The position numbers and the translations under genes were made by a program. Positions 1 to 64,000 of a DNA stretch of 64,000 nucleotides are shown here, one piece after another. The notes under the pieces were generated by a model that searched no databases, was not told where the DNA came from, and saw only the letters and a list, made by a program, of their open reading frames with translations. Source of the DNA: Pseudomonas spelaei (lineage in GTDB: Bacteria > Pseudomonadota > Gammaproteobacteria > Pseudomonadales > Pseudomonadaceae); the NCBI RefSeq assembly GCF_009724245.1, contig NZ_WNNK01000020.1, positions 62,001 through 126,000 of the forward strand, written 5' to 3'. Each line of letters opens with the position of its first letter. Within the stretch, counting starts at the first letter, position 1.

Positions 1-378
1 ACCCTGGGCAACATCTGCGCCGAAGAACCGACCCTGGTACGCGTGCACAACATGGACCCGTTGCGGGACCTGTTGATGGTCAAGCAACCCGGCCGCTGGA
101 GCCTGCGGGCCGCGATGGCTGCGGTGTCCGAGGCCGGCAGTGGCGTGGTGCTGTTGCTCGGTCACCCGCTGGATGGCGATGTGTTGCTGGCGCATATCCG
201 TGAAACCGGCGAACACGTGCCGGTGAAAAAACCGACCACCTACAGCATCGTCGGTGCCGGTTCGCAGATCCTTCGGGACCTGGGCGTGCGTAAAATGCGC
301 TTGATGAGTGCGCCAATGAAATTTAATGCCATATCCGGTTTCGACCTGGAAGTAGTAGAATACGTGCCCTCCGAATAA
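1..378 (+). CDS. ribBA: RibBA C-terminal part (partial, 5' end outside window)
   Basis: The reading frame is open from base 1, so this is the 3' end (125 codons) of a longer gene. The translated end has the GTP cyclohydrolase II-like fold of bifunctional RibBA proteins, including the MVKQPGRWSLRAAM region and the C-terminal SIVGAGSQILRDLGVRKMRLM stretch. DHBP synthase makes the four-carbon riboflavin precursor from ribulose 5-phosphate. In pseudomonads the C-terminal half is often degenerate, and a separate RibA (3385-4002 here) supplies cyclohydrolase activity. The gene sits 90 bp upstream of ribH, as expected for a rib-nusB operon. The family call is good; whether the GCH II half is active cannot be judged from this fragment. 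Confidence 0.85.
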   Translation, partial: TLGNICAEEPTLVRVHNMDPLRDLLMVKQPGRWSLRAAMAAVSEAGSGVVLLLGHPLDGDVLLAHIRETGEHVPVKKPTTYSIVGAGSQILRDLGVRKMRLMSAPMKFNAISGFDLEVVEYVPSE

Positions 379-423
379 AGGCCGGCGTTGTTTACCCCTT
401 GTTCGCGGTTCAAATATCACTGA

Positions 424-446
424 GGGGCGCGCACTGAGCGCGCCCC
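424..446 (+). terminator. GC-rich hairpin between ribBA and ribH
   Basis: A perfect 9-bp stem (GGGGCGCGC with GCGCGCCCC) and a 5-base loop are followed by GGCTCTTT. It could be a weak intrinsic terminator, an attenuator or an mRNA-stabilising hairpin. The T run is poor, so complete termination is doubtful, and ribH starts only 22 bp later. Confidence 0.35.
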
Positions 447-468
447 GGCTCTTTAAGAGATTTGTCGA

Positions 469-945
469 ATGACCCTGAAGACCATCGAAGGTACCTTCAT
501 CGCCCCCAAAGGCCGCTATGCCCTGGTGGTTGGCCGCTTCAACAGCTTCGTGGTTGAAAGCCTGGTAAGCGGTGCCGTGGACGCCCTGGTTCGCCACGGT
601 GTGAGCGAAAGCGATATCACCCTTATCCGTGCCCCTGGCGCCTTCGAAATTCCACTGGTTGCGCAGAAAGTTGCACAACAAGGCGAATACGCGGCGATCA
701 TCGCCCTGGGCGCGGTCATTCGTGGCGGCACTCCGCACTTCGAATACGTGGCTGGTGAATGCACCAAGGGCCTGGCCCAGGTGTCCATGGAATTCGGCGT
801 GCCGGTAGCCTTTGGCGTACTGACCGTTGATTCCATCGAGCAAGCCATCGAGCGTTCCGGCACCAAGGCCGGTAACAAAGGTGCTGAAGCTGCCCTGTCC
901 GCCCTGCAAATGGTCAGCCTGCTGGCGCAGTTGGAGGCCAAGTGA
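469..945 (+). CDS. ribH: 6,7-dimethyl-8-ribityllumazine synthase
   Basis: The 158-residue product has the normal length for RibH. The enzyme condenses 5-amino-6-ribitylaminouracil with dihydroxybutanone phosphate to give lumazine, the penultimate step to riboflavin, and forms cytoplasmic multimers. The [14 protein letters not shown]-terminal region, the [10 protein letters not shown] segment and the [16 protein letters not shown] segment are characteristic of the family. The stop overlaps the nusB start (GTGA), so ribH and nusB are translationally coupled, as in many proteobacteria. Confidence 0.97.
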
Positions 946-1442
946 TTAGCGACGACAGCGATCAGTTCAACCCACGCGACCCGCGCCCAGCGGACGCCGG
1001 TAAACCATCGAAGAGCGAAAAGCGTCGTGCGGCGCGTCAGCTCGCGACCCAGGCGCTGTACCAGCGTCACATGGCAAAAACCTCGCTGAACGAAATCGAG
1101 GCGCAGTTTCGCGTCGACAACGATTTCAGCATGGCGGATGCCAGCTACTTCCACGACATCCTGCACGGCGTCCCGGCCAACCTGCCCGAGATCGACGCTG
1201 CATTGGCGCCATGTCTGGACCTGACCATCGAAGAGCTGGACCCGGTTGAGCTGGCCGTACTGCGCCTGTCCACCTGGGAACTGCTCAAGCGCGTCGACGT
1301 TCCATACCGCGTAGTGATCAACGAAGGGATCGAACTGGCGAAAGTCTACGGCTCCACCGACGGTCACAAGTTCGTCAACGGCGTGCTCGACAAGCTGGCC
1401 CCGCGCCTGCGTGAAGCCGAAGTGAAGGCCTTCAAGCGCTGA
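942..1442 (+). CDS. nusB: Transcription antitermination factor NusB
   Basis: The 166-residue protein starts at GTG within the GTGA overlap with ribH. NusB binds boxA RNA with NusE (S10) and supports rRNA antitermination. The conserved start of the fold ([15 protein letters not shown], near residues 27-41) and the late [18 protein letters not shown] and [12 protein letters not shown] segments are diagnostic. The N-terminal 25 residues are acidic and less conserved. It is followed by thiL after 18 bp, a common gene pairing. Confidence 0.96.
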
Positions 1443-1460
1443 TCAGCGCTTGTATCAGCC

Positions 1461-2426
1461 ATGGGCGAGTTTGAGCTGATCCGCAAATACTTCGCCGCCG
1501 CGCCTTGTGCGCAAGGCGGCGAGGGTATTGCACTGGGGATCGGCGATGATTGTGCCTTGCTGGCGGTTCCTCCCGGGGAGCAGCTGGCGATTTCTACCGA
1601 TACCCTGGTGGCTGGCGTGCATTTCGCCGACCCCTGTGATCCGTTCCTGCTCGGCCAGCGCTCGCTGGCGGTGGCAGTCAGCGATCTGGCGGCCATGGGC
1701 GCCCATCCGCTTGCCTTTACCCTTGCCCTGACCACCCCGACGGTTGATGCCGATTGGCTGCAACGCTATGCCCAGGGTTTGAACACCATGGCGCTGAGTT
1801 GCGGTGTGGGTTTGGTGGGCGGAGACACCACCCGTGGGCCGCTGAGCCTGACCTTGACCGTGTTTGGCCGGGTGCCTGCCGGGCTAGCGTTGACCCGCAG
1901 CGGCGCGCGGCCGGGTGACCTGCTGTGTGTGGGCGGTGAGCTGGGTAACGCCGCCGGCGCTTTGCCGCTGGTACTGGGGCAACGCAGCGCTGAGGCATCC
2001 ATTGCTGAACCGCTGTTGGCGCATTACTGGTCGCCGCAACCGCAGTTAGCCTTGGGCCAGGCCTTGCGTGGGAAGGCTACGTCTGCACTGGATATTTCCG
2101 ATGGTCTTTTGGCCGATTGCGGGCATATCGCCAAGGCATCCTCTGTCAGCTTGCTCATCGAACGGCAGAAGCTGCCGTTGTCCGCGCCGCTGCTGGCGTT
2201 TCTCGGCGACGAGGGTGCCCGTGACGCAGCCTTGAGCGGTGGCGACGACTACGTGCTGGCCTTTACCTTGCCACCTGCCGAGCTGGCACCGTTGCTGGCC
2301 GACGGTTGGCCGATCCATGTGATCGGCTGTGTGGCACCGGGGCAGGGCGTAGTGCTGCTGGACGCCGCCGGGCAAGACGTCACCCCCGTCATTCATGGTT
2401 ATCAGCATTTTCGCGAGACGCTGTAA
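1461..2426 (+). CDS. thiL: Thiamine-monophosphate kinase
   Basis: ThiL phosphorylates thiamine monophosphate to thiamine diphosphate, the last step of cofactor synthesis. The 321-residue length is typical. Visible motifs are GIGDDCALL near residue 26, STDTLVAGVHF near 45, SDLAAMGAHP near 74, and a later ALDISDGLLADCGHI, all part of the AIR-synthase-like ATP and Mg site. It lies 18 bp after nusB. In PAO1, as I remember it, the next gene is pgpA, which is absent here; see findings. Confidence 0.96.
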   Translation: MGEFELIRKYFAAAPCAQGGEGIALGIGDDCALLAVPPGEQLAISTDTLVAGVHFADPCDPFLLGQRSLAVAVSDLAAMGAHPLAFTLALTTPTVDADWLQRYAQGLNTMALSCGVGLVGGDTTRGPLSLTLTVFGRVPAGLALTRSGARPGDLLCVGGELGNAAGALPLVLGQRSAEASIAEPLLAHYWSPQPQLALGQALRGKATSALDISDGLLADCGHIAKASSVSLLIERQKLPLSAPLLAFLGDEGARDAALSGGDDYVLAFTLPPAELAPLLADGWPIHVIGCVAPGQGVVLLDAAGQDVTPVIHGYQHFRETL

Positions 2427-2526
2427 CAGATCACTCTGGCCTACGCCCTGAGTACCTGAGGGTTGCGTTAGATGGGGCGATTGGCTGATGCTCGGCATGT
2501 GCGGTGTTTGACGTGAGGTAATCGAT

Positions 2527-3255
2527 ATGGATATTCGCCGCTGGCTGTTGATCCTGCTGTGTGTAGGGGTGTCTTCGGTGCAGGCGGAGGATATTCCTGT
2601 GGTGCCAAGCGAGATTCGCCTGGCCAGCGAAACCTGGAACGACTACACCAACGCCGACGGCAGTGGCCTGGCCTGGGATGTTTTGCGGCACATCTTCGAG
2701 CCGCTGGGGGTCAAGGTTCAGGCGCGTACCGAACCGTATACTCGTTCGGTCGGTCTGGCGCAGCGGGGCGAGGTGGATGCGTGGGTCGGCTCCTACCGTG
2801 ATGAGGCTACGGGTGTGTTGTACCCGCACTGGAGCTTCGATTCCGATCATATCTATGCGTTGGGGCTGGCAACCACGCCGGCACCCACCCTGGCCACCTT
2901 GGGCACCTACCGCCTGGCTTGGGTGCGCGGCTACAAGTACGACGAGTACTTGCCCAATATCCACACTTTCAAGCAGATCGAACGTCGCAACGGCATTCTG
3001 GCGATGCTGGAGTACCGGCGCGCCGACTTCTATATCGACGCGCTGACCGAAGTGCGTTTCCTTCTTGCTCAGGCGGCTGACCCTTCATTGTTCAAACTCA
3101 CCCACATCGCCGAACTGCCGTTGTTTCTCGGGTTTGCCGACAATCCACGGGGCCAGGCTTTACGCACGTTGTTTGACTTGCGCATGGAGGTTCTGGTGAA
3201 AAATGGCGAGTTGAAGCCGATTTTCGAGCACTGGCACCAGCCGTATCCATTCTGA
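2527..3255 (+). CDS. Periplasmic solute-binding protein, family 3 type
   Basis: The 242-residue protein begins with a Sec signal peptide (MDIRRWLLILLCVGVSSVQA). The mature part resembles type II periplasmic binding proteins: an IRLASETWNDYTN start, a central EPYTRSVGLAQRGEVDAWVG hinge region and a GELKPIFEHW ending. GAGGTAA lies just upstream of the ATG. No permease or ATPase gene is nearby, so it may serve a distant ABC transporter or act as a stand-alone sensor. The ligand cannot be predicted. Confidence 0.75.
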   Translation: MDIRRWLLILLCVGVSSVQAEDIPVVPSEIRLASETWNDYTNADGSGLAWDVLRHIFEPLGVKVQARTEPYTRSVGLAQRGEVDAWVGSYRDEATGVLYPHWSFDSDHIYALGLATTPAPTLATLGTYRLAWVRGYKYDEYLPNIHTFKQIERRNGILAMLEYRRADFYIDALTEVRFLLAQAADPSLFKLTHIAELPLFLGFADNPRGQALRTLFDLRMEVLVKNGELKPIFEHWHQPYPF

Positions 3256-3339
3256 CGCCCATAGATCCAGGACAAAGGCCAATCAAACGTATTGATCTTT
3301 ATCAGCGATAATTCAGCTTAAGCGCCCGTAGGAACCTGC

Positions 3340-3348
3340 TGTTACAAT
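3340..3348 (+). promoter_or_regulatory. Extended -10 promoter candidate for ribA
   Basis: TGTTACAAT forms an extended -10 (TGn plus TACAAT) about 37 bases before the ribA GTG. No good -35 hexamer is present, which fits an extended -10 promoter. This would give ribA its own transcript, separate from the gene upstream. Confidence 0.4.
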
Positions 3349-3384
3349 GGCGTCCTCTGTGTAATTTGAAATCAGGAGCACACG

Positions 3385-4002
3385 GTGCCCGTCGTTTTCG
3401 TCGCCGCTTCCAAGCTGCCTACCCCCTTTGCCCAGTTCACCATGCATGGTTTTCTTGAAGAAGCCACCGGGCGCGAACATGTCGTCCTCAGCCTGGGTGA
3501 TGTGGCCGACGGCGCCCCAGTGCTCGGCCGTTTGCACTCCGAATGCCTGACCGGCGATGCCTTGTTCAGCCAACGTTGCGACTGCGGTTCGCAGCTGGAA
3601 GCCGCCATGCAGGCCATCGCCCGCGAAGGCCGTGGCGTATTGCTGTACTTGCGCCAGGAAGGCCGTGGCATTGGCCTGTTGAACAAGATTCGCGCCTACG
3701 AATTGCAAGACGGTGGTGCCGACACGGTGGAAGCCAACGAGCGCCTGGGCTTTGCCGCCGATCAGCGTGACTACGCCATCTGCCTGCCGATGCTTGAGCA
3801 CTTGGGCGTCAAGTCCCTGCGGCTGATGACCAACAACCCGCGCAAGGTCAAAGCCTTGACCGACATGGGCATCACCGTCGCCGAGCGTGTGCCGCTGCAC
3901 ACCGGCCACAACCCGCACAACAAACTCTACCTGGCTACCAAGGCCAGCAAGCTCGACCACATGATGGGCAACGAACACCAGGGCGAGGCCGACCGGGCGT
4001 GA
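3385..4002 (+). CDS. ribA: GTP cyclohydrolase II
   Basis: RibA opens the imidazole ring of GTP in the first committed step of riboflavin synthesis. The 205-residue protein carries the zinc-binding cysteines at about 54, 65 and 67 (HSECLTG...QRCDCGSQ). It also has the RQEGRGIGL catalytic segment and [14 protein letters not shown] near the end. It starts at GTG with AGGAG about 8 bases upstream. It ends in a GTGA overlap with the following membrane-protein gene, suggesting co-transcription. Confidence 0.96.
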
Positions 4003-4418
4003 CCCGTGGCCAGGTCCGGCGGCGACTGTCCGTCAACTGGTGGCAGTACCTGGCCCTGGCACTGCTGCCGTTGTTCGTGATCAACCTGGTGTTTGGCAAG
4101 ACCGAGCCGCTATTGCCGGTGCTGGCCATGCCGTTTTTTATCGCCGGTGTGGCGTCGATGTTTGTCAGCCTGCGGTATTTCAATGGTTACAAACACGCGC
4201 TGATCAGTACGCAAAAAAACCTCGATACCCCAGAAGAACCAGCGGCCTGGATCACCCTGGCGGCTCGTCGACGCATGGCACTGTTGATTGCCGCGTTGCC
4301 GGCCTGGATCGGCGCATTGGCCGTCTTCGTCGGCCTGGAAGCGGTGCCGCTGTTTCTGTTGGCGCTGTCGACCCTGGTGCTGTTCTACCTCTACCGCATC
4401 CCGCGTCAGCTGGGTTGA
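3999..4418 (+). CDS. Small conserved inner-membrane protein, unknown function
   Basis: The 139-residue protein has about four hydrophobic segments (near residues 13-32, 38-58, 90-110 and 112-132) and a basic N terminus ([10 protein letters not shown]), so it is probably an inner-membrane protein. It starts at GTG overlapping the ribA stop and overlaps the next ATG by one base, so it is wedged into the ribA-btuF transcript. I do not recognise a named family. Its position suggests, but does not show, a link with riboflavin or cobalamin uptake. Confidence 0.75.
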
Positions 4419-5215
4419 TGCGCGCCTGGCTGGCGGTTTTGCTGCTGGCTATCAGCGTGTCGGCCAGCGCCGTGCAGCGTGTGGCCAGCCTCGCGCCGTC
4501 CCTGTCTGAAATCGTCGTTGAGTTGGGCGCTGCTGATTTGCTGGTGGGTGTACTCGATGGCGGTGATCGGCCTGCGCAACTGGCGCACGTGGCCTCTGTC
4601 GGACGTTACGGCCAGTTGGACATGGAACAACTCCTCAGCCTCAAGCCAGACCTGATACTGCTGTGGCCCGGCAGCGTCGGGCCGGCGCAGCGTGAGCAGC
4701 TCCAGCGTCTGAACATCCCGGTCTACGTGGCTGAGCCCCATAGCCTCGAACAACTGACCACACAGGTCGAAGCCATTGCCCGGCAATTGGGGCGCGCCGA
4801 GGCAGGCAAACAATTGGCTGCGCAATTGCGCCAGCGCCTAAATGGGCTACGTCAGCGCTACTACCGAGCAGAACCGTTGCGGGTGTTTTATCAGGTGTGG
4901 AATCAGCCGCTGTACACCGTGGGCGGTGGGCAGATCATCAGTGACGCGTTGAGTGTGTGTGGGGCGCGGAATGTGTTCGATGACCTCAAACTACCGGCGC
5001 CACAGGTCAGTATCGAGTCGGTGTTGCAGCGCAATCCCGAGGTGATTCTGGCAGGTGACCAAGCGCAGTTGGATGCGTGGAAGGCTTGGCCGCAGGTGGC
5101 GGCGGTGGCGCAGGGGCATTTGTTGCGGGTACCGGACAAGGGCCTGGAGCGGCCCAGTGGGCAGATGTTGGAGGCGGTGGCCAGGTTGTGTGCGGTCATC
5201 ACACCTGACCGCTGA
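4418..5215 (+). CDS. btuF: BtuF-like cobalamin-binding periplasmic protein
   Basis: The 265-residue protein starts with a signal peptide ([18 protein letters not shown]) at the ATG that overlaps the preceding stop (TGATG). VASLAPSLSEIVVELGAADLLVGV and the later LSLKPDLILLWPG and NPEVILAG segments are typical of class III (BtuF/FhuD-like) binding proteins. BtuF delivers vitamin B12 to BtuCD. The receptor gene btuB lies convergent 12 bp away, which supports the cobalamin assignment. No btuC or btuD gene is in the window. Confidence 0.82.
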   Translation: MRAWLAVLLLAISVSASAVQRVASLAPSLSEIVVELGAADLLVGVLDGGDRPAQLAHVASVGRYGQLDMEQLLSLKPDLILLWPGSVGPAQREQLQRLNIPVYVAEPHSLEQLTTQVEAIARQLGRAEAGKQLAAQLRQRLNGLRQRYYRAEPLRVFYQVWNQPLYTVGGGQIISDALSVCGARNVFDDLKLPAPQVSIESVLQRNPEVILAGDQAQLDAWKAWPQVAAVAQGHLLRVPDKGLERPSGQMLEAVARLCAVITPDR

Positions 5216-5227
5216 GCTAATTGGGTT

Positions 5228-7150
5228 TTAGAACTCAGGGGTCCACGTCACCCCAAACATCCACACTCGACCCTCTTCCCGATAGTTGTAGTTGTTCTCG
5301 AAGTTGGGTTCATCGTAGCTGTAACGCGCCCGAGCATAAGTCTTGTCCAGCAGGTTATCGATCTTCACTGACAGCAACACTTCACGGCTTAAGGCCCAAC
5401 TACTGCGTAATCCCAGCAATCCATAGCCACCCAGGCGGTTCTTGTTCATTTCATCGTCGTAACTGCTGCTGACCGCTTGCCAGCTGGCGCCGACCCCTAA
5501 CTTATCGAACTGCCGATCCAGATCCAGGCTCAAGGTTCGCCGAGCACGACGAGCCAGAGTGTGGCCGCTTTCTCGGTCGCGGGGATCGATGATCGCCAAG
5601 CCCAGGTTGCTTTGCCATCCAAACAGCTCCTGCTTCAGGGTTGCTTCGAAGCCATTGATACGAGCAGAGGCGACGTTGTACGGAATGTAGTAATTCTCTT
5701 GGCGAGCAACAATCGCGTCTTTGAGGTCGGTACGATAGAGCGAGGTTTCCAGGCGCGTACTGTCGGTCAGTTGGCTACGCCATTGCAGCTCGTAGCTTTT
5801 TGAATGCTCAGGTTTGAGGCTCGGGTTGCTGCTGCCGGGATAGTAGAGGTCACCGAAGGTCGGCGCGCGGAAGCCTTCGCTGTAGGACAACAGCACTTGG
5901 TTATCTGGATTGAGTGGCAGGGTGAAGGTGCCACTCCAGGTATTTTGGCTGCCATATTGCTGGTTCTTGTCGTGGCGCAGGCCCAGTTCGGTCGAGAATG
6001 CATCCGACTGGAAGCGATGCTGAATAAAGGCCGCGCGATTCCAACGACTGGTTTCATCCAGGCCGCGACGCTGGAAGAAGTAGTCAAAGTCGCTACGAAC
6101 TCTGTCTTGGTACCAATCGCCGCCCAGGATCAGGCTGTTCTGCTCGTTCAGAATCAGGTCGTTCTGCCAGTTCACCGAATCGCGGTAGGTGTTGAACACG
6201 CTGACCTCATCACTGAGTTTGTCGCGCTTCTTGTCGCGGTTCTCGCTATGCCCCAGTTCTAACCGGGTTTGCCAGCGGTCATTGAGCTTGGCATCGATAT
6301 AGCTACTGACGCTGCTTACCGTGTAATCGGTATAGGGCTGTTGGCCGACGCTTTTCCTCAGGTCGTAGTCCCAGCGCCCGTCCGGATTGTCGTACTCTGA
6401 CTTGCCCCGACCATCCAACAGGTTGAAACCCACCTCAACGTCGTCGGTCAGGGCGTGGCTGAGGTTCAGGCTCAAGGATTTATTGCGGTAGGCATCGTGA
6501 TCGTTATCGGCAGAAAACGACTCACGCGTCCAGTTGATCCCTTGTGTCTCATCCAGGCTGGCACCGAGATTGAAGCGGGTGCGCTCATCGCCGCCGGACA
6601 GCCCAAGGCTGCGTTCCCAGGTTTTGTTGCTGCCAAATCCCATGTGCAAACGCGGATGCACGCCGGGCTGCGAATTGCGGCGGGTGAAGATCTGAATCAC
6701 TCCGCCAATGGCATCACTGCCGTAAATCACGGAACGAGAGCCGCGTAGTACTTCCACACGCTCAATCTGATCGACACTTAAATATTGCAGTCCACTATCG
6801 CCGGAAGAAGCATTGGCGATGCGCTGGCCATCCACCAGTACCAGGCTCTGAGCGGTCTTGGTGCCACGGATGAATATCCCAGGCAAGCTTCCGCGCCCGC
6901 CGGTTTGTGCCACCTGCACGCCGGGCACACGGCTGAGCAGATCGGTCACGCTGGACGGTTGCAAGCGATCGATATCATCACGGGTGAACACCGTGTTAGC
7001 CGCGCTGCTGTCATTGCGTGCCTGAACCTGGCGGTTGGCGCTGATCACCACGTCGGGCAGCTTCAGGGCGTCGTCGCGCTCAAAGTTGTCGGCGAGCAGG
7101 TCAGTGGCGGGTAGCAGCAGAAGAGGCAGGGCGAAGCGAAGGTGGCTCAT
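5228..7150 (-). CDS. btuB: TonB-dependent vitamin B12 receptor
   Basis: The 640-residue outer-membrane receptor has a signal peptide and a TonB-box-like LKLPDVVISA segment. The plug domain (IDRLQPSSVTDLLSRVPGV, then IERVEVLRGSRSVIYGSDAIGG) leads into a long beta-barrel. The last residue is Phe after a VTWTP segment, the usual BAM recognition ending. The NRQ/VFTRDDI plug features and the btuF neighbour favour B12 over siderophores. It follows dxs on the same strand after 45 bp. No cobalamin-riboswitch-like leader fits in that gap. Confidence 0.85.
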   Translation of the reverse strand: MSHLRFALPLLLLPATDLLADNFERDDALKLPDVVISANRQVQARNDSSAANTVFTRDDIDRLQPSSVTDLLSRVPGVQVAQTGGRGSLPGIFIRGTKTAQSLVLVDGQRIANASSGDSGLQYLSVDQIERVEVLRGSRSVIYGSDAIGGVIQIFTRRNSQPGVHPRLHMGFGSNKTWERSLGLSGGDERTRFNLGASLDETQGINWTRESFSADNDHDAYRNKSLSLNLSHALTDDVEVGFNLLDGRGKSEYDNPDGRWDYDLRKSVGQQPYTDYTVSSVSSYIDAKLNDRWQTRLELGHSENRDKKRDKLSDEVSVFNTYRDSVNWQNDLILNEQNSLILGGDWYQDRVRSDFDYFFQRRGLDETSRWNRAAFIQHRFQSDAFSTELGLRHDKNQQYGSQNTWSGTFTLPLNPDNQVLLSYSEGFRAPTFGDLYYPGSSNPSLKPEHSKSYELQWRSQLTDSTRLETSLYRTDLKDAIVARQENYYIPYNVASARINGFEATLKQELFGWQSNLGLAIIDPRDRESGHTLARRARRTLSLDLDRQFDKLGVGASWQAVSSSYDDEMNKNRLGGYGLLGLRSSWALSREVLLSVKIDNLLDKTYARARYSYDEPNFENNYNYREEGRVWMFGVTWTPEF

Positions 7151-7195
7151 GGGCTGTCCATAGCATTCAAGAACAATACAACATCAATGTGGGAG

Positions 7196-9094
7196 CTACA
7201 GCCCCAGCAGCGTCATGCGCTGGCGAACCGAGGCTTCAATCCCCGCTTCATCCAGCCCGCACTCCGCCAGCATCTGCGCCGGCTTGGCATGTTCGACATA
7301 CGCATCCGGCAAGCCCAGGTGCAGCACCGACTTGAGGATATTCTCCCGTGCCAGGCACTCACTGACCGCCGCACCGGCGCCGCCCATGATGGCGTTTTCT
7401 TCGAGGGTCACCAGCAACTCATGGCTGCCGGCAATCTCGCGCACCAGGGCTTCGTCCAATGGTTTGACGAAACGCATATCTACCACGGTCGCGTCGATTT
7501 TCTCGGCGACTTTCAGGGCTTCGGCCAGTTGCACGCCGAACACCAGCAAAGCGACCTTGCTGCCTTGGCGACGGACGATGCCTTTACCAATCTCGATCGG
7601 TTCCAGGTCTTTCTCGATCACCGCATTCGGACCGGTGCCGCGCGGGTAGCGCACCGCTGCCGGGCCGTTGTACAGGTGGCCGGTGCTGAGCATCTTGCGC
7701 AGTTCGTTCTCGTCACTCGGGGTCATCACCAGCATGCCGGGGATGCAGCGCAAGAAGGACAGATCGAAACTGCCGGCGTGGGTTGGGCCGTCTTCGCCCA
7801 CCAGACCGGCACGGTCGATAGCGAACAACACGTCGAGGTTCTGCACCGCCACGTCATGCACCAACTGGTCGTAACCGCGCTGCAGGAAGGTGGAGTAGAT
7901 CGCCACCACCGGCTTGGCGCCTTCACAGGCCATGCCGGCGGCGAAGGTCACGGCGTGCTGCTCGGCAATCGCCACGTCGAAATAGCGCAGCGGGAAGCGC
8001 TCGCTGAACGCCACCAGGTCGGAGCCTTCCTTCATCGCTGGCGTGATGCCCACCAGGCGCGGGTCGGCGGCGGCCATGTCGCACAGCCATTCGCCGAACA
8101 CGCCGGAATACTTCGGCCCGCTGGCTTTCTTCGGCGCAGTGGCCGGAGCGTCTACGGGTTCAAGCTTGGTGATGGCGTGGTAACCAATCGGGTCGACTTC
8201 CGCCGGGGCGAAACCTTTGCCTTTCTTGGTGACGATATGCAGGAACTGCGGGCCTTTGAGGTCACGCATGTTGCGCAGAGTGGCGATCAGGGTCGGCAGG
8301 TCGTGGCCGTCGATCGGGCCGATGTAGTTCCAGCCCAGTTCTTCGAACAGGGTGCCGGGCACCAGCATGCCCTTGGCATATTCTTCGGTACGACGGGCAA
8401 TTTCCCACGCGCCGGGCAGACGCGACAGCACTTTCTTGCTGCCTTCGCGCATGCTGGCGTAGGTACGGCTGGAGAGAATCTTCGCCAGGTAGTTGGACAG
8501 CCCGCCGACGTTGCGCGAGATCGACATGTCGTTGTCGTTGAGGATCACCAACATGTTGGCATCGACTTCCGGCGCATGGTTCAGCGCTTCAAAAGCCATG
8601 CCCGCCGTCAGGGCGCCATCACCGATCACCGCAATCGCCTTGCGATCGCTGTTTTGCAGACGGGCGGCAATCGCCATGCCCAGGGCTGCACTGATGGAGG
8701 TGCTGGAGTGGCCGACGCCAAAGGTGTCGTACTCGCTCTCGGAGCGACGCGGGAAGGCGGCAATGCCGTCCTTCTGGCGCAGGGTAGCCATGCGCTCGCG
8801 GCGACCGGTGAGGATCTTGTGCGGATACGCCTGATGACCCACGTCCCACACCAGCCGGTCGTCCGGGGTGTCGAAGACGTAATGCAGCGCGATGGTCAGC
8901 TCGATGACGCCCAGGCCGGCACCGAAATGCCCACCGGTCTGGCCGACCGTGTAGAGCAATTCCAGGCGCAACTCATCGGCCAGGGTTTCCAGCTCGGCTT
9001 CACCCAGACGGCGCAGGCCGGCCGGCGTATCAGCACGGTCGAGCAGGGGCGTGGACGGGCGCTTGCGGGGAATCTCTTGAAACGTCGTGGGCAT
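7196..9094 (-). CDS. dxs: 1-deoxy-D-xylulose-5-phosphate synthase
   Basis: DXS condenses pyruvate and glyceraldehyde 3-phosphate, using thiamine diphosphate, to start the MEP isoprenoid pathway; its product also feeds thiamine and pyridoxal synthesis. The 632-residue length is normal. The ThDP motif spans GDG at 158-160 to NDN at 186-188. [13 protein letters not shown] is the transketolase Pyr-domain signature. It lies downstream of ispA and xseB, the standard Pseudomonas order. Confidence 0.98.
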
Positions 9095-9204
9095 CAGGCG
9101 AATCGTTATAGATATAGAAGAGGCGGCAGTTTACCTCAAGCATCGCAAGCTGCCCACGCAGTGCACCGAAGTTGGCTGATATGCGGTGCAAACGGCCAGT
9201 GATC

Positions 9205-10092
9205 TCAGTGGCGGCGCTCGACGATATACCGCGCCAAATCACGCAATGGCTCGGCAGCCGCGTCGAAAGGTCGCAGGGCATGCAACGCCTGGTCACGTAG
9301 CTCAAGGGCGTAGGCCTTGGCGGCCTCAAGCCCGAGCAGAGCAGGATAAGTCGGTTTGTCCCGTGCGATATCGGCACCTTGGCGTTTACCGAGGGTTGCG
9401 GTATCGCTTTCGACGTCGAGAATGTCGTCCTGGACCTGGAACGCCAGGCCAATAGCCTGTGCATAAGTCTGCAGCGCCGCCAACTGCGTTGCGTCGGCGC
9501 GGCCGCTGGCCAGGGCGCCGAGCTGCACGGCCGCTTCGATCAGCGCGCCGGTCTTGTGGCGATGCATGTATTCAAGGGCTGTTTGATCAAGCTTCAGGCC
9601 CACCGAGCCCAAATCGATCGCCTGACCGCCGACCATGCCGGCGGGGCCAGCGGCGTAAGCCAGGGCAGTGACCATCCGCAAACGGGTCTCGGCGCTCGCA
9701 CCACTCAGTTGCGGATCCAGCAAGGCACTGAATGCCAGACTTTGCAGACCGTCACCGGCGAGGATCGCGCAGGCTTCATCGAAGGCTTTATGAGTCGTCG
9801 GCTGGCCGCGACGCAGATCATCGTCGTCCATCGCCGGTAAATCGTCGTGTACCAGGGAATAGGCGTGAATCAACTCCACTGCACACGCTGCGCCGTTGGC
9901 CTGTTCCGCCACAGCGCCCAAGGCCTCGCAAGCTGCGTACGCGAGCAGTGGCCGCACACGCTTGCCACCGTTCATCACGCTGTAGCGCATGGCGTCATAC
10001 AGGCGGTTCAGTTCAGGGCTTGGGGCGACAAACAAGGTTTCCAGCGCAGCATTGACCCGGGCCTGGCTGCTGGCCTGATAGGCAGCGATCAT
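9205..10092 (-). CDS. ispA: (2E,6E)-farnesyl diphosphate synthase
   Basis: IspA extends dimethylallyl or geranyl diphosphate with isopentenyl diphosphate to make farnesyl diphosphate for quinones and the cell-wall lipid carrier. The 295-residue protein has GKRVRPLL near 43-50, the first Asp-rich motif [10 protein letters not shown] at 83-92 and the second QVQDDILD near 220. Its ATG overlaps the xseB stop by 4 bases. A 110-bp gap separates it from dxs. Confidence 0.97.
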
Positions 10093-10331
10093 TCAGGCTG
10101 TTCCGCGTCAAAAGGTTCTTCGGCCAACTCCCCGTCACGCTCCAACAACACCTGAACCTTCTGCTCAGCCTGCGCCAGCGCGCTCTGGCAGTCACGGGTC
10201 AGGCCGATGCCTTGCTCGAATGCCGTCAACGAATCCTCGAGCGATAACTCGCCGTTCTCCAGACGCTCCACCAGCGCTTGCAGGTCAGCGAGGGATTGTT
10301 CGAAATCGAGTGCAACTTTTTTGCGGGCCAT
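10089..10331 (-). CDS. xseB: Exodeoxyribonuclease VII small subunit
   Basis: The 80-residue protein has the all-helical XseB pattern: [26 protein letters not shown], then [12 protein letters not shown]. It partners XseA (not in this window) in degrading single-stranded DNA. It is the first gene of xseB-ispA-dxs and overlaps ispA in an ATGA. The 207 bp upstream, up to the MerR gene, show no other coding potential. Confidence 0.95.
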
Positions 10332-10538
10332 GGCGGCTATTCCGGTTGACGGTAAACCGGCGCGACACTAGCAGACATGGGGGATTGGGGCAAATGAGGG
10401 GTTGGGTTTTGGCTGGGGTGTGAGCCGAATAAAGGTTAAGGGAGTGCTCTCTTCTATCGCCCTCAGGTTCTGCCGTTTTTTCGTATCAAACCGACATCCA
10501 TTGCTAAAAAATGCTGAGGCGCCTTATTGATCAGGGTG

Positions 10539-10919
10539 TTACCGTCCAGCAAGACGCTCGAACTGACACTGATTCTGCGCATCCTCAAGGCTGGCTTCAA
10601 ACGCCTCAAGTCCTGCATATACCGTCTGCAACGCTTCAAGCTGGCACATCAACTCACGCTTCTTGTCCACAATAGCCTTGCTTGCCCGCTGCCACGGCAA
10701 TGCATCGCCTGAGTGCCCATGCAAAATCGTTTGTAACTCCTTGAGCTTGAAACCCAACTGCTGAGCGCACTTGATAAACGTCAGCAGCTCCACGCTCTGC
10801 GGTGTGTAAAGGCGATAGCGGCCTTCCCGCTGCGGCGGTGGCAACAAGCCGATGGCTTCATAGTGACGAATGGCCTTGATCGTCGTGCCTGACAACTGTG
10901 CAGCTTTGCCGATGTACAT
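10539..10919 (-). CDS. MerR-family transcriptional regulator
   Basis: The likely start is the internal ATG giving MYIGKAAQLSG (126 residues). A start six codons further upstream is also possible. The N-terminal winged helix is clear: IGKAAQLSGTTIKAIRHYEAIGLL, then REGRYRLYTPQSVELL, followed by a dimerisation coiled coil. The cysteine pattern of metal-sensing MerR proteins is absent; the lone Cys in FIKCAQQLGF is widespread in the family. It overlaps the preceding quinone-oxidoreductase gene by about 60 bases, so the two are probably co-transcribed. Control of that oxidoreductase by redox or electrophile signals is an inference. Confidence 0.85.
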   Translation of the reverse strand: MYIGKAAQLSGTTIKAIRHYEAIGLLPPPQREGRYRLYTPQSVELLTFIKCAQQLGFKLKELQTILHGHSGDALPWQRASKAIVDKKRELMCQLEALQTVYAGLEAFEASLEDAQNQCQFERLAGR

Positions 10920-11502
10920 GAAAAATCCTTTTCCCAAAGAGTGCGCCGGCCTGCTTCAGCCACCTGTCCCGCTGCGCTGACGTAGAGCCCAGCACCGGCC
11001 CGAACAGTAACGTCTTGATCGGCTTGATGCCGCAAAACACCAGCGTCGTCTTGCGCATCTGATGCAAGCCGGGCATATGGTAGAACCACCTGTAATACCA
11101 CGGCGGTGTATCCAGGGTTACCAGCAAATGCGCGGTTCGACCCTGCAACAGTTTGTCAGGGAATGCCTTGCCTTTGCGGTATTTAAAGGCAAAGCCGGGC
11201 AGGAAAGCTCTGTCGATAAACCCCTTCATCAACGCCGGGATGCCGCCCCACCAGATGGGGAAAACAAATGTCAGGTGCTCGGCCCAGAGGATGTCGGATT
11301 GGGCGTTGAGCAGGTCGGGTTCCAGAGGTTGGATTTGGGTGTAACCGTTGTGCAGGATTGGGTCGAAGCTCAGGTCGGCCAGGCGTAGGAGGCGTACGTC
11401 GTGGCCGGCGGTTTTGGCAGCGGCTATGTAGGCGTCGGTGAGGGCGGAGCAGAAGCTGGTGTTGGAAGGGTGGCCGAGGATGACCAGAATTCTTTGGCTC
11501 AT
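10858..11502 (-). CDS. NAD(P)H-dependent quinone oxidoreductase, flavodoxin-like
   Basis: The 214-residue protein starts at MSQRILVILGHPS, the usual flavodoxin-like start of NQO1/MdaB-type enzymes. Further family features are a central FPIWWGGIPALMKGFIDRAF, the FMN/FAD-binding and dimer segment, and LVTLDTPPWYYRW. It probably carries out two-electron reduction of quinones. The last 20 or so residues (after KQAGALFGKR) lie in DNA that also encodes the start of the MerR protein in another frame. They look unlike the family's usual end, so the original stop may have been lost. Confidence 0.85.
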   Translation of the reverse strand: MSQRILVILGHPSNTSFCSALTDAYIAAAKTAGHDVRLLRLADLSFDPILHNGYTQIQPLEPDLLNAQSDILWAEHLTFVFPIWWGGIPALMKGFIDRAFLPGFAFKYRKGKAFPDKLLQGRTAHLLVTLDTPPWYYRWFYHMPGLHQMRKTTLVFCGIKPIKTLLFGPVLGSTSAQRDRWLKQAGALFGKRIFHVHRQSCTVVRHDDQGHSSL

Positions 11503-11610
11503 GGGGCGAGGTCCTGAAAAACTAGGTTTCAGGGTAGGGTGTGACCTTAGGGGGAGAGTCAAGTTGCGCGACGGTCCAGAGGATATGTCTTGTACTTTCA
11601 TTCAGGCATT

Positions 11611-11634
11611 AAAAAGCCGGCTTGTGGCCGGCTT
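11611..11634 (-). terminator. Rho-independent terminator
   Basis: Read on the minus strand, an 8-bp stem (AAGCCGGC with GCCGGCTT, loop of 5) is followed directly by TTTTTAAT. It lies about 175 bases below the S24 repressor stop. It would end either that transcript or the short transcript proposed for 11611-11786. Confidence 0.7.
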
Positions 11635-11652
11635 CTCGGGGACTGGTTCAAT

Positions 11653-11721
11653 CTATTTTTGGTAAATCTCACCAGCCTTCAAATCATTCACCCAGACTCT
11701 CATCCGAGTGATAGGGGGCAT
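11653..11721 (-). CDS. Possible 22-residue peptide
   Basis: The short frame starts at ATG with a strong GGAGGAG about 9 bases upstream and reads MPPITRMRVWVNDLKAGEIY plus two residues, then TAG. It ends about 20 bases before the terminator at 11611-11634. The frame stays open upstream to a TAG near 11787, with a TTG as the only earlier start codon. I do not recognise the peptide. It may be a small protein, a leader peptide or chance. Confidence 0.3.
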   Translation of the reverse strand: MPPITRMRVWVNDLKAGEIYQK

Positions 11722-11792
11722 CAGCGGGAACTCCTCCGCATCGCCGGGCAGGGCGCTTGGCTTGGCGCCAACCCCTGCCAAATGTGCCGCGC

Positions 11793-11798
11793 ACTATA
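11793..11798 (-). promoter_or_regulatory. Possible -10 for a short transcript
   Basis: TATAGT on the minus strand lies just past the repressor stop. A start near 11786 would give a transcript of about 175 bases ending at the terminator at 11611. The -35 region is poor. The rest of the 308-bp gap (11503-11810) holds no other gene that I can see. Confidence 0.3.
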
Positions 11799-11810
11799 CC
11801 CATATTCGCT

Positions 11811-12587
11811 TCAATTTCCCAGTTTAAGATCCGACTTAGAGCCTTTGTCCCTGAAAAGGTGCTCATCATCCAGAGGCACCGGAGGCCGCCGATTGTTGAG
11901 GGTGGACCACCAGAACACCCAGCCCAGAATTTGCAGGTTTTGTTCGTGGCGTTGGTCGTAGCTCAGCAGTTCGTCGGGGTGTTCGGCGCTGTTGTGGCTG
12001 CGCAGTCGCAGGCCTCCGCCCGGGCGGTTGTAGAGGTATTTGATGCGTAGCATCCCGTCGTGTTCGAGGGCGTAGATTTCGCCGTCGATGATTTGAGTGC
12101 GGCCGCGGTCGATGGCGAGGGTGGAGCCGTCCTGGATGATGTCGATCATGCTGTTGCCGATCATGTAGGCGCCCAAGGCGCGTTCAGGGGTGACGTTGAG
12201 GGTTTCGAGGGTTTGCAGTGAGAGCCGAATGCTTTCTTGTGAGTTGAACGAACTGTGGAGAGGGATTTCCACGTCGATTTTTTCCGGGCCACAGGCCGGG
12301 GTGACGAGGTAGTTGCCGTTGTCTTCTCGAGTGGGGTGCGCGTTGTGGGTGTCCGGGTTTGCCGGTTGGAAGGTTATGAGTGGATGTTTAGGGCCTTCGC
12401 CGGTACGCAGCCAGCGGCTGGTGACGCACAGCAGTTCAGCGAACTCCTCGAGTCGGCCCATGGGGACGCCGCGTTTGAACCAGTTGTTCACGTGCTGGGG
12501 CGTGACGCCGCGGTTCTTGGCGAAGTCGGAAGCGGAAAGATGAACTTCCCGAAGTAGCGCTCTTAAGCGATCACCTGATGTATTCAT
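11811..12587 (-). CDS. XRE-S24 repressor (CI/LexA-like)
   Basis: The 258-residue protein has an N-terminal helix-turn-helix (LSASDFAKNRGVTPQHVNNWF, about residues 17-37) and a C-terminal S24 peptidase domain. The catalytic Ser is in GNSM (residue 146) and the Lys in MLRIKY (residue 183). A Cys-Gly at 99-100 could be the self-cleavage site, though its distance to the Ser is longer than in LexA or lambda CI. Such proteins usually repress a lysogenic or SOS-controlled gene set. No phage, pyocin or prtN-like gene is adjacent, so the target is unknown. It sits between xseB and ppa as part of an accessory insertion. Confidence 0.85.
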   Translation of the reverse strand: MNTSGDRLRALLREVHLSASDFAKNRGVTPQHVNNWFKRGVPMGRLEEFAELLCVTSRWLRTGEGPKHPLITFQPANPDTHNAHPTREDNGNYLVTPACGPEKIDVEIPLHSSFNSQESIRLSLQTLETLNVTPERALGAYMIGNSMIDIIQDGSTLAIDRGRTQIIDGEIYALEHDGMLRIKYLYNRPGGGLRLRSHNSAEHPDELLSYDQRHEQNLQILGWVFWWSTLNNRRPPVPLDDEHLFRDKGSKSDLKLGN

Positions 12588-12753
12588 AAACGCAGAGTTT
12601 ACTGGCCGGAAAACTAGATCAAATAAACTATGCGTTGAGATACTTTTGTAGGTATTTCCTTATTGCCTGATTGATCTTTCTCTGTATGCCTTTAGCTAAA
12701 CATTGATCTTGTTTTTGTTTATTTAGTTGAGTGAATGTTTGTGTTTTTCGCAC
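12588..12753 (-). promoter_or_regulatory. AT-rich control region upstream of the S24 repressor
   Basis: This stretch is clearly richer in A and T than its surroundings. It holds AAATAAAC near 12616 and the inverted GTTTATTT near 12718, plus GATCAAAT and TTGATC elements. It probably carries the repressor promoter and perhaps autoregulatory operators. No convincing LexA box (CTGT-N8-ACAG) is seen. Confidence 0.35.
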
Positions 12754-12787
12754 AAAAAAAGCCCCGAATGATCGGGGCTCTTTTTAT
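12754..12787 (-). terminator. Rho-independent terminator of ppa
   Basis: A perfect 8-bp stem (AGCCCCGA with TCGGGGCT) and 4-base loop are followed on the minus strand by a run of seven T, 33 bases after the ppa stop. The other side carries TTTTT, so it could work in both directions. Confidence 0.9.
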
Positions 12788-12811
12788 CGCTTATGCAATG
12801 AGTAGTGGGTA

Positions 12812-13339
12812 TCAGCCTTTGTAGGCGGCTACCGACTTCATGATCTCGGCGCGGGCGGCGTCTGCGTTGCCCCAACCTTCGATCTTCACCCATTTGCCTT
12901 TTTCGAGGTCTTTGTAGTTCTCGAAGAAGTGCTTGATCTGTTCCAGCAACAGTGGCGGCAGGTCGGTGTATTCCTTCACGTCGACGTACAGCTGGGACAG
13001 CTTGTCGTGTGGCACTGCGATGACTTTGGCATCGCCGCCGCCGTCGTCAGTCATGTGCAGGATGCCGACCGGGCGAGCGCGGATGACCGAGCCTGGGGTG
13101 ACCGGGTAAGGAGTCACGACCAGCACGTCGAGGGGGTCGCCGTCGTCAGCCAGGGTGTTGGGGATGAAACCGTAGTTGGCCGGGTAGAACATTGGGGTGG
13201 CCATGAAACGGTCAACGAACAGGCAGTCGCTGTCTTTGTCGATTTCGTATTTGATCGGCGCGTGGTTGGCCGGAATTTCGATCGCGACGTAGATGTCGTT
13301 CGGCAGGTCTTTGCCAGCCGGAATCTTGCTGTAGCTCAT
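12812..13339 (-). CDS. ppa: Inorganic pyrophosphatase
   Basis: This is the soluble family I pyrophosphatase, which hydrolyses PPi to drive biosynthesis. The 175-residue length matches the E. coli enzyme when translation starts at [15 protein letters not shown]; the open frame further upstream is not conserved. The DGDPLDVLV signature is present and holds the metal-binding aspartates. It is monocistronic, with a promoter at 13400-13428 and a strong terminator. Confidence 0.97.
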
Positions 13340-13399
13340 TGGGCGTTGCCCCCGTAGTTGGCCATAAAACTTGGCCGGATTGGCCTGAAAGTGGCGGCG

Positions 13400-13428
13400 A
13401 TTATAGGCATATTCTGCGGCTGATGCCA
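13400..13428 (-). promoter_or_regulatory. Sigma-70 promoter candidate for ppa
   Basis: On the minus strand TGGCAT is separated by 17 bases from a perfect TATAAT (13405 to 13400). Transcription would start about 55 bases before the ppa ATG. Confidence 0.55.
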
Positions 13429-13450
13429 TGCGCCAGACGTCGTACAGCTG

Positions 13451-14263
13451 TCAGTGTTGCGCTTGATAGCGTGGGTCGCCGGCTTGCAGTTGGGTGAGGC
13501 GGGCCAAGGGATCCTGGCGGTAAAAGTGGCTCAGTTGCGCGTAGACCTGTGGATAAGTGCTGACCAGCAAATCCGGGGCACTGAAAAAATATTCACTGGT
13601 GACGGCAAAGAACTCCGCCGGGTTTTCTGCGGCGTAGGGGTCAATGGGCGTCTCGGCGTCGGGGTTGCAGTCAAGCTGGTGGTTCAGGTCGTCGTAGGCG
13701 CTTTGCATCACGCTCGCCCATTCCTGCACGCGCATGTCGTTGTGCAGGGGTGGCAGGCCGTTGGCGTCGCCGTTGAGCATGTCCAGTTTGTGGGCCAGTT
13801 CGTGGATCACCAGGTTGTAGCCTTCCCAGTTGCCGCTGGCCAATACGCCAGGCCAGGCGAGGATTACCGGGCCTTGCTGCCAGGCTTCGCCGCTGTGTTC
13901 GCCGTTCCATTCGTGCTCGACGCCGCTGGCGTCACGGTGGCGCTGGGGGCTGAGGAAGTCGTCGGGGTAGAGGACGATTTCGTGGAAACCCTGATACCAG
14001 TCGAGGTCGCCCAGGTTCATCAGCGGCAGTTGCGCCTGGGCGGCGAGCAGCAGGCGTTGTTCCTGGTGCAGTTCGACGCCGGGCAGGGCAGTGAGGTGTT
14101 TTTCAGCCAGAAAGACCACGCAGGCTTCACGCAGCCATTGATCCTGCTCGGCACTGATGCCGTCGAGAAAGGTCAGGTGCTGGCGCACCCGCTGCCAGGT
14201 GTCATCGGCAATCGGGTGCTTGGCCAGGAGGCGCCGGCGACGCCAGGCGCTGAGGGACCACAT
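13451..14263 (-). CDS. mtfA: MtfA-type zinc metallopeptidase (M90)
   Basis: The 270-residue cytoplasmic protein belongs to the MtfA/YeeI family. The zinc site is HELAH at residues 154-158 (VIHELAHKLDMLNGDANG), with a downstream Glu-rich AAENPAEFFAVTSEYFF helix giving the third ligand. In E. coli MtfA binds and inactivates the Mlc repressor, affecting glucose PTS expression. Whether that role holds in Pseudomonas, which lacks a glucose PTS, is unclear. Only 6 bp separate it from the upstream DedA gene, so they are likely co-transcribed. Confidence 0.85.
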   Translation of the reverse strand: MWSLSAWRRRRLLAKHPIADDTWQRVRQHLTFLDGISAEQDQWLREACVVFLAEKHLTALPGVELHQEQRLLLAAQAQLPLMNLGDLDWYQGFHEIVLYPDDFLSPQRHRDASGVEHEWNGEHSGEAWQQGPVILAWPGVLASGNWEGYNLVIHELAHKLDMLNGDANGLPPLHNDMRVQEWASVMQSAYDDLNHQLDCNPDAETPIDPYAAENPAEFFAVTSEYFFSAPDLLVSTYPQVYAQLSHFYRQDPLARLTQLQAGDPRYQAQH

Positions 14264-14269
14264 CGTCGA

Positions 14270-14926
14270 TTAGTGCGGGTTGGCTTCGGACGAAGTGCGG
14301 CTGAAACGGCTGCGGACCACGCCAATGATCATCGGTACCAGGGACAGCAGGATGATAAACACCACCAGCAGCGACAGGTTTTTCTTGATAAACGGTACGT
14401 TACCGAAGAAGTAGCCGAGGGTGACCAGGCCGCCGACCCAGATGATGGTGCCGAAGACGCTGAAACCGAAGAATCGCGGATAAGGCATTTTGGCGATACC
14501 GGCGACGAACGGTGCGAAAGTCCGCAGGATCGGCAGGAAGCGCGCCAGGGTCACGGTTTTGCCGCCGTGCTTGTCGTAGAAATCGTGGGTCTTTTGCAGG
14601 TAGTCACGGCGGAAAATTTTCGAGTTGGGGTTGCTGAACAAGCGCTCCCCGGCCGTTCGTCCGATGACGTAGTTGGTGCTGTCGCCGAGGATCGCCGCGA
14701 GCATCAGCAGCCCACCCAGCAACACCGGATCCATACCGCCACCCGCGGCTACGGCGCCGGCAATAAACAGCAGGGAATCACCCGGCAGGAACGGCATGAC
14801 CACCAGGCCGGTTTCGCAAAAAATCACCAGGAACAGAATGGCGTAGATCCACGGACCGTAGTTGGTTACCAGCATGTCGAGGTACACGTCGAGATGCAGG
14901 ATAAGGTCGAGCGGGTTGAAATCCAT
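14270..14926 (-). CDS. DedA-family membrane protein
   Basis: The start chosen is ATG (MDFNPLDLIL, 218 residues), with AGGTG six bases upstream; a GTG three codons earlier is possible. Multiple hydrophobic segments, the VVMPFLPGDSLLFIAGA motif and the LPILRTFAPFVAGIAKMPYPRF reentrant region mark it as DedA. Bacterial members flip undecaprenyl phosphate or phospholipids and support proton-motive-force homeostasis. A second DedA domain lies in the fusion protein at 31029-32345. Confidence 0.9.
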   Translation of the reverse strand: MDFNPLDLILHLDVYLDMLVTNYGPWIYAILFLVIFCETGLVVMPFLPGDSLLFIAGAVAAGGGMDPVLLGGLLMLAAILGDSTNYVIGRTAGERLFSNPNSKIFRRDYLQKTHDFYDKHGGKTVTLARFLPILRTFAPFVAGIAKMPYPRFFGFSVFGTIIWVGGLVTLGYFFGNVPFIKKNLSLLVVFIILLSLVPMIIGVVRSRFSRTSSEANPH

Positions 14927-15227
14927 GGATGGCACCTGTGTGAATGGCCGACTCAGCGGACCTGTGCGGAGGCTTCGGGTAATAAGGCTACACGGGGTTG
15001 CCGTGTTTCTTACGGCCCAGAAAGGTCCGCATTATACGGATAGAGAGGTGAAAAGCGTGTTGGTTTTGTAGCGGGGGATGTCGTGAAAGGCGTTCTTAGG
15101 GTTGCCACTAATCCCGTGTGGGAGCGGGCTTGCCCGCGATAGTGTCACCTCGGTGTAACTGATACATCGAGGCGTCTGCATCGCAGGCAAGCCAGCTCCC
15201 ACATGTTGATCTGCTGTGTTGAATCAA
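14927..15227. other. Intergenic region with one REPIN
   Basis: These 301 bases between the DedA gene and the acetyltransferase gene hold the upstream region of the DedA gene (14936-15060) and the REPIN at 15117-15202. I see no gene in it. Confidence 0.6.
15117..15202. repeat. REPIN (paired inverted REP elements)
   Basis: TGTGGGAGCGGGCTTGCC-type and GGCAAGCCAGCTCCCACA-type ends face each other across a spacer that itself contains an imperfect CACCTCGGTG/CATCGAGGCG pair. This is the typical P. fluorescens-group REPIN. No RAYT transposase gene is in the window. Confidence 0.9.
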
Positions 15228-15692
15228 TCAGGACTGTTCATCACTGATCGGCAGTACGTAGTTCTTGAACTCCGTGTCTTCCCGAAACCCAATCGATTCA
15301 TAGGTCTTCTGTGCCACTTCATTGTCACTGCTGGTCGACACGCGCAGGCGCACGGCTTGAGTGTCCTTGGCCATCTTCTTCGCTGTACGCATCAGGTTAT
15401 CGGCGACCAATTGTCGGCGAGCATCTTCGGCCACGTAGATATCGTTGAGGATCCACACCCGTTTCAGAGAGAGCGACGAAAAACTTGGATATAACTGACA
15501 AAACCCAAGCAACTTGCTCTCATCGTCATCTGGAAAGGCCAGGTAGATCACCGACTCCTTGCGCCGCAGACGCTTTTCCAGAAAAGTCCGAGACGAGTCA
15601 GGAAACGGTAGCGCCCCATAAAACTCGCGGTATTTGACGAACAGCGGAGTCAACAGGTCCAGGTGTTCCAGGGTCGCTTGAGTAATCCGCAT
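15228..15692 (-). CDS. GNAT-family N-acetyltransferase
   Basis: The protein is 154 residues from the ATG (MRITQATLEHLDLL), chosen because GAGG lies six bases upstream; a TTG four codons earlier is less likely. The GNAT fold is visible: LNDIYVAEDARRQLVADNLM is the acetyl-CoA-binding beta4-alpha3 region, and NEVAQKTYESIGF is the late conserved segment. The substrate is unknown. It lies next to eutC on the same strand; an acetyltransferase gene sits at the same place in PAO1 as I recall it, but a role in ethanolamine use is unproven. Confidence 0.85.
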   Translation of the reverse strand: MRITQATLEHLDLLTPLFVKYREFYGALPFPDSSRTFLEKRLRRKESVIYLAFPDDDESKLLGFCQLYPSFSSLSLKRVWILNDIYVAEDARRQLVADNLMRTAKKMAKDTQAVRLRVSTSSDNEVAQKTYESIGFREDTEFKNYVLPISDEQS

Positions 15693-15782
15693 GCTAGGCC
15701 TCAACTTCCAGTGGGTACGACGACACGAGCGGCCGTGGCTTGATGCTGCCTAAAGCTGCGAAAAATCGCAATCGTGTCGGGA

Positions 15783-16613
15783 TCAGTCCTCCGGTGGGCT
15801 GAGCAGGAAGTTGCCTTTCATCAGGTCTGGATCGTCCGACTCGATCGTCTGAACTTGCGCCTCATCCTTGAGGTTGACCCCGGACAACTGCCGGCGACAA
15901 GCCTCGCGCATCAAATACAGCAAGCGGTGAGCGGCCATGCCGTAGCTCAAGCCTTCCAGGCGCACATTGGAAATGCAGTTGCGGTAGGCATCGGTCAGAC
16001 CAACCTTGGGGTTATAGGTGAAGTACAGCCCCAGGCTGTCCGGCGAGCTGAGCCCCGGCCGTTCGCCGATCAGGATCACCACCATCTTCGCCCCCAGCAA
16101 CTGACCGATCTCATCGGCCACCGCCACCCGGCCTTGCTCCACCAGAATCACCGGTGACAGCGACCAGCCTTCTGCGTGGGTTTGTTCCTCCATGCGCGTC
16201 AGAAACGGCAGCGTATGTTTATGCACCGCCAGCGCGGATAAACCATCGGCCACCACCACCGCCAAATCCACACCGCCCGGATTGGCTTGGGCGTAATCGC
16301 GCAGGATTTGGGCTGACTCGTCACTCAGGCGCCGTCCCAAATCCGGACGTTGCAGGTAGCTGTGACGGTCGACGGCGGCACTGTGCAGCAACAGGCTGTC
16401 GCGGCCGCGCTCTTTCAGTTGACTGCTCAGGCCGGCATGGTCGAACGGCAGGTGCACCGCGTCCCGCGCCTGGGCATGGGCGAACTGGAAGTCCAGTTGT
16501 GCACCTGTGGGGATGCTGGTACCGGTGCGGCCCAGGGCAATTCGCGCGGGCGTCAGGCGGCGTAGTTCCAGCCACGGGTTGTCGGGAAGGGTTTCAGGGG
16601 GATTGATGTGCAC
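15783..16613 (-). CDS. eutC: Ethanolamine ammonia-lyase small subunit
   Basis: With EutB this adenosylcobalamin enzyme splits ethanolamine into acetaldehyde and ammonia. The start chosen is GTG ([14 protein letters not shown], 276 residues), because AAGGAG lies six bases upstream; an ATG five codons earlier overlapping the eutB stop is the alternative. Conserved stretches include [17 protein letters not shown], the [15 protein letters not shown] region and [20 protein letters not shown]. It is the last gene of the exaC-permease-eutB-eutC operon. Confidence 0.95.
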
Positions 16614-16624
16614 AGGCGGCTCCT

Positions 16625-18019
16625 TCATCCCAATTGCGCCAGGGCCTGGCGGAAGGCCGGCGGCAGGCTGTTGCCGAAGTGCACTTTGCCATCGGCTTGC
16701 GTGAAGATGCCCATTTTTGCCAGCCACTGTTCAAATTCCGGCGCCGGTTTTAAACCCAATGTTTGCCGGGCGTACAGCGCGTCGTGGAACGAGGTGGTCT
16801 GGTAGTTGAGCATGATGTCGTCGGAACCGGGGATGCCCATGATGAAGTTGATCCCGGCTACCCCCAGCAGGGTCAGCAGGGTGTCCATGTCGTCCTGGTC
16901 GGCTTCGGCATGGTTGGTGTAGCAGATGTCGCAACCCATGGGCACACCCAGCAGCTTGCCGCAGAAGTGGTCTTCGAGGCCGGCGCGGATGATCTGCTTG
17001 CCGTTGTACAGGTACTCCGGGCCGATAAAACCGACCACGGTGTTCACCAGAAACGGCTTGAAGTGGCGGGCCACGGCATAGGCGCGGGTTTCGCAGGTTT
17101 GCTGGTCGACGCCAAAGTGCGCGTTGGCCGACAAGGCGCTGCCCTGGCCGGTTTCGAAGTACATCAGGTTTTGCCCCAGGGTCCCGCGATTGAGGCTCAA
17201 GCCGGCGTCATAGCCTTCTTGCAGCACGCTCAGGCTGATACCGAAGCTGGCGTTGGCCGCCTCGGTACCGGCGATCGACTGGAACACCAGGTCCAGCGGC
17301 ACACCGCGGTTGATGGCTTCAATGGAGGTGGTGACGTGGGTCAGCACGCAGGCCTGGGTCGGGATGTCGTAGCGTTGGATGATCGCGTCGAGCATTTCCA
17401 GCATGGCGCAGATTGACGCGATGCTGTCGGTGGCCGGGTTGATGCCGATCATCGCGTCGCCGTTGCCGTAGAGCAGGCCGTCGAGAATGCTCGCGGCGAT
17501 GCCGGCCGGTTCATCGGTCGGGTGGTTCGGTTGCAGGCGCGTGGACAGGCGTCCGCGCAAGCCCATGGTGCCGCGAAACTTCGTGACGACGCGGATCTTC
17601 TGCGCCACCAGCACCAAGTCCTGCACGCGCATGATCTTCGACACGGCGGCGACCATTTCCGGTGTCAGCCCTGGCGCCAGCGCGCGTAGGCTTTGTTCAT
17701 CGGCCGCGTCACTGAGCAGCCAGTCGCGAAAGCCGCCAACCGTCAGGTGGCTGACCACTGAAAACGCCTGCTTGTCGTGGGTGTCGATGATCAGTCGGGT
17801 GACTTCGTCGCTTTCATAGGGAATCAGCACTTCTTCGAGAAAGTGCTTCAACGGGATATTGGCCAGGGCCATTTGCGCCGCAACCCGCTCGCCGTCGTTC
17901 TGCGCCGCGACACCGGCGAGGAAGTCCCCGGAGCGCGCCGGGCTGGCCTTGGCCATGACGTCCTTGAGGCTGTCGAAGCGGTAGTTCAATGCGCCAACCG
18001 CGTGGGAAAAACTTGCCAT
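16625..18019 (-). CDS. eutB: Ethanolamine ammonia-lyase large subunit
   Basis: EutB carries the catalytic TIM barrel and, with EutC, binds adenosylcobalamin. Starting at [15 protein letters not shown], preceded by GGAG, gives 464 residues, the usual length. [10 protein letters not shown], a [15 protein letters not shown] segment and [24 protein letters not shown]-type family regions are visible. No carboxysome-like shell genes (eutM, eutN, eutL) are present, so acetaldehyde is handled without a microcompartment. Confidence 0.97.
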
Positions 18020-18071
18020 ACAGAGTCTCCATGACGGTGCGCACTGGTGAGCGCCCCGAGGTTTACGGCGT

Positions 18072-19514
18072 TTAGTGCAAGGCGGCCTCTGCGGCCTGGA
18101 TCGCCGCAAACTCTTCTTCCGGCGTGCCTGCTACCAAGTGATGCCGACTGTAGAAAGCAAAGTAAGCAATTAATACTCCATAGATGATCGCAGCGCCAAT
18201 CACCACCCGCGGATCTACCAGGAAGCCCGCCACCACGGCGATGCACGCCAGCACCAGCGCCACGCCGGAGGTGAAGATGCCGCCCGGAGTGCGGTACGGA
18301 CGGTCCATTTTGGGGCGGCGGATGCGCAGGGTGATGTGCGCGGCCATCATCAGCACGTAGGAAATCGTCGCGCCGAACACGGCCACCAGAATCAGCAAGT
18401 CGCCCTGCCCGGTCAGCGACAGACCAAAGCCGATGATTCCGGGGATGACCAGGGCCAATACCGGCGCTTTGCTCTTGTTGGTCTGGGACAGTTTGCGTGG
18501 CAGGTAGCCGGCGCGGGACAAGGCGAAGATCTGCCGGGAATAGGCGTAGATGATCGAGAAAAAGCTCGCAATCAGACCCGCCAGGCCCACCAGGTTCACG
18601 AAGTGCCCCATCCAGGTTGAGCCACCGTAGGCCTTGGACAAGGCTTCCACCAGCGGATTGCCCGAAGCCATCAGCGCATGGGCGCCAGCGCCGCCGGGGG
18701 CGATCACCAGGATCAACAGGGCAAAACTGGTGAGCACCACAATGGCGCCGATCAGGCCGCGGGGCAGGTCGCGTTTCGGGTTCTTGGTTTCTTCGGCCGC
18801 CAGCGGCACACCTTCGACGGCGAGGAAGAACCAGATCGCATAGGGAATCGCCGCCCACACGCCGACATAACCAAACGGCAGGAAGGTGCTGGCACCCTTG
18901 GCCTCGGTCACCGGGATATCCAGCAGGTTGGCGACGTTGAAGTGCGGCACCATCGCCACCAGGAACACGCCCAGGGCAATCGCGGCGACGGCGGTGATGA
19001 CGAACATCAGTTTCAACGCTTCACCGACCCCGAAGATGTGGATGCCGATAAAGATGATGTAGAACGCCAGGTAGATCATCCAGCCGCCGATGCCGAACAG
19101 TGACTCGCAATAGGCGCCGATAAACACTGCAATGGCGGCGGGCGCGATGGCGTATTCAATCAGGATCGCGGTGCCGGTGAGGAACCCACCCCAGGGCCCG
19201 AATGCACTGCGGGCAAAGCCGTAGCCGCCGCCCGCTGTAGGAATCATGGAAGACAGTTCGGCCAGGGAGAAACACATGCACAGGTACATGGTGGCCATCA
19301 GCAATGTGGCGAGGAACATGCCGCCCCAGCCGCCTTGGGCCAGGCCGAAGTTCCAGCCGGCGTAGTCGCCGGAGATCACATAGGCAACGCCAAGGCCAAC
19401 TAAAAGCACCCAGCCGGCGGCACCTTTTTTCAGTTCGCGTTGCTGGAAGTATTCGGTGCCGACCTTTTCGAAGTCGACGGAAGATCCGGACGCACCGGTA
19501 GGTTCGCTAGGCAT
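18072..19514 (-). CDS. eat: Ethanolamine permease, APC superfamily
   Basis: The 480-residue protein has about 12 membrane segments and the amino acid-polyamine-organocation pattern (GWVLLVGLGVAYVISGDYAGWNFG near the N terminus, then ARSAFGPWGGFLTG and GVPLAAEETKNPKRDLPRG). It imports ethanolamine for EutBC. It lies between exaC and eutB, matching the PAO1 order (PA4023, as remembered). A 166-bp gap to exaC contains partial REP sequences. Confidence 0.92.
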   Translation of the reverse strand: MPSEPTGASGSSVDFEKVGTEYFQQRELKKGAAGWVLLVGLGVAYVISGDYAGWNFGLAQGGWGGMFLATLLMATMYLCMCFSLAELSSMIPTAGGGYGFARSAFGPWGGFLTGTAILIEYAIAPAAIAVFIGAYCESLFGIGGWMIYLAFYIIFIGIHIFGVGEALKLMFVITAVAAIALGVFLVAMVPHFNVANLLDIPVTEAKGASTFLPFGYVGVWAAIPYAIWFFLAVEGVPLAAEETKNPKRDLPRGLIGAIVVLTSFALLILVIAPGGAGAHALMASGNPLVEALSKAYGGSTWMGHFVNLVGLAGLIASFFSIIYAYSRQIFALSRAGYLPRKLSQTNKSKAPVLALVIPGIIGFGLSLTGQGDLLILVAVFGATISYVLMMAAHITLRIRRPKMDRPYRTPGGIFTSGVALVLACIAVVAGFLVDPRVVIGAAIIYGVLIAYFAFYSRHHLVAGTPEEEFAAIQAAEAALH

Positions 19515-19610
19515 GAGGAAGTACCTTTCGTTCTTATTGTTTTTGCCCGACTTACTTGAGCCGGATGAGATGTTGAGTACTTGTGAAGATCACATGTGGG
19601 GGCTGGCTTG

Positions 19611-19665
19611 TGTGGGAGCGGGCTTGCTCCCACAGGTTTAATTGCATTTCAAATGTGGGAGCAGG
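19611..19665. repeat. Degenerate REP cluster
   Basis: TGTGGGAGCGGGCTTGCTCCCACA at 19611-19634 is a self-complementary short form, followed by a lone TGTGGGAGC half-site near 19654. It lies inside the eut operon, between exaC and the permease gene, where such hairpins can set differential mRNA stability. Confidence 0.75.
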
Positions 19666-19680
19666 TTGTCTGCTAATTAC

Positions 19681-21201
19681 TTAGAAGAAACCCAGCGGAT
19701 TAATGTCGTAGCTCACCAGCAAGTTCTTGGTCTGCTGATAGTGATCCAACATCATCTTGTGGGTTTCACGGCCAACGCCCGACTTCTTGTAACCGCCAAA
19801 CGCAGCGTGCGCCGGGTACAGGTGATAGCAGTTGGTCCAGACACGCCCGGCCTTGATTGCCCGGCCCATGCGGTACGCACGGTTAATGTCACGAGTCCAC
19901 AAACCGGCACCCAAACCAAACTCGGTGTCGTTGGCAATCGCCAGGGCTTCGGCTTCATCCTTGAAGGTGGTGATGCTCACCACCGGGCCAAAGATTTCCT
20001 CCTGGAACACCCGCATCTTGTTGGTGCCCTTGAGCAGGGTCGGCTGGATGTAATAGCCGGTGGCCAGATCGCCAGTCAGCTTCTCGACCTTGCCGCCGGT
20101 CAGCAGTTCGGCGCCTTCGCCCTTGGCGATTTCCAGGTAGGACAGGATCTTGTCGAATTGTTGCTCGGACGCCTGGGCGCCGACCATGGTGTCGGTGTCC
20201 AGCGGGTCGCCGCGCTTGATCGACTCGACCTTCTTCATCACCACTTTCATGAAGTCGTCGTAGATCGACTCTTCCACCAGCGCGCGGGATGGGCAGGTGC
20301 ACACTTCGCCCTGGTTGAAGAACGCCAGCACCAGGCCTTCGGCGGCTTTCTCAATGAATTGCGGCTCGGCTTTCATGATGTCGGCGAAGAAGATGTTCGG
20401 CGACTTGCCGCCCAGCTCAACGGTGGACGGAATAATGTTTTCGGCGGCCGCGTGCATGATGTGCGAGCCCACAGGCGTGGAACCGGTGAAGGCAATCTTG
20501 GCGATGCGTTTGCTGGTGGCCAGGGCTTCGCCGGCTTCTTTGCCGAAACCGTGGACCACGTTCAACACGCCCGGCGGCAGCAGGTCGCCGATCAGCTCCA
20601 TCAGCACGTTGATGCCCAGCGGGGTTTGTTCCGCAGGCTTGAGTACCACGCAGTTACCGGCCGCCAGGGCTGGAGCGAGTTTCCAGGCGGCCATCAGCAG
20701 CGGGAAGTTCCACGGGATGATCTGGCCGACCACGCCCAATGGCTCATGGAAGTGATAGGCGGCAGTGAGTTCATTGATCTCGGCGCTGCTGCCTTCCTGG
20801 GCGCGGATGCAGCCGGCGAAGTAGCGGAAGTGGTCCGCGGCGAGGGGGATGTCGGCGTTAAGGGTTTCACGCACGGCCTTGCCGTTGTCCCAGGTTTCGG
20901 TGATAGCCAGCAGTTCCAGGTTCTGTTCGATGCGGTCGGCGATTTTCAGCAGCACCAGCGAGCGGTCCTGGGCCGAGGTCTTGCCCCAGGCGTCAGCGGC
21001 GGCGTGGGCGGCGTCCAGCGCCTTGTCGATGTCTTTGGCGGTGGAGCGCGGGAAGTCGGCGATCGGCTTGCCATTAACTGGCGAAGTGTTGGTGAAGTAG
21101 TTGCCGTCCACCGGCGCGACGAATTCGCCGCCAATGTAGTTGCCGTACTTGGCTTTGAACGAAACGATAGCGCCTTCAGTACCGGGGTGTGCGTAACGCA
21201 T
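19681..21201 (-). CDS. exaC: NAD+-dependent acetaldehyde dehydrogenase
   Basis: The 506-residue start at [15 protein letters not shown] has AGGAG upstream; the open frame beyond it is not conserved. This is an ALDH-superfamily enzyme: the glutamate in VELGGKSPN and the nucleophilic Cys in [11 protein letters not shown] are present. It would oxidise acetaldehyde from EutBC to acetate. ExaC of P. aeruginosa serves ethanol, ethanolamine and butanediol pathways. It is the first gene of the sigma-54-driven operon. Confidence 0.95.
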
Positions 21202-21265
21202 GGTGGGTATCTCCTGGCTTTTTGTGTTTATTGGAGGACGCACTGTTGTGCTTGTTAAAGCGTAG

Positions 21266-21281
21266 AGCAAAGGTCGGGCCA
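21266..21281 (-). promoter_or_regulatory. Sigma-54 (-24/-12) promoter of the ethanolamine operon
   Basis: The minus strand reads TGGCCCGACCTTTGCT, matching TGGCAC-N5-TTGCW with the GG and GC exactly 12 bases apart. Transcription would start near 21255, about 55 bases before the exaC ATG. The divergent activator gene eatR belongs to the sigma-54 enhancer-binding family, which supports the call. Confidence 0.78.
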
Positions 21282-21341
21282 GTGCCGTGCAGGCCAGGTA
21301 AATCAAGGCGTTGTGGTGTGGGGCGAGGAGGCGCTGTGACA

Positions 21342-21379
21342 AGGCTGGTACAGCCTGGGTGACAGTTTGTGCCACAAAC
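21342..21379. promoter_or_regulatory. Palindromes likely to be activator binding sites
   Basis: Two perfect palindromes lie 60-100 bp upstream of the -24 element: AGGCTG-GTA-CAGCCT at 21342-21356 and GTTTGTG-C-CACAAAC at 21365-21379. Position and symmetry fit upstream activating sequences for EatR. Their sequences differ, so only one may be the true operator. Confidence 0.45.
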
Positions 21380-21491
21380 GATACAACCTGTGACCGGTGG
21401 GTCGAGTCGGGATTGCAATGGCGGGAAGGCTGGGGGATGCTGGGCGTCCCGGTTCGCGACGTGTATTACGCAGCAGGAGAACAATAAGAAC

Positions 21492-23402
21492 ATGCACAAC
21501 GATCATTTCAGTCGCCATGCCCAGCAAGTGCTGACCGTCACCCGCGGCCAGGACCCTGTACACGGCCCCGGCAGCGATCCATCCATTGCCCGCTCCTGGT
21601 TGCGTTGCCTGGAGGATTATCACCTCGACCCTGCCCTGACCATCGCCCCAACGGTGCTGGAACACGGCCGCCTGCTGGAAAGTCGCGAACGCCTGCAGCA
21701 AGTGCTGCGCATCGCCGGCAGTGAAATGAACAGCCTGCATCAACAGCTCTCCGGTGCTGGCCACGCGGTGTTGTTGACGGATGCGCGTGGGGTGATCCTC
21801 AACTGCGTCACCGCTCCCAGCGAACGCAAGATTTTCGAACGCGCGGGGCTGTGGCTCGGCGCCGACTGGAGCGAAGCCTGCGAAGGCACCAATGGCATTG
21901 GTACCTGTCTGGTGGAGCGCCAGTCGCTGACCATTCATCGCGATGAACACTTCCGTGGTCGGCACACCGGGCTGACCTGTTCCGCCAGCCCGGTATTCGA
22001 CCCTCATGGCGAACTGCTGGCGGTGCTCGATGTGTCATCGGCCCGGGAAGCGGTGTCGCGCCAGAGCCAGTTCCACACCATGGCGCTGGTCAATCTCTCG
22101 GCGAAGATGATCGAGAGTTGCTACTTCCTACGGCATTTCGAGAATCATTGGCTGCTGCGTTTTCATCTACAGGCCGAGTCGGTGGGGCTGTTCAGCGAAG
22201 GGCTGCTGGCGTTCGACGGCGAAGGGCGGATCTGCGCGGTCAACCAGAGCGCGCTGAACTTGCTGGGGCAAATACGTGGCGGCCTGTTGGGGCAGCCGGT
22301 GGAGGCGTTTTTCGACTGCTCGCTGGATGAACTGCTCGGTCGCGCCAGCGCCAATGCCAGCGCCAGTTGGCCGCTGCGCACCCGTGATGGGCGTGGGTTG
22401 TTCGCGGTGTTGCGCGGGCAGCCCCGCAGTGTACCGAGCCCGCGGGTCAAGGCGCTGCCAGGTATCGAGCGCCCGCGTTTGCCAGGCATTTGCCTGGGGG
22501 ACATGGCGTTGCAAGAGGATTTTCGCAAATCACTGCGGGTGTTCGAACGCGACGTACCCTTGCTGATCAACGGTGAAACCGGCTCCGGCAAGGAAGCCTT
22601 CGCCAAAGCGGTACACCACGCCAGTCTGCGGGCGGACAAGGCTTTCGTTGCCCTCAATTGCGCGGCCATCCCGGAAAGCCTGATCGAGAGTGAGTTGTTC
22701 GGCTATCGCGGCGGCAGTTTCACCGGCGCACGCAAGGAAGGCATGCGCGGCAAGCTGCAACAGGCCGACGGCGGTACCTTGTTCCTGGATGAGATTGGCG
22801 ACATGCCCCTGGCTTTGCAAACCCGTCTATTAAGGGTGCTAGAGGATCGCCTGGTGGTGCCCATCGGCGGCGAGCCACAGGCGGTGGACGTGCGCATCAT
22901 CAGCGCCACTCACCGCAATTTGCTGGAGCGCGTGCAGGACGGCAGCTTCCGCGAGGATTTGTATTACCGGCTCAATGGTCTGGAAGTCGCGTTGCCGCCG
23001 TTGCGTGAGCGTACTGACAAGTCGCAGTTGCTGGATTTTCTGCTGACGGAAGAGGCGGGGGAGCAATCGGTGTTACTGGATGCATCGGCGCGTCAGGCGC
23101 TGCTGGCATTTGCCTGGCCGGGGAATGTGCGGCAGTTGCGCACGGTGTTGCGAACGTTGGCGGCGTTATGTGAGGACGGGCGCATCGGGCTTGAGGACTT
23201 GCCTGTCATGATTCGCCAGACGCAATCGCAAGCGGTGACGCTGGATGTGCCGTCGGACTCGCCGCTGGACGATGCCGAGCGGTTGGCGTTGCTCAATGCC
23301 CTTGAGCAGCAGCGCTGGCACATGAGCCATACGGCGGAGCAGTTGGGTGTGAGCCGCAACACCTTATATAGAAAGCTGCGCAAACATGGGATTGCCCGAT
23401 AA
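21492..23402 (+). CDS. eatR: Sigma-54-dependent activator of ethanolamine catabolism (EatR/AcoR type)
   Basis: The 636-residue protein starts at MHNDHFSRHAQQ. It has an N-terminal GAF-type sensor (about 60-190), a central linker or PAS-like part (about 225-320), an AAA+ domain and a Fis-type helix-turn-helix at the end (MSHTAEQLGVSRNTLYRKL). Walker A is GETGSGKE at 361-368 and Walker B GGTLFLDE near 427-434. The loop that contacts sigma-54 reads GSFTGA (408-413) rather than GAFTGA. It is divergent from exaC-eat-eutBC, matching EatR (PA4021) of PAO1. Confidence 0.92.
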   Translation: MHNDHFSRHAQQVLTVTRGQDPVHGPGSDPSIARSWLRCLEDYHLDPALTIAPTVLEHGRLLESRERLQQVLRIAGSEMNSLHQQLSGAGHAVLLTDARGVILNCVTAPSERKIFERAGLWLGADWSEACEGTNGIGTCLVERQSLTIHRDEHFRGRHTGLTCSASPVFDPHGELLAVLDVSSAREAVSRQSQFHTMALVNLSAKMIESCYFLRHFENHWLLRFHLQAESVGLFSEGLLAFDGEGRICAVNQSALNLLGQIRGGLLGQPVEAFFDCSLDELLGRASANASASWPLRTRDGRGLFAVLRGQPRSVPSPRVKALPGIERPRLPGICLGDMALQEDFRKSLRVFERDVPLLINGETGSGKEAFAKAVHHASLRADKAFVALNCAAIPESLIESELFGYRGGSFTGARKEGMRGKLQQADGGTLFLDEIGDMPLALQTRLLRVLEDRLVVPIGGEPQAVDVRIISATHRNLLERVQDGSFREDLYYRLNGLEVALPPLRERTDKSQLLDFLLTEEAGEQSVLLDASARQALLAFAWPGNVRQLRTVLRTLAALCEDGRIGLEDLPVMIRQTQSQAVTLDVPSDSPLDDAERLALLNALEQQRWHMSHTAEQLGVSRNTLYRKLRKHGIAR

Positions 23403-23406
23403 CACG

Positions 23407-23432
23407 GTAGCCGCTGCCTCGGCAGCGGCTAC
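23407..23432 (+). repeat. Long perfect hairpin after eatR
   Basis: GTAGCCGCTGCC pairs with GGCAGCGGCTAC across a 2-base loop, five bases after the eatR stop. The same GTAGCCGCTGCC core recurs at 47527, so this is probably a second repetitive family. It may also act as a transcript end; the following T run (CCTTTTG) is weak. Confidence 0.55.
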
Positions 23433-23515
23433 AGGGACTCCTTTTGCCCTACAGCTAAAGAGTGCGATTTTTCCCACCCTACGCTAACCTGCCTCGATGT
23501 TTTACGAGGTCGACT

Positions 23516-24865
23516 ATGCACATTCATATTCTCGGTATTTGCGGCACCTTCATGGGGTCGATGGCGGTTCTGGCCAAAGAGCTGGGCCATCATGTCACTG
23601 GCTCCGATGCCAACGTTTATCCGCCCATGAGCACGCAACTGCAGGCCCAAGGCATTGAGTTGACCCAAGGTTACGACCCGGCGCAGTTTGACCCGGTCCC
23701 GGATCTGGTCGTCATTGGCAATGCCATGACCCGCGGCAACCCCGCTGTCGAGTACGTGCTGAACAAAGGCCTGCCTTATGTGTCCGGCCCGCAGTGGCTG
23801 GCGGACCATGTGCTGCAAGGCCGTTGGGTGCTGGCCGTCGCCGGCACCCATGGCAAGACCACCACCAGCAGCATGCTGGCCTGGGTTCTGGAGCACGCAG
23901 GCATGAGCCCGGGCTTCCTGATCGGCGGTGTGCCGCAGAACTTCTCGGTGTCTGCACGCCTGGGTGATACGCCATTCTTCGTCATCGAAGCCGATGAATA
24001 CGACAGTGCGTTCTTCGACAAGCGTTCCAAGTTCGTTCATTACCGCCCGCGCACGGCGATCCTGAATAACCTGGAATACGATCACGCCGACATCTTCCCC
24101 GATCTGCCGGCCATCGAACGGCAATTCCACCACTTGGTGCGTACCATCCCCAGCGAAGGGCTGGTGATTCACCCGACCACTGAGCCTGCGTTGCAGCGAG
24201 TGATTGAGATGGGCTGCTGGACCCCGGTGCAAACCACTGGTGCGGGCGGGCAGTGGCAGGTCAGGTTACTGAGTGAAGACGGCTCCCAATTTGAAGTGCT
24301 GTTCGAAGGTGTCGCCCAAGGCATCGTCGATTGGGGCATGACCGGCCAACATAACGTGGCCAATGCCTTGGTCACCCTGGCGGCCGCTCGGCACGTCGGC
24401 GTTGTGCCATCCATGGGCATCGCGGCGTTGAGCGCGTTCAAAAGCGTCAAGCGCCGTATGGAAAAGGTCGCCGAGGTGAATGGGATCACCATCTACGATG
24501 ACTTTGCCCACCACCCGACGGCCATTGCAACCACCCTCGACGGTCTGCGCAAGCGCGTCGGCGATGCCCAGGTGATTGCCATTGTCGAGCCGCGTTCCAA
24601 CTCCATGAAGCTCGGCGCGCACCGTGACGGTCTGCCGGAAAGCGTGAACGATGCCGACCAGGTGGTGTGGTATGCGCCGGCCAACCTCGGATGGGACCTG
24701 CCCGCCATCGCTGCGTTGTGTACGGTGCCCTCGATTGTCTGCGATTCACTGGAAGGCATCATTGAGCACGTGAAACACCAGGCCAGGCCCGGTACCCATG
24801 TGGTGATCATGAGCAACGGCGGCTTCGGCGGCCTGCACGGCAAACTCGCCGAGGCCCTGAAGTGA
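23516..24865 (+). CDS. mpl: UDP-MurNAc:L-Ala-D-Glu-meso-DAP ligase
   Basis: Mpl attaches the recycled tripeptide to UDP-MurNAc in peptidoglycan recycling. The 449-residue start [17 protein letters not shown] is typical of the family. The Mur-ligase ATP-binding motif [12 protein letters not shown] is present near residue 110, followed by [19 protein letters not shown]. Its GTGA stop overlaps the ubiX start. The mpl-ubiX pairing is conserved in Pseudomonas. Confidence 0.97.
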
Positions 24866-25491
24866 GCGGCCCGGAGCGTGTCACCCTGGCGATGACCGGC
24901 GCGTCCGGCGCGCCCTATGGTCTGCGGCTGCTGGATTGCCTGATACGGGAAGATCGCGAGGTGCACTTTCTGATCTCCAAGGCCGCGCAACTGGTGGTGG
25001 CCACCGAGACCGATGTCGCACTGCCTGCCAAAGTGCAGATGATGCAGGCCTTCCTCACCGAATACACCGGCGCGGCGGCGGGGCAGATCAAGGTCTATGG
25101 CAAGGAAGACTGGATGTCGCCGGTGGCCTCTGGCTCCGGTGCGCCGGCGGCGATGGTGGTAGTGCCGTGTTCCACCGGGACGTTGTCGGCCATTGCCACG
25201 GGCGCCTGCAATAACTTGATCGAACGGGCGGCGGATGTGACGTTGAAAGAGCGTCGGCAGTTGATTCTGGTGCCGCGCGAGGCGCCGTATTCGAGCATCC
25301 ACCTGGAACACATGCTCAAGCTGTCGAACATGGGCGTGACCATCTTGCCGGCGTCGCCGGGCTTTTATCACCAGCCGCAAACCATCGATGACCTGGTGGA
25401 TTTTGTGGTGGCGCGGATTCTCAACCTGCTGAATATTCCCCAAGACATGCTGCCGCGTTGGGGCGAACACCATTTGAGCAGCGATGAATAA
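24862..25491 (+). CDS. ubiX: Flavin prenyltransferase UbiX
   Basis: UbiX makes prenylated FMN, the cofactor of UbiD decarboxylase in ubiquinone synthesis. The 209-residue protein starts at GTG overlapping mpl. [17 protein letters not shown], the [20 protein letters not shown] segment and [16 protein letters not shown] are family hallmarks. It overlaps the next lipoprotein gene by 8 bases. Confidence 0.96.
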
Positions 25492-25768
25492 GGCACTCAT
25501 GGTAGTGCTGGCGCTGCAGTTGGGTGGTTGTGCCACGGCACGCACTCTGGACGCGGCGCAACCCGGCGCGCCGGTGGTGTATGCCGGGATGCGGCTGGAT
25601 TTGTATGCGATGCAGGGCGGGTGCTGCGCGATGGATCGGTTTGGTGCCGAGGCGCCGCGCTATCCGGGCGTTGACCTGCCAGCCAGCGCCTTGCTCGACA
25701 CGCTGCTGTTGCCGCTGTCGGTGTTGACGGTGTTGGGGGTTGGGTTTAACGCGACGGGTGGGTTGTAG
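25484..25768 (+). CDS. YceK/YidQ-family lipoprotein
   Basis: The 94-residue protein has a short signal peptide with the lipobox LQLGGC (Cys 16), so it is a lipoprotein; the residue after the Cys is Ala, consistent with outer-membrane sorting. The [30 protein letters not shown] pattern is typical of the YceK/YidQ (DUF1375) family. Function is unknown. Translation is probably coupled to ubiX through an 8-base overlap. Confidence 0.8.
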
Positions 25769-25798
25769 TCTGCAACATAGAGGGTGTTTGCGCCGACG

Positions 25799-25874
25799 TC
25801 ATCGCGGGCAAGCCCGGCTCCCACATTTTTAGGGGTGAATACATTCAAATGTGGGAGCTGGCTTGCCTGCGATG
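25799..25874. repeat. REPIN
   Basis: GCGGGCAAGCC...CTCCCACA and TGTGGGAGC...GGCTTGCCTGCGAT lie in inverted order around a short AT-rich spacer, between convergent genes. The orientation is the reverse of the REPIN at 15117. Confidence 0.88.
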
Positions 25875-25897
25875 AGGCCAGTCGACTCACTGCAAAA

Positions 25898-26539
25898 TCA
25901 CTTGCCGAGCTTGCGCAACTCATCCGACTCCACAATCCGAACACCATCCTGCTCTTCCAGCGCCAAACGCCACATGGCCCGCGCCAGTTCGCACACTTCG
26001 ATGCCACGGTATTTGCCGGGGATCAATCGGGATAACGGTCCGGCCAATTGCTCGGCCAGCCGTGGTTCCAGTCGTTCCCCCAGCAACAGAGAAGGCCTGA
26101 CGATAGTCAGTTGCGGCCAGTCCTGGGCCTTCAGCGCTTGTTCCATCTCCCCTTTGACCCGGTTGTAGAAAATCGAGGATTTGGGGTCGGCGCCAATCGC
26201 GCTGATCACGATCAGGTGCCGCGCGCCCATTTCCCGTGCGCGCTTGGCAAAGGCCACCACCATGTCTAGGTCCACCGCGCGAAAGGCCGCTTCGGAACCG
26301 GCTTGCTTGATGGTGGTGCCCAGGCAGCAGAAGGCGATATCCACCTGGCCGCTCAGTTGCGGCAGGAATACCGCCGGATCACCCACCGGGTTTTCCAGGT
26401 GTGGATGCTCGGCCAGAGGTTTACGGCTGGGCGCTAGCACACGGGTGACGGTGGGCTCGTTAAGCAGGCGGTCCAGCAAATGTTCCCCGGTCAAGCCAGA
26501 GGCTCCGGCAAGCAAGATATGCTGAGGCGTCAAGTACAT
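25898..26539 (-). CDS. NAD(P)-binding protein of the atypical SDR superfamily
   Basis: The 213-residue protein has an N-terminal Rossmann motif ([19 protein letters not shown]) and the pattern of HTATIP2/YwnB-like atypical short-chain dehydrogenases: [16 protein letters not shown], then [11 protein letters not shown], then [13 protein letters not shown] with the YxxxK-like Tyr and Lys. The substrate is unknown. It is convergent with the YceK lipoprotein gene and follows the MORN-repeat gene by 28 bp on the same strand, suggesting co-transcription. Confidence 0.82.
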
Positions 26540-26567
26540 GATATTTCCCCCTTGATACTATTTCAGC

Positions 26568-28286
26568 TTAGTTGCTCTTCGCTTCCTTGCTATTTAAAGA
26601 GACGCTTTCCAGCGCCTTTCGTGCTTGCTGTTTACGCAGCAACTGCCAATGGGCGATCACCCCTTTGGGCGCCCAGATTTGCGGTTCGGAGGCTTCGAAG
26701 TTCTCCGCCATTTCGCGCTCGGTGACATGCCTTTGCGCCAGCTTGAAGGCTTGCTGCAGATCATCAGTCTGGTTGAAAGCCTGGGCGAACAGGGCGTCGC
26801 CGAAGTACGTGAAGTCAGCTTCCTCCGAGCAGCCGAACGAGACCCGGTCGGCCCGAGAGGCCGTCATGATCAGGGTGTGTTCGTCTTTCAATGCCGGGAT
26901 GAAGCCGCCGGAGTAGCAGGCTGAAATGACGATGATCTTGTCGCGGTTTTTCAGCGGCTCCATGACGGCCGCCAATTCATCGGCGGGCAGGTCGGCCAGC
27001 TCCATGCGTGGCTGGTCCAGCACCAGCTCGTGCTCGTGGGTACCGTGACTGGTCAGGTAGATGAACACCAGGTCTTCTGGCCCGCTGCGCTCGGCCAGGG
27101 TTTGTACCGCGCGGCGCAGGCTTTCCCGGGTGGCCATGGGGCGGTCGGCAATATGGTCGCGGTGGTTGACCAGGCGAATCTGGCCGTAGGCGCCGAAGCG
27201 GGTGGCGAGCATGTTGCTGACGTAGTCGGCTTCGCGCAGGAATACGCTTTGCTTGCCGTCGCCGGCCAGCGTCAAGGTGTACAGCTCAACCGTCGGAGTC
27301 GACGCGGGCACTGCGGCCAGAGCCTGGTCAAGCAGACGGCCCTGGGCCAGTATCCCGACCTCCAGGGCGTCGGGCAGCAATTTGCCATCGGCGTTGCGTA
27401 CGCGCATGCCGTTGACCCACGTTCCGGCCTGGACGGTGCCATCGGTGAGCACCAATGTGCCCTTGCCTTGATAACTGTCGCTGTCGAAGCCGCCAATGTA
27501 GAAGCTGCCATCAGTGAGGTTCAGGCGCCCCTGGCCGGTGAAGCGCCAATCGCTGAATTGGCCGACGTAGTGGCTGGCGTCGACACCGATCAACTCGCCC
27601 TTGCCGCTCAGCGCGCCTTCCTTGAATTCGCCGATCCACACGTCACCGTCGGCGTTTTCATAACGGCCTTTGCCGTTGAGCTGGTTTTGTTTGAAATGGC
27701 CGACGTACATGTCGCCGTCGGCGCTGTTGAAGGTGCCGTTGCCTTCCAGTTGGCCATCGACGAAGTGGCCACTGAACTGGTTGCCACTGTCGTCGTTGCG
27801 CTGGCCTTCGCCATTGGGTTTGCCGTGGCTGAATTGGCCCTGGTATTGACTGCCGTCGGGCAGTTCGAGGCGACCGAGGCCGGAATACTGATCGTCCTTG
27901 AATTCGCCGCGGTAGGTCATCAGGCCCTCTTTGAGAGTGCCTTCACCGTTGCGTCGCCCTTGCTTGAAACCGCCAACGTAGCTGCTGCCCGGCGTGGTCA
28001 GCGTGCCCTGGCCGTCGAACAGGCCTTGCTGGAACTGACCTTTATAGACCTCGCCATTACTGCCATGCCATTCGCCCTGGCCATGCCACTGGCCCTTGTC
28101 GAACTGCCCGGCGTACCAACTGCCATTGGGGTAGTCCACCCGACCCTGGCCTTGCAGCAAACCGTTGATCACCTCACCCCGATAACGACCTCCGTCGGGC
28201 AGTCGCGCATCAGGCGGCAACAGCGATTCGCCGTCGCCGCAAGCGGTGAGCAACAGGACAAGAGCAAGGGGAGCGAGTGGGCGCAT
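26568..28286 (-). CDS. MORN-repeat lipoprotein with C13 (legumain-type) peptidase domain
   Basis: The 572-residue protein begins with a lipoprotein signal (LVLLLTAC, Cys 16). Residues about 33-295 hold some twelve MORN-type repeats of about 23 residues (GxxYxGxFxxGxxxGxGxxxxxD). From about 330 to 530 a caspase-like clan CD domain follows. The catalytic His is in LTSHGTHEH (His 414) and the Cys in VISACYSGG (Cys 457), matching C13 peptidases. The protein is probably anchored in the outer membrane facing the periplasm. Peptidases with this fold usually cleave after Asn or Asp, but the substrate is unknown. I recall a homologue near PA4016. It precedes the SDR-like gene on the same strand. Confidence 0.85.
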   Translation of the reverse strand: MRPLAPLALVLLLTACGDGESLLPPDARLPDGGRYRGEVINGLLQGQGRVDYPNGSWYAGQFDKGQWHGQGEWHGSNGEVYKGQFQQGLFDGQGTLTTPGSSYVGGFKQGRRNGEGTLKEGLMTYRGEFKDDQYSGLGRLELPDGSQYQGQFSHGKPNGEGQRNDDSGNQFSGHFVDGQLEGNGTFNSADGDMYVGHFKQNQLNGKGRYENADGDVWIGEFKEGALSGKGELIGVDASHYVGQFSDWRFTGQGRLNLTDGSFYIGGFDSDSYQGKGTLVLTDGTVQAGTWVNGMRVRNADGKLLPDALEVGILAQGRLLDQALAAVPASTPTVELYTLTLAGDGKQSVFLREADYVSNMLATRFGAYGQIRLVNHRDHIADRPMATRESLRRAVQTLAERSGPEDLVFIYLTSHGTHEHELVLDQPRMELADLPADELAAVMEPLKNRDKIIVISACYSGGFIPALKDEHTLIMTASRADRVSFGCSEEADFTYFGDALFAQAFNQTDDLQQAFKLAQRHVTEREMAENFEASEPQIWAPKGVIAHWQLLRKQQARKALESVSLNSKEAKSN

Positions 28287-28348
28287 AGCGGGATCCGGAT
28301 AATTGAGCGCCGAGTATGCCGCAGCTGCGAGATCTATACATAAATTTA

Positions 28349-28376
28349 CACGAAACAGCGTATGTGCTGTTTCGTG
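28349..28376 (-). terminator. Hairpin downstream of the MaoC gene
   Basis: A perfect 11-bp stem (CACGAAACAGC with GCTGTTTCGTG, 6-base loop) lies 13 bases after the MaoC-gene stop. The minus-strand bases that follow read TAAATTTA, a moderate tail. A terminator is the simplest reading. Confidence 0.5.
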
Positions 28377-28388
28377 CCGGACTAAGAC

Positions 28389-28844
28389 TCAGACAAAGCA
28401 GAGTGACAACGACTCGGCAATGTACGCAGGTTTTTCCTGGCCTTCAATTTCCAGGGTACAGGTCGCTTTAAGTAGCCACTGGCCAGGTTTTTTCTCGGTG
28501 GCATCGGTCAAGGTGACTGCCAGGCGCACCTTGGAGTTGACCTTGACCGGCTGGATGAAACGCACGCTGTCCAGGCCGTAGTTGACGGCCATCTTCAAGC
28601 CCTCGGGCATGACCAGGATGTCTTCTATCAACTTGGGTATCAGCGACAACGACAGGAAACCATGGGCGATGGTGCTGCCGAACGGCGTCTGGGCGGCCTT
28701 CACCGGGTCGACGTGGATGAACTGATGATCGCCAGTGGCCTCCGCGAACAGGTTGATGCGTTCCTGGTCGATGGTGAGCCAGTCGGAACGTCCCAGTTCC
28801 TTGCCGACGTAATCTTTGAGTTGCGCTACGGGTACTGAGGGCAT
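28389..28844 (-). CDS. MaoC-family (R)-specific enoyl-CoA hydratase-like protein
   Basis: The start MPSVPVAQLKDYVG has AGGAG seven bases upstream, giving 151 residues, the common length. The hot-dog fold hydratase motif is visible as FAEATGDHQFIHVDPVKAA (catalytic Asp and His), followed by FGSTIAHGFLSLSL. It probably hydrates short enoyl-CoA thioesters. It is divergent from lrgA. The physiological substrate is not evident. Confidence 0.9.
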   Translation of the reverse strand: MPSVPVAQLKDYVGKELGRSDWLTIDQERINLFAEATGDHQFIHVDPVKAAQTPFGSTIAHGFLSLSLIPKLIEDILVMPEGLKMAVNYGLDSVRFIQPVKVNSKVRLAVTLTDATEKKPGQWLLKATCTLEIEGQEKPAYIAESLSLCFV

Positions 28845-28988
28845 TGCGACTCTCCTTGGGTTCATCGGTTTTTATAATGTTCAGGTGTGGGGCAAGCCCC
28901 TGAAGAACCAATGTAGATCATCATGGGCATTTGGCCCGGTCAACCCACCATGCTTTTGGCGAATGCCGGTCCATAGAGGCGGCGTGCT

Positions 28989-28994
28989 TATAAT
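28989..28994 (+). promoter_or_regulatory. -10 element candidate for lrgAB
   Basis: A perfect TATAAT lies 30 bases before the lrgA ATG, and a second TATAAT occurs at 28873-28878. Neither has a good -35 at 16-18 bases, so an activator is likely if either is used. Confidence 0.35.
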
Positions 28995-29024
28995 GCAGGA
29001 CGCGATTTCTGGGGGAGAGGACGG

Positions 29025-29387
29025 ATGCTGTTACGCGGTCTGACATGGCTGGTGCTGTTTCAATTGCTGGGCACGGCGATCAATCATTTATTCCTGCCGG
29101 TGCTGCCGGGGCCGATTGTCGGTCTGTTGCTGATGCTGGCGTATCTGATATGGAACGGCGAAGTCGGCGAGCCCCTGAGCCTGGCGGCGAGCAGTTTGCT
29201 GCGCTATTTGCCGTTGCTGCTGGTGCCGCCAGCCGTGGGCGTGATGGTCTATGCCAAGGACATCGCCGCCGATTTCTGGGCCATCGTCGGTGCGCTGGTG
29301 CTGTCCCTGGTGATCGCTATGGGCTTTGTCGGGGTGCTGATGCAGAGGCTGATCAAGCGCCAGTCACGTCGGGAGGAGGGCCAATGA
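29025..29387 (+). CDS. lrgA: LrgA/CidA-family holin-like protein
   Basis: The 120-residue protein has four hydrophobic segments and the CidA/LrgA pattern (LPGPIVGLLLMLAYL, then YLPLLLVPPAVGVMVY). Family members are holin-like or export proteins tied to murein hydrolase activity, overflow metabolism and cell lysis. The stop overlaps the lrgB ATG in an ATGA. Confidence 0.9.
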   Translation: MLLRGLTWLVLFQLLGTAINHLFLPVLPGPIVGLLLMLAYLIWNGEVGEPLSLAASSLLRYLPLLLVPPAVGVMVYAKDIAADFWAIVGALVLSLVIAMGFVGVLMQRLIKRQSRREEGQ

Positions 29388-30100
29388 CCTTCGACTGGCA
29401 AGGTGCCTGGGTCGCTGTGATTCATCATCCGTTGTTCGGCATCGGTATCACCCTGGGTGCCTATCAACTGGTGTTGGCGGGCTTCGAGAAAACCCGCTGG
29501 ATTTTCCTGCAACCGGTGCTGGTGTCGATGCTGTTGGTGATCGGCGTCTTGCTCGGTTGTGGACTGAGCTACGCCGAGTACCGCAAGAGCACCGAGATCA
29601 TGAGCATCCTGCTGGGTCCCGCAACGGTCGCCCTGGCGGTGCCGCTTTACTTGAATCTGCGACGGATTCGCCAGTTGTTCTGGCCGATTTTTACTACGCT
29701 GGTGGTGGGAGGTGTTTTGGCCACTGGTCTCTGTGTGTTGCTGGGGTGGTGGTTTGGCGCCGAGCACATGATGTTGATGACCATGGCGCCCAAGTCGGTG
29801 ACCTCGCCGATTGCCATGCTGGTGGCTGAGCAGATTGGTGGTGTGGCGGCGCTGGCGGCAGTGTTTGTGCTGATCACCGGCGTGGTCGGGGCGATGATCG
29901 GGCCGGCATACCTGTCGCGCCTCGGCGTCCACAGCCCCGAGGCGCGGGGCATGGCATTGGGCATGACGGCCCATGCGGTCGGTACCTCGGTGGCCTTGCA
30001 GGAAAGTGAAGAGTGCGGCGCCTTTGCGGCGCTGGCCATGAGTTTGATGGGCGTGGCCACGGCGGTTTTCCTGCCGTTGGCCGTGTCACTGGTTGTTTAA
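29384..30100 (+). CDS. lrgB: LrgB-family membrane protein
   Basis: The 238-residue protein starts inside the lrgA stop, with GGAGGAGG upstream. It has about seven to eight membrane segments. The family signatures LGPATVALAVPLYLN and TMAPKSVTSPIAM are clear. LrgB acts with LrgA in the inner membrane. No lytSR-type two-component system lies next to the pair, so its regulation must be located elsewhere. Confidence 0.93.
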   Translation: MTFDWQGAWVAVIHHPLFGIGITLGAYQLVLAGFEKTRWIFLQPVLVSMLLVIGVLLGCGLSYAEYRKSTEIMSILLGPATVALAVPLYLNLRRIRQLFWPIFTTLVVGGVLATGLCVLLGWWFGAEHMMLMTMAPKSVTSPIAMLVAEQIGGVAALAAVFVLITGVVGAMIGPAYLSRLGVHSPEARGMALGMTAHAVGTSVALQESEECGAFAALAMSLMGVATAVFLPLAVSLVV

Positions 30101-30121
30101 GTCAGGTTTAAGGAAACCTTT

Positions 30122-30712
30122 ATGAGTCTGGCGCTTTTCCCGCTCAATACGGTGCTGTTTCCCGGGTGCACCCTTGATTTACAGGTATTCGAGGCGCGCT
30201 ATCTGGACATGATCAGCCGCTGTATGAAAAAGGGCGAAAGCTTTGGCGTGGTGTGCATCCTCGACGGCAAGGAAGTGGGGCTGGCCCCGGATGGCTATGC
30301 GCTGATTGGCTGCGAAGCGCTGATCCGTGACTTCAAGCAGCAGGATAATGGCCTGTTGGGGATTCGAGTCGAGGGCGGCCGCAGGTTTCGCGTGTGGGAC
30401 GCCGGTGTTCAGCGTGACCAGTTGCTGGTGGCTGAGGTCCAGTGGTTGGAAGAGCGGCCGGAGCAACCGCTGGAAGAGGAGGACGCCGACCTGTTGGCGC
30501 TGCTCCAGGCCTTGGCCGAGCACCCGATGGTCGCTTCGCTGGACATGGGCACTCACGCGGATGGCCAACAGGCATTGGGCAATCAGTTGGCCTATCTGTT
30601 GCCCTTCACCGAGGCCGATAAGGTCGACCTGTTGCAGCTCGATGACCCGCAGCAACGGTTGGATGCCATTCAGATGTTGCTGGATGAACTGCAAGGTGAG
30701 CTGTTCACCTGA
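30122..30712 (+). CDS. Lon N-terminal (substrate-binding) domain protein
   Basis: The 196-residue protein consists of the Lon-type PUA-like N domain alone: LALFPLNTVLFPGCTLDLQVFEARYLDM at the start, no ATPase and no protease part. Such stand-alone proteins are widespread; their function is unknown, perhaps as adaptor or substrate-binding units. AAGGAA precedes the ATG. It follows lrgB by 21 bp and is probably in the same transcript. Confidence 0.88.
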   Translation: MSLALFPLNTVLFPGCTLDLQVFEARYLDMISRCMKKGESFGVVCILDGKEVGLAPDGYALIGCEALIRDFKQQDNGLLGIRVEGGRRFRVWDAGVQRDQLLVAEVQWLEERPEQPLEEEDADLLALLQALAEHPMVASLDMGTHADGQQALGNQLAYLLPFTEADKVDLLQLDDPQQRLDAIQMLLDELQGELFT

Positions 30713-30813
30713 ATCTAATTTCCAGACATGTCTGATATCTCTCTCGGAATTTTCGTCGTTACTCTGATCCTGCCGGCTGACATGGTTGGCAATTACCTAA
30801 TCAGGATCAGGGG

Positions 30814-31035
30814 ATGGAAATGATTCGGCTCTCGCAATCGGAACAGGCAGTTTGGGATGCTTTTTTTATCGGAATTACGGGGCAAATGATTCGATGGGCC
30901 GATGACCGCGGCCCGGAATATATCGCTGAGCGCGCCGCAGAAATTGCCGACGAGATGTTGCTGGAGCGGCGCGAACGTTCTTTTGAACGTCGCGCTGCGC
31001 CCGGTGGACTGGATCGGGCCGGCCTGGATCAGTAG
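30814..31035 (+). CDS. Small conserved hypothetical protein
   Basis: The 73-residue acidic/basic protein (MEMIRLSQSEQAVWDAFF start) has no membrane segment and a charged helical middle (ERAAEIADEMLLERRERSF). It is preceded by a GGGG-rich stretch and has a normal high-GC codon pattern. I do not recognise a family. The last bases overlap the convergent PAP2 fusion gene by 7. Confidence 0.6.
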   Translation: MEMIRLSQSEQAVWDAFFIGITGQMIRWADDRGPEYIAERAAEIADEMLLERRERSFERRAAPGGLDRAGLDQ

Positions 31036-32345
31036 GCGTACCTGAGCAGCGCGTGGGCCGTGCCGGTAAAGGCGATAAAACCAAGCACCGCCACGCAGGC
31101 CGGCAAGATCAACCACCAGACCTTCGGCACCATGGGCGGCAGCAGGCTTTGGCGCTGGCTGAGGGTCAGGCTGAAGGCGCAGACCGTCATTGCCAGTAAG
31201 GTGCCAGCCAGGATGTCCGTCGGCCAATGGGCGCCGAGATATACCCGAGACAGGGCAATGCTCGCGGCGGGGATGGCGCCAAGCAAAAGCCAGGTCAGGC
31301 GCAAGCGGGTGGGCTGACCGCGTCCAGCCAGCACCGCCAGGGCCAGGAAAAACGCAAATGAACCGGAGGCGTGGCCGCTGGGCATGCTGTAGCTGGTCAA
31401 TGGATCGCTCAGCACTTCCGGGCGCATCCGCGCAAAAAACAGCTTGGTGCCAGTGTTGATCAGTGCTGCGCCCAAGAGTGTGGCGCCGACGAAAATCGCC
31501 TTGCGCCATTGCCGCAGCAGCGCCAGCAGGCCGGTGAGCACGGCGCTCGCCACGAACATCTTCTTGAACTCGCCGAGCTGGGTGACCATCACCATGGCCT
31601 GGTCCATCGCCGGGCTACGGTGTTCCTGCACCAAGGCCATCAGCCCTTGGTCAAAATGGTTCAGGTACGGATAGCCAATAAACAGTGCGATTAGCAACGC
31701 CCCGCTGAGGCAGCCGACCAGCAGTGTTGCCCGTCGATGCCCGCGCAGGCTGCTGTTGAGGCTCAGGCCCACGAATACGGCGAGGCAGGCGGCGACAATC
31801 CCGGCCTGAGGCCAGAAACCTTCGGGCAATGGCAGGCGAAATGCCGCACCGGTGGCCCAGCCCGGTAGCAAGTAGACCACCGCCCAACCGGCGCCGGCCA
31901 GTAGGCTGACGGCAGCGAAGCGCGGGAACGGCATGTCGCACATGCCGGCGACCATTGGCAGCATTGGCCGCAGCGGGCCGATAAAACGCCCTACCAGCAG
32001 GCTGGCGATCCCGTATTTATGGAAGTATGTCTCGGCGCCGCTCATCCATTCGGGATGATGGCGCAGGCCAGGCAGCCGGCGGATGTTCTGGTGAAAATGT
32101 CGCCCCAGGTAGTAGGAAATAGCATCGCCCAGCAATCCGCCGAGGAATCCCAGCAACAGGGTTTCCCCCAACGACAGTGCGCCGCTGCCGGCCAGCGCGG
32201 CAATAGCGAACAGCAATACCGTGCCGGGCACGATCAGACCGGCGATGGCCAGGCACTCCACGAACGCCACGATAAACACCGCCACAGCCAGCCATTGCGG
32301 GTTCAGGGTCAGCCAGCCGGTAATGCTATCGAGCCATGGGCCCAT
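31029..32345 (-). CDS. DedA-PAP2 phosphatase fusion membrane protein
   Basis: The 438-residue protein joins two domains. The N-terminal DedA domain (about 1-200) has a VPGTVLLFAIAALAGSG segment and FIGPLRPMLPMVAGMCDMPFPRF. The C-terminal PAP2 domain (about 230-430) carries the full phosphatase signature: KLFFARMRP, then SMPSGHASGSF, then SRVYLGAHWPTD. The combination suggests flipping plus dephosphorylation of a polyprenyl or phospholipid phosphate, such as undecaprenyl pyrophosphate recycling; this is inference. It is convergent with the 73-residue gene. Confidence 0.9.
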   Translation of the reverse strand: MGPWLDSITGWLTLNPQWLAVAVFIVAFVECLAIAGLIVPGTVLLFAIAALAGSGALSLGETLLLGFLGGLLGDAISYYLGRHFHQNIRRLPGLRHHPEWMSGAETYFHKYGIASLLVGRFIGPLRPMLPMVAGMCDMPFPRFAAVSLLAGAGWAVVYLLPGWATGAAFRLPLPEGFWPQAGIVAACLAVFVGLSLNSSLRGHRRATLLVGCLSGALLIALFIGYPYLNHFDQGLMALVQEHRSPAMDQAMVMVTQLGEFKKMFVASAVLTGLLALLRQWRKAIFVGATLLGAALINTGTKLFFARMRPEVLSDPLTSYSMPSGHASGSFAFFLALAVLAGRGQPTRLRLTWLLLGAIPAASIALSRVYLGAHWPTDILAGTLLAMTVCAFSLTLSQRQSLLPPMVPKVWWLILPACVAVLGFIAFTGTAHALLRYAY

Positions 32346-32392
32346 ACAATCAACTCCATTGGTGTGTGGCGCGCGTGGCCGGTTCGGTTATT

Positions 32393-33076
32393 TCAACGCA
32401 AAAAATAGTCGCGCCCTTCGACCTGGCCCCGACGCAGCGGGTTCCGTGTGCAGTAGGGCGCGTAGTTGGCATCGACGAATCGATACATCAGGTGTTCATC
32501 CCGGCCACTGGGAATGCCCAGGCGGGAGGTCTGGATCATTTGCGTAGGCGATTGGCCTACGTCCTCGACGAACAAGAGTTCTTGATCGAAGCGCTTGGCA
32601 TCCCACATCGGTACTTTCAGGCCGAGGGCCTTGCACAGCAGGGTCTGCCCGGCACACAGCTTCTGGGACGGGCGGGGGCGGCCACTGGCGTCGGGGTTGT
32701 TCAGCAGCATCTGCGCCAAACTGGCCGGGCCAGACAGTTCGTCGACCCACGGATAGGCAGACTTGATCAATACGGCATTGCCTGGCCCCTGGGCGCTGAA
32801 GTTCAGCGAGTCGCCGCCACGGGCGTAGTACATATAGATGTGGCCACCATCCAGAAACAAAGCCTTACGCTTTTCTGTGTAGCCGAGTGAGGCATGGCTG
32901 CCTTTTTCGGCCATGTAATAGGCTTCAGTCTCAATAATGCGTGCCGACAGCCACAGATCACCTACGCGGTGGCGGATCACTTTTCCCAGCAATTCACGGG
33001 CAAGCAGTTGCGCGTCACGGTCGAAAAAGCCGTCGGGCAGGGCGCTGGCGGGGATCAGGGGCGAAAAACTGGACAT
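32393..33076 (-). CDS. DNA-3-methyladenine glycosylase (Aag/MPG family)
   Basis: The 227-residue protein removes alkylated purines in base-excision repair. Starting at MSSFSPLIPASALPDGFF is preferred to a TTG three codons earlier. AAG-family segments are visible: LARELLGKVIRH, then ARIIETEAYY, then HIYMYYARGGDSLNF, and GPGNAVLIKSAYP. It is divergent from proA, with 176 bp between them. Confidence 0.92.
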   Translation of the reverse strand: MSSFSPLIPASALPDGFFDRDAQLLARELLGKVIRHRVGDLWLSARIIETEAYYMAEKGSHASLGYTEKRKALFLDGGHIYMYYARGGDSLNFSAQGPGNAVLIKSAYPWVDELSGPASLAQMLLNNPDASGRPRPSQKLCAGQTLLCKALGLKVPMWDAKRFDQELLFVEDVGQSPTQMIQTSRLGIPSGRDEHLMYRFVDANYAPYCTRNPLRRGQVEGRDYFLR

Positions 33077-33252
33077 GGCGATCAAGGCGGGAGCGGCTAA
33101 ATGTGACAGGATGATAACAACTCCAGCCTTAATTCCTGCTGAACGTCGAGTATTTGCAGTTCATTTCGACCATCCGCCCCTCACCGCTGTCCGTAGGACT
33201 GCGCGACAGCTATAATCTGCCGCTTTCCTCTTTGCCAAGACCCCACCAGACC

Positions 33253-34518
33253 ATGACTGAGTCCGTTCTTGACTACATGACCCGCCTGGGTCGCGCTGCC
33301 CGTCAGGCCTCGCGGTTGATCGCCCGTGCGAGCACTGCGCAGAAGAACCGTGCCCTGCTGGCTGCCGCCGATGCCCTGGATGCTTCGCGCTCCGAGCTGA
33401 CGGCCGCTAACGAGCTGGACCTGGCCAATGGCCGGGCCAATGGTCTGGAACCGGCATTGCTGGACCGTCTGGCGCTGACGCCGGCACGCATCGACGACAT
33501 GATCGAAGGTTTGCGTCAGGTGGCCAAGCTGCCTGACCCCATCGGTGAAATCCGCGACATGCGCTACCTGCCGTCGGGTATCCAGGTCGGCAAGATGCGC
33601 GTGCCCCTGGGCGTGATCGGCATCATCTATGAGTCGCGTCCGAACGTGACCATCGACGCTGCGAGCCTGTGCCTCAAGTCCGGTAACGCCACGATCCTGC
33701 GGGGCGGTTCCGAGGCGATCAACTCCAACCGTGCCATCGCCGCGTGCATCCAACAGGGCTTGGCCGTGGCTGATTTGCCGGCCGAAGTGGTGCAAGTGGT
33801 GGAAACCACCGACCGCGCCGCCGTTGGCGCGTTGATCACGATGCCCGAGTTCGTCGACGTGATCGTCCCGCGCGGTGGCAAGAGCCTGATCGAACGGGTC
33901 AGCCGTGATGCCAAGGTGCCGGTCATTAAGCACCTGGACGGCGTCTGCCACGTGTTCATTGATGTGGCCGCCGACCTCGACAAGGCCATTCGCATTGCCG
34001 ACAACGCCAAGACTCATCGCTATGCGCCGTGCAACACCATGGAAACCCTGCTGGTGCACGTCGGCATTGCCGATCGCGTGCTGCCGCCGCTGGCGGCCAT
34101 TTACCGCGACAAGGGCGTCGAGCTGCGTGGCTGCGAGCGTACCCGGGCGATCCTCGGCAGCGATGTAATCGAAGCCACCGAGCAAGACTGGTACACCGAG
34201 TACACGGCGCCGATCCTGTCGATCCGCATCGTCGACGACCTGGACCAGGCCATCGAACACATCAACACCTATGGCTCCAGGCACACCGACGCCATCGTCA
34301 CCGAGCATTTCAGCGATGCCCGGCGTTTCCTCAATGAAGTGGATTCCGCTTCGGTGATGGTCAACGCCTCGACGCGCTTTGCCGACGGCTTTGAATACGG
34401 CCTGGGGGCCGAGATCGGCATTTCCACCGACAAGCTCCACGCACGCGGCCCGGTTGGCCTGGAAGGCCTGACCAGCGAGAAGTACGTGGTGTTCGGTGAC
34501 GGTCATGTGCGCACTTGA
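33253..34518 (+). CDS. proA: Gamma-glutamyl phosphate reductase
   Basis: ProA reduces gamma-glutamyl phosphate to the semialdehyde in proline synthesis. The start at [18 protein letters not shown] gives 421 residues, as usual; upstream in-frame sequence is not conserved. The active-site Cys is in [15 protein letters not shown], and [14 protein letters not shown] and HLDGVCHVF are family signatures. The TGA overlaps the nadD ATG by one base. Confidence 0.97.
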
Positions 34519-35162
34519 TGGGTAAACGCATCGGGCTGCTCGGCGGTACCTTCGACCCCGTGCACATCGGCCATTTGCGCAGTGCCCTGGAAGTCGCGGA
34601 TGCCCTCGCACTGGATGAGCTGCGCCTGGCACCCAATGCCCGGCCGCCTCATCGGGACACGCCGCAGGTGTCACCGCAGCAGCGCCTGGAAATGGTGCGC
34701 CTGGCGGTGGCCGGTATTGCACCGTTGGTGGTGGACGACCGCGAGCTCAAGCGCGACAAACCGTCCTACACTGTTGACACTCTGGAACTGATGCGCGCCG
34801 AACTGGCCGCAGATGACCAGTTGTTTCTACTTTTGGGCTGGGACGCATTTTGCGGCCTGCCCACTTGGCACCGCTGGGAAGAATTGCTCCAGCATTGCCA
34901 CATCCTGGTGCTGCAACGCCCGGATGCCGACAGCGAACCGCCGGATGCCTTGCGCAACCTGCTGGCAGCGCGCTCGGTAAGTGACCCGCAGGCTCTGACC
35001 GGGCCGAGCGGGAATATTGCATTCGTCTGGCAGACGCCGCTTGCGGTGTCTGCCACCCAGATCCGTCAACTGCTGGCCAGCGGGAAGTCGGTACGTTTCC
35101 TGGTGCCTGACGCGGTCCTGGCCTACATCGATGCGCACGGGCTTTACCGTGCGTCGAACTGA
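34518..35162 (+). CDS. nadD: Nicotinate-nucleotide adenylyltransferase
   Basis: NadD adenylylates nicotinate mononucleotide on the way to NAD. The 214-residue protein starts at [21 protein letters not shown], where [11 protein letters not shown] is the nucleotidyltransferase signature. The [10 protein letters not shown]-like [20 protein letters not shown] segment closes the active site. It belongs to the conserved proA-nadD-rsfS-rlmH-mrdA-rodA run. Confidence 0.97.
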
Positions 35163-35232
35163 AAAGGCGCGCTTGAAGGCACGAATAGACGTGTATTGAA
35201 GCGCCCGAACATACGAGTAAAACGAGTTTTAT

Positions 35233-35727
35233 ATGACGAACAAAGACGTAAGCAAAGTTAAGCGCAAAGGCACGTTCAAGAGCGCTCCGTTGCCTGTAGA
35301 AGCCCATACCGGCCCGGAACTCGCTGGCGCAGAGCTGGTGAAGGTTGCCGTAGCTGCACTGGAAGACGTGAAGGCCCAGGACATTCAAGTCCTGGACGTG
35401 CGCGACAAGCAGAGCATCACCGACTTCATGATCATCGCCACCGGTACCTCCAACCGTCAGATCGGCGCGATGCTGGACAAGGTTCGCGAAGCCGTCAAAG
35501 CCCAAGGCGTCAAGCCACTGGGTGAAGAAGGCAAGGGCGACAGCGACTGGGTGCTGTTGGACATGGACGATGTGATCGTTCACATGATGACCAGCAACGC
35601 CCGTCAGTTCTACGACCTGGAGCGTCTGTGGCAAGGCGCCGAGCAGAGCCGTGCCGCCGATGGCAAGCACCACAGCCCTGAAGTCGGCCACGCGCACTTC
35701 GACAAGCTCAACAAAGACCAGGAATAA
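35233..35727 (+). CDS. rsfS: Ribosome silencing factor RsfS
   Basis: RsfS (RsfA/YbeB) binds L14 and blocks subunit joining in stationary phase. The conserved domain begins near residue 34 (AELVKVAVAALEDVKAQDI) and contains the DFMIIATGTSNRQ and DWVLLDMDDVIVHMM segments. The 164-residue length is about 45-60 more than usual. The extra parts are a basic N-terminal stretch (KVKRKGTFKSAPLP) and a C-terminal tail after FYDLERLW. A shorter product from an internal start is possible; the upstream ribosome-binding site is weak. Confidence 0.92.
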   Translation: MTNKDVSKVKRKGTFKSAPLPVEAHTGPELAGAELVKVAVAALEDVKAQDIQVLDVRDKQSITDFMIIATGTSNRQIGAMLDKVREAVKAQGVKPLGEEGKGDSDWVLLDMDDVIVHMMTSNARQFYDLERLWQGAEQSRAADGKHHSPEVGHAHFDKLNKDQE

Positions 35728-35736
35728 GGAACGGCT

Positions 35737-36204
35737 GTGCGCCTGCGTCTGATCGCTGTTGGTTCACGCATGCCCAAGTGGGTGGAAGAAGGCTGGCATG
35801 AATATGCCAAGCGTCTGCCCTCCGAGCTGGCACTGGAACTGGTGGAAATACCGCTCAATACCCGGGGCAAGAACGCCGACGTGGCGCGCTTTATCCGTCA
35901 GGAAGGCGAGGCCATGCTGGCCAAGGTCGGCCCCAATGAGCGGATTGTCACCCTGGAAGTGCATGGCAAGCCGTGGAGCACCGAGCAGTTGGCGGTGGAG
36001 CTGGATCGCTGGCGCCTGGATTCGCGCACGGTGAACTTCATGGTCGGCGGCCCCGAAGGGCTGGCGCCGGAAGTGTGTGCACGGGCCGATCAGCGCTGGT
36101 CGCTGTCGCCCCTGACGCTGCCGCATCCGCTGGTGCGGATTCTGATCGGTGAACAGCTGTATCGCGCCTGGACAGTTCTGTCCGGGCACCCTTACCACAA
36201 ATAG
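35737..36204 (+). CDS. rlmH: 23S rRNA (pseudouridine1915-N3)-methyltransferase
   Basis: RlmH is a SPOUT methyltransferase acting on helix 69 of assembled 70S ribosomes. The 155-residue protein starts at GTG after AAGGAA. The knot region [13 protein letters not shown] and the [23 protein letters not shown] ending are diagnostic. It follows rsfS by 9 bp and precedes mrdA by 15 bp. Confidence 0.97.
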
Positions 36205-36219
36205 TCTGCGCCCTGCCTG

Positions 36220-38115
36220 ATGACCCAGCCGATCCGCATCAAGGACCACGAGAAAGACGCACGTCTGGTGCGCGGTCGGGTCGTGTTCGGCGCCATTTTG
36301 GTGGTGGTACTGCTGGGGGTGTTGATCGCCCGCCTGTATTTCCTGCAGGTGATCCAGTACGACTATCACTCCACGCTGTCGGAAAACAACCGGGTGCACG
36401 TGCAGCCGATTCCGCCGACCCGTGGCTTGATTTTCGACCGCAATGGCGTGGTGGTGGCGGATAACCGGCCCAGTTTCAGCCTGAGCATGACCCGCGAGCG
36501 ATCCGGCGACTGGCAGCAGATCCTTGATGTCATCGTCGAGGTGCTGCAACTGACCCCGGACGACCGGGTGATCTTCGAGAAGCGTATGAAACAGGGGCGC
36601 CGGCCGTTTGAGCCGGTGCCGATTCTGTTTGAGCTGACCGAAGAGCAGATCGCCCGGATTGCGGTGAACCAGTTCCGCCTGCCGGGTGTTGAAGTGGTGG
36701 CGCAGTTGGTACGTCACTACCCGCAGGGGGCGCACTTTGCCCACTCTGTCGGCTATATGGGACGGATCAACGAGAAAGAGCTCAAGACCCTCGACCCGGT
36801 CAACTACAGCGGTACCCATCATATCGGCAAGACCGGCATCGAGCGCTTCTACGAGCCGGAACTGCATGGCCAAGTGGGTTACGAAGAAGTTGAAACCAAC
36901 GCCCGTGGCCGGGTGCTGCGGGTGCTCAAGCGTACCGATCCGACTCCCGGCAAGGACATTGTCCTGAGCCTGGATATCAAGTTGCAGGAAGCGGCGGAGA
37001 TGGCCTTGGGCGGTCGCCGCGGCGCAGTCGTGGCGCTGGATCCGACCACTGGCGAAGTATTGGCGATGGTCAGCCAGCCGAGTTTCGACCCGAATCTGTT
37101 TGTGACCGGGATCAGCTTCAAGGCTTACGCCGAGCTGCGCGACTCCATTGACCGCCCGCTGTTCAACCGGGTGCTGCGCGGCCTGTATCCACCGGGTTCG
37201 ACCATCAAACCGGCGGTGGCCATTGCCGGCCTGGATTCCGGTGTTATCACAGCGTCCAGCCGGGTATTCGACCCCGGTTACTACATGCTGCCCAACTACG
37301 ATCACAAGTACCGTAACTGGAACCGTACCGGTGACGGTTATGTGGACCTGGACACGGCGATCATGCGGTCCAACGACACCTACTTCTATGACCTGGCCCA
37401 CAAGCTGGGGATTGATCGGTTGTCGGCCTACATGGGCAAGTTCGGCCTCGGTCAGAAAGTGTCCCTGGACATGTTTGAAGAGTCTCCCGGCCTGATGCCT
37501 TCCCGTGAATGGAAGCGCGCGACCCGACGCCAAGCCTGGTTCCCGGGTGAAACCCTGATTCTCGGGATCGGCCAGGGTTATATGCAGGCCACTCCGCTGC
37601 AACTGGCCCAGGCGACGGCGCTGGTGGCTAACAAGGGCAAATGGAACCGTCCACACCTGGCCAAGACCATCGAGGGTGAAAAACCGGTGGATGAGAACCC
37701 GATTCCGGACATTGTCCTGCGTGATCCGTCCGACTGGACCAAGGTCAACCACGGCATGCAGCAAGTGATGCACGGCGCCCGGGGTACTGCGCGCAAGGCG
37801 GCGGCCGGCTCGCAGTACCGGATTGCCGGCAAGAGTGGTACCGCCCAGGTGGTGGCGATCAAGCAGGGTGAGAAGTACGACCGCTCCAAGGTTCAGGAGC
37901 GTCACCGCGACCATGCGTTGTTCGTTGGTTTTGCCCCGGCTGACAACCCCAGGATCACCGTGGCGGTGATGGTCGAGAACGGCGAGTCCGGCTCCGGCGT
38001 GGCTGCTCCGGTAGTGCGCCAGATCATGGACGCCTGGTTGCTGGACCAGGACGGCAAGCTCAAGCCTGAGTACGCCAACCCTTCAAGCGCGGAGGCTACG
38101 GCCCGTGAAGAGTAA
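36220..38115 (+). CDS. mrdA: Penicillin-binding protein 2
   Basis: PBP2 is the transpeptidase of the elongasome, acting in the periplasm with RodA. The 631-residue protein has one N-terminal membrane anchor (about 20-42), the dimerisation domain with RGLIFDRNG near 68-76, and the transpeptidase domain. Active-site motifs are SxxK (Ser 327 in PPGSTIKP), SxN (MRSNDTYFYDLA) and KSGTAQV. The end overlaps rodA by 11 bases. Confidence 0.97.
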   Translation: MTQPIRIKDHEKDARLVRGRVVFGAILVVVLLGVLIARLYFLQVIQYDYHSTLSENNRVHVQPIPPTRGLIFDRNGVVVADNRPSFSLSMTRERSGDWQQILDVIVEVLQLTPDDRVIFEKRMKQGRRPFEPVPILFELTEEQIARIAVNQFRLPGVEVVAQLVRHYPQGAHFAHSVGYMGRINEKELKTLDPVNYSGTHHIGKTGIERFYEPELHGQVGYEEVETNARGRVLRVLKRTDPTPGKDIVLSLDIKLQEAAEMALGGRRGAVVALDPTTGEVLAMVSQPSFDPNLFVTGISFKAYAELRDSIDRPLFNRVLRGLYPPGSTIKPAVAIAGLDSGVITASSRVFDPGYYMLPNYDHKYRNWNRTGDGYVDLDTAIMRSNDTYFYDLAHKLGIDRLSAYMGKFGLGQKVSLDMFEESPGLMPSREWKRATRRQAWFPGETLILGIGQGYMQATPLQLAQATALVANKGKWNRPHLAKTIEGEKPVDENPIPDIVLRDPSDWTKVNHGMQQVMHGARGTARKAAAGSQYRIAGKSGTAQVVAIKQGEKYDRSKVQERHRDHALFVGFAPADNPRITVAVMVENGESGSGVAAPVVRQIMDAWLLDQDGKLKPEYANPSSAEATAREE

Positions 38116-39250
38116 TTTTGACCGCATCCTCTCCAGCGAGGATGTGATGCGCCGTCGCGCCACCTTGCTGCAGCGCCTGCACATTGATGGCCCGTTGCTG
38201 ATCCTGCTGCTGACATTGGCCGCCGGCAGCCTGTTTGTGTTGTATTCGGCCAGTGGCAAGAACTGGGACCTGTTGATCAAGCAGGCGTCTTCGTTCGGCC
38301 TGGGCCTGTTGTCGATGGTGGTGATTGCCCAACTGGAGCCGCGCTTCATGGCGCGTTGGGTACCATTGGGCTACGTGGCGGGCGTGTTGCTGCTGGTGGT
38401 GGTGGACGTCATGGGCCACAACGCCATGGGTGCGACCCGCTGGATCAACATTCCGGGGGTGATCCGCTTCCAGCCGTCGGAATTCATGAAGATCCTGATG
38501 CCGGCAACCATTGCCTGGTACCTGTCCAAGCGCACCTTGCCGCCGCAGCTCAAGCACGTGGGGATCAGCCTGATCCTGATCGGCGTGCCATTTATCCTGA
38601 TTGTGCGTCAGCCGGACCTGGGCACCTCGCTGCTGATCCTGGCCGGTGGTGCGTTCGTGTTGTTCATGGGCGGCTTGCGCTGGCGCTGGATCCTCAGCGT
38701 ATTGGCGGCGGCGATACCGGTGGCGGTGGCCATGTGGTTCTTCTTCATGCACGACTACCAGAAGCAGCGGATCCTGACGTTCCTCGATCCGGAGAGTGAT
38801 CCGTTGGGCACCGGCTGGAACATCATCCAGTCCAAGGCGGCCATCGGTTCTGGTGGTGTATTCGGTAAGGGCTGGTTGCTGGGCACCCAGTCGCACCTGG
38901 ACTTTTTGCCGGAAAGCCACACCGACTTTATTATCGCGGTGATGGGGGAAGAGTTCGGCCTGGTGGGCATTTGCGCACTGTTGCTGATCTACCTGTTATT
39001 GATTGGTCGCGGCCTGGTGATTACCGCTCAGGCGCAGACGCTGTTCGGCAAATTGCTCGCCGGCAGCCTGACTATGACGTTTTTTGTTTATGTTTTCGTC
39101 AACATCGGTATGGTCAGTGGCCTGTTGCCGGTGGTTGGGGTGCCGTTGCCGTTCATTAGCTACGGCGGAACTTCGCTGGTCACATTGATGTCAGCGTTTG
39201 GGGTTTTGATGTCGATCCATACCCATCGTAAGTGGATCGCACAGGTTTGA
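38105..39250 (+). CDS. rodA: Peptidoglycan glycosyltransferase RodA
   Basis: RodA is the SEDS polymerase paired with PBP2 in lateral wall growth. The 381-residue protein starts at GTG (MKSNFDRILSSEDVMRRRA) and has about ten membrane segments. Family markers include ARWVPLGYVAGVLLL, RFQPSEFMK, VRQPDLGTSLLI and the late GLLPVVGVPLPFISYGG. Its start lies within mrdA. Confidence 0.97.
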   Translation: MKSNFDRILSSEDVMRRRATLLQRLHIDGPLLILLLTLAAGSLFVLYSASGKNWDLLIKQASSFGLGLLSMVVIAQLEPRFMARWVPLGYVAGVLLLVVVDVMGHNAMGATRWINIPGVIRFQPSEFMKILMPATIAWYLSKRTLPPQLKHVGISLILIGVPFILIVRQPDLGTSLLILAGGAFVLFMGGLRWRWILSVLAAAIPVAVAMWFFFMHDYQKQRILTFLDPESDPLGTGWNIIQSKAAIGSGGVFGKGWLLGTQSHLDFLPESHTDFIIAVMGEEFGLVGICALLLIYLLLIGRGLVITAQAQTLFGKLLAGSLTMTFFVYVFVNIGMVSGLLPVVGVPLPFISYGGTSLVTLMSAFGVLMSIHTHRKWIAQV

Positions 39251-39261
39251 ATAAGGTGAAG

Positions 39262-40278
39262 ATGTCAATGCAAGCAATGCGCGGCTGGGCTGCTCGGTAC
39301 GCGTCCTGTGTGGGCTTGATAGGCCTGCTGGGCGCTACTCAGGAAGCACAGGCCGGCGACTATGACGGTTCGCCCCAGGTCGCCGAGTTTGTCGGTGAGA
39401 TGACCCGTGACTATGGTTTCGCCGGTGAACAGCTGATGGACGTGTTTCGTGAAGCCCAGCGCAAGCAGTCGATCCTGGACGCCATTTCCCGTCCTGCCGA
39501 GCGTGTGAAGCAGTGGAAGGAATATCGTCCGATGTTCCTCACCGATGCCCGCATAGCCCGGGGCGTGGACTTCTGGCGCCAGCACGAAGCGGTGCTGGCC
39601 CGCGCCGAGCAGGAGTACGGCGTGCCGGCCCAGGTGATTGTCTCGATCATCGGCATTGAAACCTTTTACGGCCGCAACACCGGCAGCTACCGGGTGATCG
39701 ACGCGTTGTCGACCCTGGGTTTCGATTACCCGCCTCGCGCCGAGTTCTTCCGTAAGGAACTGCGCGAATTCCTGCTGCTGGCCCGCGAAGAACAGGTTGA
39801 CCCGCTGACCCTCAAGGGGTCCTACGCCGGTGCCATGGGGCTGCCGCAGTTCATGCCGAGCAGCTTTCGCGCCTATGCGGTGGATTTTGACGGTGACGGC
39901 CATATCAACATCTGGAGCAATCCCGATGATGCCATCGGCAGTGTGGCCAGTTACTTCAAGCGCCATGGCTGGGTAGCCGGCGAGCCGGTGGTGATTCGTG
40001 CCGATGTGACCGGGGATCGCGCCGATGAAGGCCTCACCCAGGGCATCGAGCCGGTCAAGACCGTCGGGGAGTTGCGGGCGCTGGGCTGGTCAAGTCATGA
40101 TGCGCTGCGCGATGATATGCCGGTCACGGCTTTCCGCCTGGAAGGCGCAGACGGCCCTGAATACTGGATGGGCTTGAAGAATTTCTACGCAATTACGCGT
40201 TATAACCGCAGTGTGATGTACGCCATGGCCGTGCATCAGCTGTCAGACATGCTGGTCCAAGCACGGGGCGTCAAGTAA
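39262..40278 (+). CDS. mltB: Lytic murein transglycosylase B
   Basis: MltB cleaves the MurNAc-GlcNAc bond with 1,6-anhydro formation. The chosen ATG (MSMQAMRGWAARY, 338 residues) follows AAGG. Another ATG two codons later and a TTG five codons earlier are possible. The N terminus is a signal peptide ending near AGDYDG. The catalytic Glu is in IGIETFYGRNTG (Glu 133), with GAMGLPQFMPSSFRAYAVDFDGDG downstream. The stop overlaps the rlpA ATG by one base. Confidence 0.95.
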   Translation: MSMQAMRGWAARYASCVGLIGLLGATQEAQAGDYDGSPQVAEFVGEMTRDYGFAGEQLMDVFREAQRKQSILDAISRPAERVKQWKEYRPMFLTDARIARGVDFWRQHEAVLARAEQEYGVPAQVIVSIIGIETFYGRNTGSYRVIDALSTLGFDYPPRAEFFRKELREFLLLAREEQVDPLTLKGSYAGAMGLPQFMPSSFRAYAVDFDGDGHINIWSNPDDAIGSVASYFKRHGWVAGEPVVIRADVTGDRADEGLTQGIEPVKTVGELRALGWSSHDALRDDMPVTAFRLEGADGPEYWMGLKNFYAITRYNRSVMYAMAVHQLSDMLVQARGVK

Positions 40279-41276
40279 TGCCGGTATCGCCGATCAATAA
40301 ACCCCTGAAGCTGGTGGCGCTGGCTGCATTGTCATTGTTGGTGGTCAGTTGTTCCTCCAACACCAGTCGTGCCCCTGCGCAAAAAGCTGGCGGTGCTGTC
40401 GTCCGCGCTCAACCAGGCCTGGATATCAACCGGGCCCACAAAGATGGCGCGCCGTGGTGGGACGTTGATGTCTCCCGTATCCCGGATGCGACGCCGACCC
40501 TGCACACCGGTGCCTACAAGGCCAACCCGTACACCGTGCTGGGCAAGACCTACTTCCCGCTGCAAGAGTCCAAGACCTACGTGCAATCGGGCACCGCGTC
40601 CTGGTACGGCACCAAGTTCCACGGCCAGAACACGGCCAACGGCGAAGTCTATGACCTGTACGGCATGAGCGCGGCCCACAAGACCTTGCCGCTGCCCAGC
40701 TACGTCAAGGTGACCAACCTGGACAACAACCGTACGGTCATCCTGCGGGTCAATGACCGTGGGCCGTTCTATTCGGATCGGATCATCGACTTGTCCTACG
40801 CGGCCGCGAAGAAACTCGGCTATGCCGAAACCGGCACCGCCCGGGTCAAGGTCGAGGGCATCGATCCACAGCAGTACTGGGCCCAGCGTGGCAAGCCGGC
40901 ACCGCTGATGCTCAACGAGCCGCAAACCCCGCAGCCGCAGATCGCCCAGGCGGGCAAGGTCGAGCAATGGACACCGCCGCCGCAGCAACATGCGGCCCCC
41001 GTGGTGGCCGTGCCACAAGCGGCCCCCGGCAACGCAGTGGGTGGCCAGTACCTGCAAGTCGGTGCCTTTGCCAACCCGGATGCTGCGGAGCTGTTAAGGT
41101 CCAAGCTCAGTGGGATGGTCAGCGCGCCAGTCTTTATCAGCTCTATCGTGCGTAATCAGCAGACCCTGCACCGGGTTCGCCTGGGGCCGATCGGTTCACC
41201 GGGCGAGATCCAGCAAGTGCAGAACAGCGTTCGTCTGGCCAACCTGGGCCAGCCGAGTGTGGTCAGCGCGGAATAA
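40278..41276 (+). CDS. rlpA: RlpA, septal-ring lytic transglycosylase
   Basis: RlpA in P. aeruginosa cuts glycan strands that lack stem peptides and helps daughter-cell separation. The 332-residue protein has a lipobox (LLVVSC, Cys 25) and a double-psi beta-barrel (about 100-200; TASWYGTKFHGQNTANGEVYD, then VNDRGPFYSDRIIDLSYAAA). A proline/alanine/glutamine-rich linker leads to a C-terminal SPOR domain (about 255-330; YLQVGAFANPDAAELLRSKL) that binds denuded septal glycans. Confidence 0.96.
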   Translation: MPVSPINKPLKLVALAALSLLVVSCSSNTSRAPAQKAGGAVVRAQPGLDINRAHKDGAPWWDVDVSRIPDATPTLHTGAYKANPYTVLGKTYFPLQESKTYVQSGTASWYGTKFHGQNTANGEVYDLYGMSAAHKTLPLPSYVKVTNLDNNRTVILRVNDRGPFYSDRIIDLSYAAAKKLGYAETGTARVKVEGIDPQQYWAQRGKPAPLMLNEPQTPQPQIAQAGKVEQWTPPPQQHAAPVVAVPQAAPGNAVGGQYLQVGAFANPDAAELLRSKLSGMVSAPVFISSIVRNQQTLHRVRLGPIGSPGEIQQVQNSVRLANLGQPSVVSAE

Positions 41277-41460
41277 GCAGTTATCGGATTGATGGTTCAG
41301 GCTCGCGTGCGGGCCAGGACCCTGGTTGTTGGCTCGTGGAATAATAAAAACCCAGGGGCAAGGGGTGAGCAGGCAACCGAACACGCGACAGTCTGGAGAC
41401 GGGCTGTCTGAATAGTTTTGCCCGCAAGGGCAAGTTTCCATAAGCAATTTCGAGAGACGG

Positions 41461-42618
41461 ATGAACATCACCACCTTAGCCAAACGCCTGTGCCTGCTTG
41501 TCCCGCTGATCATCACTCCGGCCGCCTGGGCGGTTGAAATGGTGCCGGCTTCACCGCAACTGGCCGCCAAGTCCTGGGTACTCATGGATGCCGCCAGCGG
41601 TAACGTGCTGGTCGAGAGCAACGGTGACCAGCGCCTGCCACCGGCCAGCCTGACCAAACTGATGACGGCCTACATCGCGACCTTGGAAATCCGTCGCGGC
41701 CAGATCGGCGAAAACGATCCGGTAACCGTCAGCGAAAACGCCTGGCGTACCGGTGGCTCGCGGATGTTCATCAAGGTCGGCTCTCAAGTGACCGTCAGCG
41801 ACCTGCTGCACGGCATCATCATCCAGTCCGGTAACGACGCCAGCGTGGCCCTGTCCGAGCACATCGCCGGCAGCGAAGATGCGTTCGCCGACATGATGAA
41901 CAAAACCGTGACTGACCTGGGCATGACCAACAGCCACTTCATGAACCCGACCGGTCTGCCGAACCCTGAGCACTACTCGTCGGCTCACGACATGGCGATC
42001 CTGGCCCGCGCGATCATTCGTGTCGACCCGGTGCACTATGCGATCTACTCGCAGAAAGAGTTCTTCTGGAACAACATCAAGCAGCCTAACCGCAACCTGT
42101 TGCTGTGGCGTGACAAGACCGTCGATGGCCTGAAAACCGGCCACACCGACGAAGCCGGCTACTGCATGGTGTCTTCCGCTGTACGTGACGGCCAGCGCCT
42201 GATTGCAGTGGTGTTCGGTACCAACAGCGAGCAGGCCCGTGCGGCCGAGACGCAAAAGTTGCTGACCTACGGTTTCCGCTTCTTCGAAACCCAGACCTTC
42301 TACCAGAAGGGTACTGAGCTGGCGCAAGCCCCGGTGTGGAAAGGCGCTACCCATCAAGTCAAGGCCGGCCTGGCTGAAGACCTGACCCTGACCATGCCTA
42401 AAGGCCAGCTCAAGAAGCTGGTTGCCAGCATGACCATGAACCCGCAACTGGTTGCACCGATTGCCAAGGGCGATGTCATTGGTAAGGTCGAAGTGAAGCT
42501 GGATGACAAAGTGGTGCACAGCGCCGACTTGATCGCCCTCGACGCTGTCGACGAAGGTGGTATCTTCCGCCGCGTGTGGGATAGCATCCGTCTATTCTTC
42601 TACGGCTTGTTCAACTGA
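41461..42618 (+). CDS. dacA: D-alanyl-D-alanine carboxypeptidase (PBP5/6 type)
   Basis: The enzyme trims the terminal D-Ala of stem pentapeptides. The 385-residue protein has a signal peptide to about residue 24. Active-site motifs are SLTK (Ser 63, Lys 66), SGN at 123-125 and KTG at 225-227. The PBP5 C-terminal beta domain and an amphipathic membrane-binding helix (VWDSIRLFFYGLF) end the protein. A 184-bp upstream region separates it from rlpA and it has its own terminator. Confidence 0.96.
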   Translation: MNITTLAKRLCLLVPLIITPAAWAVEMVPASPQLAAKSWVLMDAASGNVLVESNGDQRLPPASLTKLMTAYIATLEIRRGQIGENDPVTVSENAWRTGGSRMFIKVGSQVTVSDLLHGIIIQSGNDASVALSEHIAGSEDAFADMMNKTVTDLGMTNSHFMNPTGLPNPEHYSSAHDMAILARAIIRVDPVHYAIYSQKEFFWNNIKQPNRNLLLWRDKTVDGLKTGHTDEAGYCMVSSAVRDGQRLIAVVFGTNSEQARAAETQKLLTYGFRFFETQTFYQKGTELAQAPVWKGATHQVKAGLAEDLTLTMPKGQLKKLVASMTMNPQLVAPIAKGDVIGKVEVKLDDKVVHSADLIALDAVDEGGIFRRVWDSIRLFFYGLFN

Positions 42619-42632
42619 TAGTGTGCACCTGC

Positions 42633-42666
42633 AAAGCCCCGCGTTGATCCGACGCGGGGCTTTGCC
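42633..42666 (+). terminator. Rho-independent terminator of dacA
   Basis: A perfect 12-bp stem (AAAGCCCCGCGT with ACGCGGGGCTTT) and a 7-base loop lie 15 bases after the dacA stop. T residues are part of the stem end (GGCTTTGCC). Confidence 0.82.
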
Positions 42667-42703
42667 CGTCGCCACGGCTTACCGCTTACGAGGCCGTTAC
42701 GCC

Positions 42704-42979
42704 ATGACCGATACCGAAGTAAAGGCGCCAAAGATCGAATTCCCAGTGACTGATTATCCAGTCAAGGTGATCAGCGACACAGGTGTGGGCAACAAGGACA
42801 AGATCCTTGAGATCGTCAGGAAGCATGCGACGATCAACGACAACCGTGTGGATGAGCGTTCCAGCACCAACGGTAAATACACGACGATCCAGTTGCACAT
42901 CGTTGCAACGGGTCAAGACCAGCTCTACGACATCAACAGCGAACTGCGGGCTACCGGCTTCGTACACATGGTGTTGTGA
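42704..42979 (+). CDS. ybeD: YbeD/DUF493-family protein
   Basis: The 91-residue protein has the ferredoxin-like YbeD fold: [10 protein letters not shown], then [25 protein letters not shown] and a final [11 protein letters not shown]. Its partner is unknown; conserved linkage with lipB and dacA suggests a regulatory, ACT-like role. Its TGA overlaps the lipB ATG by one base. Confidence 0.93.
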
Positions 42980-43626
42980 TGTCACAGGTCCTGGGCTTTC
43001 GCGAGCTCGGCCGGATGGCTTACGAGCCGGTCTGGCATGCCATGCAGCGGTTTACCAATGAGCGTGGTTCTGCTGCCGACGATGAAATCTGGTTGGTGGA
43101 ACACCCGCCGGTTTTCACTCAGGGGCAGGCAGGGAAGGCCGAGCATCTGCTATTGCCGGGTGATATTCCGGTGGTGCAGGTCGACCGAGGTGGCCAAGTG
43201 ACTTACCATGGCCCAGGCCAACTGGTGGCTTATCTGCTGCTGGATGTGCGCAAGCTGGGTTTCGGTGTACGTGATCTGGTCAGCCGCATGGAAACCTGTC
43301 TGATCGAGCTGTTGGCCAGCTATGGCGTGACCGCGGCGGCCAAGCCCGATGCGCCTGGTGTGTATGTCGATGGCGCGAAAATCGCCTCCCTGGGCCTGCG
43401 GATCCGCCACGGTTGTTCCTTTCATGGCCTGGCCTTGAACGTGGACATGGACCTGGCCCCGTTTCAACGGATTAACCCCTGTGGCTACGCCGGGCTGGCG
43501 ATGACCCAGCTGCGCGATCACACAGGTCCGATAGAATTTGCCGAGGTAAGTGCCCGGCTGCGCGCGCAGCTCGTCAAACACCTCGACTATGCTGAGCAGA
43601 CGACCCTGACGGGCGGAATCGATTGA
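42979..43626 (+). CDS. lipB: Octanoyltransferase
   Basis: LipB moves octanoate from acyl carrier protein to lipoyl domains. The 215-residue protein starts at [19 protein letters not shown]. The catalytic Lys (Lys 134 in [10 protein letters not shown]) and Cys (Cys 146 in [12 protein letters not shown]) are present, with [16 protein letters not shown] near 70-85. It directly precedes lipA. Confidence 0.97.
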
Positions 43627-43627
43627 T

Positions 43628-44647
43628 ATGACTACTGATGTTGTGCAAACCATGATCCCGACGCTGGACATTACCGAGCGTCCGGCCCCGCGTGCCAAGG
43701 TGGAAGCCGGCGTCAAGCTGCGCGGCGCCGAGAAGGTTGCACGCATCCCGGTAAAGATCATTCCGACCACCGAACTGCCGAAAAAGCCTGACTGGATTCG
43801 CGTACGCATCCCGGTCTCGCCGGAAGTCGACCGGATCAAGGCCCTGCTGCGCAAACACAAGCTGCACAGCGTCTGCGAAGAAGCGTCCTGCCCGAACCTG
43901 GGCGAATGTTTCTCTGGCGGCACCGCCACTTTCATGATCATGGGTGATATCTGCACCCGTCGCTGCCCGTTCTGCGACGTCGGCCACGGCCGTCCGAAGC
44001 CATTGGACGTCAACGAGCCGGAAAGCCTGGCCATTGCCATCGCCGACCTGAAACTCAAGTATGTGGTCATCACCTCGGTAGACCGTGATGACTTGCGTGA
44101 CGGCGGTGCCCAGCACTTTGCCGATTGCATCCGCGAAATTCGCAAGCTGTCGCCGAATGTGATGCTCGAAACCCTGGTCCCGGATTACCGTGGCCGGATG
44201 GACGTCGCATTGGAAATCACCGCCGCTGAGCCGCCAGATGTGTTCAACCACAACCTGGAAACCGTGCCGCGCCTGTACAAGGCTGCGCGTCCGGGCTCGG
44301 ACTATCAGTGGTCGCTGACCTTGCTGCAGAAGTTCAAGCAAATGATGCCGCACATTCCGACCAAGTCCGGTTTGATGCTGGGTCTTGGCGAAACCGATGA
44401 AGAAGTCATCGAAGTCATGAAGCGCATGCGCGAGCACGACATCGACATGCTGACTCTTGGCCAGTACCTGCAACCGTCCCGCAGCCACTTGCCGGTGCAG
44501 CGCTTCGTGCACCCGGACGTCTTCGCCTGGTTCGCCGAGGAAGGTTACAAGATGGGCTTCAAGAACGTCGCCTCGGGCCCATTGGTGCGTTCCTCGTACC
44601 ACGCCGATGAGCAGGCGAAACTGGTCAAGGCCAGCCTGGTTTCCTAA
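43628..44647 (+). CDS. lipA: Lipoyl synthase
   Basis: LipA inserts two sulfurs into octanoyl domains by radical SAM chemistry. The 339-residue protein has both clusters' ligands: the auxiliary cluster CxxxxCxxxxxC at Cys 83, 88 and 94, and the radical SAM CxxxCxxC at Cys 109, 113 and 116. The C-terminal [10 protein letters not shown] segment provides the conserved serine. It starts one base after the lipB stop. Confidence 0.98.
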
Positions 44648-44680
44648 GCCGCACCGCAGATCCAATGTGGGAGTGGGTTT

Positions 44681-44770
44681 GTGTGGGAGCTGGCTTGCCT
44701 GCGATGCAGACGCCTCGGTGTATCAAACATGCCGAGGGTGATGCAATCGCAGGCAAGCCAGCTCCCACAT
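44681..44770. repeat. REPIN
   Basis: TGTGGGAGCTGGCTTGCCTGCGAT and its inverted copy (ATCGCAGGCAAGCCAGCTCCCACA) flank a spacer with CCTCGG/CCGAGG. A partial copy (TGTGGGAGTGGG) precedes it at 44667. Confidence 0.9.
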
Positions 44771-44843
44771 TTGTTTCTGTGTCTTCTATAAGTCACTGTT
44801 GCTGGTTAGAGTGCCTTGGCTATCTAGATAAGGAGAACCATGG

Positions 44844-45776
44844 ATGACGACTCAACTCGCGGCCGCCGTACCTGCTCTGCGCGCCGAAGGCGTGATCGGC
44901 TTGATCGCACCCGCCGGCCCCGCCGCGTTGGATGTGGAAAAGGCCGGGCAATGGATGCGTGCCCGTGGCCATGAGCTGCGGATCTTCTCTGGTGTGTATG
45001 AACGCGACGGCTATCTGGCCGGCAGCGATGAAGTGCGCCTGCGCGACCTGCACGCTGCCTTCGCTGATCCAGAAATTGATGCCATCTTCTGCCTGCGCGG
45101 CGGCTACGGGACACCACGCTTGCTTGACCGCCTGGATTTCGACCTGCTGCGGGCCAACCCCAAGCCATTTGTAGGTTACAGCGATATCACCGCGTTGCAC
45201 CTGGCGATCAGCCGGTACGCCGGGTTCGTGACCTTTCATGGGCCGATGCTCAACGCCGACTTGCTGGGTGAAAAGCAGCAGCCTACGGAGTCGTCGCTGT
45301 TCAGCATGCTGCGGGGCCAGATGAAGGCTGGTAGCCAGTTGGTCCACCCCGTGGCCTATCCGTTGACCACGATCGAGCCAGGTATTGCCTGTGGGCGCCT
45401 GCTGGGGGGTAACCTGTCGATGATCGCTGCGGTCATGGGCACGGCTTACGAGATTGATGCCGAGGGCATTATTCTGTTTATCGAAGACGTTAACGAGCCG
45501 CTGTATCGCATTGATCGCTTGTTCACCCATTTGCGCCTGGCAGGCAAGCTGGCCCAACTGGCCGGTGTGCTGGTGGGGGATGTGGCGGGTGTGGATAACG
45601 TGGCGCTGGAGCGTTTGCTCAAGCAGACGTTTGAGCCGTTGTGCATTCCGGTGCTGTCCGGATGGCGCAGTGGGCACTGCGACCCGAACCTGACCTTGCC
45701 GATGGGTGCGCGAGTAAGGCTGGATGCGGGGGAGAAGAGGTTAGTGCTGGAGCAGGATGTGGTATTCAAACCCTGA
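44844..45776 (+). CDS. ldcA: LD-carboxypeptidase (S66)
   Basis: LdcA cuts the D-Ala from murein tetrapeptides during recycling, in the cytoplasm. The 310-residue protein starts at the ATG placed 8 bases after AGGAG. The nucleophile is Ser 113 in FVGYSDITALHLAI, with the preceding IFCLRGGYGTPRLL and a later FIEDVNEPLYRIDRL segment holding the Glu. With mpl it supplies two recycling steps in this window. Confidence 0.94.
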   Translation: MTTQLAAAVPALRAEGVIGLIAPAGPAALDVEKAGQWMRARGHELRIFSGVYERDGYLAGSDEVRLRDLHAAFADPEIDAIFCLRGGYGTPRLLDRLDFDLLRANPKPFVGYSDITALHLAISRYAGFVTFHGPMLNADLLGEKQQPTESSLFSMLRGQMKAGSQLVHPVAYPLTTIEPGIACGRLLGGNLSMIAAVMGTAYEIDAEGIILFIEDVNEPLYRIDRLFTHLRLAGKLAQLAGVLVGDVAGVDNVALERLLKQTFEPLCIPVLSGWRSGHCDPNLTLPMGARVRLDAGEKRLVLEQDVVFKP

Positions 45777-45800
45777 CAAAGTTATTGCCTTGGAGGGCCC

Positions 45801-45885
45801 TTCGCGGGCAAGCCCGGCTCCCACATTGATCGCGTACATCTTGAGCGACACGGTCAAATGTGGGAGTCGGGCTTGCCCGCGATAG
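45801..45885. repeat. REPIN
   Basis: Inverted REP ends (GCGGGCAAGCCCGGCTCCCACA and TGTGGGAGTCGGGCTTGCCCGCGA) lie between the convergent ldcA and lytic transglycosylase genes. Confidence 0.88.
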
Positions 45886-45906
45886 CGATAGCCGCCATGC
45901 GGCAAT

Positions 45907-47232
45907 CTATTTGTTGCGCAAGCTCTCCAGCAACTTCACCGTCGGATACCCATCCGCCGGCCAGCCCAGCGCTTGCTGCGCTGCTCGAATCGCCTTGCGC
46001 GTGTTGGCGCCAATGATCCCGTCCGGGTTCCCGGCATCGTAACCATGCGCACTGAGCACCGTCTGCAACTCCATACGCTGGGAGCGGGTCAACGGCAGCT
46101 CGTCTTTCGGCCAAGCCCCACGAATCAGCCCACCACCGCCGAACCGCTCCGACAGCAAGCCGACCGCCAGTGCGTAGGACGACGAGTTGTTGTACTTGAG
46201 GATCGCCCGGAAGTTATCCAGTACCAGGAACGCCGGGCCGCGATAGCCGGCAGGCAGTAGCAGGGCAGCAGAGAGCTGGTCCACGTTGGGCGGTACGCTG
46301 GCGCCGGCTGGCACCTGGATCCCCAGTTTCAGCCATTCACCCACTGTCTTGCGCACCGCGCCGTCGGCCAGGGCGTAATCAAAGTTCAACGGTAGTTGCT
46401 GTACCTCAAAGCCCCATGGCTGGCCTTTCTGCCAGCCGGAGCTTTGCAGGTAGTGTGCGGTGGAGGCGAGGGCGTCGGCAGGGCTGTTCCAGATGTCGCG
46501 GCGGCCATCGCCGTCGAAGTCCACGGCGTGGGTGTTGTAGGTGGTGGGGATAAACTGGGTTTGCCCCATGGCCCCGGCCCAGGAGCCGCGCATCTGGTCG
46601 GCCTGGATATCGCCGTGCTGGATGATTTGCAGCGCCGCCAGCAGTTGCGCCAGGGCAAATGCCGGGCGGCGGCCTTCATAGGCCAGGGTGGCCAGTGAGC
46701 GGATCACCAGGTTATTGCCTTGGAACTGGCCGAAGTTACTCTCCATGCCCCACACCGATACCAGCGCCTGGCGGTCGACGCCATAACGTTGCTCGATGCT
46801 TTGCAGTGTGTCGGCGTACTTGATCAGCAGCGACTGGCCATTACGCACCCGCAATGGCGACAGAGCACCATCGAGGTATTCCCACACAGGGCGAGAAAAC
46901 TCTGGCTGGCTGCGATCGGCGCGGATAACCGACATGTCGGGGGTGACGTTGGCAAAGGCGGTGTCAAACACCTGGGGTGTGATACCGGCCTTCAAGGCTT
47001 CAATGCGAAAGCCTGCTTGCCATTCGGCGAAGGTCTGGGTGGGCTGGATGTCGAGATTGTCCACCGCCAACGGCGCAACGACGGCAGGGGCGGCCACCGG
47101 TGCGGTTTGCACGGTAGGCAAGGGTTGGGCGTCTGCGGCGGTAGGTTTTTCCGCACAGGCGACTAACAGAATGAGGCTGGAGGCAGCGATCAGTTGGCGG
47201 AGGTGCCAACGACGGGAAAGACTAGAGGGCAT
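45907..47232 (-). CDS. MltB-type lytic transglycosylase with peptidoglycan-binding domain
   Basis: The start at MPSSLSRRWHLRQL (441 residues) precedes a lipobox (LILLVAC, Cys 26). The MltB/SLT-type domain has its catalytic Glu in VWGMESNFGQFQG and GAMGQTQFIPTTYNTHAVDFDGDG. A C-terminal PG_binding_1 domain (about 375-440; ELQTVLSAHGYDAGNPDGIIGANTRKAI) follows. It resembles SltB2/SltB3-type enzymes and is a second MltB-like protein beside 39262-40278. Confidence 0.93.
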   Translation of the reverse strand: MPSSLSRRWHLRQLIAASSLILLVACAEKPTAADAQPLPTVQTAPVAAPAVVAPLAVDNLDIQPTQTFAEWQAGFRIEALKAGITPQVFDTAFANVTPDMSVIRADRSQPEFSRPVWEYLDGALSPLRVRNGQSLLIKYADTLQSIEQRYGVDRQALVSVWGMESNFGQFQGNNLVIRSLATLAYEGRRPAFALAQLLAALQIIQHGDIQADQMRGSWAGAMGQTQFIPTTYNTHAVDFDGDGRRDIWNSPADALASTAHYLQSSGWQKGQPWGFEVQQLPLNFDYALADGAVRKTVGEWLKLGIQVPAGASVPPNVDQLSAALLLPAGYRGPAFLVLDNFRAILKYNNSSSYALAVGLLSERFGGGGLIRGAWPKDELPLTRSQRMELQTVLSAHGYDAGNPDGIIGANTRKAIRAAQQALGWPADGYPTVKLLESLRNK

Positions 47233-47293
47233 GCACAGGTCCAGGGAATACGAATCAGGTACAGACCTTATCATGCCAGAGGGGCGCTTGCCT

Positions 47294-47458
47294 TCAGGCA
47301 GCCAGAAAGTAAGAAGCCTCCCAGCTATTAGACTGGAAGGCTTCGCGGCGGTAGCTGCCTTTGCCCTTGGCTGCACGTTCCTGGCGACTGCGGAACAGGG
47401 GTTGGGCGATGATGGACTTGGCCTTGTTGGGGCCATGCTTGGATGGCTTTTTGCTCAT
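47294..47458 (-). CDS. arfA: Alternative ribosome-rescue factor A
   Basis: This short gene of 54 codons starts MSKKPSKHGPNKAKSIIAQP and continues LFRSRQERAAKGKGSYRR. The DPLFRxR-like PLFRSRQERAAKGKGSYRR core is the ArfA signature. ArfA recruits RF2 to ribosomes stalled on mRNAs without a stop codon and backs up trans-translation. GAGAG lies upstream of the ATG. A 12-bp hairpin (47313-47344) lies inside codons 39-49, after the core, as in E. coli arfA. Confidence 0.88.
   Translation of the reverse strand: MSKKPSKHGPNKAKSIIAQPLFRSRQERAAKGKGSYRREAFQSNSWEASYFLAA
47313..47344 (-). promoter_or_regulatory. Hairpin inside arfA
   Basis: On the mRNA strand GAAGCCTTCCAG pairs with CTGGGAGGCTTC (12 bp, one G-U) around an 8-base loop. 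T-rich TTACTTTCT follows. In E. coli such a hairpin ends or is cut within arfA, so the mRNA lacks a stop codon and the product is destroyed by tmRNA when tmRNA works. Confidence 0.72.
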
Positions 47459-47526
47459 GATGAGTGCTCTCTGGGTGGGTAATTGCGGGACGAATCATCT
47501 GCCGAAGTTCGGATTCTGTCCAGCCC

Positions 47527-47565
47527 CTGTAGCCGCTGCCGAGGCACGAGGCTGCGTCTACAGGG
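47527..47565. repeat. Short imperfect inverted repeat
   Basis: CTGTAGCCGCTGCCGAGGCA is followed by CGAGGCTGCGTCTACAG, an imperfect hairpin sharing the GTAGCCGCTGCC core seen at 23407. It lies just downstream of holA and before arfA. Confidence 0.55.
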
Positions 47566-48603
47566 TTATTCGGCCGGTAAGGCCAGGCGTTGGCCGGACA
47601 TAAGCAGTGACAAACGGCTCAAGCTCATCCACGGTGATCCCGCCGCTTGTCCCTTGATCTGCGCATCAATGCGCTGGGCCTCGAGCAACAGTTGCGCCCA
47701 GCGTTGCGCCGAATGCCGTTGCAGGGCTTTGCTGATCAGCGGTTTACGTTTGTCCCACACCGGCGGCCGAGCCTGGCTGAAGGCCTTGTCCAGCGGTATG
47801 CCCTGGCTGTATTGCAGGGCGATATTGGCCAGTAACCGCAGCTCCCGGGCCAGGGCCCAGAGAATCACCGGTGGTTCGACGCCTTCACCGCGCAGGCCTT
47901 CGAGCATGCGCAGGGCGTGAGCGGCCTCACCATTGAGGATCGCATCCACCAGGCCGAACACATCAAAGCGCGCGCTGTCGGCCACGGCCCCTTGCACGGT
48001 TTCGACGGTGATTTGCCCACCTTCGGCCATCAACTTGAGCTTCTCGATTTCCTGCGCGGCTGCCAGCAGGTTGCCTTCGACGCGTGCGGCAATCAGCTCC
48101 ACTGCATCCTGGCTGGCGGACAGCCCGGACTGCGACAAACGCTGGCGAATCCACTGGGGCAGTTGATTGCCATCCACCGGCCAGATCTGGATGAACTGGG
48201 TCTGCGGTCCCTCAACCAGCGCCTTGCCCCACTTGGTTTTCTGCGCGCTGCCATCGAGCTTGGGCAAGCTGATCAGCAGTAGCGTGTCTTCGGCAGGACG
48301 CGCGCAGTACTCCATCAACGCTGCTGCGCCTTTATCCCCAGGCTTGCCCGAGGGCAGGCGCAGTTCCAGCAGGCGCTTTTCAGCAAACAGTGACATGCTC
48401 GCGCCGGCTTGCAGCAACGTACCCCAGTCGAAACTGGCGTCGGCGCTGAATACCTGGCGCTCATCAAAACCCTGTTGACGCGCGGCAGCACGAATAGCGT
48501 CGGCGGCTTCCTGGCACAGCAACGGGTCATCACCGCTGACGATATAGATGGGCGCGAGGCTGCCTTGCAGGTGCTTGGCGAGTTGGGCAGGGGCGAGTTT
48601 CAT
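47566..48603 (-). CDS. holA: DNA polymerase III delta subunit
   Basis: HolA opens the beta sliding clamp in the clamp loader. The 345-residue length and LAKHLQGSLAPIYIVSGDDPLLCQEAADAIR start are typical, as are the LLLISLPKLDGSAQKTKWGKAL region and the helical C-terminal collar domain. It follows lptE on the same strand after 39 bp. Confidence 0.96.
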   Translation of the reverse strand: MKLAPAQLAKHLQGSLAPIYIVSGDDPLLCQEAADAIRAAARQQGFDERQVFSADASFDWGTLLQAGASMSLFAEKRLLELRLPSGKPGDKGAAALMEYCARPAEDTLLLISLPKLDGSAQKTKWGKALVEGPQTQFIQIWPVDGNQLPQWIRQRLSQSGLSASQDAVELIAARVEGNLLAAAQEIEKLKLMAEGGQITVETVQGAVADSARFDVFGLVDAILNGEAAHALRMLEGLRGEGVEPPVILWALARELRLLANIALQYSQGIPLDKAFSQARPPVWDKRKPLISKALQRHSAQRWAQLLLEAQRIDAQIKGQAAGSPWMSLSRLSLLMSGQRLALPAE

Positions 48604-48613
48604 AGTCGGGGCG

Positions 48614-48638
48614 AACGGGGCGCATGACGCGCCCCGTT
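48614..48638 (-). terminator. Hairpin between lptE and holA
   Basis: A perfect 10-bp stem (AACGGGGCGC with GCGCCCCGTT, loop of 5) fills most of the 39-bp gap. No T run follows, so it is more likely an attenuator or a stabilising hairpin than a full terminator. Confidence 0.4.
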
Positions 48639-48642
48639 TAGC

Positions 48643-49248
48643 TTACTCGGCAGGGATTTCTACAGGGGACTGCTTCGGCGTGTTGTTTTCATACTCTTGC
48701 GCAGCTTTCAGCGCATCGGCATCTGCCTTGGCCTTGGCGTCTGCAGTTTGCTGCAGGGCGTCCAATTGGGTCGGGCTAAATTGTTGCAGGCGCAGCACCA
48801 TACGCTGGACCAGGTCACGACGCATTTCTTTGCGTACCTGGATGCTTTCCGAGTCCGAACCCACCAGGTTGTTGCCGTCGTGGCTCACGACTTTCTGTAC
48901 TTCCAGTTTGCCACCGGTCAGCGGCAGGTTGTCGTGACCCTGGATCTCGTAGATGAGCGCGGTGTTCAGTTCGATGTCCGAGGCACGACCGGCGCTGGCG
49001 TAGCTGAGGTTACGCTGGGTTTCCTGTTCGTTGATCAGGACCAGTTTGTAAGGCGCTCCGGTGTAGACTTTCACGCCACTGCCTTCCAGCGTAGTGCGCA
49101 GTTGCGTCACGGTCTCGCCGTAGGCGTTGCGGGCGCTGACGTCCAATTCCTTGATTGTCAGTTCGGTGGTGCCGGTGCCGCGCAGCTGGAAGCCGCAAGC
49201 GCTCAACAGCACGGCGAGGCCCATAACCAGCAGATTGCGTTTGATCAT
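48643..49248 (-). CDS. lptE: LPS assembly lipoprotein LptE
   Basis: LptE plugs the LptD barrel that inserts LPS into the outer membrane. The 201-residue protein has a lipobox (LLSAC, Cys 18) and the typical CGFQLRGTG start of the mature part. The NLVGSDSESIQVRKEMRRDLVQRM helix is also in family style. Codons 165-185 are rich in Ala, Lys and Asp. It lies between leuS and holA as in other gamma-proteobacteria. Confidence 0.95.
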   Translation of the reverse strand: MIKRNLLVMGLAVLLSACGFQLRGTGTTELTIKELDVSARNAYGETVTQLRTTLEGSGVKVYTGAPYKLVLINEQETQRNLSYASAGRASDIELNTALIYEIQGHDNLPLTGGKLEVQKVVSHDGNNLVGSDSESIQVRKEMRRDLVQRMVLRLQQFSPTQLDALQQTADAKAKADADALKAAQEYENNTPKQSPVEIPAE

Positions 49249-49337
49249 TTTGATGCTCCCCTTGAAACCATGTGGGCCTTATCGAGGCCCTGGAGGTTTT
49301 GTTCGGCGCCAGTTTTTTGTCCTGGCGCCCGATCCGA

Positions 49338-52052
<2,715 letters not shown>

Positions 52053-52205
52053 TTACAGGAAGCGCCGTAGCATACATGACCCCACTCTATCGAGGGAAAC
52101 CCTGATTGCGCGCCCAAGGCCGTTGGTCGCGGCGCCAGGCGGGTACCGCCTGCGCAGCTACGCTGTTTATTGGGGAGTGAGACTTATCTTCAATGAGGTG
52201 AGGGG

Positions 52206-52523
52206 ATGGTTTATTCGCAGCGAACTTTAACGAAACCGCAGTTGTACGAAGGACTCATCGACCGTTTGGGTCGGGCACTGGATGCGGCAAAAACGGCAGG
52301 TCGATTGCGTGATGAACTGCCTGTGGAGTTGGAACTGCGTGGCTTGAGTCAGGCAGAGCTTGAAGTGATCAGGGTTTATCTGGAGTTGAGCGAGCGCAAT
52401 GGGACTCATAGGGTGGCTTCCCCGCCCGCCCCGGAATCTTCGCGCTCGGCCAAGGTGGTGTGGCTTAAAGACTTGTCGACCGGCCGAAACCCGGAAAAAC
52501 TTCGGTCCGTGCGGTGCAAGTAA
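52206..52523 (+). CDS. Conserved hypothetical protein near leuS
   Basis: The 105-residue soluble protein is preceded by GAGGTGAGGGG just before its ATG. It is rich in Leu, Glu and Arg with a helical first part (LIDRLGRALDAAKTAGRL, then LSQAELEVIRVYLELSE) and a basic C-terminal tail. I do not recognise a family. A gene of unknown function occupies this place in PAO1 as I recall. A weak hairpin (52560-52575) follows. Confidence 0.65.
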   Translation: MVYSQRTLTKPQLYEGLIDRLGRALDAAKTAGRLRDELPVELELRGLSQAELEVIRVYLELSERNGTHRVASPPAPESSRSAKVVWLKDLSTGRNPEKLRSVRCK

Positions 52524-52620
52524 GGCATGGCGTTATCGATTGCCTTCTCGGTGGTACCCAGCAGCTGAGGCTGCTTCGTTCTTGTAAAGATTGTCGCTGA
52601 ACACGGTTACACCTTAGGCT

Positions 52621-52644
52621 TCGGGCATCTTTGGAGATGCCCGA
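52621..52644 (+). promoter_or_regulatory. Hairpin covering the ydcF ribosome-binding site
   Basis: TCGGGCATCT pairs with AGATGCCCGA (10 bp) around TTGG. The GGAG that should serve as ribosome-binding site (52633-52636) is split between loop and stem, and the last base of the stem is the A of the ATG. This would hold translation low until opened. Confidence 0.45.
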
Positions 52645-53405
52645 TGCCTTTTCGTTATTTCATAAAACAATTGTTGCTGCCGCCCGGCATTCTTTTGCTG
52701 TTGTTGGCGCTTGCCTGGTGGTTTCGTCGCAGCCGTCCACGTCTGGCTGGGGCATGCTTTGCCTTGGGGCTGGGTGGAATGTGGCTGATGAGCTTGCCGG
52801 TGGTCGTGCAATGGGGTGCCAAGGCCTTGGAGACCGAACCGCCGTTGGCCCGCGAGGAATGGGCAACCCTGGCGCAGCGGGCCGATGCCATCGTGGTGTT
52901 GGGTTCAGGGCGTGAGCGGGGTGATCCGGCTTGGGGTACAGATCAGCCTACAGGCATTGGTCTTGAACGTCAGCGCTATGCGGCGCGGTTGGCCAAGGCT
53001 TCGGGGTTGCCGGTACTGACCAGCGGTGGGCTGCATTATGGGACGCCGCCCAGTGAGGCGCAGTTGATGGCGGTGTCGATGCAGGATGACTTTGGCGTCA
53101 CCGTACGCTGGAAGGAGGAGCGCAGCCGCACGACCTGGGAGAACGCTCAGATGAGTGCCGAGATTCTGTTACCCCAGGGGATCAAGCGGGTAGTAGTAGT
53201 CACCCAGGCCTGGCACATGCCGCGCTCGCGCTGGAGCTTTGAAAAGGCCGGGTTCACCGTGGTGCCTGCCCCCGTCGGTTTCCTGGGCGAGGACAATGCC
53301 CGGCCACTGGGTGGCTGGATGCCGGAGTTCAAGTCGGTATGGCAGAGCGGGCAGTTGTTGAATGAGGCGGTGGGGCAGGTGGGGTATCGGGTGTTTTACC
53401 GGTAA
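52644..53405 (+). CDS. ydcF: YdcF/ElyC-family membrane-associated protein
   Basis: The 253-residue protein has two N-terminal membrane segments (about 8-26 and 34-55), then a DUF218 domain: DAIVVLGSGRERG near 86-98, LPVLTSGGLHYGTPPSEAQLM, and VVVTQAWHMPRSRWSFEKAGF. ElyC of E. coli supports envelope integrity through the undecaprenyl carrier; SanA and YdcF are relatives. Its start lies at the end of a hairpin that may mask the ribosome-binding site. Confidence 0.85.
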   Translation: MPFRYFIKQLLLPPGILLLLLALAWWFRRSRPRLAGACFALGLGGMWLMSLPVVVQWGAKALETEPPLAREEWATLAQRADAIVVLGSGRERGDPAWGTDQPTGIGLERQRYAARLAKASGLPVLTSGGLHYGTPPSEAQLMAVSMQDDFGVTVRWKEERSRTTWENAQMSAEILLPQGIKRVVVVTQAWHMPRSRWSFEKAGFTVVPAPVGFLGEDNARPLGGWMPEFKSVWQSGQLLNEAVGQVGYRVFYR

Positions 53406-53409
53406 TTAA

Positions 53410-53499
53410 TGTGGGAGCCGGGCTTGCCCGCGATAGCATCACCTCGGTGTAACTGACAGACCGAGGTGCCTGCATCGCGGGCAAGCCCGCTCCCACATT
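53410..53499. repeat. REPIN
   Basis: TGTGGGAGCCGGGCTTGCCCGCGAT and GCATCGCGGGCAAGCCCGCTCCCACA face each other; the spacer contains CACCTCGGTG and ACCGAGGTGC. It lies between convergent ydcF and lnt. Confidence 0.92.
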
Positions 53500-53515
53500 G
53501 TCCAGGGTGAATTCT

Positions 53516-55039
53516 TCAGACCGTCTTCGACATCCGCCCGGCCAGCAATGCCCAGCCAAACAGTCCCAGGCACACAATGATCAAAGGCCACGACCGCCAT
53601 TGCAGATACGGCGTCAGGTTGTGCATCGGCACCACTTCGCCATAGAGGACGCCACGTTCAAACTGCGGAATCTGCTCGGTGATCTGGCCAAACGGGTTGA
53701 TCAGGCCGGTGACGCCATTGTTAGTGGCACGAATCATCCAGCGGCCGGCTTCCAGGGCGCGCATCTGGGCCATTTGCAGGTGCTGCAAGGGGCCGATAGA
53801 GGTGCCGAACCAGGTGTCGTTGCTGATGGTCAGCAGCAGGTCGCTCTGGGCCGACAGGCCGGCGGCGAACTCCGGGTAGACCACTTCATAGCAAATGAAC
53901 GGCGCGATCTGATAGCCCTTGGCTTGCAGCATGGCCTGGTCGGCAGGGCCGCGGGCGAAGTCCGACATGGGCAGGTCGAAGAAGGCAATCAGCCCTCGCA
54001 ACAGGTCTTGTAGCGGAACGTATTCGCCAAACGGCACCAGCTTCTGCTTCAGGTAGGTGCCGTCGCCCTCACCGACCACGGTGATGCCGTTGAAGTAGCG
54101 CTTCTGATGATGCACTTCCTGGCGGATCGGTACGCCGGTGATCAATGCGGTATTTCGTTCGGCGGCGAACTTGCCCATCATCGCGAGGTAACCCTCGGCG
54201 GACTCCTTGAGCACCGGTATTGCAGTTTCTGGCCAGATCAGCAGGTCGGTCCGATTGGCGCTGAAGCTCATGTCGCGGTACAGCGCCAACTGTGCGTTGA
54301 GCTGATCGGGGTCCCATTTCATGCTTTGTGCCACATTGCCTTGAAGCGCGGCCACCGTCAGTGGCGGGCCGGAGGGTGTGGTCCAGGCGTGATGCTTGAG
54401 TGCCAGGCCGATTGCCCATGGCGCCACCAACAGTACCAGGCCGGCGCCGACAAATACGTTACGTTTGGCCACCAGCAAGCGTGGCAGGTTGCAGATCAGT
54501 GCGGCCGTCAGAGCCAGCGCAAAGGAAATCAGCCACATCCCGCCCAATGGCGCGAGGCCGGCGAGGGGGGCGTCGAGCTGGCTGTAACCGGAGTACAACC
54601 AAGGGAAGCCGGTGAGGAACCAGCCACGAAACGCTTCCTGGCCGACCCACAATGCGGCAAACGCCAAGGCGTCCGCCAGGGGCGCTTCGTTACGGCGCAA
54701 CCAGCGGGCCCATAGCCACGCCGGCAGGGCAAAGAACCAGGCAATCGCCGCTGTAAACGCCAGCATCAGCAGCCCGGCCAGCAGCACCGAGGCGCCGCCA
54801 AAATGGTGAATGCTGTAGTAGATCCAACTGGTGCCGGCGCCAAACAGGCCGAAGCCGAAACACCAGCCACGGCCCAAGGCCTGGCGGGGTGTCAGCTCAC
54901 GCAATCCGGCATAGAAAAACCCGACCGCCACCAACGCCAGCGGCCAGATATCGAACGGCGCCAGCGCCAGGGTGGTGATGGCGCCGGCCACCACGGCCAG
55001 CAAGTTACCGGGCCAGCCGGGTGCGGTGAGACGGCGCAT
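53516..55039 (-). CDS. lnt: Apolipoprotein N-acyltransferase
   Basis: Lnt adds the third acyl chain to lipoproteins in the inner membrane. The 507-residue protein has about six membrane segments, then a periplasmic nitrilase domain with the catalytic triad Glu 271 (WPETAIPV), Lys 331 (YLKQKLVPFGEYVP) and Cys 383 (FICYEVVYPE). It ends the miaB-ybeZ-ybeY-corC-lnt gene run, as in many gamma-proteobacteria. Confidence 0.97.
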   Translation of the reverse strand: MRRLTAPGWPGNLLAVVAGAITTLALAPFDIWPLALVAVGFFYAGLRELTPRQALGRGWCFGFGLFGAGTSWIYYSIHHFGGASVLLAGLLMLAFTAAIAWFFALPAWLWARWLRRNEAPLADALAFAALWVGQEAFRGWFLTGFPWLYSGYSQLDAPLAGLAPLGGMWLISFALALTAALICNLPRLLVAKRNVFVGAGLVLLVAPWAIGLALKHHAWTTPSGPPLTVAALQGNVAQSMKWDPDQLNAQLALYRDMSFSANRTDLLIWPETAIPVLKESAEGYLAMMGKFAAERNTALITGVPIRQEVHHQKRYFNGITVVGEGDGTYLKQKLVPFGEYVPLQDLLRGLIAFFDLPMSDFARGPADQAMLQAKGYQIAPFICYEVVYPEFAAGLSAQSDLLLTISNDTWFGTSIGPLQHLQMAQMRALEAGRWMIRATNNGVTGLINPFGQITEQIPQFERGVLYGEVVPMHNLTPYLQWRSWPLIIVCLGLFGWALLAGRMSKTV

Positions 55040-55047
55040 GTCAGTCC

Positions 55048-55887
55048 TTAGCGGGCAATAGGTGTCAGGCGAATCAGATGGATCCGGCGGCTGTCGGCAT
55101 TCAGGATGCGAAAGCGATAGGCACCGATTTCCGTGGTTTCGTTGCGCTTGGGCAGATGCCCGAACGCGCTCATCACCAGGCCGCCAACGGTGTCGAACTC
55201 ATCGTCGGAGAACTCGCTGTCGAAGAACTCGTTGAAGTTCTCGATCGGCGTCAGGGCCTTGACCAGGAAGTCACCGCTGGGCAGCGGCTTGATGTAGCTG
55301 TCTTCTTCAACGTCGTGTTCGTCTTCGATGTCGCCGACGATCTGTTCCAGCACGTCTTCAATGGTTACCAGACCTGCCACGCCGCCGTATTCGTCAATGA
55401 CGATGGCCATGTGATTGTGGTTGGCGCGAAACTCGCGCAGCAGCACATTCAGGCGCTTGGATTCGGGAACGAAGGTGGCAGGACGCAGCAGGTCCTTGAT
55501 GTTGAAACTGTCGCCATTCTCCTTGAGGATCAGTGGCAGCAGGTCCTTGGCCAGCAGGACGCCCATGACGTCGTCATGGCTTTCGCCAATCACCGGGTAG
55601 CGCGAGTGCGCCGAGTCGATGACGGCCGGGAGGAACTCCCGAGGGGTCTGGGTCGCCTTGATGCTGATCATCTGCGAGCGCGGGACCATGATGTCCCGTA
55701 CTTGCAGGTCAGCCACCTGGATGGCGCCTTCGACGATGGCCAGCGCTTCGCTGTCCAGCAACTTGTTCTGATGGGCCTCGCGCAGCAGCTCCAGCAGCTC
55801 CTGGCGGTTTTTCGGCTCGTGGGCAAAGGCCTGGGTGAGTTTCCCCAGCCATGACTTTTGCCCGTTGCTCGATCGGTCTTCGCTCAT
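55048..55887 (-). CDS. corC: CorC/HlyC-family CBS-domain protein (YbeX)
   Basis: The 279-residue protein has two CBS domains (about 70-190; VRDIMVPRSQMISIKATQTPREFLP, then YPVIGESHDDVMGVL) and a C-terminal transporter-associated domain (about 205-275). It is the short, membrane-free YbeX form linked to Mg/Co efflux and ribosome maturation. It lies 8 bp before lnt and 58 bp after ybeY. Confidence 0.94.
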   Translation of the reverse strand: MSEDRSSNGQKSWLGKLTQAFAHEPKNRQELLELLREAHQNKLLDSEALAIVEGAIQVADLQVRDIMVPRSQMISIKATQTPREFLPAVIDSAHSRYPVIGESHDDVMGVLLAKDLLPLILKENGDSFNIKDLLRPATFVPESKRLNVLLREFRANHNHMAIVIDEYGGVAGLVTIEDVLEQIVGDIEDEHDVEEDSYIKPLPSGDFLVKALTPIENFNEFFDSEFSDDEFDTVGGLVMSAFGHLPKRNETTEIGAYRFRILNADSRRIHLIRLTPIAR

Positions 55888-55945
55888 AGCGATTACTCTA
55901 AATCCTTATGTGTTTCAGTTAAGTGTTGTTTCAGGTGTGTGTCGA

Positions 55946-56404
55946 TCAGTTTTCGTCGTCTGCATACGGATCGCGATGACCCAGTTCTGCAAGCAACGTT
56001 CGTTCCAGTGCTTCCATTTCCTCGGCTTCCTCATCGTCTATATGGTCGTAACCCAAGAGATGCAAGCAGCCGTGGATGACTAGATGGGCCCAGTGGGCCT
56101 CAAGTTCCTTGCCTTGATCCTTTGCTTCTCGCTCCACCACTTCGACGCAAATCACCAGATCGCCCAGCAGCGGGATATCCAGCAACTCATCGGGTACATC
56201 AGCGGGAAACGACAGCACATTGGTGGCGTAGTCTTTCTGGCGCCAGGTGTGATTCAGCTCACGGCCTTCGGGCTCGTCCACCAGGCGGATGGTCAGTTCC
56301 GAGTCAGCGGTACGCTGGCGCAGGGCCAGTGTGCACCATTGACGGAATTGTTCTTCGCTGGGGGCGGGCGCTTCGGTGGCCAGCTGCAGATCAAGCTCAA
56401 GCAT
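55946..56404 (-). CDS. ybeY: Endoribonuclease / rRNA maturation factor YbeY
   Basis: The start [13 protein letters not shown] gives 152 residues and overlaps ybeZ by 8 bases. The zinc site H3xH5xH is in [11 protein letters not shown] (His 111, 115 and 121). YbeY acts in 16S rRNA 3' end maturation and 70S quality control. [11 protein letters not shown] and [16 protein letters not shown] are further family segments. Confidence 0.96.
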
Positions 56405-57398
56405 CGCGGCGAGTGTCCTTGGCCGGCTCGTCGTCACGATGCTCAAAGCGCTCGTAGGCTTCGACAATGCGTTGGACCAGCGGGTGGCGCACCACGTCTT
56501 TGGGCATGAAGTGAGTGAAGCTGATACCCGGCACATCCTTGAGCACCTCGATCACCTGGCTCAGGCCCGACTTGGTGCCCTTGGGCAGGTCGACCTGGGT
56601 GACATCACCGGTGATCACGGCTGTTGAGCCGAAGCCGATGCGGGTCAGGAACATCTTCATCTGCTCGACGGTGGTGTTCTGGCTTTCGTCGAGAATGATG
56701 AAGCTGTTGTTCAGGGTGCGACCGCGCATATAGGCCAGCGGGGCGATTTCGATCACCTGGCGCTCGATCAGCTTGGCCACGTATTCGAAGCCGAGCATTT
56801 CGTAGAGAGCGTCATATAGCGGGCGCAGGTACGGGTCGATCTTCTGTGCCAGATCGCCGGGCAGGAAACCCAGTTTTTCACCGGCTTCCACCGCCGGGCG
56901 CACCAGCAGGATGCGTCGCACCTGCTCGCGCTCCAGGGCGTCGACCGCGCAGGCCACCGCCAGGTAGGTCTTGCCGGTGCCTGCAGGGCCGATGCCGAAG
57001 TTGATGTCGTTACCGAGGATTTCTTTGACGTAGCGCTGCTGATTCAAGCCGCGAGGGCGAATCATGCCTTTTTTGGTGCGCAGCGCGACGCTGGCTTCGG
57101 CCACCGGGTTGTTGGCCAGGTCTTCTACGGCCGATTCCTGCAAGTACAGGTGCACCGTTTCCGGCGACAGCTCACTGCCCTTGGTTTCCCGGTAGAGGCG
57201 ACGGAGGAGGTGTTCCGCAGACGTGGTGTGTTGGGGTTCACCAATGAGCTCGAACTGATTGCCGCGGTTGCGGATCTCGATGCTCAGGCGCTGTTCGATC
57301 AAGCGCAGATGCTCGTCGAACTGTCCGCACAGATTGGCGAAACGGCGAGCCTCAAAGGGCTCGAGGAGGAAACGATGTGGTTCTATGGGTGCGTTCAA
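56397..57398 (-). CDS. ybeZ: PhoH-like ATPase YbeZ
   Basis: The 333-residue protein has a PhoH/P-loop ATPase domain with Walker A GPAGTGKT at 137-144 and Walker [12 protein letters not shown]. The frame has no ATG; TTG ([15 protein letters not shown]) is the best start, as it lies just before the conserved N-terminal region. YbeZ partners YbeY in RNA handling. The upstream 236 bp carry a REPIN and a possible promoter. Confidence 0.94.
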
Positions 57399-57514
57399 GG
57401 TCGTTTTAAGCCGCCCTGGGGCAATTAAGATGAAATCAAGGATAACGCCAGCAGCCGGTGCGCGAAAGCACTTATATAGCCGGAGTGCGGCGCAGTTCTA
57501 CTGTGGACGGGCTT

Positions 57515-57604
57515 GTGTGGGAGCCGGGCTTGCCCGCGATGCAGGCACCTCGGTGTATCAGGTTCACCGAGGTGCCTGCATCGCAGGCAAGCCAGCTCCC
57601 ACAT
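57515..57604. repeat. REPIN with extended inverted arms
   Basis: TGTGGGAGCCGGGCTTGCCCGCGAT faces TCGCAGGCAAGCCAGCTCCCACA. The spacer is almost fully complementary too (GATGCAGGCACCTCGGTG with CACCGAGGTGCCTGCATC), so nearly 40 bp can pair on each side of a 9-base centre. Confidence 0.92.
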
Positions 57605-57634
57605 TTGATCTTCATTTGTCTTGAGGTCGGATTG

Positions 57635-58963
57635 TCAGTTGATCAATGACCCACGCAGCGAGTGCGGTTGAGCAGCATCGATATGCACGTCGGCGAATTG
57701 CCCGATCAAGGTCGGATTGTCGCAACGGAAGTTGACGATCCGGTTGTTCTCGGTCCGGCCTTGCAACTCGCCTGGGTCTTTCTTCGAGTAGTCGGTGACG
57801 AGGATGCGCTGGGTCGAGCCCACCATTTGGCGGCTGATCTCGAAGCCTTGCTGGTTGAGTCGATGCTGCAGAGCGTTCAGGCGCTCCTTTTTCAGCGCTT
57901 CCGGGGTTTCGTCTGCGAGGTCGGCGGCTGGGGTGCCCGGGCGCTGGCTGTAGACGAACGAGTAGGAGAAGTCGAAGCCGACGTCTTCAATCAGCTTCAT
58001 GGTCTGCTGGAAATCTTTCTCGGTCTCGCCAGGGAAGCCGACGATGAAGTCCGAGCTGATGCAGATGCCCGGTACCGCTGCACGCAGTTTGCGCAGTTTG
58101 GATTTGTATTCCAGGGCGGTGTGGTTGCGCTTCATGGCCGAGAGGATACGGTCCGAACCCGACTGCACCGGCAAGTGCAGGTGTTTGACCAACTCCGGTA
58201 CTTCGGCGTGGGCCTGGATCAGGCTGTCGGAAAACTCCAGCGGGTGCGAGGTGGTGTAGCGAATACGCTCGATACCGTCGACAGCGGCGACCACGCGGAT
58301 CAGTTCCGCCAGGTCCGCCATGCGTCCGTCGTGGGTCTGGCCGCGATAGCCGTTGACGTTCTGGCCCAGCAAGGTCACTTCGCGTACGCCGTTCTCGGCG
58401 AGGTGAATGATCTCTGCCAGTACGTCGTCAAACGGCCGGCTGACTTCTTCGCCACGGGTATAAGGCACGACGCAGAAGGTGCAGTACTTGCTGCAACCCT
58501 CCATCACCGACACATAAGCGCTCGGGCCGTCGATGCGCGGTTCGGGCAAGTGGTCGAATTTTTCGATTTCCGGGAACGAGACGTCAACCTGGGGCAGCTT
58601 GGTAATGCGGGCCGCGTCGATCATTTCCGGCAGACGGTGCAGGGTCTGTGGGCCGAAGACCACGTCCACATAGGGCGCGCGGTCGCGAATGGCGGCACCT
58701 TCCTGGCTGGCCACGCAACCGCCGACGGCGATCACCATGTCCGGGTTGGCCAGTTTCAATTCACGCCAGCGGCCCAGCTGCGAGTACACACGGTCCTGGG
58801 CCCGTTCGCGGATCGAGCAGGTATTGAGCAGGATCACGTCGGCATCTTCGGCACGGGCGGTGACTTCCAGGGCCTGATGTTCACCCAGCAGATCGACCAT
58901 GCGCGAGCTGTCGTACTCGTTCATCTGGCAACCGTGGGTTTCGATGTAAAGCTTCTTGGCCAT
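57635..58963 (-). CDS. miaB: tRNA-2-methylthio-N6-dimethylallyladenosine synthase
   Basis: MiaB adds the methylthio group to i6A37 in tRNAs using radical SAM chemistry. The 442-residue protein has auxiliary cluster Cys 12, 49 and 83 ([16 protein letters not shown] and GGCVASQ), the radical SAM CxxxCxxC in [17 protein letters not shown] and a C-terminal TRAM domain. It heads the ybeZ-ybeY-corC-lnt run, though a REPIN lies between. Confidence 0.97.
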
Positions 58964-58996
58964 GGGGGATCGTCAACTGGTGGTAAAGAACCGCGC

Positions 58997-59002
58997 ATTA
59001 TA
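58997..59002 (-). promoter_or_regulatory. -10 element candidate for miaB
   Basis: A perfect TATAAT on the minus strand lies 34 bases before the miaB ATG. The -35 region is poor. Confidence 0.4.
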
Positions 59003-59045
59003 GGGGGCATACCGATAGGTTCCTAGCACTGTGCATCGGGTGCCA

Positions 59046-59054
59046 TGCTATAGT
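59046..59054 (+). promoter_or_regulatory. Extended -10 promoter for the DUF1820 gene
   Basis: TGCTATAGT gives an extended -10, about 42 bases before the ATG at 59096. Divergent from the miaB promoter. Confidence 0.45.
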
Positions 59055-59095
59055 TCGCGCCCTCTTTTATATCCCCGATGTGTTACCCGCCCACC

Positions 59096-59422
59096 ATGAC
59101 CAAACGTGAAGCTCCAATCTACAAGGTGATTTTCCTTAACCAGGGCCAGGTGTTCGAAATGTACGCCAAGCAGATCTATCAAAGTGATCTGTGGGGCTTC
59201 CTGGAAGTGGAAGAGTTCGTCTTTGGCGAGCGCACACAGCTGGTTGTCGACCCGGGCGAGGAAAAACTCAAGGCTCAGTTCGAGGGCGTGGTGCGCAGTT
59301 TTGTGCCGATGCATTCGATCGTGCGCATCGATGAAGTCGAGCGCCTGGGCACGCCGAAAATCAGCGAAGCCCGGGGCATGAGTAATGTCATGCCGTTTCC
59401 GATGCCGATGCCTGAGAAGTAA
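59096..59422 (+). CDS. DUF1820-family protein
   Basis: The start MTKREAPIYKVIFLNQ gives 108 residues, the typical length. The family is common in gamma-proteobacteria; QVFEMYAKQIYQSDLWGFLEVEEFVFGE and FVPMHSIVRIDEVERLG are the conserved parts. Function is unknown; the fold looks like a small beta-rich cytosolic domain. The C terminus is Met/Pro-rich. Confidence 0.85.
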   Translation: MTKREAPIYKVIFLNQGQVFEMYAKQIYQSDLWGFLEVEEFVFGERTQLVVDPGEEKLKAQFEGVVRSFVPMHSIVRIDEVERLGTPKISEARGMSNVMPFPMPMPEK

Positions 59423-59442
59423 GGCGTTAGACCGAGTCGTAC

Positions 59443-59510
59443 CCATCGCAGGCAAGCCAGCTCCCACATTTGAAATGCAGTGCCCTGTGGGAGCTGGCTT
59501 GCCTGCGATA
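59443..59510. repeat. REPIN
   Basis: ATCGCAGGCAAGCCAGCTCCCACA and TGTGGGAGCTGGCTTGCCTGCGAT lie in inverted order with an 18-base spacer, between convergent genes. Same orientation as the REPIN at 25799. Confidence 0.9.
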
Positions 59511-59532
59511 GCGGTAGTTGAGCTTAGATAAA

Positions 59533-60087
59533 TCAGGGCAGTGGCGAGAAAGGCGACCGCCCATCGGCGCTCTGCAGTTCCTGCAGGTAGTTACGGAAAA
59601 TCTGCCCCAGTACCTGGGTCGCCACTTCCAGCTCATCACGCTGCATATGCTCGGCGACTTCGTCGGCAGTATCCAGCGCATCTTCGGCGCCGTTGACCGC
59701 GGCCATTTTCAGCACGATATACGCCTGAACGTTATTGGCTGGCACGCCTTCGCCTTTGAAGAACATGGTGCCCAGCTGGAATTGCGCCTGGGCATGGCCC
59801 TGTAACGAGGCTTTCTCGAAGTAACTCAAGGCTTTGTTGAGGTCGTGGGAGGGGTTTTTACTGTCGTGGAAGAATTCGCCCAACTCGTATTGCGCCTGCG
59901 CATCCCCGCCGTCGGCCAGTTGCTGGCACGTGCTCAGGGCTTCGGCCTGGCTTTCTGGCTGGGTATTGAGGGTGCAACGACCCATCGCTGGGATTAACAA
60001 CGAGTTGCCGCCTGCTTGTGCATGCGCGAGCAGGGGCTGAAGGAGCAACAGGCAGCCCAGAACCAGGGTGCGGCCGGTGCGTTTCAT
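59533..60087 (-). CDS. Sel1-repeat secreted protein
   Basis: The 184-residue protein has a signal peptide (MKRTGRTLVLGCLLLLQPLLAHA) and about three Sel1-like helical repeats (AQYELGEFFHDSKNPSHDLNKALSYFEKASLQGHAQAQFQLG-like pattern). Repeats of this kind form superhelices for protein-protein contact in the periplasm. Partner and role are unknown. It is the gene next to hemL in PAO1 as I recall. Confidence 0.82.
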   Translation of the reverse strand: MKRTGRTLVLGCLLLLQPLLAHAQAGGNSLLIPAMGRCTLNTQPESQAEALSTCQQLADGGDAQAQYELGEFFHDSKNPSHDLNKALSYFEKASLQGHAQAQFQLGTMFFKGEGVPANNVQAYIVLKMAAVNGAEDALDTADEVAEHMQRDELEVATQVLGQIFRNYLQELQSADGRSPFSPLP

Positions 60088-60275
60088 GGGAATCGACTTA
60101 CCTCTGACGGGGCGCGCGGACCCGCAGGGGGGTCCAATAAGCGCGCATTATGAAATAAGCAGGCCCCTGCTTACAAAGTCTTTACTCGTTTTTCTGCTGC
60201 GTGGGCAAGTTATCTGCCGGTTTGCAGGTGATTTCTCGGAAAAAGAAGGAAAGTTCTGTAAGCAAAGTAGCAAAT

Positions 60276-60300
60276 CTGACGCCGCCATGGGCGACGTCAG
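60276..60300 (-). terminator. Hairpin downstream of hemL
   Basis: An 11-bp stem with one G-U pair and a 3-base loop lies 14 bases after the hemL stop on its transcribed strand. ATTTGCTACTTTGC follows, a weak tail. Probably the end of the thiD-thiE-hemL transcript. Confidence 0.5.
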
Positions 60301-60313
60301 GTTTCAGGCTGAC

Positions 60314-61597
60314 TTATTTCAGGGCGGCGAAGGCGCGTTCGGCGGCGTCGAGGGTCAGTTTCAGCTCGGTATCACCGTGGGCGATCGAGGTGAATCCGGC
60401 CTCAAAGGCGCTCGGTGCCAGGTACACGCCGCCTTCCAGCATCAGGTGGAAGAAGCGCTTGAACAGCTCGGCATCGCTGCTCATGACGTCATCGAAGGTG
60501 ACGATGTCATCGGCGCGGCTGAAGTACAGGCCGAACATGCCACCTGCCTGGGTGGTAACGAACGGGATGCCGGCAGCGTCGGCGCGCTGTTGCAGGCCGT
60601 CCAGCAGGCGGGCGGTGTAGTCGGTCAGCTCGGCGTGGAAGCCCGGGCGGCTGATCAGGCGCAGGGTGGTCAGGCCAGCGGCCATGGCCAGCGGATTACC
60701 GGACAGGGTGCCTGCCTGATAGACCGGGCCCAACGGTGCGATGTGCTGCATGATTTCGCGTTTACCGCCAAAGCAACCCACTGGCATGCCACCGCCGATG
60801 ATCTTGCCGAAGGTGCTCAGGTCCGGCGTCACGCCGTAGTGCGCCTGGGCGCCGCCGAGGGCAACGCGGAAACCGGTCATCACTTCATCGAAAATCAACA
60901 CCACGCCGTGTTTGTCGCACAGGGTCCGCAGGCCTTCGAGAAAGCCCGGCGCAGGTGGCACGCAGTTCATGTTGCCGGCCACAGGCTCGACGATGATGCA
61001 GGCCACTTCCTGGCCCACTTCGCTGAGCATCTGCTCTACGGCGGCGATGTCGTTGAAGGGCAGAGTCAGTGTGTGTTTGGCGAACGCCGCCGGCACACCG
61101 GCGGAACTCGGTACGCCCTGGGTCAGCAAGCCGGAGCCCGCCTTGACCAGCAGGCTGTCGGAGTGACCGTGGTAGCAGCCTTCGAACTTGATGATGCTGT
61201 CGCGGCCGGTAAAACCCCGGGCCAGGCGAATGGCGCTCATGGTGGCTTCGGTACCCGAGCTGACCATCCGTACCATCTCCATGGATGGCACGATGGCGCA
61301 GACCAGGTCGGCCATCTCGGTTTCCATGGCGGTCGGGGCGCCATAGGACAGGCCGTGCTCCAATTGCTTGCGTACCGCATCGAGCACGTCCGGATGGCTG
61401 TGGCCGAGAATCATCGGGCCCCAGGAGCCGACGTAGTCGACATAGCGCTTGTCGTCTTCATCGGTGACGTAGGCGCCTTCGGCGTGCTTGAAGAACAGCG
61501 GCGTGCCGCCAACGCTTTTGAACGCCCGCACAGGCGAGTTCACGCCACCGGGGATGTGTTTCTGGGCATTGGCAAACAGGGTTTCGGAACGGGACAT
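60314..61597 (-). CDS. hemL: Glutamate-1-semialdehyde 2,1-aminomutase
   Basis: HemL converts glutamate 1-semialdehyde to 5-aminolevulinate, the tetrapyrrole precursor; it uses pyridoxal phosphate. The 427-residue protein has the PLP lysine at 265 ([17 protein letters not shown]) and the [13 protein letters not shown] and [12 protein letters not shown] segments. It lies 21 bp after thiE on the same strand. Its pathway also supplies the cobalamin ring. Confidence 0.97.
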
Positions 61598-61618
61598 GAT
61601 CGGGCTCTCTGAAATCGA

Positions 61619-62245
61619 TTATTGAGTCTTGAGCAGTTCGTTGAAGGCGCGGGCGCGGCGCGTCACTTCTGCAGTGCTGTCGGCACCAAACAGGCCGTGG
61701 ACCACTGCCAGCAGGTCGGCACCGTGGGCTATCAGGGGTTCGGCGTTTTCCAGGGTAATGCCGCCGATCACGCAGATGGGCAGATGCAACCGGGCGCGGG
61801 CCTGGGTCAGCAGTTCGACGTCGGCCGCGGGGGCGCCAGGCTTGGTGTTGGAGTTGAAGAAGCGGCCGAAGGCGACGTAACTGGCGCCTTCCTTGGCCGC
61901 TTGCTCGGCCAGTTCGATCTGGCTGTGGCAGGTCGAGCCAATGATCGCCCTGGAGCCCAGCAGCGCTCGGGCCGGCGTCAGCGGGCCGTCGGTCTGGCCC
62001 AGGTGTACGCCGACACCCAGGCGCGCAGCCAATTCGGCGTCGTCGTTGATGATCAACTGAGTCTTGTAGCGTGAGCACAGCTCATGCAGCTTTTCGGCTT
62101 CCCGCAGGCGGCGCGCCTCATCGCTGCTTTTGTCGCGGTATTGCAGCAGGGTCACGCCACCGTCCAGCGCCGCTTCGACGTAGGCCAGGAATTTGCCGGC
62201 CAACAGTTGGCTGTCGGTAATGGCGTAAAGGCCACGTAGTTTCAT
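61619..62245 (-). CDS. thiE: Thiamine-phosphate synthase
   Basis: ThiE joins the pyrimidine and thiazole phosphates to thiamine monophosphate, the substrate of ThiL (1461-2426 here). The 208-residue TIM-barrel protein has the [32 protein letters not shown] and [13 protein letters not shown] motifs. It follows thiD by 18 bp. Confidence 0.96.
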
Positions 62246-62263
62246 CGGGCAGGCCTCTTGGTG

Positions 62264-63061
62264 TTACGAGCAGAAATCCAACGGCAGACGACGAGGCACA
62301 AATTGCCCCTGGCCGAGTTGTTCGGCGTCACGCAGGGTGCGCCAAGTGTAATTGAGTGCTGACTCTACCGCGCTGGCCAGGCCTTCGCCCTGGGCCAGGC
62401 GGCCGGCAAGGGCGCTGGCCAGGGTGCAGCCGGAACCGTGATAACTGCCGGGCAAACGCTGGCAGGTAAAGGTCCGCTGGCCGCCATCGCGGCTGTACAG
62501 GCGGTTGTGTACTTCATGCTCGTCGCCATGGCCACCGGTGATCAACAGGTGCTTGATGAACGGCAGCAGTTTCTCGGCGCACTCGTCGGCGCTGCCTTCG
62601 GGCAGCTCAGCCAGGATGCGCGCTTCCGGCAGATTCGGCGTGGCAATCAGCGACAGTGGCAGTAGCCGTTCGCGCATGGCGTAGCCCACTTCATCCTTGC
62701 CCAGGCTGCCACCGCCACCGGCGCGCAGTACCGGGTCGCAGACCACCGGCAGATGCGGGTGCTCCTTGAGCAGTTCAACGACGGTGTCGACCATGGCTGT
62801 GGAGCCGAGCATGCCCAGCTTGACTGCGGCCACTTGGGAGTCGCCGAGCACGGCGTTGGCCTGGGCCAGTACCCACTCGCGGTCAAGCACGCGGAAATCA
62901 CTGACATTGACGGTGTTCTGCACGGTCAGCGCGGTGACGGCCGCAGCGGCGTGGCAACCCTGGGCGAGCAGGGCTTCGATATCTGCCTGCAAGCCGGCGC
63001 CACCACTGGGATCGTGGCCGGAGAGACAGAGGACAACGGGGCGAGAGCTGTAGATATTCAT
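62264..63061 (-). CDS. thiD: Hydroxymethylpyrimidine/phosphomethylpyrimidine kinase
   Basis: ThiD phosphorylates HMP twice for thiamine synthesis. The start at MNIYSSRPVVLCLSGHDPSGGAG gives 265 residues; a GTG seven codons earlier is unlikely. GHDPSGGAGLQADIEAL and the later GSYHGSGCTLASALAG (anion hole) are ribokinase-type signatures. It is the first gene of thiD-thiE-hemL. No TPP riboswitch is visible in the 284 bp upstream. Confidence 0.96.
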   Translation of the reverse strand: MNIYSSRPVVLCLSGHDPSGGAGLQADIEALLAQGCHAAAAVTALTVQNTVNVSDFRVLDREWVLAQANAVLGDSQVAAVKLGMLGSTAMVDTVVELLKEHPHLPVVCDPVLRAGGGGSLGKDEVGYAMRERLLPLSLIATPNLPEARILAELPEGSADECAEKLLPFIKHLLITGGHGDEHEVHNRLYSRDGGQRTFTCQRLPGSYHGSGCTLASALAGRLAQGEGLASAVESALNYTWRTLRDAEQLGQGQFVPRRLPLDFCS

Positions 63062-63345
63062 GGTGCGCGAGCTTACCACCAAACGCTTTTTGCGTGGCTG
63101 TCGGGCGCGGGTTGAATTTCATGGCTGAAAGTGAGTGTGGGCGGCCCTGACAAGTCATCAAGAGCAGGCTGGAAACGTTCTGGAACGCCCGTTCTAGAGC
63201 CTTTCAAATTTTTATTTCAATGGTGTCTATTGGCCTTTACCGGCTATGCTAGAGTGGTTTCAAACAATAACTGTATTGCCGGTATACGTCTTCTCAAAAG
63301 GAATGGGGGCTTTTGACATAACCGGACAGGCCACGCTGGGGCTCT

Positions 63346-64000
63346 ATGCGCTATTTGCTGATGTTACTGTGGTGCGGGCTGCCGATGCTGGCCGGCGCAG
63401 TCGAGTTCACGGACACCACCCGAAGCCTGCCGCTGGGCCAGGTGATGCAAGTGCTCGAAGACCCGAGCGGTACCCTCGACATCAAGGATGTCAGTTCCCA
63501 AGGCAACGCTGATCGATTCAAACCCCATGACAAAGCCACCCTCAATGCCGGCTATTCGCGCTCAGTGTTCTGGCTGAAAGTCGACCTGCATTACCTCCCC
63601 AGGAATCCTCACCCCCCTCGTACCTGGTTGCTGGAGCTGGCTTACCCGCCGCTGAATCATCTGGACCTGTATCAAGCCGATGGCGCGGGTGGTTATCGCC
63701 TGGCCACGCGCACGGGCAGCGCGATGCCGTTTTCCAGCCGTGAGATTCGCCAGAGCAACTACTTGTTCAAGCTGGATTTTGCCCCCGATCAGCAGGAAAC
63801 CCTGTACCTGCGCCTGCAAAGCCAAGGCTCGATCCAGGCGCCGTTGACCCTCTGGTCGAGTACCGCGTATCTGGAGCAACAACCGCTGCGCTTATATGTA
63901 TTGGGTGTGATCTACGGCGTATTGCTGGGGATGCTGATCTACAACCTGTTTATCTACCTCAGCGTGCGCGATACCAGCTACCTCTATTACATCCTCTACA
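63346..64000 (+). CDS. ladS: LadS-type hybrid sensor kinase, N-terminal part (3' end outside window)
   Basis: The frame from ATG (MRYLLMLLWCGLPMLAGAVE) stays open to the window edge, 218 codons. It has a signal peptide, a periplasmic 7TMR-DISMED2 domain (about 20-180; RSVFWLKVDLHY, then WLLELAYPPLNHLDLY) and then the first of seven membrane helices (GVIYGVLLGMLIYNLFIYLS). LadS acts on the GacS/GacA-Rsm switch to biofilm growth, in response to calcium in P. aeruginosa. The gene next to thiD in PAO1 is ladS (PA3974), which supports the call. The kinase and receiver parts are not seen. Confidence 0.88.
   Translation, partial: MRYLLMLLWCGLPMLAGAVEFTDTTRSLPLGQVMQVLEDPSGTLDIKDVSSQGNADRFKPHDKATLNAGYSRSVFWLKVDLHYLPRNPHPPRTWLLELAYPPLNHLDLYQADGAGGYRLATRTGSAMPFSSREIRQSNYLFKLDFAPDQQETLYLRLQSQGSIQAPLTLWSSTAYLEQQPLRLYVLGVIYGVLLGMLIYNLFIYLSVRDTSYLYYILY

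Follow-up and report, generated by a model that had tools for sequence, protein, structure and literature searches.

What is the function of a protein in which a lipobox and an array of MORN repeats precede a legumain-type peptidase domain? The question is raised by an ORF in the window, i.e., the 64,000-nt stretch of the Pseudomonas spelaei genome analyzed here. The ORF codes for a 572–amino acid predicted lipoprotein and lies on the minus strand at 26568-28286, the position given in an earlier note on this DNA, from which the strand was absent. None of the papers found in the open-licence PMC literature, judged by titles and the openings of abstracts, describes a MORN-C13 protein as such, and we found no substrate or activity for one there. 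We propose, with moderate confidence, that the protein has the legumain (C13) fold and acts in the periplasm as a membrane-anchored cysteine peptidase that serves the envelope. The frame, its domains, the predicted fold, the conserved dyad, the presence of the gene in every genome sampled from the genus, and a promoter-like box upstream of it were computed. In the mechanism that we infer, the protein would, after export, acquire a lipid at Cys16 and be retained in the envelope; its array of twelve MORN hairpins would serve as a stiff arm that positions or dimerizes the enzyme; and the His414/Cys457 dyad would cleave a small number of envelope proteins, perhaps a single one, in the course of routine envelope maintenance. 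If active, such an enzyme would add to envelope proteolysis a route distinct from those of the Deg, Tsp, and rhomboid proteases, which are well known. The features of the locus are as follows.

26568..28286, minus strand: MORN-C13 lipoprotein gene, 572 amino acids (ORF, Pfam, model)
28242..28286, minus strand: predicted lipoprotein signal peptide, residues 1-15 (short, hydrophobic, with LTA at its end)
28239-28241, minus strand: Cys16 codon of the lipobox LTAC (regular expression)
27396..28187, minus strand: twelve MORN beta-hairpins, residues 34-297 (Pfam PF02493, DSSP of the model, Foldseek)
26667..27293, minus strand: C13 clan CD peptidase domain, residues 332-540 (Pfam, model, structure alignment)
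27045..27047, minus strand: His414, aligned with legumain His148 (sequence alignment)
26916..26918, minus strand: Cys457, aligned with legumain Cys189 (sequence alignment)
28313..28318, minus strand: CATACT, a -10-like box 26 nt 5′ of the start codon (conservation in Pseudomonadaceae)
28348..28377, minus strand: 12-bp inverted repeat with a 6-nt loop, between the MaoC-like gene and the C13 gene
25898..26539, minus strand: NAD(P)-binding SDR-like gene, 28 bp downstream of the C13 gene (Pfam)
25484-25768, plus strand: gene for a small predicted lipoprotein, DUF1375 (YceK-like) (Pfam)

Domains and predicted fold

The protein matched Pfam Peptidase_C13 (E 9.3e-42, 143.8 bits against a cut-off of 22.8) and Pfam MORN (E 1.3e-33, 113.3 bits against a cut-off of 22.5). 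Searches of the window's own genome returned two C13 matches, both of them segments of this gene, and three MORN matches, all within it. Pfam C14 caspase had no match there at E 0.001. Most of what the earlier note had read from the letters was borne out: Cys16 stands in the lipobox, the MORN repeats that it had put at about twelve correspond to the 12 beta-hairpins of the model and to the Pfam match, His414 and Cys457 lie within SHGTHEH and SACYSGG, and the C13 assignment agrees with the Pfam match, the predicted fold, and the intact dyad. The 28-bp spacing between the C13 gene and the SDR frame was also as described.

AlphaFold2 was run with the full protein and 43 C13-domain relatives. The model of the full protein had a mean pLDDT of 83.4 and a pTM of 0.57. 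When averaged in 10-residue blocks, the C13 domain was mostly at 94 to 98 and never below 88; the MORN blocks ranged from 45 to 90, with the twelfth hairpin partly below 50, and the placing of the MORN part relative to the C13 part is therefore uncertain. Foldseek searches with the whole model returned MORN1 crystal structures as the best matches (TbMORN1 6t4r, E 4.0e-20) and legumain at E 4.8e-9. TbMORN1 and other MORN1 proteins have the MORN hairpin array in common with the window protein but are eukaryotic and lack a peptidase domain.

Structure alignment by VIA-align matched the model to metacaspase-4 (6w8r_B, Z 21.6, 2.5 Å, 208 residues aligned), legumain (7fqi_B, Z 21.2, 2.8 Å, 206 aligned), a peptide asparaginyl ligase (7f5j_A, Z 20.5, 3.6 Å, 212 aligned), PIGK of the GPI transamidase (8imx_K, Z 19.8, 4.6 Å, 216 aligned), and caspase-7 (4jr1_B, Z 18.3, 2.8 Å, 192 aligned). 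In the predicted model, then, legumain and metacaspase-4 are tied as the best structural matches, and the clan CD (caspase-like) fold of the C13 family, for which the earlier note had suggested a structural comparison, is present as predicted. A sequence-profile search of the PDB yielded, at E 0.01 or better, 17 distinct sequences comprising legumains/AEPs and one metacaspase, so no bacterial member of the clade is among them. PIGK, which shares the clan CD fold, was absent from these matches. With human legumain (MEROPS C13) the protein shares the fold, the dyad, the residue equivalent to Ser216, and the SFGC/SYAC loop; it differs in that Arg44 and His45 are replaced, Tyr stands for Glu190, the C-terminal prodomain is missing, and a MORN arm and a lipobox are added.

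Active site and specificity pocket

Conservation was assessed in 222 related domains (203 unique), with 16 of 238 rows left out: L032, a duplicate of L001, and L050-L061 and L106-L108, whose HMM scores were below 150. His414, Gly415, Cys457, Gly460, Ser483, Gly485, Cys486, Ser533, and Pro535 were invariant. The His/Cys dyad was found in 222/222 domains; 142 of them came from searches without the Cys motif, while the patterns that selected the other 80 loci included either the SFGC motif or that of the Cys, and in these the residues are therefore partly present by construction. The dyad is kept whether the N terminus carries a lipobox and MORN repeats, a hydrophobic segment and MORN repeats, or several predicted membrane helices. 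Besides Cys16, Cys457 and the likewise invariant Cys486 are the sole cysteines of the protein, and a periplasmic redox switch formed by the two is conceivable.

In the alignment to the legumain sequence, MAFFT misplaced the N-terminal part of legumain, and the register of Arg44 and His45 was accordingly fixed by eye along a stretch free of gaps. On this basis, the counterparts of legumain Arg44, His45, Ser216, and Asp231 are Leu350, Arg351, Ser483, and Asp497, of which only the serine is invariant among relatives. In legumain, these four residues form the Asn pocket (PMC4357240). Position 350 is Leu or Met in 61/61 Pseudomonadaceae rows. At position 497, 46 of these rows have Asp and 10 have Arg; P. 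aeruginosa has Arg, and 112/122 rows of a form with several predicted membrane helices (polyTM, see below) have either Arg or Gln. The complete legumain S1 set is thus not found, which argues against the Asn/Asp-specific cleavage suggested in the earlier note; judged from these residues, the enzyme most likely has no Asn preference at P1. The C13 domain is followed by 32 residues in one predicted helix. Legumain is described as having a C-terminal activation peptide and LSAM prodomain of about 110 residues (PMC4357240). No prodomain of this type was found, and activation most likely does not proceed by its removal.

It is therefore unlikely that the protein is a true asparaginyl endopeptidase with legumain specificity in the periplasm. 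Membership of the C13 family, the invariant Ser483, and the retention of Asp497 in the window protein and in most Pseudomonadaceae rows speak for such an enzyme, but the replacement of Arg44 and, by the register described, of His45, together with the Arg or Gln found at position 497 in P. aeruginosa and the polyTM rows, speaks against it.

Relatives, gene neighbors, and alternative activities

At E 0.001, a C13 match was present in 149/149 genomes searched of the genus, which named loci indicate to be Pseudomonas. Each of these genomes thus has a caspase/legumain-fold protease domain, and for the window protein a periplasm-facing orientation is predicted. Matches were also found in 38/244 genomes of the order, 30/274 of the class, 46/299 of the phylum, and 97/119 of one related family, likewise taken from named loci to be Moraxellaceae, but these samples overlap and the weak matches include large multidomain proteins of another type. 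Four genomes (G325, G366, G687, and G789) gave several weak C13 matches each, many in very long frames of up to 3306 amino acids; the matches in very long frames represent a different type of clan CD protein. MORN repeats were present in 57/57 same-genus rows read, with some genomes counted twice. Since the C13 match is genus-wide and the MORN repeats accompany it in all of these rows, the gene is not a chance reading frame.

Simple motif and hydropathy rules divided the 222 domains into 61 MORN forms from Pseudomonadaceae, 18 MORN forms from elsewhere, 122 polyTM forms, and 21 short forms. The survey of domain architectures proposed in the earlier note extends the combination of MORN and C13 to other Gammaproteobacteria, outside Pseudomonadaceae. 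In a tree of 80 representatives, midpoint-rooted only, the MORN rows of Pseudomonadaceae grouped together (support 96/96); a wider group of 26 contained these and 13 of the 18 MORN rows from elsewhere, and the 33 polyTM rows made up a block of 44 with 11 short rows. The MORN and polyTM forms coexist in the Moraxellaceae genome G953 (L264 and L267, both read) and apparently in G977, where the MORN form was read (L265) and a second frame of 465 amino acids was assigned to polyTM by length alone. The two forms are therefore probably old paralogues, at least in these genomes. A model of an Acinetobacter polyTM protein (L150) has five long helices ahead of the C13 domain, and its positively charged N terminus suggests that the domain is periplasmic. 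The five-helix membrane module seen in this model and in the A. baumannii C13 protein (L263:3398-4849) is conserved in the aligned Moraxellaceae rows.

Two loci stand apart. In L249 (G080), the C13 frame starts inside the MORN region and an upstream ATG has a lipobox-like start, which reflects either a break of the gene frame or an assembly error. The C13 protein of L199, a record that bears the name Streptomyces cinereus JCM 3040, is Moraxellaceae-like, and two neighbor families of L199 are common with the Moraxella locus L205; this locus is probably contamination. A viral or mobile origin was considered and rejected: 25 stretches of viral contigs fitted the search pattern, and none was confirmed as a relative. 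A phage collection contained two Acinetobacter phage records with a C13 gene and one streptococcal MORN match.

The SDR gene adjoins the C13 gene on the same strand in 23/23 Pseudomonadaceae loci (from 20 hand-picked genomes of the 149 in the genus and 3 others), and a MaoC-like gene, found 102 bp upstream in the window, adjoins it in 22/23. The earlier note had suggested the SDR protein as a partner, but the gene was found in 0/17 MORN-C13 loci outside the family. When nine window genes were searched by tblastn (E 1e-3), only C13 was matched in these 17 loci and in 10 Moraxellaceae loci, several of the outside loci being short or covering one side of the gene only. The SDR gene is thus a lineage-specific neighbor and not a required part, and no conserved operon partner was found in the loci outside Pseudomonadaceae. 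Ten proteins near or at outside C13 genes, scanned with Pfam, were TsaD/TsaB-like proteins, a SAM methyltransferase, an esterase, an MFS protein, UPF0176/rhodanese, DUF3592, a cNMP-binding protein, a metallo-beta-lactamase-like protein, the C13 protein of Acinetobacter, and one protein that matched no family.

The CATACT box was found upstream of 49/55 unique Pseudomonadaceae genes with 120 nt of upstream sequence and in 1/55 control stretches inside the gene; in 43 of the 49 it lies 26 to 32 nt ahead of the start codon. It is missing in L019, L021, L062, L066, L068, and L249, and P. aeruginosa reads CACACT. A sigma-70 consensus scan listed no site at the box. Its conservation suggests that the C13 gene has its own promoter. 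The inverted repeat farther upstream is a possible MaoC terminator or operator; the region has about as many terminator-like sites as chance would give (4 against 3.9 expected), and the repeat is not obviously conserved in sequence in the upstream stretches of relatives.

These comparisons also bear on activities other than hydrolysis. The protein could act as a transpeptidase, like the GPI transamidase or the plant peptide ligases, and join envelope proteins to an amine acceptor. The clan CD fold covers both activities, the ligase and PIGK structures score near legumain against the predicted model, and a membrane anchor with an extracytoplasmic site would fit. PIGK belongs to a multi-subunit transamidase, however, and C13 alone of the nine window genes recurs in the 17 outside loci; the profile matches, moreover, are legumains/AEPs and a metacaspase and not PIGK. 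We know of no acceptor, partner subunit, or recognition motif for such a reaction and regard it as quite improbable. A bolder version, in which the MORN-C13 and polyTM-C13 proteins together are a bacterial envelope counterpart of the GPI transamidase that cuts at a residue other than Asn and transfers the product to an acceptor, while the MORN arm determines how far the active site stands from the membrane, is more speculative still, and we consider it very unlikely.

Another possibility is that the protein works through its MORN arm, with the peptidase fold as a noncatalytic docking module. MORN repeats mediate protein-protein contacts (PMC7725318), and no activity was found on record. Against such a scaffold, the dyad is invariant in all related domains, including those of relatives without MORN repeats, and the C13 part is better conserved than the MORN part: among 55 rows, with the truncated L249 left out, 68/209 positions against 59/264 were invariant and mean identity to the window protein was 0.79 against 0.69. 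A purely structural role is thus doubtful, at about the level of the transpeptidase. In nine pairs of the window gene with a relative, dN/dS was 0.050 to 0.116 for the C13 part and 0.054 to 0.236 for the MORN part, values to be read with caution for saturation since dS was 0.56 to 1.2; the C13 gene is under purifying selection. A death or defense effector triggered by stress or phage, in the manner of bacterial defense caspases, is least credible of all: the matches to PADLOC "caspase" (E 1.3e-6, 25.9 bits, residues 370-512) and to the EACC1-associated caspase of NCBIfam (caspase_w_EACC1, NF047832; 36.2 bits, below the cut-off of 140) are set against the presence of a C13 match in every genus genome searched instead of a variable, island-like distribution, fixed neighbors in 23 loci, a predicted export signal, purifying selection, and no confirmed relative in viral contigs.

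Envelope location and studied relatives

The membrane-anchored peptidase that we favor would require export and lipidation. A lipobox was detected by regular expression in 60/61 Pseudomonadaceae rows, and from its Cys the sequence reads CGDGE in 41 rows and CGEGE in 15. A close relative is found in P. aeruginosa CP109682.1 (L262), where the gene order is mpl, ubiX, YceK-like lipoprotein, oxidoreductase, peptidase C13, MaoC, LrgA, and LrgB. The DUF1375 (YceK-like) gene of the window thus adjoins ubiX in P. aeruginosa as well. The record is filed as a plasmid, has core chromosomal gene order, and is apparently chromosomal DNA. Because mpl is PA4020, counting along the gene order identifies the C13 gene, by synteny, as PA4016, an orthologue lying next to PA4015 and PA4017. 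PA4016 has the architecture and gene order of the window gene (60.5% identity) and differs from it in Arg at position 497 and in the CACACT box. An envelope proteome study includes PA4016 among its entries, with values, presumed to be ratios, of 0.19 and <0.05 in two pump-overexpressing strains (PMC7835679). The envelope anchoring foreseen in the earlier note is thus predicted by the lipobox, and the proteome entry is consistent with it.

A preference for acidic residues after the Cys has been noted for P. aeruginosa inner-membrane lipoproteins, and the rule by which these residues sort lipoproteins to the inner or outer membrane is disputed (PMC6469965). The acidic residues after Cys16 and the transmembrane anchors of the sister forms lead us to lean toward the inner membrane.

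The role of the arm was approached through TbMORN1, which is composed solely of MORN repeats. It showed no binding to membranes or vesicles and dimerizes through its repeats, although single phospholipids interact with it and TbMORN1(1-15) copurifies with phosphatidylethanolamine (PMC7725318). By analogy, the membrane-reading arm of the earlier note loses ground, and the idea of MORN repeats as a lipid sensor is weakened by the same data despite the copurification. The maturation of other lipoproteins and the sensing of envelope damage, also suggested in the earlier note, are conjectural roles. The MORN-C13 protein would offer a bacterial enzyme in which the contribution of a MORN array to a protease can be studied.

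Further literature was drawn on (PMC3406104, PMC8768575, PMC10203620, PMC4872528, PMC5346588, PMC10838990, and PMC10187892). Of two PA4016 transposon mutants, the one made in an exoU deletion strain was attenuated in C. elegans, the one made in wild type was not, and the authors dropped the gene. According to reviews, abrp of A. baumannii is a C13 gene, and cells that lack it have more permeable membranes and grow more slowly; the reviews disagree on the direction of its drug susceptibility phenotype. The original study (Li et al. 2016), by its title, reportedly holds that Abrp confers reduced susceptibility. We found one C13 relative in each of five A. baumannii records, and because it is the sole C13 gene in each, abrp is most likely this gene, an identification made by this count and not by sequence from the abrp study.

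AbrP resembles the MORN-C13 protein in its C13 domain, with 35.3% of residues in the matched part identical to those of P. aeruginosa, and in a presumably periplasmic location, and differs in having predicted membrane helices in place of the lipobox and MORN repeats and in its gene neighbors. Since it lacks MORN repeats and both forms coexist in G953 and apparently in G977, AbrP may be a paralogue of the MORN-C13 protein. If the link is true, it would connect the MORN-C13 protein with permeability. We have two chief doubts about the favored reading: we found no recorded activity for any member, and the strongest phenotype belongs to what may be a paralogue and is taken from reviews. The A. baumannii records are filed as plasmids, and three are 3.7 to 4.1 Mb long. 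In another study, a C13 transcript is among the predictors of early polymyxin exposure in A. baumannii.
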